Source of the DNA: Chloroflexota bacterium | GTDB lineage: Bacteria > Chloroflexota > UBA11872 > VXOZ01 | Direction: 5' to 3' | Length of the DNA stretch: 64,000 bases | Assembly (NCBI GenBank): GCA_958295775.1 | Contig: CATQHC010000009.1 | Coordinates: 186,001-250,000 of the forward strand | Part shown: in pieces, positions 1 to 64,000 of the stretch | Layout: each line of letters opens with the position of its first letter | Position numbering within the stretch: the first letter of the stretch is position 1 | Notes under the pieces: model-generated | Databases searched by the model: none | What the model was told of the DNA's origin: nothing | Seen by the model: the letters and a program-made list of their open reading frames with translations, nothing else | Translations under genes and position numbers: made by a program

Positions 1-386
1 ACGATAATCACCTTGGCGTGCGTGAATCGAAAAGCCGGGCTTGTCCAGCGCACGCGCACACCTGCAGCCGCCAGTCTCTGACTAGCGAGGCGGTTGTACT
101 CGCCACCCCCAACCGGGTTTTCTTCTAACAGCACACGCACCTGAACGCCACGCTGCCGGGCTGCCGCCAACTCCTCGATGATCTCCGCGCTAGACAGGAG
201 ATAGACCATGAGATCTATGGAAGTTTCGGCGCGCCGCAGGAGTTGGAGAAGCTCACGCGCGCCGTGATCGGGGGTAACAATAAGGCTTGTCGGGCCCTGC
301 AGCACATTCTGCCCGGAGGGACTGCAGGCCGGCGCAATGAGGGCAACTGCAATAAATGCGACCCTAAGGGCTTTGATTACCCCCAT
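1..386 (-). CDS. Phospholipase D-like lipoprotein, partial at left edge
   Basis: Reading the minus strand from an ATG at 386 gives an open frame of 128 codons that runs off the window. The product starts with a basic n-region, a hydrophobic stretch and a lipobox ending in Cys21 (APAC), so it should be a secreted, lipid-anchored protein. Next comes a region typical of the first half of the PLD/cardiolipin-synthase fold: helix ELLQLLRRAETSIDLMVYLL, then RGVQVRVLLEENP. At the window edge the frame reads HAKVII, the start of the HxK(x)4D catalytic motif. The second HKD motif lies outside the window. The start is 30 bases beyond the HU stop, so it may be cotranscribed with HU. No clear ribosome site is seen. 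It may be a phosphodiesterase, nuclease or lipid transferase; the substrate cannot be told. Confidence 0.75.
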   Translation of the reverse strand, partial: MGVIKALRVAFIAVALIAPACSPSGQNVLQGPTSLIVTPDHGARELLQLLRRAETSIDLMVYLLSSAEIIEELAAARQRGVQVRVLLEENPVGGGEYNRLASQRLAAAGVRVRWTSPAFRFTHAKVII

Positions 387-416
387 ATACGCAATCGAGT
401 TCGAGAGGAATGCCCT

Positions 417-692
417 CTATCCGCCAACAGACTTGCGTAGCGTGGTGCCGGCGGAAAAGACTGGGGCCTTTCTGGCAGCGACTTGAAGGGGTTCGCCGGT
501 CCGGGGATTGCGTCCGGCCCGGGCAGCTCGTTCCGCAACGCGAAAAGTGCCAAAGCCCGGAATTGCCACACTTTCGCCGCGCATTAGTGAATCTTGTACT
601 GATTCGACAAATGAATCCAGGAATTCCTTAGCCGCTTTTTGCGTTGAGCCTGTTCTTGACGCAACATCTTTGATTAGATCGCTCTGGGTCAT
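417..692 (-). CDS. HU/IHF-family DNA-binding protein
   Basis: A 91-residue histone-like protein of normal HU length. It begins MTQSDLIKDVASRTG (the N-terminal helices), carries the GFGTFRV turn, and has RNPRTGEPL, the arm motif in which the proline intercalates into DNA. The basic tail ends KSVGG. HU dimers bend and compact DNA without strong sequence preference. An in-frame TTG at 707 would add five residues, but the sequence GGAGG sits inside that extension eight bases ahead of the ATG at 692, so the ATG is chosen. It lies upstream of the PLD-like lipoprotein on the same strand. A TATAGT box on the minus strand near 756-761 could be a -10 element, but no convincing -35 was found. Confidence 0.93.
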   Translation of the reverse strand: MTQSDLIKDVASRTGSTQKAAKEFLDSFVESVQDSLMRGESVAIPGFGTFRVAERAARAGRNPRTGEPLQVAARKAPVFSAGTTLRKSVGG

Positions 693-1180
693 GTCCGCTA
701 CCTCCAACTAGAAATGAGCGCCACCAACACCACAATCACAGCGCCGCTTCATCAGACTATACAATATCGCCCTAAGATTCTACTAGGACACCCAAGCAGC
801 ATACCATTATTCCTTCTGGGGGATAAAGTCATGCGACGTAGCCCTGGGAGCAAGGTTTTGCAAACGATTGGAGCTTGTGTAGCGCCACGCTCAACCGAGG
901 GAGCTGCCATTCTCCTACCCCGCTGGAGCCGCCGACACACCTAGACTCTTGCAATGTCGCCTCCAAAACCCTCGCAGAATAGCTTCTCTCTATCTAGAAG
1001 TGTCTAAGAATCCTATAAGTTTTCAATTGGCAGTGCGCATTGCCGTGGACAGTAGACACTGAGTATGCGTAGACTGCTACTATGTAATGTGGTCATCGTG
1101 CGGAATACTTCAATCCAATGGAGTCTGACGATTCGGTACCCAATGTGCATGATCCCAATTCTTTGTGAGGATAGAGCCGC
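693..1180. other. Intergenic, divergent promoters of HU and the efflux operon
   Basis: This 488-base gap separates the leftward HU gene from the rightward HlyD-like gene and so must hold both promoters. Short open frames here have no recognisable domains and unlike codon composition. No repeat or RNA structure was recognised. Confidence 0.5.
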
Positions 1181-3211
1181 GTGAAATATAGATCACTTGT
1201 TGCAATCGTAGTGAGCGGCATTTTGCTGCTCACGGCCTGCGTGCCGTCGCTGCCTTTTATTTCCGGCGATGATGAACCTGAGGAAGTCGTCGCACGTCCG
1301 GTGAGAAGTGTCGAGCGCCCTACGGTCAAAGTGGAACGCGGCTCAATCGTCGATGCGGTTCGAGTCCTGGGGCGTGTAGTCGCGGAAAGTGAAGAAAGCC
1401 TGTTCTTCAAGCAGAACGGCCGTCTTAAGGGCATTTATATTCAGTACAATCAGGCAGTCGTTCAGGGTACGCTGCTCGCCGATTTAGAGACGGGCAACTT
1501 GGAGACGTCCATTCAAAACTCAGAGCTAACCTTGCAAGACTTGGAGCGCAATCTGACCACGGCCCGCACCCAAGCAGCTTCCGGCGCCGCGGATATCACC
1601 ATAGCCCAGCTTGCGGTTGAACAAGCACTGCGGGACCTGGAAGTAGCGCAAGAAGCGCTAACCGAAGCTCAGGGCGGCCCCAGTCAGCAGGAGCGCGCCC
1701 AGTCACAGACTGCGTACACCAAAGCCGCCGCCGACCTTGCCGCAGCCGAGGACGCGCTCAAGCTCGCACAAGAAGCCAATGCGAAGGCCCAAGAGGATCT
1801 TACTGCCTTTCGATCTGGAGCTGCGGTAGACCTGAAGGTACAGCGAGAACTCGACTTGCGCGTGGCCGAAAACGACTATCGCACAGCTCAGACTCGTGTC
1901 GACCAGTTGCGCGCCGGGGGCGCTGATTCGAACCTGTTGAACTTGGAGAGACAACTTGAGGAAGCACAGCGGGCAGTTGATACGGAGCGCCAAAAACTAC
2001 GGGTAGAGGTTAAAGAACTCGAGGATGAGAAAAATGAGCTCGAGGAAGACGATCCTAAGAGGACGAGCAGAGACTCCGGGAGTCTAATCTGGGAAATCAA
2101 CATTCGCAACTGTCAGATCGTCGAAACCCCGCCGCGTATGTGCTTCGCGACTGAAGATAACGCTGTAAGCCACACGGAAATTGTTTTTACCTCACCACTG
2201 CCAAATACCAAGATGAACAGCTTGTGGCTTGCCATGAAGGCTGCAGAGCAGAACTACGAACTGGCTGATGCGCAGGCGGGCGATGCACTGCCCGGAGCTG
2301 AAGCCAACTTGGAAAAAGCCCGTTTCGCATTGGAGCAGGCGCAGACGGCGTTGGAGGAAGTCGGACAGGTGCTTGAGAGAGCCCTTATTACTGCGGAACT
2401 TGACCTCAATGCCAAACAAGCTGCCGTGGCGCAGGCAAGAGCCGACCTCGATGCGACCAAAGAAGGCTACGATACCGTCCAGTCCGGTGTGGACCCCGAG
2501 AAGGTACGCGACGCTGAACTAAACCTCGCCAATAAAGAGGCGACCTTGCAGAAGGCCCAGGCAAATCTGGAGCAGGTACTCATCAATGCCGCCGATGCCG
2601 GCAACGTCGCCAAACTGGAAAACGACCTCAAGCGCGCGCGCGCGAACCACGATCTGCTGCTCGAGCAGCTTTCAGATGCACGCCTGACAGCGCCCTTTGA
2701 CGGGGTAATCCAGTTCATCAGTGGCAAGGCCGGCGAGCCGGTCAGCGCCTACGGGCCCATTATTGGGCTTGCGGATCCCACCAAACTCATAATTTCCGCC
2801 GACCTTTCCGAAGACGATGTGCCCAAGGTCGCCCTGGAGCAAATCGCAGACCTTACCCTTGATGCGTTTTCTTCGGAGGTCCTAATGGGCACGATCACCA
2901 AGCTGCCTACCTCGCTCGTCACCACGCAGGGCGTAATTCAAGACCGTTCCATCCATCTCGAAGTGGACTGGCCGAAAGAGGGAGCAGAGATTGGTATGCT
3001 GGCGCGCGTTACTATTACGGTGCAGGAAAAGCACGACGTACTGAAGGTGCCAATCGAATCCATAAAGCGCTCCGGTAGACGTACCTTCGTTGAATTCATG
3101 GACGGCGACATCAAACGCGCCAAGAACGTTGAGATAGGCATCCAAACTGAAACAGAGGTTGAAGTCCTCAGCGGTCTCGAGGAAGGTTTCGTCATTCTGC
3201 AGGGCCAGTAG
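1181..3211 (+). CDS. HlyD/MacA-like periplasmic adaptor lipoprotein
   Basis: 676 residues. The N-terminus is a lipoprotein signal with LTAC and Cys20 as the lipidation site. After it comes a biotinyl-lipoyl-like half motif (about 50-110), then an exceptionally long, Ala/Glu/Gln-rich coiled coil (about 110-510) interrupted near 300-350 by a non-helical, cysteine-containing segment. The second lipoyl half follows (RLTAPFDGVIQFISGKAGEPV, about 500-525), then beta-barrel and membrane-proximal domains ending in EEGFVILQGQ. This is the layout of MacA/HlyD adaptor proteins that couple FtsX-type permeases to export. The start is GTG with GAGG upstream. The permease and two ATPases follow on the same strand, so it is most likely the extracytoplasmic subunit of one transporter. 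The transported substrate is unknown. Confidence 0.85.
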   Translation: MKYRSLVAIVVSGILLLTACVPSLPFISGDDEPEEVVARPVRSVERPTVKVERGSIVDAVRVLGRVVAESEESLFFKQNGRLKGIYIQYNQAVVQGTLLADLETGNLETSIQNSELTLQDLERNLTTARTQAASGAADITIAQLAVEQALRDLEVAQEALTEAQGGPSQQERAQSQTAYTKAAADLAAAEDALKLAQEANAKAQEDLTAFRSGAAVDLKVQRELDLRVAENDYRTAQTRVDQLRAGGADSNLLNLERQLEEAQRAVDTERQKLRVEVKELEDEKNELEEDDPKRTSRDSGSLIWEINIRNCQIVETPPRMCFATEDNAVSHTEIVFTSPLPNTKMNSLWLAMKAAEQNYELADAQAGDALPGAEANLEKARFALEQAQTALEEVGQVLERALITAELDLNAKQAAVAQARADLDATKEGYDTVQSGVDPEKVRDAELNLANKEATLQKAQANLEQVLINAADAGNVAKLENDLKRARANHDLLLEQLSDARLTAPFDGVIQFISGKAGEPVSAYGPIIGLADPTKLIISADLSEDDVPKVALEQIADLTLDAFSSEVLMGTITKLPTSLVTTQGVIQDRSIHLEVDWPKEGAEIGMLARVTITVQEKHDVLKVPIESIKRSGRRTFVEFMDGDIKRAKNVEIGIQTETEVEVLSGLEEGFVILQGQ

Positions 3212-3519
3212 TGAATCGGGTAACTCTTGTAGAAAGGGCCGGTAGTCTTCTTCGCGCCACCGGCCGCAAGTATCGATTGCTTGAGGTTTTCAGCGGATTG
3301 AATGTCGTGCGAAGTGTGACTCCCACCATTTGCGCGCATCGCTCAACTAGGGTCGGATGAGGGAGGAGCACTTATGATTTGTTCGATGCTCGACCTCGAT
3401 CGCAGGCACCGGCACTTCGGTCACAGTCAATCGAGTTTGGGGACAGGTCCTGCAATGATGACGTTTGACGTCCGGCCGCCCGGCATTTTGACTCAAGGTG
3501 AAAGACAAAGCACGGCCTC
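3212..3519. other. Intergenic within the efflux operon
   Basis: 308 bases between the adaptor and the permease. No gene, strong terminator or known RNA was seen. The large gap means the permease may have its own promoter. Confidence 0.4.
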
Positions 3520-6309
3520 ATGACCTATTCCATTTTGGTCTTAGTCACCAAGCGTCTTCTCAACAATATCAATATTGTTTTCTCCACCATCCTCGGATTG
3601 GTGGTCACAGTGACGCTTGTGTCCAGTGTCCCGCTCTACTCGGAAGGCATGAGCGAGATGCTCTTGCACCGCGCGCTGCGGGATACGGAATCTCGCCAGG
3701 CACAGCCGCGGGCCAGTCTTCTCATTCGCAAGTTTGAGCAGAAGAACGAGACAAACATCTCGCTCCTGCAGTATCGCCAGGCCGATGAATATATGCGGGT
3801 CACGGCGCCCACCGAGATGGGCATCCCGCTGCTGCTTTCAACCCGCTACGGTCAGACAGAGCACATGGCCATACTCTCGAGCGGGGATGAGATCAGCTTC
3901 ACGTCGCGGCAATTTGCCGACTGGGGCTTCATTGCTTTTGCCACGGACTTCGATAAACACATTCGCATCTTGGAGGGACGCTATGCCAAGGTGGCAAAGT
4001 CCGGCGATCCCTACATCGAAGCCGTAATCATGACTGAGAAACTGGACGCGATCGGGGCTGAAGTCGGAGACCATCTCTTCGTCCGCTTCCAAAGGCCCGG
4101 CGGCGAGCCGGAGCCTATCGAAGTCAAGATCGTGGGCCGCTGGTTCCCAAACGACCCCAACGAGATTTATTGGTTCTATCATCCCCAGTACTTTAAAGAA
4201 GGACTCATGGTCCCGGACGAGACCTTCATTGAAGTGATTCTCACGGACTATGAGGAGATCGGCTACGAGTACACCTGGTTCTCAGTTTTCGACGTCGATG
4301 CAGTCAACGCGAGCAATGCCAGGTCCATCGTTACGGGCATTAGCGAAATCCGTTCCAACCTCGGCACCATCCTGGGCAAAGTGAAAATCGACATTTCGCC
4401 CGAGGACATTCTGCTGCGGTATTTGCGGGACCTCTTCTTTCTCAAGATTCTGCTCTTCATTCTCTCCGCGCCCGTGATCGGCATTGTGCTTTACTACATT
4501 GGCATCGCTTCTTCGATGGTCGTGGACCGGCAGCGCAACGAAATTGCGGTGTTAAAGAGCAGAGGCGCGAGCACCTGGCAAATCATCGGCATCTATTTGC
4601 TGGAAGGCGGCATGATCGGCGTATTGGCCCTCGTGGTTGGGCCGGTGCTGGGGGTTTACCTCGCCCAACTCATCGCGCGTACATACACGTTCTTAACATT
4701 TATCGGCCGCGACCCACTCCCGATTACGATTACGACCAGCACGTTCAATTACGCCCTGGCTGCTATTGCGCTCTCCATCGGCGCGGCATTAATGCCGGCA
4801 GCCGCCACGGCCAGGCACAGCATCGTAACCTTCAAGATGGAAGCCTCGCGCAAGCTGAGAAGACCGTGGTGGCAACGCTTCTTCCTCGACATCCTTTTGC
4901 TAGCGCTCTCCGTGTACGGTTACCGACTGTTGCAGGACCAACGACAGGTCATCGTCTTGGGAGAAGAAGGCAACGTCTTTTCCAATCCGCTGCTGCTCAT
5001 CGTGCCTTCCGTCTTCATGTTCGGCATGGCGTTGCTGTTCGTGCGGCTATTCCCATACATCGTTGAGTTGGTGACGCGCATTGGAAACCGCTTCTGGGGA
5101 GTTTCAATACTCTTGGGACTGCGGCATATCTCCCGTTCTGCGGGTCAATACAACAGCCTGCTGTTGCTGCTCGTGCTCACGCTGGCCATTGGCACCTTCA
5201 GCGCCTCTGTGGCCGCCACGCTCACGCGCAACCATTCAGATTCCGTCTACTATCGCATTGGCGCCGACATGGCCTTCTACGAATCCGGCGATTACGATGA
5301 GGAGCTTGAGCAATGGTACATCGCGCCGTTCTCCGACCACTTGCAGGTCGAGGAGATTAAGGCCGCTGCCCGCGTTTGGGACAGCAAGGGCAATGCCATT
5401 CTGCCGGATCGGGCCACCCCCGAGATCCAAATCGTCGCGCTGGATCCCTGGGATGCCGTCAACGTCATGTATTGGCGACCCGACTTTGCCCACCGCTCAC
5501 TGGTTACGTTGATGAATGAGCTTGCCGCGCAGCCGGATGCCCTTTTGGCCAGCGCCAACTTCATGATCGACCACAAGCTGAAAGTCGGCGACCGCGTGCG
5601 CATAAGCTTGCGCCAGCAACAGCTCGACTTTGTGATTGTCGACTGGGTGGACTACTTCCCCACCCAATTCCCTGATACGGATTACTTTGCCATCGCGAAT
5701 CTTGACTATATCTTCGACAATATCGGGCTGGGACCCTACGATGCCTGGGTTAAGACAGATGAGGGCGCCGATATCGAAGCCATCGAAGAGAAGCTGCGCG
5801 ATCTGGAATTCATTGTCGTGCGCACGCAGGATACCCGTGAGAAGGTGATTGCCCAACGCGATGATCCACGCCGAACCGGCGTTTTCGGCATGCTTACGGT
5901 TGGCTTCTTGATTGCCATTCTCCTGACAATTCTGGGATTCTTGACCTATTCGTTGCTTTCTTTCCAACGCCGCATGCAGGACTTTGGTATTCTGCGTGCG
6001 ATGGGCCTCTCCATACGACAGTTGATTGGCCTCTATATCTTTGAGCAGGGCTTCCTCATAGTCATGGGAGTCACTTTAGGCACGGTATTTGGTGTCATGG
6101 CGGGGCGAATATTCATCCCCTTCCTCCAAATCAAGACCGGTGAACATGCGAACATTCCTTCATTTGTAGTATTAACGGCCTGGGGCGACATCGCTAAGAT
6201 CTACATAATCCTGGCTATCATTCTGGCCATCGCGGTACCGGTGATCATCTCCATGCTTTCGCGCATGCGCATTCATGAGGCAATCAAGTTTGGGGAAGAG
6301 CAAGGATGA
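3520..6309 (+). CDS. ABC transporter permease, double FtsX (MacB/LolC-like)
   Basis: 929 residues with an N-terminal membrane helix (about 15-35), a large extracytoplasmic domain, then a three-helix FtsX block (about 305-435) containing the usual VVDRQRNEIAVLKSRGAS coupling loop. A second transmembrane segment and extracytoplasmic domain follow, then a C-terminal FtsX block (about 785-920) with FQRRMQDFGILRAMGLS. Two FtsX modules in one chain mean a single polypeptide can form both halves of the permease. Such permeases are mechanotransducers driving lipoprotein, peptide or drug movement outside the membrane. The stop overlaps the next ATPase start by four bases (ATGA), which indicates translational coupling. 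No good ribosome site precedes the ATG at 3520. Confidence 0.88.
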   Translation: MTYSILVLVTKRLLNNINIVFSTILGLVVTVTLVSSVPLYSEGMSEMLLHRALRDTESRQAQPRASLLIRKFEQKNETNISLLQYRQADEYMRVTAPTEMGIPLLLSTRYGQTEHMAILSSGDEISFTSRQFADWGFIAFATDFDKHIRILEGRYAKVAKSGDPYIEAVIMTEKLDAIGAEVGDHLFVRFQRPGGEPEPIEVKIVGRWFPNDPNEIYWFYHPQYFKEGLMVPDETFIEVILTDYEEIGYEYTWFSVFDVDAVNASNARSIVTGISEIRSNLGTILGKVKIDISPEDILLRYLRDLFFLKILLFILSAPVIGIVLYYIGIASSMVVDRQRNEIAVLKSRGASTWQIIGIYLLEGGMIGVLALVVGPVLGVYLAQLIARTYTFLTFIGRDPLPITITTSTFNYALAAIALSIGAALMPAAATARHSIVTFKMEASRKLRRPWWQRFFLDILLLALSVYGYRLLQDQRQVIVLGEEGNVFSNPLLLIVPSVFMFGMALLFVRLFPYIVELVTRIGNRFWGVSILLGLRHISRSAGQYNSLLLLLVLTLAIGTFSASVAATLTRNHSDSVYYRIGADMAFYESGDYDEELEQWYIAPFSDHLQVEEIKAAARVWDSKGNAILPDRATPEIQIVALDPWDAVNVMYWRPDFAHRSLVTLMNELAAQPDALLASANFMIDHKLKVGDRVRISLRQQQLDFVIVDWVDYFPTQFPDTDYFAIANLDYIFDNIGLGPYDAWVKTDEGADIEAIEEKLRDLEFIVVRTQDTREKVIAQRDDPRRTGVFGMLTVGFLIAILLTILGFLTYSLLSFQRRMQDFGILRAMGLSIRQLIGLYIFEQGFLIVMGVTLGTVFGVMAGRIFIPFLQIKTGEHANIPSFVVLTAWGDIAKIYIILAIILAIAVPVIISMLSRMRIHEAIKFGEEQG

Positions 6310-7250
6310 AGAAGATACCGGAACTCCCAGAACGTGGTCAGCCGTTCATCATTTGCGACAATCTGGTCAAGATCTATAAGGTGGCCGACCTCGAGGTTGT
6401 CGCGCTGCAGGGGCTGGACCTTGAAGTCGCCCGGGGTGAGATTATGGCCATCATTGGGAACTCCGGCAGCGGCAAATCAACGCTCCTCAACACCCTGGGC
6501 GGCTTGGACCGGCCAAGCGCAGGCGTCCTGACAATTGGCAGTCTGAATCTGGTCAAGATGTCCGACTCCGATCTCGTCTGGTACAAGCGGCACATGGTGG
6601 GATTCGTCTGGCAGCAGAGCTCGCGCAACCTGATTTCCTACCTCACCGCGCTGGAAAACGTACAGATTCCCTTGATAGTTGCCGGCATGCCCGCCAAGAA
6701 GCGAGAGGCCCGGGCAACGGAACTGCTGGAGGCTGTAGGTCTGGAGCACCGCTTGCGCCATCGTGTGGGCCAACTATCCGGCGGCGAGCAGCAACGTGTC
6801 GCCATCTCGATCTCGCTGGCGCTCTCGCCACCGCTCCTCCTCGCCGATGAGCCCACCGGTGAGGTCGATACCCAAACCGCCAGCACCATCTACAACACCT
6901 TCCGCCGTATCAATGAAGAATTCGGTACGACGATCATCATCGTGAGCCACGACCCGAACGTCGCGTATCGCGTAGACCGCGTGGTGGCCATTCGCGATGG
7001 TCGTACGAGCACGGAGACGGTGCGACGCATAAACCTCGAGGAGGGACAGGAGGAGATCAGTCACGATGAGTACGTCGTGCTTGATTCCGCAGGCCGTCTG
7101 CAAATTCCTCAAGAGTACTTAGAACAATTCGGGATTCGCGACCGCGCCATAGTTGAGATGTCCGACGACGGCATCGTAGTAAAGCCGGCATACGGTTCAT
7201 CGGAGGAAGAAGAGGACAAGCGGGGGCTGCGCGGACTGCTGCGCCGCTAG
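6306..7250 (+). CDS. ABC transporter ATPase with C-terminal AbrB/SpoVT-like domain
   Basis: 314 residues. Residues 15-240 are a MacB/LolD-type nucleotide-binding domain: Walker A GNSGSGKS (51-58), Q-loop in FVWQQSS, signature LSGGEQQR (about 157), Walker [13 protein letters not shown], and H-loop IIVSHDP. After a short linker, residues about 254-297 read [18 protein letters not shown], followed by a hydrophobic and acidic strand ending VVKPAY. This is the pattern of the AbrB/MazE/SpoVT swapped-hairpin domain. The last residues are a charged tail. The ATPase powers the FtsX permease; its start overlaps that gene's stop. What the AbrB-like tail does (dimerisation, DNA contact or regulation of the ATPase) cannot be told from sequence. 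Confidence 0.9.
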
Positions 7251-7323
7251 CATCCCCGATCTCGCCGGCCTACCCGCGCGAAAGTGCGCCCGTCCCCTAC
7301 ATAGAGAAGGCAAGACAGTAGAC

Positions 7324-8118
7324 ATGGCCGAACCCATTGCAATAGCCGAAGAGGTATCCCGGGTCTATCATGTGGGCCGCGAGGACATCTACGCGGTCCG
7401 TGAGGCAAGTTGGCTAATACCGCCCGGCCGCCTCCTGGCGTTGCAAGGACGATCCGGTAGCGGCAAGACGACCCTGCTAAACCTTGTCGGCGGTCTGGAC
7501 CGTCCCACGTCCGGCCTAATCAAAATTATGGACAACGACACGCGCAAGATGAGTGATCGCGAACTCACCATGTTGCGCCGCCACAAGATCGGTTTCATCT
7601 TTCAGGCGTTTGCGCTACTGCCCGTGCTCTCGGCGTATGAGAATGTCGAGCTGCCGATGCGCATTGCGGGCATGGGTGCGCGCAAGCGCCATCAACGCGC
7701 GCTTGATCTCCTCGACCTCGTGGGCTTGAGCAAGCGTGCCAGCCACCGCCCCTTTGAACTGTCCGGCGGCGAACAGGGCCGCGTGGCGATTGCGCGCGCC
7801 TTGGCCAACGAGCCGGCCCTGCTGCTGGCTGATGAGCCAACCGGTGACCTCGATAGTGTGACGGGACTCCAGATGATGCTCCTGTTTTCGCGCATTGTGC
7901 GCCAGGAAGGCGTCACTGTTGTGATGGCTACCCACGACCTGTCTGTCCGAGACATAGCGGATGAAACATATACCATGAGCGACGGCGTGCTCGCGCGCTG
8001 GCATCCATCACAGGAAGAGTCCAGCGATACGATAACTACCCTGCTCCGGCAGGCTGAGTCAGGGAAGTGGCAGCCGCCAGAAGAACAGCCACCTGCACAA
8101 GCTCCCCCAGGTAGCTAG
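7324..8118 (+). CDS. ABC transporter ATPase (MacB/LolD-type)
   Basis: 264 residues with a complete nucleotide-binding domain: Walker A GRSGSGKT (42-49), FIFQAFALLPVLSAYENV around the Q-loop, signature LSGGEQGR, Walker [13 protein letters not shown] and H-loop MATHD. The LPVLSAYENVELP segment is typical of the lipoprotein/macrolide exporter class. It lies 73 bases beyond the first ATPase, in the same direction. Together they provide two different ATPases for one double-FtsX permease, suggesting a heterodimeric motor. It ends with a proline-rich tail (PPEEQPPAQAPPGS). No AbrB-like extension is present, unlike its partner. Confidence 0.9.
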   Translation: MAEPIAIAEEVSRVYHVGREDIYAVREASWLIPPGRLLALQGRSGSGKTTLLNLVGGLDRPTSGLIKIMDNDTRKMSDRELTMLRRHKIGFIFQAFALLPVLSAYENVELPMRIAGMGARKRHQRALDLLDLVGLSKRASHRPFELSGGEQGRVAIARALANEPALLLADEPTGDLDSVTGLQMMLLFSRIVRQEGVTVVMATHDLSVRDIADETYTMSDGVLARWHPSQEESSDTITTLLRQAESGKWQPPEEQPPAQAPPGS

Positions 8119-8304
8119 CCTCTTCCCGCCCCATCGGCTTTCGCGCCTCCCAGATTTCTATGTCTTCGCCGTGCAGGTGAAGAGTTGAGTATTATGTAGA
8201 CTTCTTGCCTGGCGATTCCTTACGGTTGGCGACCGGCCAAGACCGGCATCCCAGAAGACTGCCCTGATCGTGCCGTCACGCAAGACTTGCGTTCGCTTGA
8301 CTAG

Positions 8305-8333
8305 TTGTACGACAGCCCCGGTTTCGCTATCGT
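8305..8333 (+). promoter_or_regulatory. Candidate promoter for tRNA-Ser
   Basis: TTGTAC (8305-8310) and TATCGT (8328-8333) are separated by 17 bases. They lie 17 bases upstream of the mature tRNA 5' end. This is a consensus-like match only. Confidence 0.4.
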
Positions 8334-8350
8334 ATTAATTGTCGCCCCTT

Positions 8351-8441
8351 GGAGAGGTGTCCGAGTGGTCGAAGGAGATCGTCTCGAAAACGATTACGCC
8401 CCAAAAGGGCGTCGTGGGTTCGAATCCCACCCTCTCCGCCA
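8351..8441 (+). tRNA. tRNA-Ser (anticodon CGA)
   Basis: A complete class II tRNA. The acceptor stem is GGAGAGG (8351-8357) paired with CCTCTCC (8431-8437), the discriminator is G at 8438 and CCA is encoded (8439-8441). The anticodon stem ATCGT/ACGAT encloses the loop CTCGAAA with anticodon CGA at 8385-8387, reading UCG. The long variable arm TACGCCC/GGGCGTC marks it as serine. The T arm is GTGGG-TTCGAAT-CCCAC. Confidence 0.97.
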
Positions 8442-8515
8442 ATTTCATGCAAGCGATGGCTCTGTCCAGCCCTCCGCCAGGCCGAAGACCATCGGTAAGT
8501 CCTGAGGCAAATAGC

Positions 8516-8899
8516 ATGCAAGGCGAGAAGCCAACCTACCCCCGGCTCATCCCAATTCTCTACGTGCGAGATCTGGACTCAGAAGTCGATTTTTATACGA
8601 GCCTGGGCTTTGAGATAACGTACCAAGGCGATGAGTTTCCCGGCTTCATCGCTTTGAATAGCGGCGAATTCGAATTCGGCTTGAAGGAAAAGGAGGACTT
8701 CGATCCTCTGCAGGCAGAAGCGAGCTTCGTCTGGCAAATGGAAGTGGACAGCTTCACGAAAGTAGTAGCAATCTGCGTTGAAAGAGCCCTGGAGTACTCC
8801 GAACCGAAGCAGTATTGGGAGGCAAGGGACGCCTGGGAGATGACCGTGCAGACGCCCAACGGCTACAGCTTGCATCTTGATAAGCTCGGCAAGGACTGA
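8516..8899 (+). CDS. VOC/glyoxalase-fold protein
   Basis: 127 residues. The N-terminus reads RLIPILYVRDLDSEVDFYTSLGFEI, the classic first beta-alpha-beta module of vicinal-oxygen-chelate proteins. The C-terminal part ends with EMTVQTPNGYSLHLDKL, the second module with the position of a metal or ligand residue (E/H). VOC proteins include glyoxalases, dioxygenases and antibiotic-binding proteins; the substrate cannot be predicted. The open frame extends upstream through the tRNA gene, so the ATG at 8516 is taken as the start; TGAGG lies 11 bases before it. It is the first of several small VOC genes here. Confidence 0.75.
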   Translation: MQGEKPTYPRLIPILYVRDLDSEVDFYTSLGFEITYQGDEFPGFIALNSGEFEFGLKEKEDFDPLQAEASFVWQMEVDSFTKVVAICVERALEYSEPKQYWEARDAWEMTVQTPNGYSLHLDKLGKD

Positions 8900-9373
8900 T
8901 GCAGTCTCCCACCGGAGACCGGGCCGCCCCTGCCTATGTCCGCACCACACCTGGTTGGGAGAGGCTCTAGGGATTGAGAAGAATGTGGAGCTTCGCGACT
9001 CTGCGGGCAACATCATGCACGCGGAATTGAGCTTCAGCAACTACCGCCCCGCGATCGGCACAAAATAGTGCACAACCGGTTTAGCACCGCGAGGATCGAG
9101 CATTTTGGTATTCCCACACCAGGCAGACCCTCTCTCACGTAGATGCAAGTTGCATTCACCTCGGCATGAACAGCGCAAGTCCACTGGCGTCCACAATTGA
9201 GTGAGTCCCACTTGTTCCACCCTTCCTTTGTTACTACAGTGTGGGTTGCTGATCTCCCGATTGGGTACACCCGTTCGCATGTGGGAACTGGAGGTCTCGC
9301 GGAAGTAGTCCTCAGAACGCATTGAGATAGTGTGCCCCTGAGTCACGCATTTGGCTCCCAATGGAGAAACAAA
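8900..9373. other. Intergenic with possible VOC gene remnant
   Basis: 474 bases without an intact gene. In one plus-strand frame ending at a stop at 9068 the translation contains EKNVELRDSAGNIMHAELSF. This resembles the DPDG-x-x-HAEL strand of PhnB-type VOC proteins, so a decayed paralogue may lie at about 8955-9068. The rest has no recognised content. Confidence 0.3.
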
Positions 9374-9754
9374 ATGAAGATTGCGCTTACCAGCGTCATT
9401 GTGAACGATCCAAGCGAAGCCTTCAGCTTCTATACAGAGATTCTAGGGTTTGTCGAAGTGCTCTATCAACCGGAGGCACAGATAGCCATAGTCGCCTCGC
9501 CCGAGGACAGAGACGGCACGGCACTATTGCTTGAGCCAAATGGCAATCCGGTTGCCAAGGAGTTCCAGCAAGCGGTCTATGCCCAAGGACTGCCAGTCAT
9601 AATATTCGGCGTCGATGACATCCAGAAAGAATATGAACGGCTGTGCGAACTGGGCGTGGAGTTTCGCAAACCGCCGACACAGGCGGATTGGGGCATCGAG
9701 GCCGTATTCGAAGATACGTGCGGAAACCTCGTCCAATTGGCTCAAATTGGCTAG
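9374..9754 (+). CDS. VOC/glyoxalase-fold protein
   Basis: 126 residues. It begins MKIALTSVIVNDPSEAFSFYTEILGF, a typical VOC opening. The middle reads PVIIFGVDDIQKEYERLCELGVEF and the end reads AVFEDTCGNLVQLAQIG, the second beta-alpha-beta-beta module with its E/N-L-x-Q-L strand. The frame is open 14 codons upstream, but GGAG lies 7 bases ahead of the ATG at 9374, which also fits the family. The sequence resembles stress or resistance-type VOC proteins more than glyoxalase I. No function is assigned. Confidence 0.82.
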   Translation: MKIALTSVIVNDPSEAFSFYTEILGFVEVLYQPEAQIAIVASPEDRDGTALLLEPNGNPVAKEFQQAVYAQGLPVIIFGVDDIQKEYERLCELGVEFRKPPTQADWGIEAVFEDTCGNLVQLAQIG

Positions 9755-9980
9755 CCCAAATACTCGTGTGTCTCCAGGTATCGAGGTTACGCGGCACAGA
9801 AAGCCGGTTCGGAGTGAGCGGACGAGGCAGTACGGCAGGCTGGGCTCTGACTCTACTACGCTCTTTTTCTAGCAAAGAGTTCTGAGGCTTTGTGTGAGCA
9901 GAGTCTTCTCTCAACGGAGTCTTAGTTATGTAATGTTTAGCAGCAGACGGTCCGCCAGGTAGAATTGGGGACATTCGCAA

Positions 9981-10547
9981 ATGAAACCGGCTCAGGCAGG
10001 GGTTGGACAGCTACAGTCTTACGCAGCCTTTTTGCGGGGCATCAACGTGGGCGGTCACCGGAAAATAAAGATGGCCGACTTGAAGGCGGCGTTCGTCGCC
10101 CTTGGTTATGAGGACGTCAAGACTGTACTTGCCAGCGGCAATGTCCGGTTCGACTCAGCGGAAACGGATGCGGAAGCCCTCCGCCAGGCGATAGAACAAC
10201 GACTTGCGCATGACTTTGGCTACGCTATCAGTGTCATAATTCGTACGGTCGCGGAGTTGCAGTCCCTCATCGATGCCCAACCCTTCAGTGAGGTGGCCGT
10301 AGGCCCACAAGCAAAACTCTACGTCACCTTTCTCCCCACAGGGCAAACCGCCGGCACTGAGATTGCAGACGATCTCCCCACCGGCTACGCCATCGTGCAC
10401 GCAACAGCGCAAGATGTGTGCAGTGCTCTCTCGCTTTCACAAGGGCGCAGCACAATTGATTTCATGGCCCACTTAGAAAGAAAGTTCGGTCCAAACATTA
10501 CCACCCGCACCTGGAATACCGTCACGCGACTCTTAGCCGCAACCTAG
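9981..10547 (+). CDS. DUF1697 family protein
   Basis: 188 residues, full length for the family. The N-terminal signature SYAAFLRGINVGGHRKIKMA, then ALGYEDVKTVLASGNVRF, is characteristic of DUF1697. The C-terminal half has the usual GRSTIDFMAHLERKFG and RTWNTVTRL. These are small soluble proteins of unknown biochemical role, often found among VOC, DUF1801 and DinB genes as here. The ATG at 9981 is used; a start at the conserved SYAAFLRG would need a non-canonical codon. Confidence 0.88.
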   Translation: MKPAQAGVGQLQSYAAFLRGINVGGHRKIKMADLKAAFVALGYEDVKTVLASGNVRFDSAETDAEALRQAIEQRLAHDFGYAISVIIRTVAELQSLIDAQPFSEVAVGPQAKLYVTFLPTGQTAGTEIADDLPTGYAIVHATAQDVCSALSLSQGRSTIDFMAHLERKFGPNITTRTWNTVTRLLAAT

Positions 10548-10786
10548 TGGGGCGGTACACTATATCCCTAGAGAATCGTGCGTGCCTGGCAATTGGGATT
10601 CCTTCCTCCGGGGCGCAAGAGGCTGCCTGCTAACTCCTGCTCTGAAATGATTGTGTAATGGACCGTCTCTTCCATCCGCTGCCGTTTCTGAGACAAGACG
10701 CCGATTAAGTTACACTGAATTTAGTGATTGTAGCTGCTAGGACCCAATGTATTTCCGCTATTCGCCTAACGACGAAAGGAACTGCC

Positions 10787-11179
10787 ATGTCGCGAATTGT
10801 GCACTTCGAAATCCATGCCTCAGACCCAGAGCGTGCCATTGACTTCTATACGAGCGTATTCGGCTGGAATTTCCACCAATGGGAAGGCGGCGACGCAGAC
10901 TACTGGCTCATCATGACGGGTCCCGATGACGAGCCCGGCATCAATGGCGGACTGTCCAGGCGGCGGGGTGACTCTCCTGAGGACTTCGCGGCAATAAACT
11001 CCTATACGTGTGTCGTCCAAGTCACGGATCTTGACGCGGTTCTAGAGAAGATCACGGCGGCGGGGGGTGTGATGGCCCTACCAAAGAGTCCGGTGCCCGG
11101 TGTCGGTTGGGTTGGTTACGCCAAGGACACGGAGGGCAATATCTTCGGCATGATGCAACCGGATCCTGCTGCGGGATAG
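10787..11179 (+). CDS. VOC/glyoxalase-fold protein (YdeN/CFP32-like)
   Basis: 130 residues. MSRIVHFEIHASDPERAIDFYTSVFGWNFHQW is the typical opening of the VOC subgroup that includes mycobacterial CFP32-like proteins. It continues with SYTCVVQVTDLDAVLEKITAAGG and ends GWVGYAKDTEGNIFGMMQPDP, the second-module strand with the DPEGN turn. AAGGA precedes the ATG at 10787 by 8 bases, whereas the longer open frame back to 10724 has no support. It is the third intact VOC gene within 2.7 kb. Confidence 0.85.
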   Translation: MSRIVHFEIHASDPERAIDFYTSVFGWNFHQWEGGDADYWLIMTGPDDEPGINGGLSRRRGDSPEDFAAINSYTCVVQVTDLDAVLEKITAAGGVMALPKSPVPGVGWVGYAKDTEGNIFGMMQPDPAAG

Positions 11180-11186
11180 TCGGCGT

Positions 11187-11816
11187 GTGGCTCCAGTATC
11201 CGGCCCATCTCGCCGCAAGTCTGAGATCACGCCTGAGCACATCTTAATCGGACACCGCGCCCGTGTGCAGGCCCTCGTAGGTCGACTGCGCCAACTGCTG
11301 CGTGCGACCGGACCTGAGGCTACGGAGAGAGCCTATCCCGGCTGGCACGGCATTGGGTATCGGCACCCGGAGAGTGACTGCTTCCGTGGACTCTGTCCCA
11401 GGAGACCTTTGCACAACCCCACATGCAGACAAGCAGACCTCCCTCTCATAAGGGAGCGGATCGGGGTGAGTGGTCTTTTTGCCGCAATTGCCCCTTGTGT
11501 AGTGCAGGGTCAAAGCGTATTAGAGCAGAATCGGCAAGCATATGTGGCGATTTCAAGAGAATCACCCTCACCCTAACCCTCTCCCGTCGAGGGAGAGGGA
11601 ACTCTCTCATTTCCGCTAGAGTTATGCAAAGGTCTCCTCAGGGAGAACGACGTGCGGTTGCTCTTCGAGCACGGCATCCGCATCAACGAGACTGAAGGTC
11701 TCTTGGCAGGGAATGGCAAGCAGGCGTGCTACGTGCAGATTCGGCGCCAGCAGGACGTTCGGTTACGGTCGCTCAAGCGGCTGATCCGGGCAGCAACGGA
11801 CTGCAAGCGAGGCTGA
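11187..11816 (+). pseudogene. DUF1801 gene interrupted by a MITE-like element
   Basis: The 5' part (GTG at 11187 to about 11401) encodes a DUF1801 N-terminal half including RAYPGWHGIGYRHPES and ends in FRGLCP. The matching 3' part (11642-11816) encodes ENDVRLLFEHGIRIN, then KRLIRAATDCKRG and a stop. Between them is a 235-bp inverted-repeat element (11402-11636) plus one copy of a five-base target. Removing 240 bp joins the halves in frame as CPRENDVRLLFEHG, which matches the family, and would restore a 129-residue protein. The element itself carries an in-frame stop at 11574-11576, so the present gene is truncated. DUF1801 proteins are small YdhG-like proteins of unclear function. Confidence 0.82.
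11402..11636. mobile_element. MITE-like insertion, 235 bp
   Basis: It is bounded by perfect 12-bp terminal inverted repeats, GAGACCTTTGCA (11402-11413) and TGCAAAGGTCTC (11625-11636). The flanks are CCCAG (left) and CTCAG (right), an imperfect five-base duplication of CTNAG type. It carries an internal hairpin CCCTCTCCC/GGGAGAGGG near 11576-11599 and no transposase. Its termini match the element at 19502-19640. Confidence 0.85.
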
Positions 11817-11883
11817 GCATCACCTGCCCAGTTGTCTTGTTGGCAGGGCAAACCTGCCACTCGATACATTCGCGGGGAAAGCG

Positions 11884-12330
11884 TTACGTCGCGGCAACCG
11901 GAACCTGTTCGGCTTCCACCCTGGTATAGACGCGGTCGGCCAAGCTGCCTTCGATGGGGGCCGGCTGGCCGAGGCGGATGCTCTCTTCAAGGTAGCCATA
12001 TAGCTCGTCGATTTCCGATTTGCCGTTCATGCGCTGAAACCACAGGCCTTTGCCATACAAGTAGAGGAACACGTTATTGCCAAGACCACACGGGCCCAGG
12101 CAACCGCCGCCGTCGTCGGCCGTGAACACAATGCTTACGTGTTCTGAGATACCCCGGCGGCGCGCCTCACGCAAGTAATGGGCTTTATCGATTCTGGGAT
12201 AGGTATATCCGTTGCCACAGCAGCAGGCCTGGCACACAAAGAGAAAGCCTGCCATCATCTGCAGGATTTCCTGGCCGCCTTCCAGAGTGGGCACAATTTT
12301 TAGATCGGGTCGACCGGGGAATCCCCTCAT
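11884..12330 (-). CDS. Thioredoxin-fold (2Fe-2S) ferredoxin-like protein
   Basis: 148 residues. The first half has FVCQACCCGNGYTYPRID and the second GGGCLGPCGLGNNVFLYLYGKGLWFQRM. The clustered cysteines followed by C-L-G-x-C are the pattern of thioredoxin-like [2Fe-2S] ferredoxins and the related DUF1636 metal-binding proteins. The C-terminal helix (SEIDELYGYLEESIRLG) fits these families. The start at 12330 is preferred over the upstream codon at 12357 because GAGAGG precedes it. It probably binds an iron-sulfur cluster and acts as a small redox carrier, possibly for a metal or tetrapyrrole pathway. No partner gene lies next to it. Confidence 0.72.
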   Translation of the reverse strand: MRGFPGRPDLKIVPTLEGGQEILQMMAGFLFVCQACCCGNGYTYPRIDKAHYLREARRRGISEHVSIVFTADDGGGCLGPCGLGNNVFLYLYGKGLWFQRMNGKSEIDELYGYLEESIRLGQPAPIEGSLADRVYTRVEAEQVPVAAT

Positions 12331-12517
12331 TTTGTTTTCCTCTCTCCGCCACCACACGCGTCAGTTCTGGTGTCACACACAAATTGAGCACCAACTGCCC
12401 GCGGCTTCTTCCACAGCAACCGGCGCAGATGATGCAAGAACTAAAATCAAGCTCTACAGCCACATTCTCAAGCTACCAGAATCTGCGAATGGTTGTCAAC
12501 TACTTGGCTTGGCCCAC

Positions 12518-12547
12518 TTGACGATACCTCAATCCCCGTGATATAAG
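12518..12547 (+). promoter_or_regulatory. Candidate sigma70-type promoter for structured RNA
   Basis: TTGACG (12518-12523) and TATAAG (12542-12547) are separated by 18 bases, both close to consensus. They lie at the head of a non-coding stretch that ends in a rho-independent terminator. Confidence 0.5.
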
Positions 12548-12553
12548 GTACAA

Positions 12554-12917
12554 GCATAGTGTTGAAACACCTGCAACACCGGAATATTGATCGAAACCAT
12601 GTACGGTGCTTTGGAATTCAACGGTCTCGCGCTACGGCGCGGCCACAAACCTGAATTGTGGCCGCACGTGCTAGTACCGCTTGTAGCCGCCTAGGCGGCG
12701 CAATCAAGAACACACCACACCACTTTTAGCGGGACGGCAGCATCTACAGGCACCGACGTCAAAGATGTGTTACCCAGGCAGGGCTTCGTCCGTGGAGAAC
12801 ATCCCCAAAGAGCCTCGGACGCCTGGCATGCGCATGAAGCCTCAACAAACTGTTCGCTGTATGGATTTCAGTTGCAAGCGTGAATGCCCGTCCCCGCAGT
12901 TGGGGCGGGTTTTTTTC
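12554..12917 (+). ncRNA. Candidate structured RNA or long leader, about 360 nt
   Basis: Between the candidate promoter and a strong terminator there is no plausible gene but many stems. GTGTTG/CAACAC lies near 12559-12579. A 10-bp perfect hairpin GCGGCCACAA/TTGTGGCCGC (12639-12665) follows, then the 14-base palindrome GCCGCCTAGGCGGC (12686-12699). A two-part helix pairs CCAGGC (12774-12779) and GTCCG (12788-12792) with CGGACGCCTGG (12816-12826). The terminator lies 35 bases before the ATG of the next gene. The transcript could therefore be an independent RNA or an attenuated 5' leader. Hallmarks of tmRNA, RNase P and SRP RNA were looked for and not found. Confidence 0.4.
12887..12916 (+). terminator. 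Rho-independent terminator
   Basis: The stem CCCG-T-CCCC (12887-12895, T bulged) pairs with GGGGCGGG (12902-12909), with a 6-base loop and seven T residues (12910-12916). Confidence 0.85.
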
Positions 12918-12951
12918 GTGAAAGAGCTAGGCAAGCCAGAATACAATTGCA

Positions 12952-13296
12952 ATGCTAGGTGAGTTTCCAGAATCCACGGTAGAGATGGAGATTGAGCCCG
13001 ACGGGGCTCCAACGGCGTATCGTTGGAGCAGACGGGCATTGGTGCTTGGAGTCTTGGGCTTCTCTGTCGCAATACTGGTGTTTGGCGTCCTCGCGCTGCT
13101 GCTCCTGGGCATTCCAATTGCGCTGATCACTGGATTAGTAGCAGGAAACTGGCAAGCTACCGAGCAAGCGCTGACGCAGCTATGGCGCCTTAGTCCGGTC
13201 CTGCTTGCCGCGGAGTTCGCGCTCACGTGGTTGCTCGTGGCGCTCTTTCTCATTGTGAGACGCCTGTTGGCTAAGTATGGCATTGCCGTTGTGTGA
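12952..13296 (+). CDS. Small membrane protein, unknown function
   Basis: 114 residues with a short acidic N-terminus and two hydrophobic segments: about 28-62 (LVLGVLGFSVAILVFGVLAL onward, long enough for one or two helices) and about 82-105. No family is recognised. The ATG lies 35 bases past a terminator, so expression may depend on readthrough from the structured leader. The ilvB operon begins 255 bases downstream in the same direction. It is hypothetical but has plausible membrane-protein composition. Confidence 0.5.
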   Translation: MLGEFPESTVEMEIEPDGAPTAYRWSRRALVLGVLGFSVAILVFGVLALLLLGIPIALITGLVAGNWQATEQALTQLWRLSPVLLAAEFALTWLLVALFLIVRRLLAKYGIAVV

Positions 13297-13551
13297 AATA
13301 GTGTTCAAAAGCACGCACAAGCGCTTAACACCGACCGGATGGACGAGTATCATGGAGTGGACTGGTACACTAGCAAGAGCGAAGGTAGCAACCTGCAGGA
13401 TGCGGCGCGCCAATTACATGGATGCCCCACCGTCCTGCGGTGCAGTAAGTGCCGTATTAGCGCTGGCATAACGCGCCTCACACGGTTCTAAAGCATTGAT
13501 TTAGAGTGGACACTATGAGTGAACGAAAACGAAGATTAAGGTAGGGAGCAG
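13297..13551. other. Leader region of the ilv operon
   Basis: 255 bases before ilvB. No T-box consensus, leader peptide rich in branched-chain codons or clear attenuator was found. Confidence 0.35.
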
Positions 13552-15255
13552 ATGAAACGGACGGGTGCAGAGATCATCTTGGATAGCTTGGTGGCACATG
13601 GCGTGCACACCGTATTCGGGTATCCCGGAGGAGCGTGCCTGCCTCTCTATGACGCCCTCTATCACTACCAAGACCGGATCAATCATATCCTTGTGCGTCA
13701 CGAGCAAGGGGCCGCTTTCGCCGCGGACGGCTACGCCCGCGCCAGTGGCGACGTGGGAGTGTGCATTGCCACCAGCGGGCCGGGCGTGACAAATCTCGTT
13801 ACCGGCATTGCGGGCGCGCATATGGATTCGGTCCCCGTGGTTGCCCTCACCGGTCAGGTTCCCCGCAATCTGCTCGGCACCGACGGTTTTCAAGAAACCG
13901 ACGCGACCGGCGTGATGCTGCCTGTCACCAAACACAACTGGCTGGTGATGAACGCTGAAGAACTGCCGCGCGTGATGGAAGAGGCGTTCCACATCGCCAA
14001 TACGGGACGCAAGGGGCCCGTTCAGGTGGACGTTCCCAAGGACGTGTATCTGGAAGAAGTCGAATTTGACAGTGTCCCGCCGCTAAGCATTCGCGGCTAC
14101 AACCCGGAGGAAGGGCTGCAGCCCGATCCAACCCTCGTGCGCGAGGCGGCGGAAGTAATCCACGGCTCGGAAAAGCCTATCATCTTGGCCGGCCATGGCA
14201 TCCACTATTCCGGCGCGTACGAGGAGCTCTTGGCATTCGCGGAGAAGGCGAACATTCCCGTCATCACAACGCTGCACGGTGTCTCATCCTTCCCGGAGAG
14301 CCATGATCTTTCATTCGGTATGGTTGGCATGCACGGCAATATCTATGCCAATTGGGCCGTAGACCGCGCCGACCTGCTCATCTCATTGGGCATGCGCTTC
14401 GACGACCGCGTCACAGGTCGCCTCGAAGACTTCGCTACGGAAGCGCGTATCATTCACGTGGATATCGATCCTGCGGAAATCGGCAAGAACGTCAACACGG
14501 ATGTTGGCATTGTGGCTGACTTGAAGCCTACGATACGCGCGCTCATCGACGAGATCGGTCAGCTCGACCATTCGCCCTGGGTCAAGCAGATTTGCCAGTG
14601 GCGTGAGGACCACCCCAGCCTCGCAATTCGCGAAACCGAGATTGTGCTGCCGCAGTGGGTGATTCGCCAGATATACCACATCACCAACGGCGAGGCTGTG
14701 GTCGTTACGGATGTCGGGCAAGCGCAAATGTGGGCCGCACAGCACTTCTGGTACGACCGGCGGAACACGTTCTTTTCGTCCGGTGGTCTCGGCGCCATGG
14801 GCTATGCGTTCCCCGCGTCAATCGGCGTCAAGTACGCGCGACCCAATGAACAGGTATGGTGCATCATCGGCGACGGCGGCTTCCAGATGACGTTACAGGA
14901 TCTCGCGGTCGTAAAAGAGCACAATGTGGACGTCAAGATTGCCATCATCAACAACAACCACCTTGGCATGATTCGCCAGTGGCAGACGCTCTTCTATGAC
15001 AGCCGCTTCATGAGCGCCAAACTGGAGAATCCGGACTTCGTCAAGCTCGCCGAAGCCTATGGTCTCACGGGCATGCGCGCAACGACGAAGAGCGACGTGG
15101 TGAAGGTGCTGAAAGAGGCGGAGAAGATACCCGGGCCGGTGGTGATGGACTTGGTGGTGGACGAAGTCGAAAAGGTCTACCCCATGGTGCCGGCCGGTTC
15201 CAGCCTCGCCGAGACGATCGAAGGCGACGAAGTGCAAGAGGCAAGATACGCATGA
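13552..15255 (+). CDS. ilvB: Acetolactate synthase large subunit
   Basis: 567 residues, the normal length. This cytoplasmic ThDP enzyme condenses two pyruvates to acetolactate (or pyruvate and 2-oxobutyrate to acetohydroxybutyrate), the first common step of valine, leucine and isoleucine synthesis. The N-terminal domain has VFGYPGGACLPLYDALY and the catalytic glutamate in VRHEQGAAFAADGYAR. The central FAD-binding domain has GMVGMHG. The C-terminal ThDP motif is GDGGFQMTLQDLAV ending in NNN. AGGGAG precedes the ATG. Its last four bases overlap ilvN (ATGA), so the two subunits are translationally coupled. Confidence 0.97.
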   Translation: MKRTGAEIILDSLVAHGVHTVFGYPGGACLPLYDALYHYQDRINHILVRHEQGAAFAADGYARASGDVGVCIATSGPGVTNLVTGIAGAHMDSVPVVALTGQVPRNLLGTDGFQETDATGVMLPVTKHNWLVMNAEELPRVMEEAFHIANTGRKGPVQVDVPKDVYLEEVEFDSVPPLSIRGYNPEEGLQPDPTLVREAAEVIHGSEKPIILAGHGIHYSGAYEELLAFAEKANIPVITTLHGVSSFPESHDLSFGMVGMHGNIYANWAVDRADLLISLGMRFDDRVTGRLEDFATEARIIHVDIDPAEIGKNVNTDVGIVADLKPTIRALIDEIGQLDHSPWVKQICQWREDHPSLAIRETEIVLPQWVIRQIYHITNGEAVVVTDVGQAQMWAAQHFWYDRRNTFFSSGGLGAMGYAFPASIGVKYARPNEQVWCIIGDGGFQMTLQDLAVVKEHNVDVKIAIINNNHLGMIRQWQTLFYDSRFMSAKLENPDFVKLAEAYGLTGMRATTKSDVVKVLKEAEKIPGPVVMDLVVDEVEKVYPMVPAGSSLAETIEGDEVQEARYA

Positions 15256-15773
15256 GACACGTCCTGATTGCGGATGTCGAGGACCAACCCGGCGTCCTGA
15301 ACCGTATTGCCAGCCTCTTTCGCAGGCGTGCCTATAACATCGAGAGCCTGGCAGTCGGCCACTCACACCGGCCAGGCATCTCCCGTATGACGATTGTCGT
15401 GGCGGAAGACCACAAGGAAGCCATACAGGTGGCGAAACAACTGGACAAGCTGATCGAGGTGATCTCGGTCACCGATGTCACTGAACAACGGCATGTGTCC
15501 CGTGAGATGGCCCTCGCTAAAATTGCCGCCCCGGAGATGAAGCGCACTGAGATCTTGCAACTCGCGAATGTCTATCGCGCGCAGGTGGTAGATGTCTCGC
15601 CGGGCAGCATCATTCTGGAAGTGACCGGAGACGAGGACAAGATTGACTCGTTCGTGGAAATCATACGTCCGTATGGCATCCTTGAACTGAGCCGCACCGG
15701 CGAGGTTGCCATGGTGCGGGGCCGAGCAATGCCAGCCCCCACGCTAATGGCTGAAGATGGACCGGCAGCATAG
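15252..15773 (+). CDS. ilvN: Acetolactate synthase small (regulatory) subunit
   Basis: 173 residues, typical length. The N-terminal ACT domain reads VEDQPGVLNRIASLFRRRAYNIESLAVG and binds the feedback inhibitor valine in the family. The C-terminal domain (about 80-160) has ELLQLAN-like and SPGSIILEVTGDEDKIDSF segments. It activates and regulates the IlvB catalytic subunit. It overlaps ilvB by four bases and is followed 90 bases later by ilvC. Confidence 0.96.
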   Translation: MRHVLIADVEDQPGVLNRIASLFRRRAYNIESLAVGHSHRPGISRMTIVVAEDHKEAIQVAKQLDKLIEVISVTDVTEQRHVSREMALAKIAAPEMKRTEILQLANVYRAQVVDVSPGSIILEVTGDEDKIDSFVEIIRPYGILELSRTGEVAMVRGRAMPAPTLMAEDGPAA

Positions 15774-15863
15774 CGCATCTGCGCAACGCCGACCCCACGC
15801 CTTGGCTATATGGGGACGGACGTGGCTACTGTGAGCGCCAAAACAAACTGAAGAGAGGGAACT

Positions 15864-16859
15864 GTGATCCAGGTCTACTACGACGAAGACGCGAATATTG
15901 ATCTGCTCAATGATAAGACGATCGGCATCATTGGGTACGGCAGCCAGGGACATGCCCATGCCCTGAACTTACGCGACAGCGGCTGCACGGTGAGGGTCGG
16001 TCTCTACGAGGGCAGTCGTTCTTGGTCGAAAGTAGAGGAAGATGGTCTTGGCGTAGGTACAGTGGACGCGGTGACGCAGCAAGCCGACCTCATCATGATG
16101 CTTACGCCGGACACTGTCCAGCCAGGCCTCTACGAGGACTCAATTGCGCCGCACTTGCGCGACGGTCACATGCTCCTCTTTGCGCACGGCTTCAACATTC
16201 ACTTTCAGCAGATTGTTCCCCCCGCCAACGTCGACGTGAGCATGGTCGCGCCGAAAGCGCCGGGTCATCGCATGCGCGCGACGTTTGAGGAGGGCAACGG
16301 CGTGCCCGGCCTCCTCGCAATCCAACAGGATGCGAGCGGCAATGCCCGCGAACTGACCCTCGCCTATGCGCGCGGCATCGGCTGCACGCGCGCGGGTGTG
16401 TTGAACACGACGTTCAAGGAAGAGACGGAAACCGACCTGTTTGGCGAACAGACCGTACTCTGCGGTGGCGTGAGCGCGCTGGTAAAGGCAGCATTTGAGA
16501 TCCTGGTAGACGCAGGCTATCAACCGGAAATCGCGTACTTTGAGTGCATGCACGAGCTCAAGCTCATCGTAGACCTCTTCTACCAGGGCGGCCTCAATTA
16601 CATGCGCTACTCGGTAAGCGAGACGGCCGAGTACGGCGACTACAGCCGCGGCCCGCGTGTAGTAGACGATCACGTGCGCGAGTCTATGCAGAAAATCCTC
16701 CACGAAATCCAGACCGGTGAGTTCGCCCGCGAGTGGATACTCGAGAACATGGCCGGCCGCCCGGCCTTCAATGCCCATCGCGAGATGGATAAATCCCACC
16801 AGATCGAAACCGTCGGCAAGAATTTACGGGCAATGATGCCATGGCTCGACCCCAAGTAA
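15864..16859 (+). CDS. ilvC: Ketol-acid reductoisomerase, class I
   Basis: 331 residues, the short class I form. It converts acetolactate to 2,3-dihydroxyisovalerate with NAD(P)H and magnesium. The Rossmann motif is [21 protein letters not shown]. The cofactor-specificity loop reads [17 protein letters not shown]; serine and arginine there suggest NADPH, which is an inference. The C-terminal knotted domain contains [12 protein letters not shown] and the metal ligands in [12 protein letters not shown]. The start is GTG with AGAGGGA in front. Dihydroxyacid dehydratase (ilvD), the next step, is not in the window. Confidence 0.97.
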
Positions 16860-17084
16860 ACACGACTGGCGCAAAGCAATCGCAGGTGATACCGCGGTTG
16901 CCGGCAATCGCGCCTATGCCGTTCATAGTCAATGAGGAGAGTGGATTCAGGCCCAACCGGCGCCAGGGCGTACCTGCCTTGGTAAGCTGTCGGGCCTGCA
17001 CACTTGCCACGCACGTCGTCTCCTAGAATTGACGCCTTTTTTTAGTCAAACTGTGTTTACTTGGTATAGAGGACTTTATTCAGC

Positions 17085-18650
17085 ATGCGAACATTACAAA
17101 TCTTCGACACGACGCTGCGGGATGGCGAGCAGGCGGCAGGCGGCTCCTTGACGGTAGAAGAGAAGCTGTACCTCGGCCAGCAACTGGAACGCCTCGGTGT
17201 CGATATTCTCGAAGCCGGCTTTCCCCGCACTTCCCCCGGCGACTTCAAGGCAGTGCAACTTCTGGCAGCAAAACTGCGCGATGTCCAGATTTGCGCGCTC
17301 TCCGGCTTCAAACCGGACCAGGTAGAGGCCGCCTGGGAGGCAATCAAGGAGGGTGAAGCACCGCGCATTCATGTCTTCATCTCGTCGAGCGACATCCACC
17401 TGGAACGCCAACTACGCATGACGCGGCAGGAAGTCAGAGAAGCCGCGATCGCGTGTGTCGAACAAGCCGTGGGCTACTGCGCCAACGTCGAGTTTTCGGC
17501 GATGGACGCCACACGCAGCGATTGGGACTATCTTTGCCAGTTGCTTGGTGACGCCATTCAGGCAGGTGCCAAGGTCATCAACGTCCCTGACACGATGGGC
17601 TATACGCAGCCGGATGAATTTGCGGAACTCTTGCAGTACCTTAAGGCCAACACGCCCGGAATCGACAATATAGTGCTCTCAGTGCACTGTCACAACGATC
17701 TCGGCCAAGCCAATGCCAACTCCCTCATTGCCATCATGAATGGGGTGGACCAGATTGAATGCACCATAAACGGTGTCGGCGAGCGCGCCGGAAACGCCTC
17801 TCTAGAAGAAGTGGTGATGAATACCTCCGTGCGCAAAGATTTCTTCAAAGTTGCACACGGCATCAATACGGAGGAGATCTACCGCACGAGCCGGATGGTG
17901 AGCGATCTTATGAATATGCCCGTCCAGCCCAATAAGGCTGTCGTCGGCGCAAACGCTTTTGCCCACTCTTCCGGACTGCATCAGGACGGGATGCTGAAAG
18001 ACCGGCAGACGTATGAGATCATGACGCCCCAGAGCGTGGGTATGGGTAGCAGCCGAATCGTCCTCGGCAAGACCAGCGGCCGTCACGCGTTTCGCGATCA
18101 GCTTGCGAAAATGGGCTATCACCTGAGCGAGCAGGAGTTCCAAGAGGCTTTTGACGGCTTCAAAGACTTGGCCGATAAGCGACGCAACGTCACCGTTCGC
18201 GATATCGAAGCGCTGCTCTCCAGCGATGTGCTCCACGCCAAGGAATTCTTTCATCTCGAACACATCCAGGTGAGTTGCGGCGACAAGAGTATCCCCACGG
18301 CCACCGTGCGCATTATCGATGAAGAGGAAAACGTCTTGGAAGATGCGGCGCTGGGTGACGGGCCGGTGGATGCGGTTTGCAAAGCCATCAACCGTATCAT
18401 AAACGTGCCGGCTGAGCTCACCGAATTTCGCGTGCAAGCGGTTACTGAAGGAATTGATGCGCAAGGCGAGGTGAGTATTCGCCTTGAGAGCGATGGCATG
18501 TCCGTGACCGGCTACGGCGCTGATACCGACATTATCGTTGCCAGCGCCAAGGCGTACATGAACGCCCTCAACAAGCTGCTTTCCGCGAAGACTGCTGCAG
18601 AATCCCAGGGGGATGAAACGCCGCTGGCGGCTGCCGCAACTCAGACTTAG
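17085..18650 (+). CDS. leuA: 2-isopropylmalate synthase
   Basis: 521 residues. It condenses 2-ketoisovalerate with acetyl-CoA, the committed step of leucine synthesis. The HMGL-like barrel starts IFDTTLRDGEQAAGGSL and carries the metal ligands in LSVHCHNDLGQANAN. The GVGERAGNASLEEVVM motif and AHSSGLHQDGMLK are diagnostic of LeuA. Residues about 385-505 are the LeuA dimer/allosteric domain that binds leucine. The signature separates it from citramalate synthase reasonably but not absolutely. It lies 225 bases after ilvC in the same direction; leuB, leuC and leuD are not here. Confidence 0.95.
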   Translation: MRTLQIFDTTLRDGEQAAGGSLTVEEKLYLGQQLERLGVDILEAGFPRTSPGDFKAVQLLAAKLRDVQICALSGFKPDQVEAAWEAIKEGEAPRIHVFISSSDIHLERQLRMTRQEVREAAIACVEQAVGYCANVEFSAMDATRSDWDYLCQLLGDAIQAGAKVINVPDTMGYTQPDEFAELLQYLKANTPGIDNIVLSVHCHNDLGQANANSLIAIMNGVDQIECTINGVGERAGNASLEEVVMNTSVRKDFFKVAHGINTEEIYRTSRMVSDLMNMPVQPNKAVVGANAFAHSSGLHQDGMLKDRQTYEIMTPQSVGMGSSRIVLGKTSGRHAFRDQLAKMGYHLSEQEFQEAFDGFKDLADKRRNVTVRDIEALLSSDVLHAKEFFHLEHIQVSCGDKSIPTATVRIIDEEENVLEDAALGDGPVDAVCKAINRIINVPAELTEFRVQAVTEGIDAQGEVSIRLESDGMSVTGYGADTDIIVASAKAYMNALNKLLSAKTAAESQGDETPLAAAATQT

Positions 18651-18696
18651 GCTACGATATCGTCCGGTTATCCAAGACCTCGCAACGCGGCAACTA

Positions 18697-18739
18697 AGAG
18701 CGGAGGCGGATCAAAGAGATCGCGCCTCCGCTCTCGCTT
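18697..18739 (+). terminator. Terminator-like hairpin after leuA
   Basis: The perfect 12-bp stem AGAGCGGAGGCG (18697-18708) pairs with CGCCTCCGCTCT (18723-18734), with a further GATC/GATC pairing in the loop. The T-tract is weak (CGCTTCTT). It lies between the convergent leuA and mobB and may serve both strands. Confidence 0.65.
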
Positions 18740-18813
18740 CTTAAGCACCAAGTATGGATTGCACCTGCCGGTGGGCCGGCTGTCGCCAATGCACAGCCTT
18801 CATCGTTTGGAAG

Positions 18814-19485
18814 CTACCGGCTATCCTCTGTTCGTCCGCGGCGCACCTCGATGCGGATGTTTTCGGGGTCCTTCACTCCCTTGAGCGCCGAGAGCATGCC
18901 CAGTATCCCGCCGGAGATGACTGCACTGGCGAACGCATTTACCGGGATCTCTTCACCGTCAACGGTGAGCCGAATCGCATCCCGCTCGGGGCGCGGACGC
19001 CCAAAGCGTTTGTCCAGGAATTCCGCCAGCCCGCCCGCGTCGCTGATGGAGAAGGTCGCAACGGCAAATGTCCGGTCTCCGTCGCTCACGACGGCTTCGA
19101 GTTCTTCCGACGGCAGCAGGAGGTCCGGTCCCAATTCGGAGCGGTGGACCTCCACCTTGGGATACCGAGACCGCTTGAAGCCTTCCGCTAGCACAAGATC
19201 AAAGCCGAGCATTGGCAAGAGACCCAGCAGTTGCGGGAGCGTTGTGTCTTCCGACACCCGGCAAAATGTGACCGCCCCGCCGGGTCCGCCAAGCACAACT
19301 GCCTCGGCGTCCGTCTGATTGAGTCGCCAGGAGTCGGTGCCCTCCCGGTCGAGCGCAAAGCCATGTGCGGCGTGTTTCACGACCGCGATCCGCCGTCCAC
19401 GTTCAAGCAGGCAAGGAATGAGCCGCTCCAGCAACGTCGTCTTGCCTGAATTGTGTTTGCCAACGATGCACACCACAGGGATCAT
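18814..19485 (-). CDS. mobB: Molybdopterin-guanine dinucleotide biosynthesis protein B-like
   Basis: 223 residues. It begins MIPVVCIVGKHNSGKTTLLERLI, a P-loop NTPase start typical of MobB, followed by RRIAVVKHAAHGFALDREGTDSWR with the conserved D-x-x-G-x-D-S/T segment. FDLVLAEGFKRSRYPKVEV is also diagnostic. A C-terminal extension of about 55 residues (IRLTVDGEEIPVNAFASAVI, then GMLSALKG) matches the extra domain seen in some MobB proteins. MobB assists nucleotide attachment to the molybdenum cofactor. A GTG two codons upstream (19491) is an alternative start. A MITE ends only 11 bases before the GTG, and its TAAGG target repeat is the only visible ribosome-site candidate. The molybdenum hydroxylase at 58-62 kb is a possible client. 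Confidence 0.87.
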   Translation of the reverse strand: MIPVVCIVGKHNSGKTTLLERLIPCLLERGRRIAVVKHAAHGFALDREGTDSWRLNQTDAEAVVLGGPGGAVTFCRVSEDTTLPQLLGLLPMLGFDLVLAEGFKRSRYPKVEVHRSELGPDLLLPSEELEAVVSDGDRTFAVATFSISDAGGLAEFLDKRFGRPRPERDAIRLTVDGEEIPVNAFASAVISGGILGMLSALKGVKDPENIRIEVRRGRTEDSR

Positions 19486-19501
19486 ACGCACATTACCTTA
19501 G

Positions 19502-19640
19502 GAGACCTTTGCGAAACCTCTCTCCCCTAGAGGGGAAGGTTGAGATGAGAGTGAAATGGATTGCCATATGCAATCTATACATGTAAAAGCGCATCTGGAA
19601 TCCGGTTTTCGCCGGAATGACGGATTTTTGCAAAGGTCTC
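19502..19640. mobile_element. MITE-like element, 139 bp
   Basis: Terminal inverted repeats GAGACCTTTGC (19502-19512) and GCAAAGGTCTC (19630-19640) are flanked by perfect direct repeats CTTAG (19497-19501 and 19641-19645). It carries an internal CTCCCCT/AGGGGA hairpin and a GGTTTTCGCCGG segment like a widespread bacterial intergenic repeat. It has no coding capacity. It belongs to the same family as the element at 11402-11636. Confidence 0.88.
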
Positions 19641-19771
19641 CTTAGGGAGTGGCCCGCGCCGCAGGACAGATTTATTCCAATGCCTGGCGCAACCGCGAGA
19701 GTAGAGTTAGCAACTCTGGCACTACGCGCAGGACAAGTGATCCTCATATTGGAATACGCTCTCCAGGCGAC

Positions 19772-20870
19772 TTAGTTCGTCCGCTGCCGTCGTTTTTCAG
19801 CCTGTTGCCGCAAGAATCCCTCGCAAAACGCGTCAATGTCGCCATCCAACACCGCGCGGGTATTGCCGGATTCAACTCCGGTGCGGAGGTCCTTCACCAT
19901 AGTGTAGGGATGCAGCACGTATGAGCGAATCTGGTTGCCCCATTCCGCGCTGGTATGCTCACCTTTAAGGGCCGCCTGTTCCTCCTGTTGTGCTTGCAGC
20001 TTGCGCTCCAAGAGTCGCGCGCGCAGGATACGCATTGCGGCCTCACGGTTTTGGAGTTGCGAGCGCTCATTCTGGCATGCAATGACTATGCCGGTGGGGA
20101 CATGCGTAATCCGCACTGCCGAGCTGGTTTTGTTCACGTGCTGCCCGCCGGAGCCGCTCGCGCGAAACGTATCGAGCTTGACGTCATCGGGCTTGATCTC
20201 AACAGTGACGTCATCATCGATCACGGGAAGCGCCTCCACCAAGGCGAAGGAGGTATGGCGGCGCTTGTTGGCATCAAACGGCGAAAGCCGCACCAAGCGA
20301 TGCACGCCGTGTTCGGACTTAAGCCTGCCATAGGCGTACGGCCCGCTGATCTGCAATGTGACGCTCTTTATACCGGCTTCTTCACCAGGTGTGCTCTCCA
20401 GGATTTGCGGCTTGAAGGCGCGTGTCTCCGCCCAGCGAATGTACATGCGCAAGAGCATCTCGGCCCAGTCTTGGGAATCCGTGCCGCCGGCGCCGGCATG
20501 GAGAGAAAGCAAGGCATCTCGTTCGTCATAAGGCCCTTGAAAGAGGGTTTGGATCTCGCGCTTTTCGCCATCCGCTTCAAGGCGGCTCACCTCGCCATCC
20601 AGCTCGGCCTCAAGCTCAGGGTCCTCCAGCGCCAAGAATTCGTCCAGCGCCGCGACTTCCTGGAAAAACCCACTCCAATCGTCCACCAGACGGCGCCGCG
20701 CAGCGAGCTTCTGCATTACTTGCTGCGCGTCATCCGGCATATTCCAAAGGCCTGGATCGAGAGATCTTTCCTCTAGCTCGGCAATTTCGGCTTCCCACGC
20801 CGGGAGGTCAAAGCCGCCTCCGAAGTTCGTGGGCGCGTTCGCTCAATGCGGCAATGCGTTCCTTAATCAT
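19772..20870 (-). CDS. prfB: Peptide chain release factor 2 with programmed +1 frameshift
   Basis: The gene starts at ATG 20870 and reads 20 codons to an in-frame TGA (20810-20808), in the context CGGAGGCGGCTTTGAC. This is the classic RF2 autoregulatory site: an internal Shine-Dalgarno-like GGAGG followed by slippery CTT-TGA-C. A +1 shift continues as DLPAWEAEIAELEERS into the long frame, giving 365 residues, the normal RF2 length. RF2 terminates at UAA and UGA: the recognition tripeptide SPF is in VRLSPFDANKRRHTSFA and the hydrolysis motif GGQ is in GSGGQHVNKTSS. The factor regulates itself, since scarce RF2 leaves UGA unread and favours the shift. Counting only from the downstream ATG at 20740 would lose the N-terminal helix domain. 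Confidence 0.96.
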
Positions 20871-21488
20871 GATTTTCCACTCTTATATTGGATTGATTTA
20901 GTTTCGTTTCTTGGCCGTTCAACCGTCCCATGCCGAATACCTGAGAAAGCGCCAACTCACCAGGCGAGACCAGAGTCGATCCACGGTGTTTTCGCTTCGT
21001 CATTCTCCCACCAATCGGTAGTTGAGGGTAGTCACGGGCTTCCTTGTCGGACGTGGTGGGGCAAAAGTGTACCCGCAAATAGCTGAATTCAGCCAGGATT
21101 TGTGGATACCCCACTCAAGCCTTATGTCCAATAAATCTCTAGGAGGCACGTCGGCTGGAATAGAATGGTGCGACCAAACGTTGATATCCCCACAAGCACT
21201 TTCCTCAAACGGCGGCTTGCTTGGCCGTGCTTGTCGCTTGAAGAGTGCCCGTTGATTAAATCACACGACTCTACCTTGGTCAAACGCTTGTTCTGCACCC
21301 AAGCCCATCGCGATAGAAGCCGAACCAAGGCTATCTGCACCATGCTATTGCAGCTCACTCCTTGGTTAGCAGGGCTGTGGCAACAGGCATCGGCTTGCGG
21401 TATGCTGATACCAGCCGTGCAACGTGCAAATTCGCATGGCCGTACTATGTCTAAACTAACCACTCACCTGTTGCCGAGGACAGTGCAC
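20871..21488. other. Intergenic between divergent prfB and SAF gene
   Basis: 618 bases. An open frame runs in from 21165 in phase with the SAF-domain gene, but its translation has no domain and poor composition. No RNA, repeat or promoter could be supported. Confidence 0.4.
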
Positions 21489-21794
21489 ATGAAACAAGTG
21501 CTCCACATTATTGATGATAGGGACAACACGGCCATCGCGCTCGCGGATCTTGCGCCGGGAACCAATGTCACGTTTTCGGGACCGGCCGGGCCTCAGGAGA
21601 TAACCATCCTTGATGACATTCCCTTTGGTCACAAAGTGGCCGTGAAACCGATAGCAAACGGTGAACACGTGATCAAGTATGGCGAATCGATCGGCGCCGC
21701 GCTGCAGGACATCATGCCCGGCAATCACGTCCACACGCAGAATCTCGAGAGCCTGCGCGGCCGCGGCGACCTGGTCGCCAATGACCGGCCCTAA
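21489..21794 (+). CDS. SAF-domain protein (UxaA/altronate dehydratase N-terminal type)
   Basis: 101 residues. The sequence has HIIDDRDNTAIALADLAPGT, then IPFGHKVAVKPIANGEHVIKYGESIG, and ends DIMPGNHVHTQNLESLRGRGD. The last two blocks are hallmarks of the N-terminal SAF domain of altronate/galactarate dehydratases. It is encoded as a separate short protein, as in split UxaA systems, but the large catalytic subunit is not adjacent. The ATG at 21489 has GAGG upstream; a longer frame exists but is unsupported. It overlaps the possible first start of nth. Likely a subunit of a sugar-acid or alpha-hydroxyacid dehydratase, with the partner elsewhere. Confidence 0.8.
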   Translation: MKQVLHIIDDRDNTAIALADLAPGTNVTFSGPAGPQEITILDDIPFGHKVAVKPIANGEHVIKYGESIGAALQDIMPGNHVHTQNLESLRGRGDLVANDRP

Positions 21795-21816
21795 CGGCCC
21801 TAAGCCCGCACGCGAA

Positions 21817-22518
21817 ATGACTGTACGAAAACGCAGGAAGCCAGCACCCGGCACAAGGCGCAGAGAGTCGGCGAAAGCGCTGCGTGAACGCTTGCCGAAG
21901 CTAATCGGCCTCCTCCGCTCCACCTATCCCGATGCTGAGTGCGCCCTGGTGCATCACAGTGCCTGGGAGCTTCTGGTTGCCACTATCCTCTCCGCACAGT
22001 GCACGGACAAGCGCGTCAACTTGGTCACGCCGGCCCTCTTTGCCCGCTTTCCTACCGTTGAAGCCTTCGCGGCCGCGCCCAGGGCAGAACTCGAGGAGGC
22101 GATTAGGTCAACCGGTTTCTTTCGGAATAAAGCCAAGAACATCCAGGGAGCAGCGCACGTTATCCTCGAGAAGTTCGGCGGCGCCGTGCCCAACACTATG
22201 GCAGCCCTTCTGGAACTGCCTGGCGTCGCGCGCAAGACGGCGAATGTCGTGCTGGGCGTGGCCTTTCACGTCGCCGATGGGATTGTCGTCGATACCCACG
22301 TATCGCGTCTCTCGCAGCGTCTGGGTCTTACCCGCGAAAAAGACCCCATCAAGATAGAGCGCGATCTCCTGAAGATCGTGCCGCAGTCTGATTGGATAGA
22401 CATAGCCCACCTGTTGATCTTCCACGGCCGGGCGACTTGCACTGCCCGCAAGCCGGTCTGCGGTGAGTGCCCGCTCCAAGAACTCTGCCCCAGTGCGGCG
22501 TTCTACCTCAACGCATAG
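21817..22518 (+). CDS. nth: Endonuclease III
   Basis: 233 residues. A base-excision-repair DNA glycosylase/AP lyase for oxidised pyrimidines. The helix-hairpin-helix motif is ELPGVARKTANVVLG, with the catalytic lysine in RKTANV. The catalytic aspartate is in VDTHVSRLSQRLGL. The C-terminal [4Fe-4S] ligands are C-x6-C-x2-C-x5-C within CTARKPVCGECPLQELC. The basic N-terminal extension (RKRRKPAPGTRRR) is longer than in E. coli. An upstream ATG at 21781 overlaps the SAF gene; neither start has a strong ribosome site, so the choice is uncertain. Confidence 0.93.
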   Translation: MTVRKRRKPAPGTRRRESAKALRERLPKLIGLLRSTYPDAECALVHHSAWELLVATILSAQCTDKRVNLVTPALFARFPTVEAFAAAPRAELEEAIRSTGFFRNKAKNIQGAAHVILEKFGGAVPNTMAALLELPGVARKTANVVLGVAFHVADGIVVDTHVSRLSQRLGLTREKDPIKIERDLLKIVPQSDWIDIAHLLIFHGRATCTARKPVCGECPLQELCPSAAFYLNA

Positions 22519-22618
22519 CCGGTTCCCGGTGGCGCGTACCTTCGATTCGGAAGGCCGATTCACTATCCGGTGCTTCGGTTTGCCCAGAGCCGCGGCATTT
22601 CCCCATCCACTGGCGGTC

Positions 22619-22951
22619 CTATGCTGGCTCCGCGCAACACGGACAGCCCTCGCGGAGACCGTCGAAGGTATAGATTCCCGTATTATGGCCGTCTTCCCAC
22701 TGAATGCGGATGGCATAGCTCCCAACCTGCTCAATAGATTCGAGAAACGACTGAGCGGCTGTGAGGATTATGCCGGCATGCATTGAGCCGGGAGTGCCCA
22801 TCTCGCCGGCGCAGAGCGCGCAGGGGCACGAGCGACGGAGGTTTTCCCAGTCGTAGCGGCTGGTATGCCCATCGCGCCATTCTATAACCAGCGCGCGGTT
22901 ATCCGCTCCGCGTGAGACCACTGCGGGGGTGCGAGCGCGAATATCCTTCAT
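22619..22951 (-). CDS. DUF971 / gamma-butyrobetaine hydroxylase-like N-terminal domain protein
   Basis: 110 residues. The sequence has ALVIEWRDGHTSRYDWENLRRSCPCALC, followed by YAIRIQWEDGHNTGIYTFDGLRE-x-CPCC. W-x-D-G-H, L-R-x-x-C-x-C-x-x-C and the second DGH with G-I-Y are the DUF971 pattern. This is a small zinc- or iron-sulfur-associated domain found alone in bacteria and at the N-terminus of gamma-butyrobetaine hydroxylase. Standalone members are linked to iron-sulfur cluster handling in some bacteria; no such partner is adjacent, apart from the iron-sulfur enzyme Nth convergent with it. Confidence 0.88.
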   Translation of the reverse strand: MKDIRARTPAVVSRGADNRALVIEWRDGHTSRYDWENLRRSCPCALCAGEMGTPGSMHAGIILTAAQSFLESIEQVGSYAIRIQWEDGHNTGIYTFDGLREGCPCCAEPA

Positions 22952-23559
22952 GCCTTACTCCAAGTGGAATTCCTGAACTTCGTTCTCTGTCATTACAGAT
23001 GGAAAGACGAATGCTGCTTTCACCTAGATTCTAGCTTGCTGCTGATACGCGCGGCAAAGAATCTCAAACTACAAGTTAAGTATAAACAAGCCGTCACTGT
23101 GGCAAGGCAGTCAAAAGCGCACCCCGGCTTGGCCGAGGTGCGCTCAATCCCATTCTTGGGTCGGGCCACAGTTCCGTCCCATGCATCGCCCTAAACCCGG
23201 GCAGTAGTTCCAGTCCGGCCGTGCAAGCGCGCAGCCCAAACTACTCTTCAAGAGACGAAACTCGTCACCCTGTTCTTGTCGCCCCCCATCCGCATTCTAT
23301 CTCAATGTACTTCGCGCGGATGGAGGGCTACCTGTCCACTTGCCAAACACAATACAGCACTCTCGGATTGTCAAGCGGTAAGCGTTTTCCCTTCATGGCT
23401 TACCTCCCTCCCTTTGTGCTGCTGCGAGGGCGCTCGCCCCCTCTACACCCAGTAAATCACGAATTTCGCAATGTGTCAAGCATCAATCGTCAATTGTGAC
23501 TGAAGATAGTCGCCGGTCGCCTGCACTTCCATTCATCTGTGCAAGCCTTACCCGCGATT
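22952..23559. other. Intergenic with a leftward terminator
   Basis: 608 bases between the DUF971 start and the TrkA stop. Apart from the terminator at 23111-23145, no gene, repeat or RNA was recognised. Confidence 0.4.
23111..23145 (-). terminator. Rho-independent terminator (leftward)
   Basis: On the minus strand GCGCACC-TCGGC pairs with GCCGG-GGTGCGC around a short loop, followed by TTTT. It lies about 420 bases past the trkA stop and would end transcripts of the potassium-uptake operon. Confidence 0.65.
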
Positions 23560-24210
23560 CTAGAGTTCCATATCGCCCAGGTAGCGATCTTCTCCCACCA
23601 GCATCAACACGTCACCATCTTGCAGGCGCTCACTGGGGTAGGGGTCAAACACGATGTTATTGTTGCGTCCAATCATCAGCACCCGCAGTCCGCTCTGCTC
23701 GTCAAAGCCCAAGACCTGCAAGGACCGGCCCACAAAGCGATCGGGCACGCGAATCTTGCTGACACCGTAGCCGGGAACCACTTCCACATAGTCCAGAATT
23801 GCGCGTGAAATGAAGGTATGCGAGATGCGCAGGCCGGCTTCATGTTCCGGATAGATCACCTTGTCAGCGCCGATTCTGTCCAAGATTTCGCCATGAAGCT
23901 CGTCGCGCGCCTTTGCGATAACGTACGGTACATCAAGATGCTTGAGAATCAGCGTGGTAACGATGCTGCTCTGGACGTCCGAGCTAATGCCGACCACTAC
24001 CACGTCAAAGTTGCGAATGCCAAGCTCCTCCAAGGCGCCTTCATTCGACGTATCTGCGCGCACGACGTGCGTAAGCTCGTCAGACATGTTCTCGATGAGA
24101 TCTTCATTCTTGTCCACGCCCAGCACGTCGTAGCCCAGGCTGGCAAGCTGTATTGCGGCGCTAGAACCGAAGCGACCCAATCCGATCACGGCAATCTGTT
24201 GTTTCGGCAT
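23560..24210 (-). CDS. TrkA/KtrA-type potassium channel regulatory protein
   Basis: 216 residues. The RCK N domain begins QIAVIGLGRFGSSAAIQLASLGYDVLGVDKN, a nucleotide-binding Rossmann motif with the acidic residue after beta-2. It continues with VVRADTSNEGALEELGI and ends in an RCK C (TrkA-C) domain (about 135-216, GDVLMLVGEDRYLGDMEL). This size and single-copy layout match KtrA/KtrC rather than the double-length E. coli TrkA. It gates the membrane subunit encoded directly upstream (10-base gap) in response to ATP/ADP or NAD(H). Confidence 0.93.
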   Translation of the reverse strand: MPKQQIAVIGLGRFGSSAAIQLASLGYDVLGVDKNEDLIENMSDELTHVVRADTSNEGALEELGIRNFDVVVVGISSDVQSSIVTTLILKHLDVPYVIAKARDELHGEILDRIGADKVIYPEHEAGLRISHTFISRAILDYVEVVPGYGVSKIRVPDRFVGRSLQVLGFDEQSGLRVLMIGRNNNIVFDPYPSERLQDGDVLMLVGEDRYLGDMEL

Positions 24211-24220
24211 AACCTAACTC

Positions 24221-25519
24221 CTATCCTACGCGCACCGTTTCACTAGGATACTCTAAGTGGTCACGTTGATGTTTCTGCGCAAGCAGCAGCACCAGCGTGA
24301 GCGGGCCGAGGCGGCCTACAAACATCGCGGCAACCAAGACGAGGCGGCTTGCGTCTTGCAACTGCGGTGTAATGCCATACGACATCCCCACTGTGCCGAG
24401 CGCTGACGCCGCCTCAAAGAGAATTGGGAGAAAATCAAAGGACTCGAAGTCCGCGAGCAGCCAACTCACGGCGATAAGCAGCACGGTTGCCAGTGAAATG
24501 ATGGCAAGGGAACGCATGACAACACTCTGGGGAATCCTGCGGCGCAGTATTGTGGTCTGCATTCTACCGCGCATTACCGCCAGAATTGTCACAGTGAGCA
24601 CGGCAAAGGTTGTGACTTTCACGCCTCCTGCGGCTGAAGCGGGAGCGCCGCCAATCAGCATGAGCACCATTGTAAGGAACGTCGTATCTTCCGTCATGTT
24701 GCTGATCGGGAGCGACACAAAGCCCGCCGTGCGGGCGGCGATGCTGTGGAAGAACGTGTCTACCATCTGTACGTGCCACACCTCTCCGGCCAAGGTGAGT
24801 GGATTGGTCCGCTCTCGCCAAAAGAACGTGAGCCCTCCAATTAACCACAGTGCGCTGGTGACAATGAGGATTAACTTCGTTTCGAGGCTCAGGCGCAACC
24901 AGCGCCGCGCTTTCGCAAGGTCATGAAACACCATGTACCCCGTGCTGCCAAACACTACTAACACTCCGATCACAATGAGCAAGAACTCCTCCCCACGATA
25001 ATTCGTAAGGCTGGAAAAGCTTCCCATGAGATCGAAGCCGGCGTTGTTAAATGCCGAAATGCCGTGAAACAGCCCCATCCAGAATGCCTGCGAGGGATCG
25101 CCATTCTGCGCAAAGTAGAGCGAGAGCGCCAAGACTCCGAGAACCTCGACCACGATCGTCCAAACAGCTATATTGCGCGCTATGCTAACGATCCCGCCAA
25201 TGCCCGAAACATTGAGCGCTTCAAGCATGAGGACGCGTTGACGCAGCCGTATTCGCTGTCCAAGCAGCATGAATAGCAGGATCGAGCTGGTCATAAAGCC
25301 AAAGCCGCCAAGCTGGATGAGGACTAGAATGACGACGTGCCCGAATCTCGTCCAGTGCTCAGCGGTATCCACCACCACGAGTCCCGTAACGCACACGGCG
25401 GACGTGGCGGTAAAGAGCGCATCAATAATGGTGGTCGTCTTGCCGGGCGCCGTGGCCGCAGGCAGCATGAGCAGGAGGGTCCCCACTGCGATCAAGGCCG
25501 CAAAGCCGGCCGCGAGCAC
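24221..25519 (-). CDS. TrkH/KtrB-type potassium uptake membrane subunit
   Basis: 432 residues with about eight hydrophobic segments in four M1-P-M2-like repeats. Selectivity-filter loops are visible as TATSAVCVTGL, FHGISAFNNAGFD, HSIAARTAGFVS and FEAASALGTVGMS, each with the conserved glycine. A middle M2 helix with GGAPASAAGGVKV matches the gate region. The start is GTG at 25519. The frame stays open upstream, encoding an Arg-rich juxtamembrane segment (HERRRRSGSSF) expected at the KtrB N-terminus, but that stretch has no ATG, GTG or TTG. The true start is therefore uncertain. It forms a Ktr-like system with the gene that follows. Confidence 0.92.
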   Translation of the reverse strand: MLAAGFAALIAVGTLLLMLPAATAPGKTTTIIDALFTATSAVCVTGLVVVDTAEHWTRFGHVVILVLIQLGGFGFMTSSILLFMLLGQRIRLRQRVLMLEALNVSGIGGIVSIARNIAVWTIVVEVLGVLALSLYFAQNGDPSQAFWMGLFHGISAFNNAGFDLMGSFSSLTNYRGEEFLLIVIGVLVVFGSTGYMVFHDLAKARRWLRLSLETKLILIVTSALWLIGGLTFFWRERTNPLTLAGEVWHVQMVDTFFHSIAARTAGFVSLPISNMTEDTTFLTMVLMLIGGAPASAAGGVKVTTFAVLTVTILAVMRGRMQTTILRRRIPQSVVMRSLAIISLATVLLIAVSWLLADFESFDFLPILFEAASALGTVGMSYGITPQLQDASRLVLVAAMFVGRLGPLTLVLLLAQKHQRDHLEYPSETVRVG

Positions 25520-25729
25520 AAAGGAAGACCCTGACCGTCGCCGACGCTCGTGCCCTTTGGGGTCGGGGGGTGGCGTTACTGGTACAACGCTTGGATTGCG
25601 GTGGCGCTCGTGTTGGGAAGCGCCATCGCCCTCGTCAGAAGGACCATTCTCTGAGGAGCCGATGGCCGCATCCCTCCCCTATGTGAGCGGTGTACCGGTC
25701 TCTTTACCTGATCTCTTGTCGCGTGCCTG

Positions 25730-27799
25730 TCACTGTGTCGCAGCCTGCGAGGCGGCTTCTGCCGCAAAGCGCACCGTTACGAGCTCGTGGGCGCCAAGCT
25801 CCGGGATAGTGACCCTAAGCACATTATCGCTAATTGTATACTCCGGGCTTTCGCCTCGCACAAGCAACTGTGCATCCTGGACGGCGTTGCCGGGCCGCAA
25901 GACCACGCAAAGTTCCTGCGCACCCACAGTCACTACTTCCTCTACCGACCCGCGCCAAGCATCCGCGCTCGTAAGATTCACCAAGTGTACCTGGAGCATA
26001 TTGCCATAGACGTGCACGCCAATGTCAACGAGGCCCGGTCCTTCAACCGTAACCGGCAAATCGCTGCCATGGGCCCAGCGCACCGCATGGGCGAGCAGGC
26101 TCGCCAAGTCGATATTATTCTGTTCCCAGATAGCGTGATCGATGTCTCCCGGGAAGTAGACGATGCGGCTCTGTTCCTGTTCGCGCGCAAACATCACCGG
26201 CCGTGAGACCTGGGGAATCTCGGCCAGCGCGAATTCTGCAGGCTCGGCAGCAGCCGGCGGCACCAACACCAAGGGAGTGTCTGTGCGCGCCAAGGACTGC
26301 ACCAGGCTAAGGCGTGAGGCCGCGGGCAATACAATGCTATCGGCAAACGCTTGGACGATCGGGTGATCTCCGCCAATCTGATACTGTGCGTTGTCCAGAC
26401 CTTCAAGCGGCACATGCCCAGTGGCCGTGACGCCAAAGACATCCGCCAGGCCAAAGTCGGTGCGGTACTCGCCGGAGGTATCACGCCGCGACGCTTCAAA
26501 CGTCGCCACGAGACTGCGGCCGCTACTCACAAAGCTCCGAATCTGTTGGGCGTGGCCATCGGAGAGCTCGCTGATATTCGGCAGGACAATCAATTGATAA
26601 TCTTGGAGGGCCCCCGCTTGAATGCGATCCAGTTCCACGAGATCGAATGGAATGCGTGCACGCAGGAGGGCCACACACGCGCCCATCACATGACTGCTAA
26701 GACCGCTCACCGCATCTGCATCGCTGCTTGTCCCGTAAAGCACGCCTACGGTGGCGCCGGGCGTGCGACCGCCCAGGATTTGCTGATGCTGCGCTTGCCA
26801 GGCGAGGGCGGGCGTAATCTCCTTGAAAACGCGCCGATCGCGCGGCACAGACTCCAGATTCACCCACGGCCATGCGCCGTGCGCCACGATTTCCGCCATT
26901 GTTACGGGAATTGAAGCGAGGTTTGTCGCGTCCGCTGCGCCGCTGCCGGCGTTAACGGTTACGTACGCTGCCTTGCCTCTGCCGGCAACGCCCCGTGCCA
27001 TGCGGCTTACCAGCCCCGCCGTCCAGACCGGGCGGTCGCCGCGGCCTCCCACATGTTGGGCAACAGCGAACTCCGCGAGTGATGCTACCCGGCCATGGGT
27101 AGTGTCCCCAACCCACAGCGCATCGGCTCGCGCTTCCTTGGTTACTCGATCCAGGAAGCTCCACAATTCTTCATCCACTTCTCTGCGCCAGCGCTGCCAC
27201 CCGCGGTGGGCGCGTTCTACGTCGGAGGCTTCCGCATCTTTCGCAGGCGGGGGCAGCCTCATTTCAGCTTCCCGCGCGTAGCGCTTTTCACAGTACGTGC
27301 AATAGCAAACCTGGCGATACCCTTGCCAATTGTGGCCGAGAAACCCATCCACCGGGTACCGTCCGGCAATCTCGCGTACTATTGCAGGCACGTATTCCCG
27401 ATAATACGGCGAATTAATGCAAGTCTGGTAGAAACCGTTTGTGCGGCGGGGGCTTCCTTCGTGGTCTACCATGAACCAGTCAGCGTGAGCGTAGTAAAGG
27501 TCTTCGTGCGCAAGGCTCGGATCAATCCGCGCGAGAACTACGAGGTCCTGCTTCTTCGCCGCTTCCACCAACTCTCCAAAGACGTCGCGCTCGCCGAGCC
27601 GGGCGCTGCGACGATGGAAGGGCACCTCTGTCGGGTAGAATGCCAGGACACCGCCCGCACTCAACACGACGCCGCCTAGGCTGTTCTCACGCCAACGCTC
27701 CTGCCACCAGTCAACGTCTACGTGTGGGGGATCAGCCTCATGGAGCACAACCTGCCCAAAGCGGACGTACTGATCGTACCACGGCATCTCCTGGGCCAT
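25730..27799 (-). CDS. Putative glycoside hydrolase (GHL6-like) with beta-galactosidase trimerisation domain
   Basis: 689 residues. The first half (about 20-330) looks like a TIM barrel of the hypothetical glycosyl hydrolase 6 type: YAHADWFMVDHEGSPRRTNGFYQTCINSPYYREY, then YPVDGFLGHNWQGY and a CYCTYCEKRY cluster. The C-terminal half has the beta-galactosidase-trimerisation pattern, with GRTPGATVGVLYG, IPFDLVELDRIQAGALQDYQ and LIVLPN followed by a flavodoxin-like core, then a beta-sandwich tail. There is no signal peptide, so it is likely cytoplasmic. AAGGGAG precedes the ATG at 27799; a start five codons upstream is possible. The catalytic acids and substrate cannot be assigned; alpha-L-fucosidase-like activity is one possibility. 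Confidence 0.7.
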   Translation of the reverse strand: MAQEMPWYDQYVRFGQVVLHEADPPHVDVDWWQERWRENSLGGVVLSAGGVLAFYPTEVPFHRRSARLGERDVFGELVEAAKKQDLVVLARIDPSLAHEDLYYAHADWFMVDHEGSPRRTNGFYQTCINSPYYREYVPAIVREIAGRYPVDGFLGHNWQGYRQVCYCTYCEKRYAREAEMRLPPPAKDAEASDVERAHRGWQRWRREVDEELWSFLDRVTKEARADALWVGDTTHGRVASLAEFAVAQHVGGRGDRPVWTAGLVSRMARGVAGRGKAAYVTVNAGSGAADATNLASIPVTMAEIVAHGAWPWVNLESVPRDRRVFKEITPALAWQAQHQQILGGRTPGATVGVLYGTSSDADAVSGLSSHVMGACVALLRARIPFDLVELDRIQAGALQDYQLIVLPNISELSDGHAQQIRSFVSSGRSLVATFEASRRDTSGEYRTDFGLADVFGVTATGHVPLEGLDNAQYQIGGDHPIVQAFADSIVLPAASRLSLVQSLARTDTPLVLVPPAAAEPAEFALAEIPQVSRPVMFAREQEQSRIVYFPGDIDHAIWEQNNIDLASLLAHAVRWAHGSDLPVTVEGPGLVDIGVHVYGNMLQVHLVNLTSADAWRGSVEEVVTVGAQELCVVLRPGNAVQDAQLLVRGESPEYTISDNVLRVTIPELGAHELVTVRFAAEAASQAATQ

Positions 27800-27922
27800 A
27801 CCGGCTCCCTTCATGTCTGATCTGCGACGTTAACACTCGTTCATCAACACACACAGTTGGGTTTTCTCGCACTAATTCTCAGTCTATCCAACAACCGGCG
27901 ATTCTTCAAATATCGCCATTCT

Positions 27923-28020
27923 GAGCGGGAATCCGCGTTTCCCTCCAAAGGGTTGCAGCAATCCAATTCAAGCGCCCTGCACTGCCCCATAGCAGACGAG
28001 TGTGCGCGGATTCCCTGCTC
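27923..28020. repeat. Imperfect inverted repeat, possible MITE
   Basis: GAGCGGGAATCCGCG (27923-27937) and CGCGGATTCCCTGCTC (28005-28020) are inverted copies differing by one base insertion, 67 bases apart. There is no coding capacity and no clear target duplication. They lie in the divergent intergenic space before the DUF3604 gene. Confidence 0.55.
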
Positions 28021-28363
28021 TGATTCGTACGTTACCCGGTTTGGCCGTTTGCTGCGGTAGCCCTGATTACAAAACTTTCCTTGAAAGTCGCAGGCGATCG
28101 GTATCGGGGCTTGTCCCAGTATACTCACCGAAGAAAAAAATGAAAGCCAATTCGTGACGCAGCAAAGGTCGCTTACCGTCCAAGGCGCGAATTCTATAGG
28201 TCAACGTAGCGGAGGATAGACTACTGCATGTCCCTCGCCCACTCCGCCTTTCGTATACCCGCTCTTGGTCACACACGCCGTTCACGGCTGAGGGGCCGCA
28301 GGAGTTTCCATCACAGCGTTAGTGCCTTCCTTGGCCTAAGCGGCCCAGGCGGAACCTGCAATT

Positions 28364-28414
28364 TCGTAGTACACTACGAGCGGGTGCAGCATCCTTCCAG
28401 ATTGCTGCACCCGC
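28364..28414. promoter_or_regulatory. Two adjacent hairpins upstream of the DUF3604 gene
   Basis: CGTAGT/ACTACG (near 28365-28378) is immediately followed by the perfect 12-bp stem GCGGGTGCAGCA (28380-28391) with TGCTGCACCCGC (28403-28414). There is no T-tract. They lie 60 bases ahead of the preferred ATG at 28474 and could form in the 5' leader. Confidence 0.5.
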
Positions 28415-28473
28415 CACATGTTTCGCACCCAACCGTACACGCTCCCGGTTTCTACACGCGCAAGAGTGAGGCT

Positions 28474-30705
28474 ATGTCCGCAGGAGAACCGCAAACGGAA
28501 TTTGGGACGGCAGCTCTGGAGCCGGCCGGCGCTGCGATAGCCGGCGCTTTCGGCACATGGCGCCTCAGATACACAGTCGGCGCCAGCGGGATTGCCGCAG
28601 GCGGCGCTATCCGGGTCTTCACGGAATCGGATACCGACTGGGGCATCCCGCAGGTGACAGAACCCGCCCATGCCGAATACATGACCGTGCAGGCGCCTGC
28701 TGGTGCGCTCCTAGACGTCTTGGTCGAGGAGATCAAGGCTGTGCGCATTCGCGTGCAAGGCCGCCCGCTCAGGCCCGGAGAAACGGTTGTTCTCACTTTT
28801 GGTGATCGCACCGGAGGCGGGCCGGGTTCGCGCGCTCAGACCTTTCTGGAGGGGAAACGCTTCTTCTGGGTCGCCGTCGATGCCATGGGAGACAACACCT
28901 TCACCACACTTGCACACTCGCCTCACTTGACCATTGTAGGTGGAGCCGTGGAAAAGCTCGCGGCCGTTGCGCCTTCAACAGTCGTCGCAGGCGAACCGTT
29001 TCGCCTATTGGTCCGCGTTGAGGATGCGTGGGGCAATCCTGCACACGCGTACGCTGGCACACTCACCTTGCGGGGAGAGGGTATCGCAGTACCAGGTGCA
29101 CACGAGCAGTTCACTTTCGCGGCCGGCAACCACGGACTTTGCGAGATTGAAGGATGCGTGGCAAACGCGGCCGGCACACACCGCATTCTCGTTGAAGACG
29201 TGCAGCGCGGTCTTGAAACGCGCAGTAATCCGATTGTTTGTACGGACCGCCAGCCGGACCACAATCTCTATTGGGCCGACCCGCACGGAGGCCAGGTTGC
29301 GCTCGCCTCGAAAATACCGGACTTTTTCAAGTATGCGCGCGACGTTGCCGCGCTGGACTTCGTGGGCTATCAGCGCAACGACCACATGGTCTCAGCGGAA
29401 GACTGGCGCCTACAGCAAGCGGCTGAGGCTGAGTTCACAGAACCCGGACGCTTCATTCCTCTCCCTGGTTTCGAGTGGTCGCCCGAGACAGCGCGCGGCG
29501 GACATCATAACGTCTACTTCCGCCGTCACAATCAACCGATCCGACGCAACAGTCACGCCCAAGTTGAAGACAAGTCCGACGTTGACACCGATCTTACGCA
29601 TGTGCGCGATCTCTACGCTGCCTATCGCCATAGCGACGTGCTCATTACGCCGCACGTGGGCGGCGCGCATGCAGACCTTTCCTACCATGAACCAACCATC
29701 GAGCCGGCCATTGAGATTACTTCTACACATGGCACGTTTGAGTGGTTTCTCGAGGAAGCGCTCGAGCATCGCTACACAGTGGGCTTTGTCGGCGGCAGCG
29801 ACAGCCACACCGGGCGGCCCGGCAACGACACGCCAGGCTGCCAGCCTCGCCGCTACGCGCAGGCGGGACTCACCGGCATTTACGCATCTGACCTTACGTT
29901 GGAGTCATTCTTTGAGGCGCTGAAGGCCCGCAGATGTTACGCGACTACCGGCGCCAGGATCGTGCTGCAAGTGGCTGCGGACGGACACCCGCTGGGTGCT
30001 GAGTATGTCACTGCCACGCCGCCTAGGCTCACGGTGTCCGTCACCGGCGCCGCGCCCCTGGAGAGCGTGGAACTCTACCGCGGCTTGGAGCGCATTTACG
30101 CCCATCCAATCGAAGTTACGCCGGACCCGCAGCGAGTGCGCGTGCTCTGGCAGGGCGCCAGCCGCAAGTCCAGCTACTCAGGCGTAGTCTGGGAAGGGTC
30201 TGCAACGGTTACTAAGAGCACAATTACGGCCGTAGACACGATCCGCTTTGACAGCCCGCGCTCTTATCTCTCTGACGTTACCGACCATAGCTTGAGGTGG
30301 CATTCGATAGCGTGCGGCTACCGCAGCGGGGTTGTCTTGACCTTGGACCACAGCGCAGATGCAACGCTCGCGTTCGCCACCAGCACGGCGCTCATCAGCC
30401 GCCCCAGCTTCGGCGCATACGGCAAGGCGGGGCCGCAGGTGCTGGCGCACGCGCCCGCCGAGTCTCTAGGTTTTGCCATCCCAGTTCGAGACCTCGCCGC
30501 GGGACCCAAGGAATATCCAGTCGGGGCGCTCGACCGCAAAGTCACGGTTGCGCTCGCTCCTCGCGACGGGCCGCAATCTGCCGCATTCACCTTCACTGAC
30601 CCATCGCCTCAGCCAGGTGTAAATCCGTATTGGGTTCGGGTCATACAGTCAGACATGGAAATGGCGTGGTCCAGTCCGGTTTTCGTCGACTTTGCCGGCC
30701 GCTGA
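28474..30705 (+). CDS. DUF3604 (PHP-like) domain protein
   Basis: 743 residues. The N-terminal part (to about 250) is beta-rich with a Big-like region (VVAGEPFRLLVRVEDAWGNPA). The centre is a metal-dependent PHP-like domain: YWADPHGG near residue 268, DFVGYQRNDH, the TPHVGGAHADL histidine and GFVGGSDSHTGR. The C-terminal part is beta-sandwich. This matches DUF3604, predicted metallohydrolases of unknown substrate common in marine and environmental bacteria. The frame is open back to 28228, but those 82 codons look non-coding and contain perfect hairpins, so the ATG at 28474 is preferred; its ribosome site is weak. No signal peptide is seen from either start. Confidence 0.83.
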   Translation: MSAGEPQTEFGTAALEPAGAAIAGAFGTWRLRYTVGASGIAAGGAIRVFTESDTDWGIPQVTEPAHAEYMTVQAPAGALLDVLVEEIKAVRIRVQGRPLRPGETVVLTFGDRTGGGPGSRAQTFLEGKRFFWVAVDAMGDNTFTTLAHSPHLTIVGGAVEKLAAVAPSTVVAGEPFRLLVRVEDAWGNPAHAYAGTLTLRGEGIAVPGAHEQFTFAAGNHGLCEIEGCVANAAGTHRILVEDVQRGLETRSNPIVCTDRQPDHNLYWADPHGGQVALASKIPDFFKYARDVAALDFVGYQRNDHMVSAEDWRLQQAAEAEFTEPGRFIPLPGFEWSPETARGGHHNVYFRRHNQPIRRNSHAQVEDKSDVDTDLTHVRDLYAAYRHSDVLITPHVGGAHADLSYHEPTIEPAIEITSTHGTFEWFLEEALEHRYTVGFVGGSDSHTGRPGNDTPGCQPRRYAQAGLTGIYASDLTLESFFEALKARRCYATTGARIVLQVAADGHPLGAEYVTATPPRLTVSVTGAAPLESVELYRGLERIYAHPIEVTPDPQRVRVLWQGASRKSSYSGVVWEGSATVTKSTITAVDTIRFDSPRSYLSDVTDHSLRWHSIACGYRSGVVLTLDHSADATLAFATSTALISRPSFGAYGKAGPQVLAHAPAESLGFAIPVRDLAAGPKEYPVGALDRKVTVALAPRDGPQSAAFTFTDPSPQPGVNPYWVRVIQSDMEMAWSSPVFVDFAGR

Positions 30706-31277
30706 CCAAGAGTGAAAATCTGAAATGGCTTACCACAAACAGAACGTGTGCAGCGGTCGAGATTCGGCGTCTGGAGCGGAGCAGCTTAGTCGAGAGAAAT
30801 TGCCGCACAGACGGCCAGCGCTAAGCCGTCGGCATGCCAACAAGAGCGCACGACAGTTCAATGCCTTCAAGTAAATTCAATCCAGGAGCCGCCTAGGCTG
30901 AAGTCGAGCAGCACACAAGGATTTGAACTGTCCGCTATCGGCATGCCGTTTGCAGTTGCCATTCTCGTGGCAATTGCACCGGTGCTCAATTTCCTCCGCT
31001 CATAATTGCTTGCAGGCGTGTGAAACCGATCACGCAGTCTTCTTTCATAGTCAACCTCACCTTGGACTGGACAGAAATTGTGTGGAAAGTCGTTTTAGTA
31101 GCGGTATTCATGGCAGAGGGCCAAAACTTGGCTCATAAACGGGACTGAGCCCTTTCCTGTCAGTGCGGATTTTCGTAGAATATGACCAGTATTAGTTGTG
31201 CGTAATGTGAGACGTAAACCAGAGTGTTTGGCCGCAGTTCGCGGCTAACGCCTTGCTACCACTGAGGAGGTAATGCG
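30706..31277. other. Intergenic, nothing recognised
   Basis: 572 bases between the DUF3604 and peroxiredoxin genes. No conserved frame, tRNA, repeat or terminator was recognised; the peroxiredoxin promoter presumably lies at its right end. Confidence 0.4.
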
Positions 31278-31748
31278 ATGGCAGCAGAAGGAACCGAAGT
31301 CGGCCAAGTTGCGCCGGACTTCAAGCTCGTAAACCAGGATGACGAGGAAGTATCGCTCTCGGACTATCGCGGCAAGCAGAACGTCGTGCTCGTCTTTTAC
31401 GTGGGCGCGTTCAGCAGCATCTGCGACGGTGAGTTTCGCGGCATTGCCGCCAATGCCGGTCGCTATGACGCCAGTGACGCTGCCGTCATTGGGATCTCCA
31501 CCGATACCAAGTGGACGCTCAAGCACTATAGGGATGAGAACGGCTTTCCCGCCACGTTTTTGGCCGACTTCTGGCCGCACGGTGCCGTTGCTCGCCAGTA
31601 TGGCGTGTTCGTGGAGGACATGGGCATCGCCACGCGCGGCACATTCATTATCGACAAGAACGGCGTAATCCAAGGCAAGGTCGTCAACGAGCCGCTTAAT
31701 GCGCGCGACGAAGCTGACAACTTCGCCGCACTCCAACAGTGCTCATAG
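31278..31748 (+). CDS. Peroxiredoxin (AhpC/TSA family)
   Basis: 156 residues, thioredoxin fold. It begins GTEVGQVAPDFKLVNQDDEEVSLSDYRGK, continues to the active-site strand VVLVFYVGAFSSICDGE, and ends with RGTFIIDKNGVIQGKVV. The cysteine in SSIC aligns with the peroxidatic Cys of the PxxxTxxC motif, but the proline is replaced by valine and threonine by serine. A second cysteine near the C-terminus (LQQCS) might be a resolving residue. GAGGAGG precedes the ATG. It probably reduces peroxides, but the altered active site makes this less certain. Confidence 0.85.
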   Translation: MAAEGTEVGQVAPDFKLVNQDDEEVSLSDYRGKQNVVLVFYVGAFSSICDGEFRGIAANAGRYDASDAAVIGISTDTKWTLKHYRDENGFPATFLADFWPHGAVARQYGVFVEDMGIATRGTFIIDKNGVIQGKVVNEPLNARDEADNFAALQQCS

Positions 31749-32092
31749 GAAGATCATCCACTTAGAGGGCTGCTCGGTCTGATTTCCGCCTAGGCCTTGC
31801 TTTGACGTGGCGTGAATTATTCGCAACGCACTTAGTGAGGTTGGAAGTCCATTTTGCACTTGTCTTGTGCAGTGTTTATTCGTTGGCGTCCGCATTGGTT
31901 TTGCCATTGCCAGAGTTCCTAGGGGCCTGCTAGATTCCTGCTGGGCATTGCCTTTTGAGCCGCCTATGCGGGCAGCAAAGCCCTCCCACGGAGGTTGCTG
32001 CGTGGGGCAATCCAGCCGCTCCATAGACAGCGCTTGCGCTTGCTGCTAGTATGGCGCTTGGAGCGTCAAATACCGGCTGGCAGGGGACTTCT
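31749..32092. other. Intergenic before apgM
   Basis: About 340 bases without a supported gene. A short in-frame extension of apgM from 32051 is considered unlikely. Nothing else was recognised. Confidence 0.35.
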
Positions 32093-33298
32093 GTGGTACC
32101 ACTTGCACTCATTCAAAACCTTTCCGAACAAACGCCTTCCAAAATCCTATTTCTCGTATTGGACGGCTTGGGCGGCATGCCGCACCCGGAGGTTGGCAAG
32201 TCCGAACTGGAGATGGCTCGAATCCCAAACCTCGATCGGTTCGCCGGCCTCTCCATCTGCGGAGCCACAGATCCGATCGCGCCCGGCATCACGCCCGGCA
32301 GCGGCCCGTCACATCTCGCGCTCTTTGGGTACAATCCCATCAAGTACGATATCGGCCGCGGGGTTCTCTCCGCGCTAGGCATTGACTTTCCTATCGAGTC
32401 AAACGACGTTTGCTTTCGCGCGAATTTTGCCACCGTCGACAAGAGAGGAGACATCTCTGACCGTCGCGCGGGCCGTCTTGCCACTGAAGTAAACCGCGAG
32501 CTCTGCGCGCTCCTGCGTCACATTCACCTGCCCGAGGTGGAAGTATTCGTCGAGACTGAATCCGGCCACCGGGCCTTGGTTGTGTTTCGCGGGGAAGGCC
32601 TCTCTGACTACGTGACCGATACCGACCCGCAACGCGCCGGCGTTCCGCCACTGGCGGCTGAACCGACCCATGAAGATGCCGCCCCCATGGCACAAATCGT
32701 CAATGGCTTTCTCTCCGAGGCCGCCCTGGTGCTACAGGGACAGGACCCTGCGAACGCGCTCTTGTTGCGCGGCGCCGCGGGCCTGCCCGCAATTCCAACC
32801 ATGCCGCAAATTTACAAGCTCACGCCCGGCGCGATTGCCACATACCCAATGTACCGCGGCCTGGCCAAGCTGGTGGGCATGGAGGTGCTGGAGACCGGAG
32901 ACACGATCTGGGATGAGTTTGAGACGCTGCAGCAAGACTGGGATGACTACGACTTCTTCTACTTTCATGTGAAAGCCACTGACACTGCCGGTGAAGACGG
33001 CGACTTCAACAAGAAAGTCCAGGTGCTCGAAGAGATCGATAGCCTGATTCCGGCCCTGCTCCGGCTCCAACCGGATGTCTTCGTGATTACTGGTGATCAC
33101 TCCTCGCCTTCGGCGCTCAGCGGGCATTCGTGGCATCCGGTGCCGTTTGCCCTGTATAGCAATACCTGCATAAGCGACAGCGTCTCCGAGTTTACAGAGC
33201 GCACTCTCGTGCAGGGCAGCCTGGGCCGCTTCCCGGCACAAGATGCAATGCAGCTTGCAATGGGCCATGCGCAAAAACTCGCCAAGTACGGCGCGTAG
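32093..33298 (+). CDS. apgM: 2,3-bisphosphoglycerate-independent phosphoglycerate mutase, archaeal type
   Basis: 401 residues. Alkaline-phosphatase superfamily fold: ILFLVLDGLGGMPHPE with the first metal aspartate, then PGSGPSHLALFGYNP with the catalytic serine. KYDIGRGVLSALGI follows, with DKRGDISDRRAGRL, the HVKATDTAGEDGDFNKK block and the metal-binding VITGDHSSPSALSGHS. These are diagnostic of ApgM, which interconverts 3- and 2-phosphoglycerate. The GTG at 32093 has AGGGGA upstream and yields the family length; an ATG at 32051 adds 14 unlikely residues. Its 3' end overlaps selA. Confidence 0.93.
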   Translation: MVPLALIQNLSEQTPSKILFLVLDGLGGMPHPEVGKSELEMARIPNLDRFAGLSICGATDPIAPGITPGSGPSHLALFGYNPIKYDIGRGVLSALGIDFPIESNDVCFRANFATVDKRGDISDRRAGRLATEVNRELCALLRHIHLPEVEVFVETESGHRALVVFRGEGLSDYVTDTDPQRAGVPPLAAEPTHEDAAPMAQIVNGFLSEAALVLQGQDPANALLLRGAAGLPAIPTMPQIYKLTPGAIATYPMYRGLAKLVGMEVLETGDTIWDEFETLQQDWDDYDFFYFHVKATDTAGEDGDFNKKVQVLEEIDSLIPALLRLQPDVFVITGDHSSPSALSGHSWHPVPFALYSNTCISDSVSEFTERTLVQGSLGRFPAQDAMQLAMGHAQKLAKYGA

Positions 33299-34673
33299 GC
33301 AAGCCCTCCGCCAACTACCGAGCGTAGACCGTCTGCTCGCCGCGCCCGCCGTGCAGTCTCTAGACCTAAGTTTGTCGCACGACATTCAAGTCGATCTCGC
33401 GCGCGGCGTGCTCGATTCGGCTCGCAGCAGCATCCGCGCTGGGGAGGCTGTCCCTACACTTGAAGCGCTGGCGCGCCACCTGCAGCGCGCCGCGGTAAAT
33501 GAGTTTCTCCCTTCTCTCCGGTCCGTCATCAACGCGACCGGCGTCATTCTGCACACAAATCTGGGACGCGCGCCCTTGAGCCGGGCTGCGATCCAGGCTA
33601 TGGCGTCGGTGAGTGCCGGCTATACTAACCTGGAATTCGACCTCGACGCCGGTACGCGGGGTTCCCGTTATGCGCACCTCGTCGCCTCCCTCACAGACCT
33701 TACGGGCGCGGAAGATGCCCTCGCCGTCAACAACAATGCCGCCGCGATCTTTCTCGTGCTGAGCGCACTGGCAGTAGGCAAAGAAGTGATTATCTCCCGC
33801 GGCGAAGCGGTTGAGATTGGCGGCGGGTTCCGAATTCCCGACGTGCTCCGGCAAAGCGGCGCGCGCTTGGTCGAAGTAGGTACAACCAACCGCACCTACG
33901 TCGAAGACTACCTGCGCGCGATTACGCCGACGACTGCGGCCATTCTACGCGTCCATACCAGCAATTTCCGCGTAGTGGGATTTACCCATGAACCAGAGCT
34001 GGGCTCCCTAGTTGCGCAGGCGCGGCAACGGGACGTGCCTGTCCTCTATGACCTGGGCAGTGGATCGCTACTCGATACGGCTGCATACGGGCTTCACCGC
34101 GAACCCACCGTGCAGGAGACAGTTGCCGCCGGCTGCGCCGTAGTAAGTTTCTCCGGCGACAAACTACTCGGCGGGCCGCAAGGAGGGCTGATTGTAGGCC
34201 GGAGCGACCGGATAGCAGTGCTGAAGCAGCACCCGCTCGCTCGCGCCCTGAGGCTCGACAAGACGACTATCGCGGGCCTGGAAGCCACACTGACCCACTA
34301 CCGCAAGCAGGAAGCGCTCACACACCTGCCCGTCTGGCAGATGATTGCCGCGGACACGAAGAGGCTCAAGCGCAGGGCTCGCGCCTGGCAGCGGACGCTT
34401 GCCGCCGCCCACGCTACCTCACTAACCGCGACGGTGGTATCAGGTGTGTCCGCCATTGGCGGAGGAGCGCTTCCCGGTGAGACCTTGCCTACTTGGGTGC
34501 TCAGGCTTACTTCTACTGCGCACTCCCCTGATTGGCTGGCCGACCATCTCCGTTCCGGCTCGCCGCCAATTGTGGCGCGGATAGAAGACGATGCCGCGAT
34601 TCTGGACCCACGCACCGTCCTGCCGGAGCAGGACAAAGCAGTTGCGCACGCGCTCACTACACTCGCAACGTGA
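33267..34673 (+). CDS. selA: L-seryl-tRNA(Sec) selenium transferase
   Basis: 468 residues. This PLP enzyme converts Ser-tRNA(Sec) to Sec-tRNA(Sec). It begins with RQALRQLPSVDRLLAAP, typical of SelA. It has VINATGVILHTNLGRAPLS, AVNNNAAAIFLVLSALA, SRGEAVEIGGGFRIPDV and the PLP lysine in SFSGDKLLGGPQGGLIVG. The ATG at 33267 lies inside apgM (32-base overlap); a second ATG at 33243 would extend it by eight residues, and neither has a ribosome site. No selB, selD or selC was found in the window. SelA-like paralogues with other substrates exist, but this one has the full SelA pattern. Confidence 0.9.
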   Translation: MRKNSPSTARRQALRQLPSVDRLLAAPAVQSLDLSLSHDIQVDLARGVLDSARSSIRAGEAVPTLEALARHLQRAAVNEFLPSLRSVINATGVILHTNLGRAPLSRAAIQAMASVSAGYTNLEFDLDAGTRGSRYAHLVASLTDLTGAEDALAVNNNAAAIFLVLSALAVGKEVIISRGEAVEIGGGFRIPDVLRQSGARLVEVGTTNRTYVEDYLRAITPTTAAILRVHTSNFRVVGFTHEPELGSLVAQARQRDVPVLYDLGSGSLLDTAAYGLHREPTVQETVAAGCAVVSFSGDKLLGGPQGGLIVGRSDRIAVLKQHPLARALRLDKTTIAGLEATLTHYRKQEALTHLPVWQMIAADTKRLKRRARAWQRTLAAAHATSLTATVVSGVSAIGGGALPGETLPTWVLRLTSTAHSPDWLADHLRSGSPPIVARIEDDAAILDPRTVLPEQDKAVAHALTTLAT

Positions 34674-34863
34674 ACGGCAATCCTGCGCTATAATGGGACT
34701 CACAGGGACATAGACACTACCCTAGTCTAACTCACGGGTAGAGTAAAGCTTTCAAAAGGCCCTTGTGGTGTGCAGATTAGGCTAAACGCGACGTGCACTT
34801 CGGTACATTATTGGCCTCTGTGCGCATGACCGGTGCGAAAAGACACAGTTGGGAGAGTGTTGC

Positions 34864-35862
34864 ATGCAGCCGCTGATTGACAGTTTTGGTCGGCAGATAG
34901 AGAATCTGCGCATCTCAATAACGGACCGCTGCAATTTTCGCTGCCGCTACTGCATGCCCGAAGAGATGATGCAGTGGGTGCCGCGCGATGAAATCTTAAC
35001 GTATGAAGAGGTCGAGCGGCTCGCCAGGTTGTTTGTTCAGCTAGGCATCAGGGACATCCGCATCACCGGTGGCGAGCCCACCGTACGCAAGGATCTTCCC
35101 TATCTCATCAGTCGCTTGCGGGCTATCGATGAACTGGAAAGCCTCTCTATTACTACCAACGGCTTTCGCCTGAAGTCACTTGCCAAGCCGCTGGCCGAAG
35201 CCGGGCTAACCCGCATCAACGTGAGCTTGGATAGCTTGGTACCCAAGCAATTCGCGTATATGACGCGCCGAAATGCGCTGGATGCTGTTCTAGAAGGTCT
35301 TGAAGAGCTTGAGCAGTATCCTTCCATTAGCCCAATAAAGCTAAACTGTGTGGGTATCCGCGGCTTTACGGAAGGTGAAGTGGTCGCATTTGCCGAATTG
35401 GCGCGGCGCAAGCCCTACGTCGTGCGCTTCATAGAGTTCATGCCCTTGGATGCCGACGGCATCTGGCGCGAAGAAAAAGTGCTTACGGGCGGCGAAATAC
35501 TGGACATCATCAACAGCGCCATGTCCGTGCCGCTTGTGCCCATACCCACCGATCCCTCTTCGACCTCCCGCGTCTACCGGTTTGCCGACGACAATGGCGA
35601 GATTGGCTTCATCAACCCCGTGAGTGAACCATTCTGCGCCACCTGCAATCGCATTCGGCTCACCGCCGAAGGCATGCTGCGCACGTGTCTCTTCTCAGTG
35701 CGCGAAACCGATTTGCGCCTGCCCATGCGCGACGGAGCCAGCGACAGTGAGCTCGAGCACATCATCCGGGCGGCAATTTGGCAGAAAGAGCTCAAGCACC
35801 GCATCAACGAGGGTGAGTTCTTCCAGCGCGCAAACCGCACCATGTCTCAGATTGGCGGCTAG
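34864..35862 (+). CDS. moaA: GTP 3',8-cyclase (molybdenum cofactor biosynthesis)
   Basis: 332 residues. This radical-SAM enzyme catalyses the first step of molybdopterin synthesis. The N-terminal cluster is CNFRCRYC within RISITDRCNFRCRYCMPEE. RITGGEPTVRKDL is the SAM-binding GGE motif. The C-terminal second cluster ligands are in PFCATCNRIRLTAEGMLRTC. The protein ends SQIGG, with the conserved terminal Gly-Gly needed for activity. GGGAG precedes the ATG at 34864; an in-frame TTG at 34849 is rejected because it contains the ribosome site. It is transcribed like selA, 190 bases earlier, and supplies the molybdenum hydroxylase further right. Confidence 0.96.
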   Translation: MQPLIDSFGRQIENLRISITDRCNFRCRYCMPEEMMQWVPRDEILTYEEVERLARLFVQLGIRDIRITGGEPTVRKDLPYLISRLRAIDELESLSITTNGFRLKSLAKPLAEAGLTRINVSLDSLVPKQFAYMTRRNALDAVLEGLEELEQYPSISPIKLNCVGIRGFTEGEVVAFAELARRKPYVVRFIEFMPLDADGIWREEKVLTGGEILDIINSAMSVPLVPIPTDPSSTSRVYRFADDNGEIGFINPVSEPFCATCNRIRLTAEGMLRTCLFSVRETDLRLPMRDGASDSELEHIIRAAIWQKELKHRINEGEFFQRANRTMSQIGG

Positions 35863-36078
35863 CTGAATTCTTGGGAAAGTTCGCTGTGCCTCCAATGCTG
35901 CTCCCCAGGATCGGCACGTTTGCCATCGACGTTTCTCCGCAGTTCTATTCCGCTCAATCTCTGCGCAGTTTCCCGCTCGCCTGAGATTTTCAAGGTGACC
36001 GAGTTGTGTGCCGCTCTCGTAACGTGAATTCACAAACTCAACCATACTATGCAGTTTTCTAACCAAAGCCTCTTTCTG

Positions 36079-36107
36079 TTGACAATTTCTGCACGCTCTG
36101 CTACTCT
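36079..36107 (+). promoter_or_regulatory. Candidate sigma70-type promoter
   Basis: A perfect TTGACA (36079-36084) lies 17 bases from TACTCT (36102-36107), about 50 bases ahead of the DUF2089 gene. The -10 is weak; spacing and -35 are ideal. Confidence 0.5.
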
Positions 36108-36157
36108 TTCTAAAGATAGAGATTAGAATACTTCAACTGTTCACTGGGAGGCACGCC

Positions 36158-36559
36158 ATGCGGAACATCTTGGGTAGTTCCCAAACGCCGGAAGTGCTAG
36201 GGCGCTGCCCCGTATGCTCTAGCGAACTCACCGTACAGCGACTACGGTGTTCGTCGTGCAACGTCGCCCTGGAAGGGGACTTTCATCTCAATCCATTCAA
36301 CCGGCTCACCTCTGAACAGCAGCGGTTCGTCGAAATCTTTCTGGTCGCTCGCGGCAACATGAGCGAGGTCCAAAAAGAACTTGGCGTCTCTTACCCCACT
36401 GTGCGCGCGCGCTTGGAAGAAATCATTGCCCAACTCGGGCATCGGCCGACCTCAGATGATGCGGCAGTACAGGCTGAGCGCCTGCGCACCCTGCAGGAAG
36501 TTGAAAGCGGAGCGCTGAGTGTTGAAGAGGCACTGAGCCGCCTCGCGCACAAGGAGTAG
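36158..36559 (+). CDS. DUF2089 zinc-ribbon/HTH protein
   Basis: 133 residues. The N-terminus has a zinc ribbon, CPVCSSELTVQRLRCSSC. Then LTSEQQRFVEIFLVARGNMSEVQKELGVSYPTVRARLEEII is a helix-turn-helix that is strongly conserved in DUF2089. The C-terminal helix (EVESGALSVEEALSRLAHKE) resembles the short SHOCT-like helix of the next gene. It is predicted to be a DNA-binding regulator. GGGAGG lies ahead of the ATG, and the next gene follows after only four bases, so it is probably the regulator of that membrane-stress-type protein. Confidence 0.9.
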   Translation: MRNILGSSQTPEVLGRCPVCSSELTVQRLRCSSCNVALEGDFHLNPFNRLTSEQQRFVEIFLVARGNMSEVQKELGVSYPTVRARLEEIIAQLGHRPTSDDAAVQAERLRTLQEVESGALSVEEALSRLAHKE

Positions 36560-36563
36560 CAAT

Positions 36564-37649
36564 ATGGGCGATGAAGAACGCTTGATTTTGGAAATGCTGC
36601 GCGAGGGCAAGATCTCCGTAGAGGATGCAGAACGCCTACTCGGTGCAATCGGCAAGGGCAACGATAGGGCAGGAAGCGGGTTCTCGTCGATATTGGAGAG
36701 TAGTTGGTGGGAAGAGGTGGAACGGTCTCTCGGCGAAACGCTCTCTAAAGTGGAAGACCGCATCTCGCGCGCGGTGACCGATCTGCCAAGGGGGAGCATC
36801 CGCATGCCCCTGCGCGGACTGAATCGCAAGCGGCAGCGCGAAGAACAGGGATTCACGCCCGTAGACTTGCAGGGCCAATCGTTTTCAATTCCAGCCGATG
36901 CCCGCATGGTGGTTGACATCGAAGGCAGCGCGCTCACAATCGAGGAAGCGTCCGGCGAGGCACACGTTAGCTTTGACCGGGAAGGACACGATTGGGAGTG
37001 GTCTGTACTCAAACAAGACGACACGTACGTGCTTTCCGTTTACGCGAACGCGGTGTGGGCCGGCGTGCCCAACGTCTCCCTCCGCTTGCCTCCGCTGCGC
37101 TCTCTCACCTGTCAGGTTGTGGGCAGCAGCATGTCCGGTCATAGTATAACCACGCCACTGGAAGCCTCAATCTCCGGTGGGTCGATACAGCTTACTGACG
37201 TAGCCGGGGAACTCAAACTAAACTCCTCCGGTGGCGCCATCGGGGTGATCGGCAACGTCGCTTCGCTGCAGGCGGTTTCCGCAGGCGGGCCGGTCTCACT
37301 GCTGGGACGAGTAGAAAGTCTCGATGTCAGAGCTGCCGGGGGGTCTGTGAGCATCAACCATGCCGCGCTCCGCGAAGGGGACCATCACGTTGAGAGTGCC
37401 GGTGGCGGAGTTATGCTGGTGTTAAATGCAGATTCTGAGGTCGCCATTGACGCTGCATCTTCCGGTGGCGGTGTGGACGTGAATGTTCCTGGGGCTTCAG
37501 GCGAGGCACGGAACCGGTACGGCACCGGTCAATTCAGCGGATCGCTCGGGGCAGGTACGGCCAGTCTACAACTGCGCAGCAGCGGCGGCAGCATTCGCAT
37601 AAGCGTCTCCGAAGAAGCCGGCGCTTCTAACGGAACTCCCTCCGCATAG
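36564..37649 (+). CDS. SHOCT-like N-terminus plus DUF4097-type beta-helix protein
   Basis: 361 residues. Residues 1-32 (EERLILEMLREGKISVEDAERLLGAIG) form the SHOCT-like helix pair found in YvlB/LiaX proteins. Residues about 110-355 form repeated short beta strands with S-S/A-G-G turns (NSSGGAIGVIG, SAGGPVSLLG, RAAGGSVSI, SAGGGVMLVL, SSGGGVDVNV, SSGGSIRISV), the DUF4097/DUF2807 adhesin-like beta-helix. There is no signal peptide. In Firmicutes, related proteins belong to envelope-stress responses. The tight coupling to DUF2089 is a recurrent pairing. Its exact role here is unknown. Confidence 0.85.
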   Translation: MGDEERLILEMLREGKISVEDAERLLGAIGKGNDRAGSGFSSILESSWWEEVERSLGETLSKVEDRISRAVTDLPRGSIRMPLRGLNRKRQREEQGFTPVDLQGQSFSIPADARMVVDIEGSALTIEEASGEAHVSFDREGHDWEWSVLKQDDTYVLSVYANAVWAGVPNVSLRLPPLRSLTCQVVGSSMSGHSITTPLEASISGGSIQLTDVAGELKLNSSGGAIGVIGNVASLQAVSAGGPVSLLGRVESLDVRAAGGSVSINHAALREGDHHVESAGGGVMLVLNADSEVAIDAASSGGGVDVNVPGASGEARNRYGTGQFSGSLGAGTASLQLRSSGGSIRISVSEEAGASNGTPSA

Positions 37650-37830
37650 CCCCTGCAGTTCCGCACTCGGCATCCGATTGCCTTAGACCCTCTCTCCGAG
37701 GAAAAGTCCAAGTCGCCGGCTCCGCCACAGCAGCGAACACGTACCGGATCTTCGTCAAAGGGGTTACGCTTCTCACTCCTGGCTAAACGCAAGCAGACCA
37801 GCATGCCCTTGCGCCGGCCCGCCCTGCCGA

Positions 37831-38826
37831 CTACGCGCTGACTTGCGTGAAGCCGTAGTCCAGCAGAACGGCAGCATCGGTGAAATGCTGCTGTGACCCC
37901 ATTACAACGACAAGCAAATGATGGCCGTTCCGCTCCGCGACTGCCACCAAACAATAGCCGGCGTTCGGAGTCCAGCCTGGCTTTAGGCCGTAGGTGCCCG
38001 CGTACGTCCACAACAATCGATTGAGATTCCACGGCCCATACCAGCCATGCTGTTCAGTGGCAGTGAACTCTATGCGCTTCACACTGGCATAGTCGATGAT
38101 TGCGGGCGTCCACTCGAGGGCGTACTTAGCAAGCGCTGCTAGGTCGTGAGCCGAGGAGTAATGCGGCAGGGTGTCTTCATCGAATCCGGTCGGGTTGCTG
38201 AACTTCGTGTTCTGGAGACCAAGCTCCTGCACTTTGGCATTCATGGCCACAATGAACTCATCGTAGCCCAACGTACCCTCGGCAACGGCCATTGCAGCAT
38301 CATTCCCCGAATCAAGCATCATTCCGTACAGAAGTATTTCCAAGGGCACTACTTCTCCAGCCTGCAAGCCCATCACATTGGGTTCCGCAGCGGCTGCTCG
38401 CTGAGAAACCAGTACCTCCTGGCTGGGTGCGGCGTTCTCCAAAGCGATGATGGCGGTGAGGACTTTCGTCGTGCTGGCAGGCGCTCGCTGCTCATCTTCA
38501 TTGTGCGCGTAGAGGACGGACTTTGTGGCAAGGTCGACAAGAATTGCAGACTGCGCCGTAAAGTTGGCGAGAACGGGGGCCGGGTTCTCTTCCAGCCAGG
38601 TGTAGGAGAAGTGTGGACGCGGCGGAGAAACCGTGGCAATCACTTCTCTAGCGGGTAGCGGTGTACTCTCAGTAACCGTAAGGATGGCTTCGGAAGGCTC
38701 TGGGGCAAGCCTGGTGAGCAACATCACGCCCGCCAAGGCCAGGGCCATTGCGACCACCCATGCCAGGAAAGCGGGGCGCCGCCTACGTCTGGGCGGGTTC
38801 TGCGGCTGATACCTGTAGGGCTCCAT
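37831..38826 (-). CDS. D-alanyl-D-alanine carboxypeptidase (S11 family)
   Basis: 331 residues. An arginine-rich cytoplasmic start is followed by a membrane helix (about 17-40) and an extracytoplasmic penicillin-binding domain. The catalytic SxxK is in RAPASTTKVLTAI, the SxN in MMLDSGNDAAMAVAEG, and the third motif is YGLKPGWTPNAGYC, where K-P-G replaces the usual KTG. It trims pentapeptide side chains of peptidoglycan, which argues for a cell wall with meso-type precursors. It is convergent with the DUF2089 pair. No C-terminal amphipathic anchor or PBP5_C domain is present. Confidence 0.9.
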   Translation of the reverse strand: MEPYRYQPQNPPRRRRRPAFLAWVVAMALALAGVMLLTRLAPEPSEAILTVTESTPLPAREVIATVSPPRPHFSYTWLEENPAPVLANFTAQSAILVDLATKSVLYAHNEDEQRAPASTTKVLTAIIALENAAPSQEVLVSQRAAAAEPNVMGLQAGEVVPLEILLYGMMLDSGNDAAMAVAEGTLGYDEFIVAMNAKVQELGLQNTKFSNPTGFDEDTLPHYSSAHDLAALAKYALEWTPAIIDYASVKRIEFTATEQHGWYGPWNLNRLLWTYAGTYGLKPGWTPNAGYCLVAVAERNGHHLLVVVMGSQQHFTDAAVLLDYGFTQVSA

Positions 38827-39252
38827 TGAAGATGAACTGGGTATGCTACTGAACGAGGCAGGGTTCTGCTCGACTATGCTCAGTCACCGAGCAACTAACA
38901 ACCAACAGAGCGATGTTTCAAACCGCGGTTATTGCTTCTGTTACGCGAGGACTTGCACTGCAGGTACCGCTTGCGCCGCACACGAGCATCCGCGAATACA
39001 TCAAAAACAAGAACTGGGCCAGAAGCGCGAACCAATCAATGGCATGTCACCTGTATAGCCGCCTTCAGCGGGCAAGGGAGCAGGTTAGCAATGAGGGCTT
39101 GGTCCCCGGTAACGCACAGGCGCAAGATACACGCTCTGTTTGGCACCTAGCAGGGCCTGCCCATGCGGAATCACCTATGCCGTGCACTATACACCTTCAC
39201 CCATCACCCGGAGTACCCGTCTTGAAGACTAGGACGAACACTCCCCGCCGGA
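38827..39252. other. Intergenic, nothing recognised
   Basis: 426 bases between the carboxypeptidase start and the end of the large leftward operon. Open frames here have no domain; no clear terminator for the operon was found. Confidence 0.4.
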
Positions 39253-40221
39253 TCATTCAACCAAGCCGGTACGGTCCACACTCTCCACGAAATAGCGTTG
39301 GGTAAAGAGGTATACCACAAGGGGCGGCATAACGACAAGGAATGACGCGGCCATGATAACCGCTTCATTAAACTCATCCCCTGCACCTTGGCCGGCGAGC
39401 ATTTGCAGCAATGCGGCACTCAAAATGGACAAGCGCAACGGCAGGGTAAAGTTGTTTTGGTCAAAGAGATAAATCGTCGGTTCGAAGAAGTCGTTCCAAT
39501 GCCACACCAAAGAAAACAGGAACACCACGATAATGGCCGGGGCCGCTAAGGGCAGCATAATACGCCAATAGACGCTGAAGGGTCCCGCGCCGTCAATGCG
39601 CGCGGCATCCTCCAACTCATAGGGTAAGTTTCGGAAGAACTGCCTGAACACAAGAATGAAGAGTGCGCCTCGCAGACCATGACCGAACAGCGCAGGGATC
39701 AAGAAAGGGAAGTACGTATCCATGAACCCAAGGTTTCGGTAAAGGATAAAGAGAGGAACGATGATGGTCTGTGGCGGCACCAGGAACGTGAACAGCACCA
39801 ACAGAAAGAGAACATCACGTCCCGGAAAGGGTATTCGAGCAAAACCATAGGCTACAAACGAGCAGGCAACGGTCTGCAGAATGCCGGAACCCAGCGAAAT
39901 AATGACGCTATTGCGCGCCGCTTGCCAATAGAGCATACCGCTAATGGCAAGCTCATAATTCCTCCAGAAGAAGGTGCGGGGAATCCAGAGCACAGTTAGG
40001 TCAGCCAAGTCTGCAACCGTCTTTAGCGACGTTGAGAACATGTAGATGACTGGAAAGAGGAAGACAAAGCAGACATTTATCAGAATGATATACGTCGCGA
40101 GGCGGAGGAATACATTCTCCCACCACTTCCGTGATGTCAGTGCACCCAGTACGCCTTGGCGCTGTCGAATAACAAATACAGATTCAGCCATACCAGGGTA
40201 CTCCCTACCGTTCACCCGCAT
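39253..40221 (-). CDS. Carbohydrate ABC transporter permease, MalG-type (pair 2)
   Basis: 322 residues with six predicted membrane helices starting at about 40. The binding-protein-dependent transport EAA loop is ELEDAARIDGAGPFSVYWRIMLPLAAPAI, and PPQTIIVPLFILYRNLGFMDTYFPFLIPALFG is typical of MalG-type sugar permeases. A cytoplasmic N-terminal extension of about 30 residues precedes helix 1. It overlaps the upstream MalF-type gene by 17 bases, so the two form a heterodimer. It is the last gene of the seven-gene operon. No ATPase gene is adjacent; a shared MsmK/UgpC-type ATPase elsewhere is inferred. Confidence 0.92.
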   Translation of the reverse strand: MRVNGREYPGMAESVFVIRQRQGVLGALTSRKWWENVFLRLATYIILINVCFVFLFPVIYMFSTSLKTVADLADLTVLWIPRTFFWRNYELAISGMLYWQAARNSVIISLGSGILQTVACSFVAYGFARIPFPGRDVLFLLVLFTFLVPPQTIIVPLFILYRNLGFMDTYFPFLIPALFGHGLRGALFILVFRQFFRNLPYELEDAARIDGAGPFSVYWRIMLPLAAPAIIVVFLFSLVWHWNDFFEPTIYLFDQNNFTLPLRLSILSAALLQMLAGQGAGDEFNEAVIMAASFLVVMPPLVVYLFTQRYFVESVDRTGLVE

Positions 40222-41179
40222 AGAATACGAAGCGGCTTGATATCACCAACGCTAACGCCATGAAGAGGAAGATGGAGGCAAAATACATCCAGCCCAGAGC
40301 TGCCGCGTAGCCAAGCCGGAAGTCTCGGGTCAGGCCCACAGTCTGAATGTAGGTAAGCACCTCGTTGAAGTTGTCGGTAAAGGAATCCACGATTGTGTAC
40401 ACAACGTTGACCAAGATGACCGGCGAAAGCATGGGCAGTGTAATGCGCCAGAAGATCTGCCAGCCGGAGGCCCCGTCGGTCTTCGCTGCCTCACGCATTG
40501 TCAGCGGAATGCTATGCAGACCCGCGACAAAAATGAGGATCTGTACACCGGTTCGCCAGAGAACCAGCGTCACCCGGTTTACCAAGTCGAGAACCCAATC
40601 CGCAATTGTGCCCTGCAAGTAGGTAAACACCACTTCGCTAAGCGTTTGCACACTCACGCCAATGGCTTCCGTACTTACACCCTCACCAAACAAGCGCCGA
40701 ATGACAATCGCTGAGCCAATCACGACCGGCATAAAGAGCAGCATGCGGAACACGCCGCGGCCAGGCAGATCCTGCACAACCAAGATGGAAACAAACAATG
40801 AAAACACCAGAATAATTGGCAGGTCCGTCAGCAGATTCGCCACCGTCTTGGTAAATAACGGCAGGAAGTGAATGTCTTCCAAGAATGGCTCAGCGTAATT
40901 CTCCCACCCAATAAAGGTCAGCTTGAGTTCAGAACTCGTGATCTTAACATTATGGAAGCTGACGTAGAGCGACTGAAACAGCGGCCATGCAAGAAAGATC
41001 ATGAAGCCCACAATCCACGTGCTGATGTAGAAGTACCCGTCCATAGCACGCTGCACCCTATAGGTCAGGCGCACACCCACCGCTGACAGGACAACGCGGA
41101 ACGACAGGATGCTCGCCGGCACAACAAAAGCCAGCCCGGTGAGTATCAAGACCCACATATAATTATCTTCAAATTGCAT
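40205..41179 (-). CDS. Carbohydrate ABC transporter permease, MalF-type (pair 2)
   Basis: 324 residues. An N-terminal hydrophobic segment (about 9-35) is followed by the usual six-helix permease core. The EAA loop is LTMREAAKTDGASGWQIFWRITLPMLSPVILVN. FLAWPLFQSLYVSFHNVKITSSELKLTFIGWENY is the typical MalF-type periplasmic entry. It follows the DUF5696 gene after five bases and overlaps the MalG-type gene. The extra N-terminal helix and the longer FEDIHFLPLF region differ from pair 1, so the two permeases are not recent duplicates. Confidence 0.92.
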   Translation of the reverse strand: MQFEDNYMWVLILTGLAFVVPASILSFRVVLSAVGVRLTYRVQRAMDGYFYISTWIVGFMIFLAWPLFQSLYVSFHNVKITSSELKLTFIGWENYAEPFLEDIHFLPLFTKTVANLLTDLPIILVFSLFVSILVVQDLPGRGVFRMLLFMPVVIGSAIVIRRLFGEGVSTEAIGVSVQTLSEVVFTYLQGTIADWVLDLVNRVTLVLWRTGVQILIFVAGLHSIPLTMREAAKTDGASGWQIFWRITLPMLSPVILVNVVYTIVDSFTDNFNEVLTYIQTVGLTRDFRLGYAAALGWMYFASIFLFMALALVISSRFVFYAGER

Positions 41180-41184
41180 AGTCG

Positions 41185-43635
41185 TTACCTCCGCGGCGGA
41201 ATAATGAGATAATTCTGGCCCTCGACCGCGTGTTCGCCGTCAGTATAGCGACGCGTCTTGTAGTTTACAATCACACGCGTACCATCCTCATACACGGTTT
41301 CATAGACGCCATCGGCAATCTGTCTATGGTCTTCCATTAGCAGATTTACCGTGTAGCCCAGTTGCCTGATAAACAACTCATACTCGTCGACAATCTGAGG
41401 CTCCCAATCAGCGAAACGGGAAGAATAGAGACGATTATACTGGGTCCGCGTCAAGAGAACGCTTGGATTAGCCGTTAACTCAAAGGTCGGCAGAGCGCCA
41501 TATTCTATGGCCCGCAGGAACTCATCGCGGTCACTGCGAAGGTTGCTCTCATCGCCCGTATAGCGCACGAGCCCGTGCACCGCCAGCGGGAAGAACGGCA
41601 CCGTTTCCTCGCTGAACACATAATTGTAGCGATCCAGTGGCACACGAGTGAAGAAGTCAGTGGTATCGAGCATATAGGCATTTGCGCCCTGAACCACAGC
41701 CGTGCCGGTCTCCTGCTTACTAATCTCGATTATGTCTTTCCACACATCCACAAAGTCCTGCCGACTCAATTTCTCGCCGCCTCTCGCAGTGTCAACCGGC
41801 TGTTGCAAGCCCCGGACCTCAAGGAACAAGCCTCCCAACAAGACAACCAAGAGCGCGGCAGTGGCAATGGGCCGCCAGATCGGTCCGCCAGCAAATTGAC
41901 CGAATATGGTGTCGCCGGGCCGACGAGTCCCAATCAAGACAGTGTACAAGCCAAGCCACACAAGTGCGACCAAACCAATCAATCTCAGACCGACGGTAAA
42001 TGACGATCTACCGGAAAAGAGGATGGGATAGTGGTTAAGTGCCACTTTCCCAAAGAAACGGAATTCAACCCCGGATACCCCATAATCCTTCATTTTCGCA
42101 ATATCGTCTTTAGCGTACCGGTCGCGCGCAATTTCCGGACGCAGTAGCTGCACCTCGGTATGCGGCTCGTCTTCTTTCCGCTTAAAGCCAACATAATTGG
42201 TCGTAATCGGCAATCGATTGGCTCCCCGTATCACATCAGTAAGCGGATTGAACCGGAAGAAGGAGTCAATGTTGCGGAAACCGAAGAGGTAATTGTCTTC
42301 CAAGTAAAGCGGTATGTTGTTCGCATTGGCATAATTTGCTACAGAGCGAAGACCCTCATCGCCACCAAGTCTGCCTTCCGGCGGCAGCCGTTTAGGCAAT
42401 GACCAGTCATAGCCATCCTGGTTCCAGCCCACAAGAGTAACCCGGAGGTTTTCCAAACCTCGCTCATCCCTGAGAGTCTTCAGCATCGCCAAAGCCTCAT
42501 CGAACGTAGTCATCTTGATGAACTGGTCGCGTGGAAAGGCCTGTCGTTGCATGGCCATGAAGATCCGCAAATGGAGGAAGGGCGCCGGTTCCTCAAGCCT
42601 TTGGAGGCCGCGCTCGTTCATCAAGAATTCGCGGTAGGTCTTTGCCATGCCCACATATGTCGCGTCATAGCCGCGCAGGAACGCATACTTTAGTTCACGG
42701 TCGCCCTCAACCCGGTCCTGCTCAAAGCGCGTCACAAAAGACGCACGCCGCAATGGGAACGGCGCTTTTCGTCTAAAAATAAACTGGCCGGAAATACGAT
42801 TATAGCCAAGCGCAGTGTAGCTCAGCGCGGCACTGACATTTACGTCCATGTCGCCCTTGGTGACAATACCCGTAAATGCCGTTTCACCACGCACCAAGCC
42901 AAAGACTGGCACTGGGATTGGACCCTGCTGCTGTTCGGGCTCGAACGAGAATAGCGCCGGCCCATAGACTTCAGCTAGGAAGTTATGTCGATATTCAGGT
43001 TGTTCCGGTCGGAAGTGCACGATTGCGCCAGGGCCGTCCGGCACGAAGAGGTACCCCTTTTCCTCGTTGGAAGCAGCCCCGAGAAAAGGCATGATGTCCA
43101 GCGTAACCAACAAGCGTTCTTCCGTCTCACGCACACTGTCATCGGGCACAGCCACCACAAGGCGATCATCTTCCAGCCAATAGTCGATGGTAAAGCCGAT
43201 ATTCAACTCTTCGAACAGATAGTCAACCTTGATGCCGCCGTCGATGGGAGTAAAGGTCATCTTCGGCAGGTCGGAGATGATATCTGCCACTCGGGTCTGC
43301 GTGCGCACCTTGTCAGTGTATTCGACAATGACAACCGAGTTCAGACGGGCCTTGATAGAATCGGAAACCGCTTCCGGATTCTCGAGAATGGGCGAACTTC
43401 GCCACAGCCGGCCATTTTCACGGTCATCGAACACTGCCAGTTGTGAATTCTCTTTGTTAAGGAAGAGCGAGAGGTGCTCAACCTTGCTCACTTGCTCAAA
43501 CTCCGGGCCGAGCTCTTTCGCCGGATCCAAGGCCGGGGCGGCAGTCGCCGGTGTGATAGGCAGTATGGTGAAGAGCAGAACTAGCGGAACAAAATACCGT
43601 ACGACACGCCATACCTTAGCGAGTGACAACTTCAT
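41185..43635 (-). CDS. DUF5696 glycosidase-like secreted/membrane protein
   Basis: 816 residues with a signal peptide (about 1-33). Residues 40-330 are beta-rich with FVPDGPGAIVHF and RGETAFTGIV, typical of the DUF5696 N-terminal domain. Residues 330-735 look like a TIM-barrel glycoside-hydrolase-type domain (LRVTLVGWNQDGYDWSLPKRLPPEG, YLEDNYLF, then TAVVQGANAYMLDTTDFF and VPFFPLAVHGLVRYTGDESNL). Within this domain, residues about 540-610 form two strongly hydrophobic helices separated by a short loop. The protein therefore seems anchored by a hairpin in the middle of the barrel sequence. It overlaps the NHL/YIP1 gene by 20 bases. The enzyme activity is undetermined. Confidence 0.82.
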   Translation of the reverse strand: MKLSLAKVWRVVRYFVPLVLLFTILPITPATAAPALDPAKELGPEFEQVSKVEHLSLFLNKENSQLAVFDDRENGRLWRSSPILENPEAVSDSIKARLNSVVIVEYTDKVRTQTRVADIISDLPKMTFTPIDGGIKVDYLFEELNIGFTIDYWLEDDRLVVAVPDDSVRETEERLLVTLDIMPFLGAASNEEKGYLFVPDGPGAIVHFRPEQPEYRHNFLAEVYGPALFSFEPEQQQGPIPVPVFGLVRGETAFTGIVTKGDMDVNVSAALSYTALGYNRISGQFIFRRKAPFPLRRASFVTRFEQDRVEGDRELKYAFLRGYDATYVGMAKTYREFLMNERGLQRLEEPAPFLHLRIFMAMQRQAFPRDQFIKMTTFDEALAMLKTLRDERGLENLRVTLVGWNQDGYDWSLPKRLPPEGRLGGDEGLRSVANYANANNIPLYLEDNYLFGFRNIDSFFRFNPLTDVIRGANRLPITTNYVGFKRKEDEPHTEVQLLRPEIARDRYAKDDIAKMKDYGVSGVEFRFFGKVALNHYPILFSGRSSFTVGLRLIGLVALVWLGLYTVLIGTRRPGDTIFGQFAGGPIWRPIATAALLVVLLGGLFLEVRGLQQPVDTARGGEKLSRQDFVDVWKDIIEISKQETGTAVVQGANAYMLDTTDFFTRVPLDRYNYVFSEETVPFFPLAVHGLVRYTGDESNLRSDRDEFLRAIEYGALPTFELTANPSVLLTRTQYNRLYSSRFADWEPQIVDEYELFIRQLGYTVNLLMEDHRQIADGVYETVYEDGTRVIVNYKTRRYTDGEHAVEGQNYLIIPPRR

Positions 43636-45724
43636 AAATGACCTCCCATAAGAAGCGGATCACCCGCGACGACATAAAGTAGCTAAGGGCGGAGATGCCA
43701 AAGATTGCAACCATACCCAATATATTCAAGAAACTCACACCTGCTGCACGCTTGAATTCAAAGTCGTGCACCACTTTCACTTGTAAGTAGATCAGGATAC
43801 CCATCCACCAGTACATGGCCGTCTGGGCAAAACCGTACAAGGCACTCTCATCCTGGGTAAGCACGTTTGAAATCAGTGCCAGCGGCAGTGCAATCAAGAT
43901 GTAGGGCTGCAAGCAGTATGCAGTTGTCGCTGCCACCACCTTCGGGGAACCCTCACCGTAGAAAATGGCACTCACGCCGTAGTTCGCAACTACCCAGACA
44001 ACGAACGGCACGAGTATGCGGGAGACTTCCAGTACGAAATTGATGTCCTCGGGATCAATCGCCGAGAAGTGAAAGCTGACAGTATTGAGCGTTAGCATGC
44101 GCACCATGATGGCTAACCCCAATAGCGTCCACACAGTCCACCACGTTGATTCTTCGCGCAATGCCCAGAACGTCTCCATCGGGTCCCGCAGGACTCCAAC
44201 CGCTTGGCGATAGATCTTGAACCAGGTGCTTTCCCGCTTTAGGATTCCACGTTCGAATCCAAATTCAAATACCCGACGCGTGCCACGTGGAATAACTATG
44301 ATCGCACCGATACCCAAGAACAGGTAGAGCATGAACAAACCGAAGTTCGCCCGCATCCACAGATATCGTGCCTCCGAGTAGGCCTTGGCGTATTCATCCT
44401 TATCGTAGCCTCTGAAATACTCGACCATCGCGTCCTGGTACCGTTCCTGACGGTAGAGGGCCTTCCCCAACGCGCTATGGGCGAGATACATATTGGCATC
44501 AAGCTTCAGCACCTGCTGCCAAAGATTCGCTGCCTCATCGTAGCGGCCGTCCCAATAGAACTTACTCGCTGAGTGCACAAGCCGTGCAAAGAGCGTGGGA
44601 CGATATACCTGGATGTTGTTACGAATTGCATCCAAAATATACAGGGAACCGGCGGCATCCGTCACCACGCTGGTGGGATACCCAAGCTGCCCCTGCTGTA
44701 CGCCACGCCCGCCAAACGCGAGCAACGGCTCACCATCTTGGTCGTATTGATAGACTTTCGCAGAGTTGGCGTCTACCACCGTAATGATGCCCGCCTCATT
44801 GACGTTTACATCGGAGAAACGCGGGAACTGAGTGCGCCTACCCGCCCCTTCACGTTCGCCATAGAATTTGAGCGAATCTTCCTTGAAGAAGCGCATGTAA
44901 ATGGCCACAGACGTCGAGTGGGGATAGACGTTCACACCCACCGGGCTGAGCTTCTGCAATTGGTCCTTTACCGCCGTAGCCACGACGGTGTAGAGGAAGC
45001 CATCTTCGGAAAGGTAAAGATTCGAGTGCGGCGTCGGTTGCGGCAGGAAGATCTTGCGGCGCTGTTCTTGCGTCGCGAACATGCTCACAATCAATCGGCG
45101 CAGGCTAAAGTCCAAGCGCGTAGCCCCAAAGAAGCCGCGGAAGTTGCCTTCGCCATCGAGCACAATGATGCCAAGGTTGCTCCCTGCCTCAAGCGTGTAA
45201 ATGCGTCCACTCCGGTCCACCACGAGCTTGCTAGGTGCAAACGTATGATCGATAGGAACCAGAGTAGTCTCAGGCTTGAAGAACTCATCAACGAAGTTGC
45301 CCTCGGGGTCCAACCGGAGAATGCGGTTATTGCCTGTGTCAGCAACAAAGATGTTTCCGTCAGGATCGACATAGACACCTTCCGGCTTGCTCAGGTTGCT
45401 AATCTCCATAAGGTACTCGCCTTCCTGTGAGAATTTGAGTACCCGATCATTCCCAGTGTCGGCGAGCCACAGGTTCTCCTCGTGGTCGAGGTAGAGGTCC
45501 GAAGGCTCTTTGAAGGCGCCTGTCGGGAGGTGGATGCCGTTGATTTCTTTCTCAAAAATATAGGGGAGCGGGGACGGCACCCGTTGATTGCGGGGATCGA
45601 TTGTGTACGACAACTTTGGATCAAGCTCCAAAGCAGAAGCCGTGCCGGCCGACGTAAAGACAAGCCATACCGCCGCCAGCACCGCCAGCAGTGCCTTTAG
45701 TCTTGACCCTTTGTGTCCAAACAT
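43616..45724 (-). CDS. NHL-repeat, TPR and YIP1-domain membrane protein
   Basis: 702 residues. Signal peptide, then about 330 residues of NHL beta-propeller repeats (LYLDHEENLWLADTGNDRVLKF, VYVDPDGNIFVADTGNNRILRL, VNEAGIITVVDANSAKVYQYD, VTDAAGSLYILDAIRNNIQVY). TPR-like helices follow (FYWDGRYDEAANLWQQVLKLD, AHSALGKALYRQERYQDAM), then a membrane helix (LFMLYLFLGIGAIIVIP) and a multi-helix YIP1 domain (DPMETFWALREESTWW onward). The start at 45724 has AAGGGA nine bases upstream; a GTG at 45745 is an alternative. Placed between two permease pairs, it may sense or organise ligand or protein partners outside the cell. No enzymatic motif is visible. Confidence 0.82.
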   Translation of the reverse strand: MFGHKGSRLKALLAVLAAVWLVFTSAGTASALELDPKLSYTIDPRNQRVPSPLPYIFEKEINGIHLPTGAFKEPSDLYLDHEENLWLADTGNDRVLKFSQEGEYLMEISNLSKPEGVYVDPDGNIFVADTGNNRILRLDPEGNFVDEFFKPETTLVPIDHTFAPSKLVVDRSGRIYTLEAGSNLGIIVLDGEGNFRGFFGATRLDFSLRRLIVSMFATQEQRRKIFLPQPTPHSNLYLSEDGFLYTVVATAVKDQLQKLSPVGVNVYPHSTSVAIYMRFFKEDSLKFYGEREGAGRRTQFPRFSDVNVNEAGIITVVDANSAKVYQYDQDGEPLLAFGGRGVQQGQLGYPTSVVTDAAGSLYILDAIRNNIQVYRPTLFARLVHSASKFYWDGRYDEAANLWQQVLKLDANMYLAHSALGKALYRQERYQDAMVEYFRGYDKDEYAKAYSEARYLWMRANFGLFMLYLFLGIGAIIVIPRGTRRVFEFGFERGILKRESTWFKIYRQAVGVLRDPMETFWALREESTWWTVWTLLGLAIMVRMLTLNTVSFHFSAIDPEDINFVLEVSRILVPFVVWVVANYGVSAIFYGEGSPKVVAATTAYCLQPYILIALPLALISNVLTQDESALYGFAQTAMYWWMGILIYLQVKVVHDFEFKRAAGVSFLNILGMVAIFGISALSYFMSSRVIRFLWEVIYEVVTR

Positions 45725-45774
45725 TGTTGCCATTCCCTTACCCACTATTGGTAATGTTGCTGTCTGTCGCGCAG

Positions 45775-46635
45775 TTACGCCTTGATTCCTGAATGTGCCA
45801 TTGTCGCAATCACGCGCCGCTGCACCAAAGTAAAGAGGACCACCGGCGGCGTGATCATGATGAATGTCGCGGCGGCATATGCGCCTTGGCGCGCCACAGA
45901 ACCCTGGCTAATCAAGGTCTGCAGAGCGATAGGCAAGGTCCGCATCGATTCCGTACGCGTAAACACCAATGGCCCCCAAATGTCATTCCAGGTAGCAACG
46001 AAAATTATAATCACCAACGTTGCCCAGGCCGGTGTTACCAAAGGCATGACGACCCGCCAAAATACAGTCCACTCTGTAGCGCCGTCTATCTTAGCCGACT
46101 CAATGAGTGCCCCCGGTATCTGCTCCATGAACTGCTTCATCAAGAAGAGCGCGTAAGGGATCGCCAGATTGGGGAGGACCAGCGCAAAGTAGGTGTCGAT
46201 GATGCCAAGCTGATAAACCACGAGGTACCGCGGGATCGCAGTCACCTGCGGCGTGAACATGAGCGCCGCAATAACCACCATGAACATGGCATTGCGTCCC
46301 GGGAAGTTGTGTTTTGCCAGCGGATAGGCCGCCAGGCTCGCCAGCAACACACCACCTACGACCGTGCAAAACGCGACAAATACACTATTGAATATGTATC
46401 GAATGAACGGCACATTCAAGGAATATGTCGCAATGAGCAGGTCTTGGAAATTACGCAAAGTGGGATTGCGCACGATAAAGCGCGGCGGAAATAGGAAAAG
46501 CTCATCAATAGGCTTTAGTGCGTGCGAAACGACGAAGATCAGTGGCAACGACATGAACGCGGCGAGGATTGTCAAAGCCGCGATGGTCGTAAACTCACCG
46601 CTCGTCATCTTGAATCGGCCAACTCGAATTATCAT
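45775..46635 (-). CDS. Carbohydrate ABC transporter permease, MalG-type (pair 1)
   Basis: 286 residues, six membrane helices. The EAA loop is ALIESAKIDGATEWTVFWRVVMPLVTPAWATLV. TPQVTAIPRYLVVYQLGIIDTYFALVLPNLA and MKQFMEQIP are typical of MalG-type sugar permeases. It ends 30 bases before the NHL/YIP1 gene's farthest start and follows the MalF-type gene by 21 bases. It forms a heterodimer with that protein and is fed by the very large binding protein encoded at the head of the operon. Confidence 0.93.
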   Translation of the reverse strand: MIIRVGRFKMTSGEFTTIAALTILAAFMSLPLIFVVSHALKPIDELFLFPPRFIVRNPTLRNFQDLLIATYSLNVPFIRYIFNSVFVAFCTVVGGVLLASLAAYPLAKHNFPGRNAMFMVVIAALMFTPQVTAIPRYLVVYQLGIIDTYFALVLPNLAIPYALFLMKQFMEQIPGALIESAKIDGATEWTVFWRVVMPLVTPAWATLVIIIFVATWNDIWGPLVFTRTESMRTLPIALQTLISQGSVARQGAYAAATFIMITPPVVLFTLVQRRVIATMAHSGIKA

Positions 46636-46656
46636 TTACCGCTTCCCCTTCCTTTC

Positions 46657-47622
46657 CTACTCATCCTTGGTTGAAAGCAGACGCAAGGCGCCCTGCCCGA
46701 CACCGAAGGTGATGATGAAAAGTATCACGGCAATTGCGGCCGCATACCCCATCTCAAAACGGATAAAGGCATAATCATACAGGTGCGACAAGATCATGTG
46801 CGCTGCGTAGAGCGGGCTGGGGAGACCGGCGAGAGATAGTGAAATCTCAAATCCAGCCGAGAACATAAGCACTACCGCGTTGATAACGCCAAAGAGCACC
46901 TGCGGTTTCATCGATGGCAGAGTAATATACCACATTTCCTGCAATGGATGGGCGATACCGTCTACCTTGCCAGCCTCGTACAGCTCGGTATTCACCGTCT
47001 GCAAACCGGCCAAGAAGACCAGGAAATTGTTGCCCATGCTCATCCACAACATGACGAACATGATCACCGGCAACATAGTTCGCTGATCGATAAGCCACAG
47101 GAACGGCTCCTGGATGAAACCCAAGCGCATTAGGAAATAGTTCATGTACCCGTAGCGGTCGCCGGAAAAGACAATCCGCCACACAACCGCCATTGCAATG
47201 GCGCTCGTCAGCGAAGGCGCATAGAACGCCAAAGCGTAGAGCGTACGCACCCGAATCTGGTTGATGAACCAAGCGAGCAAGAAAGAGGCCGTCAAACTTA
47301 CCGGGCCCGTAATGAAGGCAAAGAAGAGCGTATTCCTGATCGAGAGGACAAAAATATCGTCTTCCAGGAAGAGCAATCGGTAATTGGACCAGCCAATTAC
47401 GCGCGGCGCCTCCAGCATGTTGAAATACGTAAAGCTAAGCCAGATAGCAACCCCGACCGGAATGATCAGGAATGCAAAGAAGAATATCATGTAGGGAAGC
47501 AGGAACGCGTAGGAAACTCCGTACTGGCCGAAGATTCGTTGCATACCCGTCTTTGGCGCTGAGACCGCTCGCGGCTGCGTCGCGGTGTCAGAGCCTGTGC
47601 CGCTACTCTTCACCTCGGCCAT
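46657..47622 (-). CDS. Carbohydrate ABC transporter permease, MalF-type (pair 1)
   Basis: 321 residues. A hydrophilic N-terminus (about 35 residues) precedes six helices. The EAA loop is variant: YEAGKVDGIAHPLQEMWYITLPSMKPQVL, where the usual EAAxxDGA reads EAGKVDGI. FLIIPVGVAIWLSFTYFNMLEAPRVIGWSNYRLLF is a typical MalF-type start. Its ATG overlaps the stop of the binding-protein gene by one base (TAATG), a sign of tight coupling. Confidence 0.92.
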   Translation of the reverse strand: MAEVKSSGTGSDTATQPRAVSAPKTGMQRIFGQYGVSYAFLLPYMIFFFAFLIIPVGVAIWLSFTYFNMLEAPRVIGWSNYRLLFLEDDIFVLSIRNTLFFAFITGPVSLTASFLLAWFINQIRVRTLYALAFYAPSLTSAIAMAVVWRIVFSGDRYGYMNYFLMRLGFIQEPFLWLIDQRTMLPVIMFVMLWMSMGNNFLVFLAGLQTVNTELYEAGKVDGIAHPLQEMWYITLPSMKPQVLFGVINAVVLMFSAGFEISLSLAGLPSPLYAAHMILSHLYDYAFIRFEMGYAAAIAVILFIITFGVGQGALRLLSTKDE

Positions 47623-50600
47623 TATTCCAGACCCCCTTTCGTCTTACTGAGATCAACCGGCAAGCCAAACTCCTCGCGCTTGCGAATCAACTCGCGGTCG
47701 ATCTGCTTGACTGCTTCTTCGAGGGCTTCACGTGCGTTCCAGCCTTGAAGCACCACGCGGTTCCAAGCATTGATTATGTGACGCGGCGTAAAGTATCCAC
47801 CCAATGTGACGGGTTGCTCCTTGAACCAGCGCCATTGCTCCTGGATAGATTCGATGTCCTTTTGTGGGAAGGGAAGCTGGTTTAGGGCTTTAACATTCGC
47901 CGTATTCCAGCGGGCCTCCGTGCCAATCAGGGCCTCGAGCTCTTCGCCGAATCGCGCTTGGGCCCGCTCGGACGTCCACCATTTCGACCACTCCCAGGCC
48001 ATGTCTTGCTTATCTGAATTATCCATGATCACCACGGCTTGACCATAGCCGCCTGAGGTCCGGTCTACTTGTCCGTCTGGTCGGCGTTTTCCGGGAAGCG
48101 GAAGCATTTCCCAGCGGCCTTCAAGCTCCGGGGCCGCAACGGACAAGAGAACGTAGGTAAAGAAGCCGGAGACGCCAATCGGCATCTCGCCGGTCCTCAT
48201 GCGGTTATAGAAGTCGGCTTGCTGTGTGATCTTGTAATTCGTGTAGAGCTCGGTCCATTCACGGAAGCCGGCCAGGGCTTCCGGCGAGTCAAGGGCGCTC
48301 AGTCCTCTATCGGTATAGAAGTCTCCGCCGTTTTGGTAGAGGAAAGGCAGGAACCCCGGCACAAGGGACTCAGCCAAACCGTAGATGCCCCCGCCCGCGG
48401 ACACACCAACCGGCGGGAAGAAGAAGTCCATGCCGCGCTGCTGAAGCAGCCAGATCATATTGTACAAGTCTTCCCACGTGTCGGGCGGAGTCAGACCCAA
48501 CTCATTGAAGATGTCCGTGCGGTAGAACATCATCAAGAAGTCCTGCGTTTCCGGTATTGCGTAGTCTCCGCCCTCCCAACGGAAGGGCAAGAGCGCCCCT
48601 GGACGGAATCGCGTTGCCACCTCCTGATAGTCCAAGAACTTATTCATGTTGGCAACGCCGTTACGGATAGCAAACTCTACCGGCACGTCAGGCAGTACAC
48701 CTGTCGCCACATCCGGCGTCACACCGCTGGCTACGGAGAGGAGTAACACATTTACCGACCCCGCGCTAAGCTGTGCCGGCGGGAATACCTGTAGGTTGAC
48801 ATTGATGCCACTCGCCGGCGTGAAGTCATCTTCGGTCATGTCCTTCATGATCATGCCCCACTCACGGCCACGCGCCACCCACACCGTAATGGTTCTTTCA
48901 TCATCACCGTAGATCGAACCAACACCGTAGTAGTTGCGGACAAATGAACTCAAGAAGTTCATGAAGCCTGCCCAGGACTTCAAGAAAATGTTTGCCTTGC
49001 CTACCGGGAGTTCCATCTCGGGATTCGTAATCAGCAAATAGTCCAGCCACAACGGGTGCTCTCGCAAGTACAACAGCCACTGTGAGAGCCGACCCTGGCT
49101 CGCGCTAAGGTCGCTGAGCCGGCGCGACATGCTTTCAGGATCGCGGGCCATGTCTTCCAACTGGAAGGCCACTTCTCCCAGCACATTGGCCACATTCGGC
49201 TTCACGCCGTTGTTGACCTCTGTCATGTGGCCCACTTGGTCTCGAAGCAACTCATAGTTCGTGACCAACCGTGGCACCAGCGTCGGAATACGTGAAGTAA
49301 GGTCAAATTCCATGTACGGATCGGGATTAACACCCGTAATCATCGTGATTTCGCGCACCATAATGGAAAGGTCGGTTACAACCTTATTGATGGCGCGAAT
49401 AGTCTCCGCCGACGGACCGACCGTAACCTCCATCGTTAGGGTGTGCTTACCCTTCTCAAGGTAGAAGAGGTACGGTTCCCCCTCCCCTGCCTGTTCACCA
49501 AACGGCACAATGCGCCAGTCACGGTCATTGTCAGGTGTGAACAGGAAGTTGTTGAGCTCTTGGAACGGCACCTTGCCGTCAATGAGAATCCGTCTCGCGG
49601 AAGGCAAGAAGCTTGCGTAGGCCTGCCAGCGCCGCCAGGCAATCTTGTAGAGGCCGTCTTCCGGCACCTCAAATTCCCACGTGGCGGCCTGCAGAGCCCG
49701 GCGCCAGCGATACGAGCCGTACGCGTTCAGTCGCACATAACCGGCGGAATACGGGTCCACCAAGGGGCCGGAAGTGTATTCCATACGAATAGTAGCTTCC
49801 GTGCGTTCCACCGGCAGCTCGGCCTGATGACGAATGAGAGTCTCGCCTGCACTCTCGTAGCCGCGTTCTTCATACATCTTGAGAACTTCGGCGTATGTGG
49901 GCGGCCGCGTAGGCGGCACCAGGCGCAGGCTGCGAATTGCAATCGGCTCACGCACGGTGATTAAGCGGATAACGTGCTCGCCTTCGGTCAAGTAGAAGTC
50001 GAAGGGCCAGGGATACATGCCGTCGCCGTCAATAATTCGCACTGTCTCCCAACGCGGCACCTCGAATTGGCCCGGCCGGCGGTCGTTGCCCTGGTTATCG
50101 GTGGTTGGCAAGCCCTTGTCATTCCAGAACCGCACAAACACCAAGCGCCGTGCCTCTTGGAATGGGTACTCGCCATCGATTTGGATGCGCCGTTGGATGG
50201 AGGCTCGCTTACCCGCCAACGGGTAATATTCCATTTCAAGGTTGTAGAGACCGGTCTTTGGTACCGTTACTCTCCACTCCATCCACTCGGTTTCTTCTTG
50301 CCAATTGAGAATATCGCCCGTCTTACCACCGAGCTCGCTCATTATTTCCGGTTCATTGCCGCGGTGCCGGATGTAGTTCGCGTGGTCAATTGTAACTTCG
50401 GTATTCTCAACCCACTCATAGCCGCTCTTCGCATAGGACTCGAGCGTTTCCGCATAATTGGGTTCAAGCTTAACTTCGATTACGCCAGTAGCATGCGTAA
50501 TGAAAGTTCCTTGCTCTTCTGCGTCTTCCTCTTCTTCAGCGTCCTTCGGTTGTGCCGCTTGTGGGTAGACGGCAGCGGAAGCCGCAGTTGGGATGGAGAT

Positions 50601-50723
50601 CGTTACCAGCATCACAACGAGCCCAATATTGGTCCAGACAGACCACGAACGCAGATTGCGCATCGTGATGGACTTCCTCATTGCTGCCTGAAGCCCGGTT
50701 ATTGTTCTCTCCAGGATACTCAT
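47622..50723 (-). CDS. Giant extracellular solute-binding protein with duplicated N-terminal domains
   Basis: 1033 residues, more than twice the usual length. After a basic leader and membrane segment (about 32-50) and an acidic stretch, two similar beta-rich domains occupy about 85-270 and 290-440. Each has a W-x-F/V-x-V-P-x-x-G-L-Y strand and the repeated motif RRIxIDGxxPFQE (about 178 and 378). A helical linker (about 440-600) leads to a type 1 sugar-binding-protein fold (about 610-1015). That fold has TITVWVARGREWG, GVTPDVATGVL, FLMMFYRTDIFNELGLTPPDTWEDL and KQDMAWEWSKWWTSERAQ. GGTGG precedes the ATG. The extra domains may bind polysaccharide or anchor the protein to the wall. It heads the operon. 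Confidence 0.87.
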   Translation of the reverse strand: MSILERTITGLQAAMRKSITMRNLRSWSVWTNIGLVVMLVTISIPTAASAAVYPQAAQPKDAEEEEDAEEQGTFITHATGVIEVKLEPNYAETLESYAKSGYEWVENTEVTIDHANYIRHRGNEPEIMSELGGKTGDILNWQEETEWMEWRVTVPKTGLYNLEMEYYPLAGKRASIQRRIQIDGEYPFQEARRLVFVRFWNDKGLPTTDNQGNDRRPGQFEVPRWETVRIIDGDGMYPWPFDFYLTEGEHVIRLITVREPIAIRSLRLVPPTRPPTYAEVLKMYEERGYESAGETLIRHQAELPVERTEATIRMEYTSGPLVDPYSAGYVRLNAYGSYRWRRALQAATWEFEVPEDGLYKIAWRRWQAYASFLPSARRILIDGKVPFQELNNFLFTPDNDRDWRIVPFGEQAGEGEPYLFYLEKGKHTLTMEVTVGPSAETIRAINKVVTDLSIMVREITMITGVNPDPYMEFDLTSRIPTLVPRLVTNYELLRDQVGHMTEVNNGVKPNVANVLGEVAFQLEDMARDPESMSRRLSDLSASQGRLSQWLLYLREHPLWLDYLLITNPEMELPVGKANIFLKSWAGFMNFLSSFVRNYYGVGSIYGDDERTITVWVARGREWGMIMKDMTEDDFTPASGINVNLQVFPPAQLSAGSVNVLLLSVASGVTPDVATGVLPDVPVEFAIRNGVANMNKFLDYQEVATRFRPGALLPFRWEGGDYAIPETQDFLMMFYRTDIFNELGLTPPDTWEDLYNMIWLLQQRGMDFFFPPVGVSAGGGIYGLAESLVPGFLPFLYQNGGDFYTDRGLSALDSPEALAGFREWTELYTNYKITQQADFYNRMRTGEMPIGVSGFFTYVLLSVAAPELEGRWEMLPLPGKRRPDGQVDRTSGGYGQAVVIMDNSDKQDMAWEWSKWWTSERAQARFGEELEALIGTEARWNTANVKALNQLPFPQKDIESIQEQWRWFKEQPVTLGGYFTPRHIINAWNRVVLQGWNAREALEEAVKQIDRELIRKREEFGLPVDLSKTKGGLE

Positions 50724-50847
50724 CTATTTCCACCCTTATGCTTAGCGCGATAAAACTCTTGCCAAATGCCTGCCGATAACCGAATCCAAACCCAACCCAA
50801 CCACCATTGATTACCCCACGGCCACCCTGCGCACCATATTACAGTGT

Positions 50848-50877
50848 ACCCTAGCACACGATTTTCACCATCGTCAA
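50848..50877 (-). promoter_or_regulatory. Candidate promoter of the large transport operon
   Basis: On the minus strand TTGACG (50877-50872) and TAGGGT (50853-50848) are 18 bases apart, about 125 bases ahead of the binding-protein ATG. The -10 is only a partial match. Confidence 0.35.
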
Positions 50878-50924
50878 GTAATCGGGATTACCTAACGAGC
50901 CTCTCCTTCGAACGATGTTTCCTG

Positions 50925-51929
50925 CTATCTTTGTTCGTCAAGAGCCACACGAAAGCCAAGCGCATGCGCCTGCGGGTCCACCGGGTTACCGCGGCTGGCG
51001 CACCGCGCGTGCTGCTGGCTATCGCGCCAGCAACCGCCACGCACGACCCGATAGCGGCCATGGTCTACCACCTGGGCCGCGATAACTTTATTACCGACGG
51101 ATCCGGGATATGTTCCTATGAATGAAGCTGTCCACTCGGCTACGTTCCCCGACATGTCCAGAGCACCGTAAGGACTTACCCCATCAGGATACACTCCAAC
51201 GGGCGTGGGACCGGCCAGGCCGCCCTCCCAGGTATTGGCGCACATGTAGCCGAAAGTCTCCCCCCACGGAAATGGCCTTGCGTCTGTGCCCCGCGCAGCT
51301 TTCTCCCATTCTTCTTCCGTGGGCAGTCGATAGGGACGGCCGGTTGCACTCGCCAGCCAATCGCAATACGCGACCGCTTCATCCCACGTGACATCACGCA
51401 CCGGCTGATTCTGAATCCAGGGATCTATGGCTGTGCCGTCCCAGTATTCTCGCGGCGACGCGCCGCCGGCAAGCACAAGGGAACGGAAGTCGAGGTTCGT
51501 TACAAGGAATTTTCCAATATAAAACGGAGGAAGCTCGACGGTACGTGCCGGCGTTTCCATGAGAATGAGGCCGCGCTGTGTCTGGTGCTCCGGCTTCGGT
51601 TCATCCGTTTCCTCCTGGAATTGGCCCAAAATCTCGTCCACAGACTCGCTATCCGTACCCATAGTGAAGGCGCCACCGGGGACGCGCGCCAGCGCAGGTT
51701 CAAGCGTGCGAATGCGTGGGTCGCCAAGAAATGACAGTGCCTTGCCCACGGAGACCCGTTCCGCAACGGTGTATTGGCCGGGTGTACCCACCATGCGCAC
51801 GAGGTCGACCATTGCGATCTGTTTCTCGCGCTCGCTCAGCATCAGGAGTGCGCCATGGATGCGCTCCTGCACGTTGCTTTGCAGGTCCGCCCAGATTTCT
51901 TGTCCCAGACGTTCCTCTGTAATCGCCAC
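50925..51929 (-). CDS. SUMF1/FGE-fold protein lacking catalytic cysteines
   Basis: 334 residues. The N-terminal about 80 residues are helical and unassigned. The rest is the formylglycine-generating-enzyme sulfatase domain: VPGGAFTMGTDSE, LPPFYIGKFLVTNLDFRSLV, PVRDVTWDEAVAYCDWLASATGRPYRLPTEEEWEKAARG, ALDMSGNVAEWTASF and GYRVVRGG-type end. In true FGE the last segment has Cys-x4-Cys. Here it reads RGGCWRDSQQHARCASRG, and neither cysteine aligns with the catalytic pair. It is therefore more likely a structural, ligand-binding or EgtB/PvdO-like relative than a sulfatase maturase. The GTG at 51929 has GGGAG upstream; a TTG at 51986 is possible. Confidence 0.85.
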   Translation of the reverse strand: MAITEERLGQEIWADLQSNVQERIHGALLMLSEREKQIAMVDLVRMVGTPGQYTVAERVSVGKALSFLGDPRIRTLEPALARVPGGAFTMGTDSESVDEILGQFQEETDEPKPEHQTQRGLILMETPARTVELPPFYIGKFLVTNLDFRSLVLAGGASPREYWDGTAIDPWIQNQPVRDVTWDEAVAYCDWLASATGRPYRLPTEEEWEKAARGTDARPFPWGETFGYMCANTWEGGLAGPTPVGVYPDGVSPYGALDMSGNVAEWTASFIGTYPGSVGNKVIAAQVVDHGRYRVVRGGCWRDSQQHARCASRGNPVDPQAHALGFRVALDEQR

Positions 51930-52023
51930 GCGTAGTCTCTCCCAACTATTCAGCCCGGCAAATCCGCACCCAGGCAGTATACACAATGAAACGCCAAGGC
52001 ATTAGCGGTGCGGCAATTTGCTC

Positions 52024-52515
52024 TCACACTTCGGAGCGCAGTCGCGCTCGTCTACCTATTAAACCGGAAATGACCCAGCGCACAATCGCGACGATCGTCC
52101 AGGCATCGTCACGCAAGCCGAAAACACTGGGGCCCATCGCGGCGCGCGCTTTCATTTGTGGTGTCGTTCGCCGCTGATGAAGCATCACGTGCAGCAATAC
52201 ACCCAATACCGCAACTTTTCCCAGATGGCGAAAGCCCGGTAATCTGCTGCCTGGCACGCGCACCGGCATGCGGCCGAATCCTGCCTCGCGCGCCAGCGCT
52301 TGGGAGTACCCGGCGGGCATGCGCCGACGACGCAGTAAGGCGCCCAGAAGCACCACGTATCCCGGAAGTCGCCCGCTTAGCTCTCGCAATCGCTGGCGCA
52401 GCGAGCGCGGCAATTTCGGCGCAGTTGCTCTCCGTCTTTGAGAATTGACCATTCCTGTGCGCACCTCGCGGTAGGCTAGCTCGGACGTCCGGTCAGCGCG
52501 CAACCAAATCATCAA
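52024..52515 (-). CDS. Hypothetical basic protein with possible DUF1232-like end
   Basis: 163 residues, very arginine-rich. RELSGRLPGYVVLLGALLRRRRMP resembles the start of a DUF1232/YkvA domain and GLRDDAWTIVAIVRWVISGLIG its end. The core S-P-I-D-x-x-P-D motif is missing and replaced by other sequence. It may be a decayed or divergent small membrane protein, or not a gene. A plus-strand frame in the same place looks worse. It lies 94 bases upstream of the SUMF1 gene on the same strand. Confidence 0.35.
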   Translation of the reverse strand: MMIWLRADRTSELAYREVRTGMVNSQRRRATAPKLPRSLRQRLRELSGRLPGYVVLLGALLRRRRMPAGYSQALAREAGFGRMPVRVPGSRLPGFRHLGKVAVLGVLLHVMLHQRRTTPQMKARAAMGPSVFGLRDDAWTIVAIVRWVISGLIGRRARLRSEV

Positions 52516-52933
52516 CGCGCTTAACTATTGATTCAGAGAGCGCCGAACTAGCTGTATAGGCAGCCGCCGGATTGAAAAAACTGCTTTCGCGTCCACCAAT
52601 CCTCGGCTGGGCGGCGGGCAACATTCCGCGCAATCGGATTCGCGGTTTCCCCCCGTGAATTCTCTAGCTGCGGCGTCCTTAGAAGCGCCGCACACCCACC
52701 GCGTGTAGATATGCACATAGTACTGATGTCATGCATCAATAGCAACACTTCATCGTTGGATTCTTATCTCGCTCTAAGAATCTGCGCATATCTGCCGGAA
52801 CCTAGGGGGTAGACCGTGGATCCGGCAGGGACCTTTGTCGCGGCTGCTATCCTCCAAGTATTCGGCAGACAACCGCGATTGCACAAGACAGTGAGAGGAG
52901 CCAGTGCAGAGTCACGTTACGCGAGACTCGCCA
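52516..52933. other. Intergenic, nothing recognised
   Basis: 418 bases between the RecB-like nuclease stop and the hypothetical gene's start. No conserved frame, repeat or RNA was recognised. Confidence 0.4.
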
Positions 52934-53803
52934 TCATTCGGCGTCCGTGCCTGATTGGTCCTGAGCACCGCCTTCGCAAGGCGGGTCCTCGGCGGCAGGC
53001 AACCGGTACGTGCAGACATCGTTGAAGTCGCAATAGTTGCAGACATCCAGGTTGGGCTCCCGCACTTGCCAGAATGGGCGGAAGTCCGCGGATCGTATGC
53101 CCGCGGCGACCGTGTTTACCCGATCGACGTATTGCTCAACGTGTTCCTGCTCGTAGCGGAAGTCCAGTCGCTGGTAGGCAATCTCCTCGCCCTTGACGAG
53201 CACGTCGAGGCGAACCGGGGGCAGCAGATTGATCAGGGGCAGTTGCCCAGGACGTTGGCGTGCGCCCAGCCGCAAAGCATTGTAACCGAGGCTGTAGGTA
53301 AGCAATTGCACGTCATGCGCCAGGTATTCCGCCGGAAAGGGAGAAGAAGAGGTCTTGTGGTCGATCACCGTGCCCTCTTGGTCTACCAGGTCAACGTAAC
53401 CTACAATCGGCACGTCCACACCGGGAATGCGAAAGGCAAAGCGTTCCTCGATGAGATGAGGTCGGATGTGCGGGGCCACTTCCTCCAGGTAGTACTCGAC
53501 CAAGTCATACCCGAGTTCTCGCAGATCCTCAACTTCGGCGCGTCCCGCTTCATCCAATTCGTGCAATGTCGCATCGAGGGCGTCATCGAGTACGTCGAAG
53601 GCCGTTTCGCAATCCAGCACGTCGCCCCCGCTGCGTTTCTGCTTGTAGTACATTTCGATGACCGTGTGCACCGCCCGGCCGAGGAGCTGCGCGGCCGTGC
53701 TTGGTACTCGGATCCGCTCGTTATACCTTAAATGGTACATATACGGGCAGCGTTCATAGGTGCGGATGCTGCTGGGCGACAATTGGCGCAGTGGTCTAGC
53801 CAT
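52934..53803 (-). CDS. RecB/Cas4-like PD-(D/E)XK nuclease
   Basis: 289 residues. The start LSPSSIRTYERCPYMYHLRYNERI is the typical PDDEXK_1 motif I with the first cluster cysteine. LLGRAVHTVIEMYY provides the conserved G-x-x-x-H. The nuclease core is VPIVGYVDLVDQEGTVIDHKTSS (D, then D-x-K). The C-terminal LDVCNYCDFNDVCTY supplies three more cysteines, so a [4Fe-4S] cluster is likely. Such proteins occur as AddB-like or Cas4-like single-domain exonucleases. No CRISPR or helicase gene is adjacent, so a general repair or processing role is most likely. Confidence 0.88.
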   Translation of the reverse strand: MARPLRQLSPSSIRTYERCPYMYHLRYNERIRVPSTAAQLLGRAVHTVIEMYYKQKRSGGDVLDCETAFDVLDDALDATLHELDEAGRAEVEDLRELGYDLVEYYLEEVAPHIRPHLIEERFAFRIPGVDVPIVGYVDLVDQEGTVIDHKTSSSPFPAEYLAHDVQLLTYSLGYNALRLGARQRPGQLPLINLLPPVRLDVLVKGEEIAYQRLDFRYEQEHVEQYVDRVNTVAAGIRSADFRPFWQVREPNLDVCNYCDFNDVCTYRLPAAEDPPCEGGAQDQSGTDAE

Positions 53804-53812
53804 CTTCGCCGC

Positions 53813-54808
53813 CTATCCAAGCGCCCGCGGCAGGCCGACGTCCAACATCGTCAGCAACCCGGGAGTTGCTTCTACCACGCGCGGCGCCATATTCGCGAGA
53901 ATGGACCAAGTGGCTTGATCGCCGTGAGTGCCGCCCACCACTTCTAAGTGTATAGGTGGGTTGGCTTTAATAAGGATGCTGTCCTTACTTTCTGCCGCGG
54001 CCATGCTCATCGTGAGTTCCAAGACAAGCTCACGCCCGTGGCTGGCGCCCTGCAATGTCTGGTAAATTCCGGCTACCTGACCGGGCGCGATGTCGAAATC
54101 CCCGGTAGTGATCCTCTCCGTCGCGCACACCGGCGCGATAGTCTCCTGCGGTTCTGCAATCTTCCAGCCCAGGCCGGCGGCAATGAGATGAAAGGACTCG
54201 CGCAGGCCTACGTGTCCGATTGCCCCCTGCGCGGCCAATTGCCGAAATTCCGCCTCCTCCATACCGGAACCGATCTTCTGTTGGAGCGCCAGTCTGCGCT
54301 CGCGCGCCGCCACTACTCGCGTAGACTTAATGCGCCGCACGTCGCTGCACACTGCCGTCGCGACAAGCACGAGCGTATCCATGATGAATCCCGGGTTGAC
54401 GCCGGTACCGAGGATGGTTACCCCGCAATCACGCGCCTTGGCGTCGATTTCCCGAGCCAGCGCAGGATATCGGAGCCAAGGGTAGGCCAACTCCTCGCAC
54501 GTGCTCACCACATGACAGCCTGCCGCAGCGATATCCATCAGTTGACCGGCCACGTCCGGAATATGCGAACCGGTTGCCTGCAGCACCACGTCTACCGGCT
54601 GCGAATCGAGCACGTCACGGAGCGAAGCAGCCACCGGAATGCCTATCGGGCGATTATTGCCCAGAATCTCGCCCAGGTCGCTGCCGATCTTGGCCGGGTC
54701 GACATCGACCGCGCCCACAATCTGCAATTTGGAACGCCCTATAGCAGTTTGCGCAATGCCGCACCCCACGGCGCCCAAGCCCATTTGCACTACTCGAATC
54801 GGTTCCAC
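53813..54808 (-). CDS. DapB-like NAD(P)H-dependent dehydrogenase (2,4-diaminopentanoate dehydrogenase type)
   Basis: 331 residues. The Rossmann start is RVVQMGLGAVGCGIAQTAIGR, followed by LQIVGAVDVDPAKIGSDLGEILG. DVVLQATGSHIPDVAGQLMDIAAAGCHVVSTCEELAYP and GVTILGTGVNPGFIMDTLVLV fit the dihydrodipicolinate-reductase-like family that includes 2,4-diaminopentanoate dehydrogenase. It lacks the DapB C-terminal signature, so a lysine-pathway role is unlikely. AAAGGAG lies ten bases before the GTG at 54808. The open frame extends further upstream to 55021 but is not supported. The substrate is unknown, possibly an amino acid or amine. Confidence 0.8.
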   Translation of the reverse strand: MEPIRVVQMGLGAVGCGIAQTAIGRSKLQIVGAVDVDPAKIGSDLGEILGNNRPIGIPVAASLRDVLDSQPVDVVLQATGSHIPDVAGQLMDIAAAGCHVVSTCEELAYPWLRYPALAREIDAKARDCGVTILGTGVNPGFIMDTLVLVATAVCSDVRRIKSTRVVAARERRLALQQKIGSGMEEAEFRQLAAQGAIGHVGLRESFHLIAAGLGWKIAEPQETIAPVCATERITTGDFDIAPGQVAGIYQTLQGASHGRELVLELTMSMAAAESKDSILIKANPPIHLEVVGGTHGDQATWSILANMAPRVVEATPGLLTMLDVGLPRALG

Positions 54809-55010
54809 AGTTCGTTGCTCCTTTAGCATGGGACAGGCGCGAGAGAAAGAATCCGAGTGAGCTGCCCAGTAAACGTTGCCGACACCAGTTCCAGTCGCAG
54901 CTAGTCCGCCAAGCCAACCGCCCTGGACACCAATCAGGCGATACGGTTGCGCTACCTGATACTCTTCTGCCTTCCGCCCTTCCTGCTGTTGGCAGGCCGA
55001 CCACAGACAG

Positions 55011-55898
55011 CTAGTCGTCACAAAATATCCTCTTCAGCGTCCGCGCAACACCTTCACTATCTTCATTGTGGGTGTATTCATCAGCAGCCGCGCGCGCAGC
55101 CTGCGTGGCGTTGCCGATAGCCACCCCCAGACCCGCAAACTCCAGCATTTCAACGTCGTTTACGTCGTCGCCGAAGGCTACTACACCCGCCGGCTCGATG
55201 GTGAAATGCTTGCAGAGCCACGCGAGGGCCGTTGCCTTTGACGTATTCGGCCCTAGGATTTCGAGCGCGCTCTGTCCGTCACGCACGAAAGAGCTAGACT
55301 CTCGGCCCCGCCAGAATATGAGCGTATAGTCGTGTCCTGTGGCTTTCAGCGCCTCAGCCAGCGTCTGCATTTCATCATCGCCGCCCCAGAGCACGATTTC
55401 AATTGGGTCCGGTAAGACGGTTACGGTATTGAGGTCGACGAAGAGCGATTCGAGTTCGGGGCGTCGCCGGAGCTGTGCTTGAGGACTCCTATGCGCGCGC
55501 CAATCGCCGTCAAAGAGCATGCGATCGCCCGCCGCTGCATTCTCATAGATGGTCGAGCGCAGGCCAAGTCGGCGCGCTTCTTCGACCGCGCGCCATGCCC
55601 AAGCGCTGGGCAGGTAACTTTCGTACGCAATGGCTCCGGTGTGGTCCCGAATCACCGCACCATTGCTAAGAATCAAGAACAGTGGAATCTCGAGCAACGG
55701 CGGCAGGAAGTTGGCGATGATGAAACGCCTGCCAGTGGCCAGTGCGACGTGGACGCCCCGCGCTGCGAGGCTCTGTAGCGTAGCTTTGGTGTCCGGCGTG
55801 ACGCCGCCTTGCGTATCCAGCAGTGTGCCGTCTACATCCAACGCTATCAATTGATAGGGTTCTGCAAGCGGTTTGGGCGTCGAGTTCGCGAGCGTCAT
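55011..55898 (-). CDS. Cof-type HAD-IIB phosphatase
   Basis: 295 residues. HAD motif I is LIALDVDGTLLDT (two catalytic aspartates), motif II ALATGR, motif III the lysine in NTSKATALAWLCKHF, and motif IV VAFGDDVNDVEMLEFAGLGVAIGNA. The C2B cap lies between. These enzymes dephosphorylate sugar phosphates, flavin or pyridoxal phosphates. It begins nine bases after the FmdB-like gene ends, in the same direction, so the two are probably cotranscribed. The specific substrate cannot be predicted. Confidence 0.93.
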   Translation of the reverse strand: MTLANSTPKPLAEPYQLIALDVDGTLLDTQGGVTPDTKATLQSLAARGVHVALATGRRFIIANFLPPLLEIPLFLILSNGAVIRDHTGAIAYESYLPSAWAWRAVEEARRLGLRSTIYENAAAGDRMLFDGDWRAHRSPQAQLRRRPELESLFVDLNTVTVLPDPIEIVLWGGDDEMQTLAEALKATGHDYTLIFWRGRESSSFVRDGQSALEILGPNTSKATALAWLCKHFTIEPAGVVAFGDDVNDVEMLEFAGLGVAIGNATQAARAAADEYTHNEDSEGVARTLKRIFCDD

Positions 55899-55907
55899 AG
55901 TAGTCTG

Positions 55908-56267
55908 CTATAGAGGCAAATCGTTCGTATCGCCGGAGCCGGCAAAGTCGTCGTCATCGGGTATGTTGCCGGATTCCAACTCGCGCACCATGTCTTCGTA
56001 TTCACCGGGCAAGTCCTCCCCGGTCTCTTCTCCCATGGTACGCGCCAGCCGTCCAAGCGCACGCGGGTCACTCTCATCGAAGCCATCGATAAACGACGGG
56101 TCTTCAAGGGACACGCTGCCGCTGCCTAAGGCAACTCGTGAAATCAGACGGTCCAGGTTTGTCGAGGCACAGTGGGGACAAACAGGATCCTGCACTTGCG
56201 AGAAACTACGAAAGAAGTGCGTCGATGCCTGCTTGCAGTCGCCACACTGGTATTCATACGTTGGCAT
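55908..56267 (-). CDS. FmdB-type zinc ribbon protein
   Basis: 119 residues. It starts MPTYEYQCGDCKQASTHFFRSF, then CPHCASTNLDRLISRVALGSG. Two CxxC pairs form the zinc ribbon of the FmdB/CxxC_CXXC_SSSS regulatory family. The C-terminal tail is long, acidic and low-complexity, containing DDDDFAGSGD. It is a small predicted regulatory or nucleic-acid-binding protein located just upstream of the HAD phosphatase. Confidence 0.92.
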   Translation of the reverse strand: MPTYEYQCGDCKQASTHFFRSFSQVQDPVCPHCASTNLDRLISRVALGSGSVSLEDPSFIDGFDESDPRALGRLARTMGEETGEDLPGEYEDMVRELESGNIPDDDDFAGSGDTNDLPL

Positions 56268-56718
56268 ACGCTTTTCCCGCGCAACGTGGACTCAAGCACG
56301 CCAAGGTCCCTACCAAGCCAGGAGCAGCACCCACTGGAACGCGATTTACGTTTCGTTTACTATGCGCAGAAGCAAGTCACACGAGCACCCGCAACTGCCC
56401 GAGGAGCTTCATAGCGGTCTTCGCATGTAGGTGAACGCACAGAACCCAGCCCGATTCACCCGCACTCTTGTTGCAAGACGCCGATTGACACCTGAATGCT
56501 GCCAAGCTCATCCCGCGCCAATTCAAGTCAGAATAAACGCCAGGCTGTGTTGACCTCTATCGAAAACCGATTCTATCTCCGCACCGAATTGTAGCTGTGC
56601 CAGCGCCTCTCCCTTCCGCACTTCGGACTTTGCGGAAGCAGGAATTGCGCCGAAAGTACCGTCAATAGTCTGACAAGTCAACACAGCCTGACAATGAGCG
56701 GATCGCGTCAACCTGGCA
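56268..56718. other. Intergenic containing a MITE-like inverted repeat
   Basis: 451 bases between the FmdB-like gene and the end of glnII. Apart from the inverted-repeat unit at 56541-56690, nothing is recognised. Confidence 0.4.
56541..56690. repeat. Inverted-repeat unit, 150 bp, MITE-like
   Basis: Perfect 14-bp terminal inverted repeats CAGGCTGTGTTGAC (56541-56554) and GTCAACACAGCCTG (56677-56690) enclose an internal hairpin CTTCCGCA (56613-56620)/TGCGGAAG (56631-56638). A minus-strand frame of 62 codons spans the unit but matches no family. No target duplication is evident. The termini differ from the GAGACCTTTGC family, so this is a second element type. Confidence 0.6.
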
Positions 56719-57720
56719 CTATGACGCGGCGCTGCAGACGGTATTCAATATCAATCCCGTGACCTTGTAGGGATCGCAATTGGCGTTTGGACGTCTGTCC
56801 TCGATGTAACCCTTCTGGTCTCTATCGACCTGCCAAGGAATGCGCACAGAGGCGCCTCTGTCCGAAACGCCGTATCTGAATTCCTTATAGGAGCAGGTTT
56901 CATGGAGGCCGGTCAGGCGCAATTCGATGCGGTCGCCGTAGTTGGCAATGTGCTCGTCGTGGTTCCCGCCCAGAGCCTCGGCCGCCGCGACACATGCGTC
57001 AAAGCTTTCGCGCATCTGCCGGGTCGAGAAATTCGTATGCGCGCCCGCGCCGTTCCAATCGCCCAATACCGGCTTCGGATCAAGTCGTGCGCTAACGTCG
57101 TATTTCTCGCCAATGCGATAGAGCAGCCACCGCGCGACCCAAAGCTGGTCGGCGACTTCAGGCGCCCCGATCGCCCCAATCTGAAACTCCCACTGGGCCG
57201 GCATGACCTCGGCGTTAATGCCGGCAAACGAGAGGCCGGCTTCTAAGCACGCGTCCATGTGGTCTTCAACGACCGGGCGTCCAAAGACCTCATCCGACCC
57301 TACACCGCAATAGTATCCTCCTTGCGGAGCCGGGAAGCCATTCTTCGGCCAACCCAGGGGCGTGACGCCGGAAAAGAACGTGTATTCCTGCTCGATGCCA
57401 AACCACATATCAAAGTCTGCATACTTCTCGGCTGCAGCCGCACAGGCAGCCCGCGTATTTGTTGGGTGCGGGCTCATGTCGGGCAACAAGACCTCGCACA
57501 TAACCAATATGTTGTCGCCCCCGCGTACGGGGTCCGGACAGGAAAACACCGGCTGCAAGACGCAGTCCGAATTGAAACCCGCCGCCTGGTTTGTGCTTGA
57601 TCCGTCAAAACCCCAGATGGGCGGTTCTTCCCCTTTGGGGACCGTCTTGCCCTTGCTGCGGAGTTTTGCAGTCGGCTCCACACCATCTATCCAGATATAC
57701 TCTGCCTTGTAGTACTCCAT
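56719..57720 (-). CDS. glnII: Glutamine synthetase type II (eukaryotic-type GSII)
   Basis: 333 residues, the short GSII length rather than about 470 for GSI. It begins MEYYKAEYIWIDGVEPTAKLRSKGKTV. The ATP and metal region is WFGIEQEYTFF, followed by GWPKNGFPAPQGGYYCGVGSD, AGINAEVMPAQWEFQIG and the NGAGAHTNFST loop. It has GVSDRGASVRIPWQV and ends DRRPNANCDPYKVTG. These are diagnostic of beta-Grasp GSII, as in rhizobia, actinomycetes and eukaryotes. The enzyme assimilates ammonia into glutamine. GGAGG lies six bases before the ATG at 57720; an ATG at 57741 is possible. No GSI adenylylation site is expected in this family. Confidence 0.95.
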   Translation of the reverse strand: MEYYKAEYIWIDGVEPTAKLRSKGKTVPKGEEPPIWGFDGSSTNQAAGFNSDCVLQPVFSCPDPVRGGDNILVMCEVLLPDMSPHPTNTRAACAAAAEKYADFDMWFGIEQEYTFFSGVTPLGWPKNGFPAPQGGYYCGVGSDEVFGRPVVEDHMDACLEAGLSFAGINAEVMPAQWEFQIGAIGAPEVADQLWVARWLLYRIGEKYDVSARLDPKPVLGDWNGAGAHTNFSTRQMRESFDACVAAAEALGGNHDEHIANYGDRIELRLTGLHETCSYKEFRYGVSDRGASVRIPWQVDRDQKGYIEDRRPNANCDPYKVTGLILNTVCSAAS

Positions 57721-57791
57721 AAATTCCTCCCAATTGTGCATCTGGCCTCTTCCGCTTCATTGCTAGAGACCTTGACCAAGACAGCACAAAC

Positions 57792-57821
57792 ATAATACAC
57801 GTTCAACACTTCACATGCCAA
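57792..57821 (-). promoter_or_regulatory. Candidate glnII promoter
   Basis: On the minus strand TTGGCA (57821-57816) and TATTAT (57797-57792), each one base off consensus, are separated by 18 bases. They are about 70 bases upstream of the glnII ATG. Confidence 0.55.
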
Positions 57822-58030
57822 TAACAGCCTAGCTTCGGGTTGATGACGCAAGCCACTTCCCATGGCGCCCTAAGCGGTGAGAATTTGCTCAGGCTGCAGC
57901 CTCGCTTCGTTTACGCTACAGACGCACTATGGTATGGTAACTAGCAACTGAAATCACCTAGGAAGACTGTATCGGCATATCGTCGCCGAACAACGGTAGA
58001 GTCTCTCATTACTTGGAGGAAACACGACGC

Positions 58031-58909
58031 GTGAGACGATTTGACTATGCTGCGCCTACCCAGATATTTGAGGCATGTGCACTGCTGGCGGACCGCGGCG
58101 ACGACGCGCGCGCGTTGGCGGGAGGTACAGACCTCATTGTGCAGATGAGGGAACGCGGACGTAAGGTTCCGCTCATCGTCAGCCTGCGCAATCTTGAAGG
58201 TTTTAAGGGCATCAGCCAGAATGCCGACGGCGCACTCACAATTGGCGCAATGGCGTCCGGCAATGAAGTGCACCACAGCCCGCTCGTGCAGAAGCATGCC
58301 TATTTCATCAGTGAAGGTGCGGAACTTCTGGGCTCAATTCAGATCCGCAATCGCGGCACGCTGGGCGGCAATGTGGGCAACGCCGCGCCAAGCGCCGATG
58401 CGGCCCCGCCCCTCGTGGCGGCCCATGCTACTGCCAGCATCGTAGGCAAGCAGGGCACGCGAGAAGTTCCCGTGGGCGACCTTATGGTCGGACCCGGTCA
58501 GCTTGCCCTCGAGCCTGGCGAGTTGATCCAGTCTTTCACCGTTCCGGCCCAACCGGCCCACACCGGTACCCGCTACGTGCGCCACGTGCCCCGGCGCGAA
58601 ATGGACATTGCCGTGGTTGGGATAGCGGCGCTCGTTTCGCTGGAGGACGATCTGGCTACTATTAAGGAAGCAAGTGTGGTGCTCTCCGCGGTTGCGCCGA
58701 CCTGGCCTCACGCGACCACCGCCGAACAAACACTGCGCGGCCAGCAAATTTCGGAAAAGCTGCTGGCGGATGCCGGTGAAGCTGCCGCGGCTGATTCGCG
58801 GCCCATTTCAGACGTGCGCGCCTCGGCTGAATATCGACGCATGATGGTAGACGTGTACACTCGACGCGCGCTCGCGACCGCTATCGAACGCGCCAAGACG
58901 GCTGTTTAA
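58031..58909 (+). CDS. Molybdenum hydroxylase FAD-binding (medium) subunit
   Basis: 292 residues. FAD_binding_5 domain: FDYAAPTQIFEACALLADRGDDARALAGGTDLIVQM, with the AGGTDL phosphate-binding loop. LLGSIQIRNRGTLGGNVGNAAPSAD is the second FAD motif. A CO_deh_flav_C domain occupies about 175-290. It transfers electrons from the [2Fe-2S] clusters to FAD in a three-subunit xanthine dehydrogenase/CO dehydrogenase-type enzyme. GGAGG precedes the GTG at 58031; the TTG at 58013 overlaps that site and is not used. It is the first gene of a three-gene operon. Confidence 0.94.
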   Translation: MRRFDYAAPTQIFEACALLADRGDDARALAGGTDLIVQMRERGRKVPLIVSLRNLEGFKGISQNADGALTIGAMASGNEVHHSPLVQKHAYFISEGAELLGSIQIRNRGTLGGNVGNAAPSADAAPPLVAAHATASIVGKQGTREVPVGDLMVGPGQLALEPGELIQSFTVPAQPAHTGTRYVRHVPRREMDIAVVGIAALVSLEDDLATIKEASVVLSAVAPTWPHATTAEQTLRGQQISEKLLADAGEAAAADSRPISDVRASAEYRRMMVDVYTRRALATAIERAKTAV

Positions 58910-58953
58910 CGGAAATTCACGAGAACACTACAGGTTTGGAGGCAGCAATAGCG

Positions 58954-59481
58954 ATGGACTATCCGTTGCAACTAACGGTAAATGGCGTAGCGGTTAAGCG
59001 CATCGTCGAGCCACAGATACGGCTTCTTGACTTTCTCCGCGAGGACTTGGGCCTCACCGGTTCGAAAGAGGGTTGCGGCACGGGTGACTGCGGCGCCTGC
59101 ACGGTGCTGATCGACGATGAACCGCACCACTCCTGTTTGACCCTCGCCGTTGAAGCTGAGGGCGCAGCGGTTACCACCGTTGAGGGACTAGTGACCGATG
59201 ACAAGCTCAATGAAGTGCAGTCGGCCTTTGTCAGCGCCGGCGCAACCCAGTGCGGCATCTGCACACCGGGATTCGTGGTCATGGCAACCGCGTACCTGCG
59301 GGACAATCCCAATCCCACTGACGATGAATTGCGTATGGGTGTGGCGGGAAATCTTTGCCGTTGCACCGGTTACGACACAATCATGACGGCTCTGCATTCG
59401 GTAATTGACGGTAAAGTGGAACTGATTGAAGTGGCCCCCGAGCCACAGGAGCTCGTGCCTGAACCTGAAGGCGAACTCTAA
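58954..59481 (+). CDS. Molybdenum hydroxylase [2Fe-2S] (small) subunit
   Basis: 175 residues. The plant-type ferredoxin domain has GSKEGCGTGDCGACTVLIDD and a fourth cysteine in HHSC. The C-terminal helical domain carries the second cluster in TQCGICTPGFVVMA and GNLCRCTGYDTIMTA. It relays electrons from the molybdenum centre to the FAD subunit. GGAGG lies upstream of the ATG at 58954. An acidic tail of about 20 residues (APEPQELVPEPEGEL) is unusual for the family. Confidence 0.95.
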   Translation: MDYPLQLTVNGVAVKRIVEPQIRLLDFLREDLGLTGSKEGCGTGDCGACTVLIDDEPHHSCLTLAVEAEGAAVTTVEGLVTDDKLNEVQSAFVSAGATQCGICTPGFVVMATAYLRDNPNPTDDELRMGVAGNLCRCTGYDTIMTALHSVIDGKVELIEVAPEPQELVPEPEGEL

Positions 59482-59537
59482 CGGACTCAGTGCCGTTCAC
59501 CAATCTGCAAGACAGAACTTCGCGAGGAGGAGTAACC

Positions 59538-61871
59538 ATGGCAAAAGTGGTCGAACGTCCACAGGAAAAGACCGCACTGCGCGTTGCCAATAAGCCGGTG
59601 AGTCGCATTGACGGTGTCGAGAATGTCACTGGCGCCACCAAGTTCGGCGCGGACTTCTCACTTCCCGGTATGCTGTGGGGCGCGATCTTGCGCAGCCCCC
59701 ATGCGCACGCCCGCATTAGAAATATCGAATACGCGAAAGCGCTAGAGGCCCCGGGCGTCGTCACCGTAGCAACCGCTGCTGACTTCGCCGAAGACGTCGT
59801 AGAACCCACGTCCCGTCCCCACAATGTGTTCGCGGGCGATTTTGCTCTTTTCCTCGGCGAACCGGTTGCGGCAATTGCCGCGGTTACGAAAGAGGATGCA
59901 GAGGCGGCGCTTGAGCTCATCGAGGTCGACTACGAGCCCTTGCCGCATGTGTTGGACCCAGAGGATGCAATGAAGCCGGACGCGCCGGCTATTCGCCACG
60001 GCGATGGCGGCGATATCGATCGTACCGAGATGTCGTTCCACTCTTCCGTAGCTTCATCGGCGGAAGACCTGGACGAATCCGGCAACGTTTCCTCGCAAGT
60101 CCAGTTTTCTCGCGGTGATATTGAAGAGGGTCTTGCCGAGGCTGACGTGGTCAAGGAAGGCCGCTTCACGGCAGCCATGGTCCACCAGACCTATCTCGAA
60201 CCCCATGCTGCGCTGGCCCATTACACGCCGTCCGGCGATATGAAGATGTGGGTTACGTCGCAGGGACAGTTCTACGTACGAGATACTGTGGCCCGTTTGC
60301 TCAAGCTGCCTGCCCACAAAGTGATCGTACAGGGGACCGCCATCGGCGGCGGCTTCGGCGGCAAGATGACGTTGCTCGCGCCCATACCGGCAATCCTTTC
60401 GAAGAAAGCCCGCCGGCCCGTTAAGGTCGTGTGGAGTAGAAGCGAAGAGTTGGTAGCCGCCAATCCGGCGCCGTACTCGGTCATCGACGTGAAGATCGGC
60501 GCAAAGCGCGACGGCACCCTGACTGCCTTGCAGGGCCGCGTCATCATGGATACCGGCGCCTACCCCGGCTCCCCCATGTCCACTGCTACCATGCTCTTGG
60601 GAAGCTGCTACGTATTCCCCAACATGGAACTCGAAGGCTTCGAGGTTCTGACGAATAAGGTCAGCGTGGGCGCTTACCGCGCGCCCGGCGCGCCAAACTC
60701 CGCGCACGCCGTGGAAAACGTGATGAACTGGGTTGCGCAAGCGCTCGGCATGGACCCGGTGGAATTCCGCCTTCGGAACGCTATTAAGGAAGGGGACCGC
60801 TGGCCGAACGGCCAGCCACTGCCCGACGTTGGTGGGGTGGAAGTGCTCGAAGCCATCAAGAATCATCAAGTCTGGAACACGCCGCTGGAGCAGGGCAGCA
60901 ACGGCAAGCCCCGCGGGCGCGGCATGGCAATCGGCTGCTGGTCGGGTGGCGCCGGTGGCTCAGCAGCCACGATTAAACTCGAGGCGGACGGCTCGTTCAG
61001 CGTCCTCGTCGGCACCATTAACCTCACCGGCTCGACGACGTCAATCGCCCAAGTTGCCGCTGAGGAATTGCGTGTGCCGTTGGAATACGTAAGTGTGCAC
61101 CAGGGCGACACGAATGAAGCGCCGTACGGCCCAGTAGCAGGTGGCAGCCAAGTTACTTACACCGTGAGCCTTTCGGCCGCCGCCGCTGCCCACGAAGTGC
61201 TCCGCCAGATGAAAGGCATCGCGGCACAGCGCCTCGGAGCGGATGTTGACGATATCGAATTTGATGACGGCAAGATGTGGGCACAGGGCGACCCGGAGCG
61301 CTACGTTACGTACCGGCGCATTTCTGATGAAGCGGTTGGCTCCACCAACGGCCCCATCATCGGCACCGGCCATGGCAAGCCCGCCCGCGGTAATCCCGGC
61401 TTTGCCGGCACCATCGCTGACGTTGAGGTAGATACCGAGACCGGCCTGGTCACCATCCTCAACCTCGTAGGCGTACAGGACGCCGGCTTTGCGATCAACC
61501 CGCTTTCGGTGGAGGGTCAAATCCAGGGCGGCACCATCCAGGGTGTTGGTTACGCGCTGTTAGAAGAGATCGTCTACGACGAAGACGGCAGCGTGCGCAA
61601 CCCCGGCCTCCTTGATTACCGCTTGCCCACGGCGGCCGATGTGCCCAACGTTGATACCGTGATTGTCGAGAAACACAATCCCTACGGTTGGAAGGGCACG
61701 CGCATTGTGGGCGAGCCCAGCATTGTGCCGCCGGGCGCCGCCATCACCAGTGCCATAAGCGATGCTCTCGGCATTCCCCTGCACAACATGCCGCTTACGC
61801 CGGAGCGCATTGTCATGGCGCTGCGAGATGCGCGGTCCAATGGCAGGTCGAATGGAGAACCTACTTCATAG
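59538..61871 (+). CDS. Molybdenum hydroxylase molybdopterin-binding (large) subunit, xanthine dehydrogenase family
   Basis: 777 residues. The N-terminal Ald_Xan_dh_C domain has VTGATKFGADFSLPGMLWGAILRSPHAHARI and GEPVAAIAAVTKEDAEAALELIEVDYE. The molybdopterin domains include GTAIGGGFGGKM, VGAYRAPGAPNSAHAVENVMN, GGSQVTYTVSLSAAAAAHEV and the catalytic glutamate in VGEPSIVPPGAAITSAISDALG. The active-site loop is not the VAYRCSFR of true CO dehydrogenase, so the substrate is another aldehyde, purine or aromatic hydroxylated by the molybdenum centre. GGAGGAG precedes the ATG. A terminator follows directly. MoaA and MobB homologues in this window supply steps of cofactor synthesis. Confidence 0.94.
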   Translation: MAKVVERPQEKTALRVANKPVSRIDGVENVTGATKFGADFSLPGMLWGAILRSPHAHARIRNIEYAKALEAPGVVTVATAADFAEDVVEPTSRPHNVFAGDFALFLGEPVAAIAAVTKEDAEAALELIEVDYEPLPHVLDPEDAMKPDAPAIRHGDGGDIDRTEMSFHSSVASSAEDLDESGNVSSQVQFSRGDIEEGLAEADVVKEGRFTAAMVHQTYLEPHAALAHYTPSGDMKMWVTSQGQFYVRDTVARLLKLPAHKVIVQGTAIGGGFGGKMTLLAPIPAILSKKARRPVKVVWSRSEELVAANPAPYSVIDVKIGAKRDGTLTALQGRVIMDTGAYPGSPMSTATMLLGSCYVFPNMELEGFEVLTNKVSVGAYRAPGAPNSAHAVENVMNWVAQALGMDPVEFRLRNAIKEGDRWPNGQPLPDVGGVEVLEAIKNHQVWNTPLEQGSNGKPRGRGMAIGCWSGGAGGSAATIKLEADGSFSVLVGTINLTGSTTSIAQVAAEELRVPLEYVSVHQGDTNEAPYGPVAGGSQVTYTVSLSAAAAAHEVLRQMKGIAAQRLGADVDDIEFDDGKMWAQGDPERYVTYRRISDEAVGSTNGPIIGTGHGKPARGNPGFAGTIADVEVDTETGLVTILNLVGVQDAGFAINPLSVEGQIQGGTIQGVGYALLEEIVYDEDGSVRNPGLLDYRLPTAADVPNVDTVIVEKHNPYGWKGTRIVGEPSIVPPGAAITSAISDALGIPLHNMPLTPERIVMALRDARSNGRSNGEPTS

Positions 61872-61898
61872 CACCTACCGCAATCGTAAGAAGAGACA

Positions 61899-61932
61899 GG
61901 GGCGTCACACGCGTGCGACGCCCCTTTGCTTT
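61899..61932 (+). terminator. Rho-independent terminator after the molybdenum hydroxylase operon
   Basis: GGGGCGTC (61899-61906) pairs with GACGCCCC (61917-61924) over a 10-base loop, followed by TTTGCTTTT. Confidence 0.8.
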
Positions 61933-62129
61933 TCGTTTACTGTAGAGTGACTGCCGTAGGACTCCCAGCATGGGCGCAAACGTGCACCTGAGGCGACGAC
62001 TTGCTGGGTAACGCAAGTGATTGGGCGCCGGTTCGGTCGCTTGTATCCGGGCGAGTGAGAACCGGAGAAAGAGCGCCAACCAGCGTGCAAGAGGCACATC
62101 CATTAAGGAATAAACAGAAAGGCAAGCCC

Positions 62130-63218
62130 ATGAAGAAGCTGCAGGTTGGATTCGTCGGTCTCCGCCGCGGCGGGGGACTGGTGCGCGCTCTCGCCACACA
62201 TCCCCGTGTCGAAGTAGCCGCGCTGTGCGACCTCAATGAGGACACACTTGCCACCATTGGCAAGGATTTCAGTCTGCCCGAAAACCGTCTCTACACGGCA
62301 TTTGACGACTTTGTCACTAGTGCGCTGGATATCATTGTGATCGCCACACCCATTGAGTTTCATGCAGCGCAAGCCGTCGCCGCTCTGGAAAGCGGCAAGC
62401 ACGTCCTCTGCGAACAGACCGTAGCCTATACGCTGGCCGAATGCGAGGCAGTCATCCGCGCGCAGGAACGCACCGGCAACGTCTACATGATGGCGGAGAA
62501 TTACTGCTACTTTCATTACATCAAGGAGTGGCGCGATCTCGTGGCGCAAGGCACGCTCGGCACACTCTTCTACGCGGAAGCGGAATACGTCCACGAGATT
62601 GCCGATCTGCTGCGCGACCCTGACACGGGTACGCCCAAGTGGCGTTTACCCCGGGCGCCTATCTGGTACTGCGCGCACACGCTCGGCCCAGTGCTCACAC
62701 TGATGGACGACCGCATCGTGAGAGCCACCGGCGCGTCCGCCGGTCGGAACATGCATCCGGAAGAAAAGGACTTGGGCCACCTGGACATGGAAGTGGGGCT
62801 GTTCCAAACCGAGAAAGGCAACGTGGTCAAAATCCTGCGCAGCCAGGTAGCGCACCGGCACCCACACTCGGTCTACTACTCACTCTACGGCACCAAAGGC
62901 TTTATAGAGAACGGTAGGCACATCGAGGACCGCGCTTCCACCGGACGCTATTTCAATGTAGACACCATGTCCAAGCAGACTGGGGCGGAAGAGATTGACT
63001 GCCTTCTGGTGGATCCCAATGCCCCGCCGGAAGCTATGCACGGCGGCCACGGCACGTCCGAATATTTCATGGTGCAAGACTTCATTTCCGCCATCGACAA
63101 CCAAACGAAAGCACCCATAGACGCCGTAAGAGCAGTGGAGTTCACCGCTCCCGGCATCGTCGCCCACGACGCCGTCATGCAAGGCGGGGTCTGGCTCGAC
63201 GTGCCTCAGTATCGCTAG
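62130..63218 (+). CDS. Gfo/Idh/MocA family oxidoreductase
   Basis: 362 residues. The N-terminal Rossmann domain has LQVGFVGLRRGGGLVRALATHPRVEVAALCDLNEDTL, where the usual GxGxxG is RRGGGL, and VIATPIEFHAAQAVAALESGKHVLCEQT, where the usual EKP reads EQT. The C-terminal domain contains MMAENYCYFHYIKEWRDL and YCAHTLGPVLTLMDDRI, a likely catalytic histidine region. It ends with the typical EFTAPGIVAHDAVMQGG. Such enzymes oxidise or reduce sugars, inositols and their derivatives. AAAGG precedes the ATG at 62130. It lies upstream of a sulfatase in the same direction, and the two may act in one sulfated-glycan pathway. Confidence 0.88.
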   Translation: MKKLQVGFVGLRRGGGLVRALATHPRVEVAALCDLNEDTLATIGKDFSLPENRLYTAFDDFVTSALDIIVIATPIEFHAAQAVAALESGKHVLCEQTVAYTLAECEAVIRAQERTGNVYMMAENYCYFHYIKEWRDLVAQGTLGTLFYAEAEYVHEIADLLRDPDTGTPKWRLPRAPIWYCAHTLGPVLTLMDDRIVRATGASAGRNMHPEEKDLGHLDMEVGLFQTEKGNVVKILRSQVAHRHPHSVYYSLYGTKGFIENGRHIEDRASTGRYFNVDTMSKQTGAEEIDCLLVDPNAPPEAMHGGHGTSEYFMVQDFISAIDNQTKAPIDAVRAVEFTAPGIVAHDAVMQGGVWLDVPQYR

Positions 63219-63651
63219 CAGGTTGCCGGAGGCCATGCTGATTCAAGCTGCATCACCCCGCTATTTAATGTGTAGCGAAACAGGGACCCATCAGAATCGA
63301 GAATTGAACAGACCGGTGGCGAACTGGCATCGAAATGTAGAGCGGGGGCTTGTCCCCCGCTCTACACTAGTGGAAGCGCTCCATCAGCAAGAGCAAACCT
63401 TTGTCCCCGTTGCTCTCAATCTTCCTGTTGTGCGCGAAACAAGCCATTTGCCACAACGCCGGTAGCGTACGTTTGCGGCCTGCGCACACGCGATTCCCAG
63501 GAATCCAGCGAATCCATCCACTACGTAAGCTGCAGGAGATTTGTCACCAACCTGCACCTACGCAAGACAGCTCTCTATCTTGCGGAGTGCTATACTGATT
63601 AGCCAAGTCAGCGGATTGCTGCACCGAATGCACCGGACTGAGGTCTCTCCC
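63219..63651. other. Intergenic containing a strong hairpin
   Basis: 433 bases between the oxidoreductase and sulfatase genes. Apart from the hairpin at 63336-63366, no gene, repeat or promoter was recognised. Confidence 0.4.
63336..63366. repeat. Perfect 13-bp hairpin, possible REP-like element
   Basis: TGTAGAGCGGGGG (63336-63348) pairs perfectly with CCCCCGCTCTACA (63354-63366) around the loop CTTGT. It lacks a T-tract, so it looks more like a dispersed extragenic palindrome than a terminator. Confidence 0.55.
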
Positions 63652-64000
63652 ATGGCAAACGCAGAACGCCCCAACATCCTCCACATCATGGTCGACCAGA
63701 TGCGCTTCGACGTACTGGGCGTGAATGGGAGTCCGATCTGCCGCACGCCTACGCTGGATCGCTTAGCGCAAGAGGGCGTGAACTACACTGAGGCCTATAC
63801 CCCGGCGGGAATCTGCTCGCCGGCGCGCGCCTCCATGGTCACCGGTCGCTACTCCCACAACCACGGTATCTATAACAACTGCCACATGGATGACTCAATT
63901 CTCGTAGAGCTGCCGCCGGAGGAAGTGACCTACAGCGAATTGCTGAACGAAGCCGGCTACCGGCTCGGGCACGTCGGCAAGTGGCACATTGGCCGCGAGC
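63652..64000 (+). CDS. Sulfatase (cysteine-type), truncated at right edge
   Basis: 116 codons are visible. The alkaline-phosphatase-fold start is RPNILHIMVDQMRFDVLG with the metal aspartate. The formylglycine motif is GICSPARASMVTGR, where Cys55 is the residue converted to formylglycine. A second sulfatase signature, GYRLGHVGKWHIG, follows near 103-115. The protein is likely a carbohydrate or aryl sulfatase. No signal peptide is seen at the ATG at 63652. The gene runs off the window. It needs an FGE or anaerobic maturase, and the SUMF1-fold protein at 51 kb lacks the residues for that. Confidence 0.93.
   Translation, partial: MANAERPNILHIMVDQMRFDVLGVNGSPICRTPTLDRLAQEGVNYTEAYTPAGICSPARASMVTGRYSHNHGIYNNCHMDDSILVELPPEEVTYSELLNEAGYRLGHVGKWHIGRE

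Follow-up and report, generated by a model that had tools for sequence, protein, structure and literature searches.

The locus analysed here raises the question of how a transport operon functions that combines one very large solute-binding protein (SBP), two permease pairs, and proteins of unsettled role, and that encodes no ATPase of its own. It lies in a window (the whole stretch of Chloroflexota DNA that was analysed) of 64,000 nucleotides. An earlier note on this DNA had proposed a dedicated module in which a large surface binding protein, a beta-propeller protein, and a glycosidase-like protein feed two permeases that carry different products of one glycan. Verification of the open reading frames (ORFs) in the window re-found seven leftward ORFs (39253-50723, minus strand) in the gene order SBP-F-G-NHL/TPR-YIP1-DUF5696-F-G, with intergenic distances, in transcription order, of -1 (TAATG), +21, +29, -20, +5, and -17 bases, in agreement with the coordinates, strand, overlaps, and short gaps given before. 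Searches of the ORFs against Pfam and NCBIfam assigned them to SBP_bac_1, BPD_transp_1 (four permeases), NHL with TPR and Yip1, and DUF5696, which are the families that had been claimed (Table 1). No ATPase gene was found between or beside the seven operon genes. On one side of the operon lies a gene for a D-Ala-D-Ala carboxypeptidase (37831-38826), on the other a gene for an FGE-sulfatase-domain protein (50925-51986); among the Chloroflexota loci these outer neighbours vary from lineage to lineage. By eye, two consecutive plus-strand genes at 36158-37649 of the window appear to encode a DUF2089-type regulator-like protein and a DUF4097-like repeat protein.

Table 1. Features of the operon, in transcription order, with positions in the window
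Feature	Position	Strand	Basis and remarks
Giant SBP, 1033 aa	47622..50723	-	N-terminal TM anchor, two beta-sandwich domains, helical domain, CUT1-type sugar SBP domain
N-terminal membrane anchor of giant SBP, aa 21-41	50601..50663	-	hydropathy and AF2 helix 21-41
First beta-sandwich of giant SBP, about aa 100-270	49914..50426	-	AF2
Second beta-sandwich of giant SBP, about aa 296-433	49425..49838	-	AF2
Permease P1F (MalF/UgpA type), 321 aa	46657..47622	-	BPD_transp_1, E 2e-9
Permease P1G (MalG/UgpE type), 286 aa	45775..46635	-	BPD_transp_1, E 6e-15
NHL-TPR-YIP1 protein, 709 aa	43616..45745	-	Pfam; TM anchor, NHL propeller and TPR, TM, Yip1 membrane domain
Yip1 domain, aa 517-681	43703..44197	-	Pfam; separate gene in 23/80 relatives
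DUF5696 protein, 816 aa	41185..43635	-	Pfam, E 4e-152; GH129-like fold without conserved catalytic pair
Arg526 of DUF5696, at GH129 nucleophile Asp position	42058..42060	-	HMM-HMM alignment
Two-TM hairpin in DUF5696, aa 544-611	41803..42006	-	insertion; window's genus alone
Gln649 of DUF5696, at GH129 acid/base Glu position	41689..41691	-	HMM-HMM alignment
Permease P2F (MalF/UgpA type), extra N-terminal TM, 324 aa	40205..41179	-	Pfam, NCBIfam
Permease P2G (MalG/UgpE type), 322 aa	39253..40221	-	Pfam, NCBIfam

Conservation of the module was assessed by a scan of an independent collection of genomes, one per species, for DUF5696 relatives, from which 80 loci were retained and scored with profiles built from Chloroflexota members alone. 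These loci span three phyla, i.e., Chloroflexota, Bacillota (hosts including Paenibacillus, Cohnella, Neobacillus, Sutcliffiella, Lachnospiraceae, and Oscillospiraceae), and, with one MAG, the spirochaetes. The full gene order was found at 69 of the 80 loci and a contiguous subset of it at 9, of which 8 lie at contig ends, while at the ninth (L067) the NHL gene is preceded by an inserted small SBP gene, which leaves the giant SBP gene outside the scored span, further upstream. Of the other two loci, L053 represents an artefact of overlapping-ORF calling, and L051, from an Anaerolineae MAG, carries a third MalF/MalG-type pair (869-2935) directly upstream of the giant SBP gene. The gene order is conserved far beyond chance. 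Within the window's class, DUF5696 was detected in 15 of 41 genomes (14 above the family cut-off), and in all near-complete genomes of the window's genus; the fetched regions of families f1, f4, and f5 display identical gene order, the NHL-TPR and YIP1 parts being two adjacent genes in f4 and f5. Since the scan had started from DUF5696, a second search, for which the giant SBP's N-terminal half served as query, was run against 301 sampled Chloroflexota genomes and detected 25 carriers, all 25 with a strong DUF5696 match, usually at a distance of 7-8 kb on the same contig. The co-occurrence of the DUF5696, NHL-YIP1, and long SBP genes with two permease pairs supports the co-inheritance implied by the proposal of a dedicated module, and the arrangement named beforehand as its refutation, a split of the permease pairs between operons that each have an SBP and an ATPase, was encountered at none of the 80 loci.

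The same conservation bears on a different explanation: the operon would join two CUT1 importers of the ordinary kind, each for one of two related oligosaccharides, and the giant SBP would work with one permease pair and DUF5696 with the other. Across the 80 loci the layout can be read as [SBP-F-G]-[NHL-YIP1]-[DUF5696-F-G], which places DUF5696 at the binding-protein position before F-G, and one genome may hold several copies (e.g., several loci in P. sp. J5C2022), as expected of dedicated importers. However, the operon occurs in one copy per Chloroflexota genome, where it has no fixed sugar-degradation neighbours. Conserved glycan-degrading neighbours were likewise not found in the Chloroflexota loci examined, and a substrate guess from neighbouring genes was abandoned for lack of any conserved neighbour in this phylum. 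In Bacillota the commonest neighbour is another SBP, besides two-component and AraC regulators. Just downstream of one operon, a gene was observed that encodes an anhydro-N-acetylmuramic acid kinase fused to a beta-lactamase-type domain (L047:14833-17223).

The absence of an ATPase, which had been presented as a property of the system, holds for the window's lineage but not for the module as such. At 30 Bacillota loci, the giant SBP gene is directly preceded by a gene (~375 codons) for a MalK/UgpC-type ATPase, mostly at a spacing of -7 to +51 bases; this adjacency was scored by motif search, by which rare variants may be missed. Because these 30 loci carry an ATPase in the operon, its lack is a lineage trait. 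Bacillota copies with their own ATPase, often accompanied by one adjacent small SBP, are also what two ordinary importers would look like. The genome of the window encodes two OB_MalK ATPases, neither of which adjoins a permease. An orphan UgpC-type ATPase of 369 aa (G000:C2, about 103.5-104.6 kb) scores 464.5 bits in the UgpC subfamily, as compared to 462.7 bits for an operon-borne ATPase and a cut-off of 432, and is 52% identical to the operon-borne protein. Sharing of one ATPase by several importers is known for multitask ATPases such as MsmX (PMC7658222, PMC5730181). We infer that this orphan ATPase pairs with the operon permeases, in which case it would drive both pairs. A second orphan UgpC-like ATPase (L042:4281-5444, G000:C4) has an extra stretch near its N-terminus and reaches 348 bits against the cut-off of 432.

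The earlier description of one operon protein as glycosidase-like was correct with respect to its fold. A PDB search with the DUF5696 profile retrieved GH129 structures, HMM-HMM alignment (hhalign) with a small GH129-like set gave an E-value of 6e-61 over 646 columns, and a divergent homologue from genome G030 matches GH129 enzymes over its own full length (E 9e-54). The AlphaFold2 (AF2) model of DUF5696 (pLDDT 85.5, pTM 0.84) retrieved ZgGH129 and NagBb as its best PDB matches in Foldseek (E to 1e-31), followed by GH101; homology and fold extend across the catalytic domain. The nucleophile column was anchored on ZgGH129, whose solved D486N mutant differs from the wild type at that place alone, and the acid/base column on Glu478, the acid/base residue of NagBb. 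The catalytic Asp and Glu of GH129 are absent from the window protein, and its candidacy as an active glycosidase was rejected on these residues (Arg526/Gln649). Because both catalytic positions are acidic in 1 of 56 DUF5696 proteins, as compared to Asp and Glu in all four GH129-like controls, the family is probably non-catalytic and DUF5696 a pseudo-glycosidase. With the catalytic pair absent in 55/56 proteins, degradation of a glycan, as implied before, is therefore unlikely. An active surface DUF5696 that cuts one glycan, different products of which are imported by the two permeases, would fit its GH129-type nature, but the loss of acidic residues across the family, the Arg and Gln in the window protein, and the lack of conserved glycan-degrading neighbours in Chloroflexota make this explanation very improbable. 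The hairpin insertion point is located by the pocket, just after the DUF5696 strand that corresponds to the nucleophile-bearing strand of GH129, and the hairpin would tie the mouth of the barrel to the membrane. One operon-bearing genome also encodes a GH129-type protein that retains the catalytic Asp and Glu (L039:8539-10743), presumably an active relative of DUF5696.

By family and anatomy, the remaining proteins are consistent with a sugar importer that has a membrane-anchored outer part. In the giant SBP, SBP_bac_1 was detected at aa 633-923 (E 1e-17), within the C-terminal 400 residues, and in the AF2 model (pLDDT 83.9) the best Foldseek matches of this domain are MalE-like and cyclo-oligosaccharide-binding proteins (E to 2e-21), which provides the operon with the family 1 sugar-type binding protein of a CUT1 importer. 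Its first beta-sandwich distantly resembles CBM35/Golvesin_C, with Pfam matches below cut-off, and a lipobox was found in 1 of 42 relatives. Profile, hydropathy, and AF2 together confirm the large membrane-anchored binding protein that had been proposed, and Pfam confirms the NHL domain of the beta-propeller protein, whose NHL propeller and TPR part is predicted to face outside. The four BPD_transp_1 proteins supply MalF-/MalG-type permeases; their closest families are UgpA/UgpE, MalF/MalG, and GlcT/GlcU, all below equivalog cut-offs, and each has, by eye, an EAA-type ATPase-docking loop. Retention of this loop in all four permeases and the dedicated UgpC-type ATPase at 30 loci speak against a complex that acts mainly as a sensor or in envelope homeostasis, with the permeases transducing the SBP loading state instead of importing. 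Although NHL, TPR, and YIP1 commonly belong to proteins that mediate interactions or membrane trafficking, and histidine-kinase-type ATPase domains (5), response regulators (4), and AraC regulators (5) occur among 93 neighbours beside Bacillota loci, such a role is highly doubtful, and the operon very probably encodes an importer.

Which binding proteins this importer serves was approached by a census of SBPs and permeases. The genome of the window (3.4 Mb in 9 contigs, 95% complete) yielded 72 SBP_bac_1 matches, of which about 68 are counted as sugar-type when the giant SBP and proteins of the phosphate, Fbp, and Mod types are excluded. The BPD_transp_1 domains number 16, four of which are the operon permeases, and ten non-operon permeases were profiled as PstA, PstC, Fbp/2-AEP-like, ModB-like, TauC/SsuC-like (2), ProW-like, Gln-type amino acid, OppB, and OppC. 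None of the non-operon permeases fetched from this genome resembles P1F or P1G by profile, and weak similarity to P2F/P2G is confined to the ModB- and Fbp-like ones. The four operon permeases are the sole sugar-type permeases found in this genome. Moreover, the 40 regions that were fetched contain 51 SBPs, and no sugar-type permease adjoins any of them, the sole flagged permease being ModB-like; 45 of these 51 SBPs have a lipobox, and Gfo/Idh/MocA dehydrogenases, sulfatases, and sugar-isomerase-like proteins are among the products encoded next to the orphans. In the explanation by two ordinary importers, the orphan SBPs would use something else or merely sense sugars; that the genome yielded no further sugar-type permease to serve roughly 68 SBPs weighs against this, and we consider it unlikely, though clearly less so than an active glycosidase or a sensor. 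The imbalance between SBPs and permeases points to one importer that many orphan SBPs would share, and not to a pair of importers devoted to a single glycan. Together with the absence of co-travelling glycan-degrading genes at the Chloroflexota loci examined, it leaves the suggestion that the two permeases carry different products of one glycan without support.

Similar imbalances were found in other genomes that carry the operon. The SBPs linked to permeases number 0/12 in G030 and 2/15 in G031, both operon-bearing, as compared to 8/10 in five operon-free genomes (G013, G015, G016, G021, and G022). The median ratio of candidate SBPs to permeases is 3.1 with and 0.5 without the operon (p = 2e-5, kinship uncorrected), based on loose first-look candidates of which 72 of 78 were confirmed in the window's genome. 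This ratio amounts to 3.2-4.9 in family f1, 6.4 in G030, and 3.1 in G031, and to 0.1-0.8 in all but one of the operon-free genomes of the class. The correlation with the operon follows family lines and is therefore not independent evidence genome by genome. Many SBPs without permeases of their own alongside one permease set are what the window's genome displays; deviating cases are G027, where the operon was not found among 330 contigs (89% complete; 243 SBP candidates), and the Thermoflexus-type genera g10 and g13, in which the operon is present and the SBP:permease ratio ordinary. About 240 and 230 SBP_bac_1 candidates were counted in G027 and G030, respectively, each with few permeases.

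In Bacillota, 38 genes for small SBPs, counted over all 80 loci, directly adjoin the operon on its strand, which may mean that the module in its ancestral state had a single SBP of its own. In the SBP tree, these operon-adjacent proteins (flanks of L057-L122) form one clade (support 0.96), a subfamily tied to the module. Kinship of the orphan SBPs with this clade was considered but is not supported, as the tree does not group the two; the orphans are interleaved with permease-linked SBPs. Since the tree neither joins the orphans to the operon-adjacent SBPs nor splits off the permease-linked ones, a delivery of orphan SBPs to the operon permeases is suggested by counts only.

Taken together, we give about even chances to a type I ABC importer of the CUT1 type (maltose/UgpABCE-like) that has two MalF/MalG pairs and is shared by orphan lipoprotein SBPs. 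In such an importer, dozens of dispersed SBP lipoproteins would catch different substrates, which are expected to be sugars or sugar-like, and bring them to the one permease set of the operon. The giant SBP, the NHL-TPR propeller with its YIP1 membrane part, and the GH129-like protein would constitute a membrane-anchored outer platform, a role suggested by their anatomy and constant co-inheritance, which may receive or hold SBPs and substrate close to the permeases, while the GH129-like barrel would grip glycan without cutting it. One guess for the retention of two permease pairs in every lineage is a separate handling of short and long ligands. The most specific version, in which a single-copy permease set with a fixed docking platform serves nearly seventy interchangeable lipoprotein SBPs, and perhaps around two hundred of them in certain relatives, is put forward tentatively, as somewhat short of an even chance.

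These results place DUF5696 and the NHL-TPR-YIP1 protein, both of unsettled role, in one fixed cross-phylum transport module, and identify DUF5696 as GH129-derived and devoid of the conserved catalytic pair. If the importer is indeed shared, new substrates could be gained by the addition of one SBP gene alone, sharing among SBPs would far exceed known cases, it would be explained how MAGs that encode orphan sugar-binding lipoproteins by the dozens or hundreds can feed, and transporter counts derived from SBP genes would be wrong in such genomes. Culturable hosts such as Paenibacillus and Thermoflexus open the module to clear tests. In the literature searched, which covers few subscription journals, no mention of DUF5696, no match to the YIP1/NHL/permease combination, and nothing on an SBP excess of this kind was found. 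The module is apparently undescribed; what seems new is the constant set of accessory proteins, together with the surplus of SBPs.

Compared to known systems, the operon belongs by its permeases and binding domain with CUT1 importers such as MalEFGK2 and UgpBAEC, with which it shares MalF/MalG-type pairs, an SBP_bac_1 domain, and, at 30 Bacillota loci, a UgpC/MalK-type ATPase, but differs from them by two permease pairs, an anchored SBP of 1000 aa, and the accessory NHL-TPR, YIP1, and DUF5696 proteins, which to our knowledge occur in no known CUT1 importer. DUF5696 shares full-length homology and fold with the GH129 hydrolases (NagBb and the 3,6-anhydro-D-galactosidase ZgGH129 of Zobellia), whereas it is membrane-anchored, lacks the conserved nucleophile and acid/base residues, and, among members of the window's genus, carries an inserted TM hairpin by the pocket. 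Finally, SBPs that are exchangeable on one permease are known from HisJ/LAO with HisQMP and from multiple OppA proteins, where SBPs outnumber permeases as they do here, but in the window's genome about 68 SBPs are found per two permease pairs, and in G030 up to about 230 candidates.
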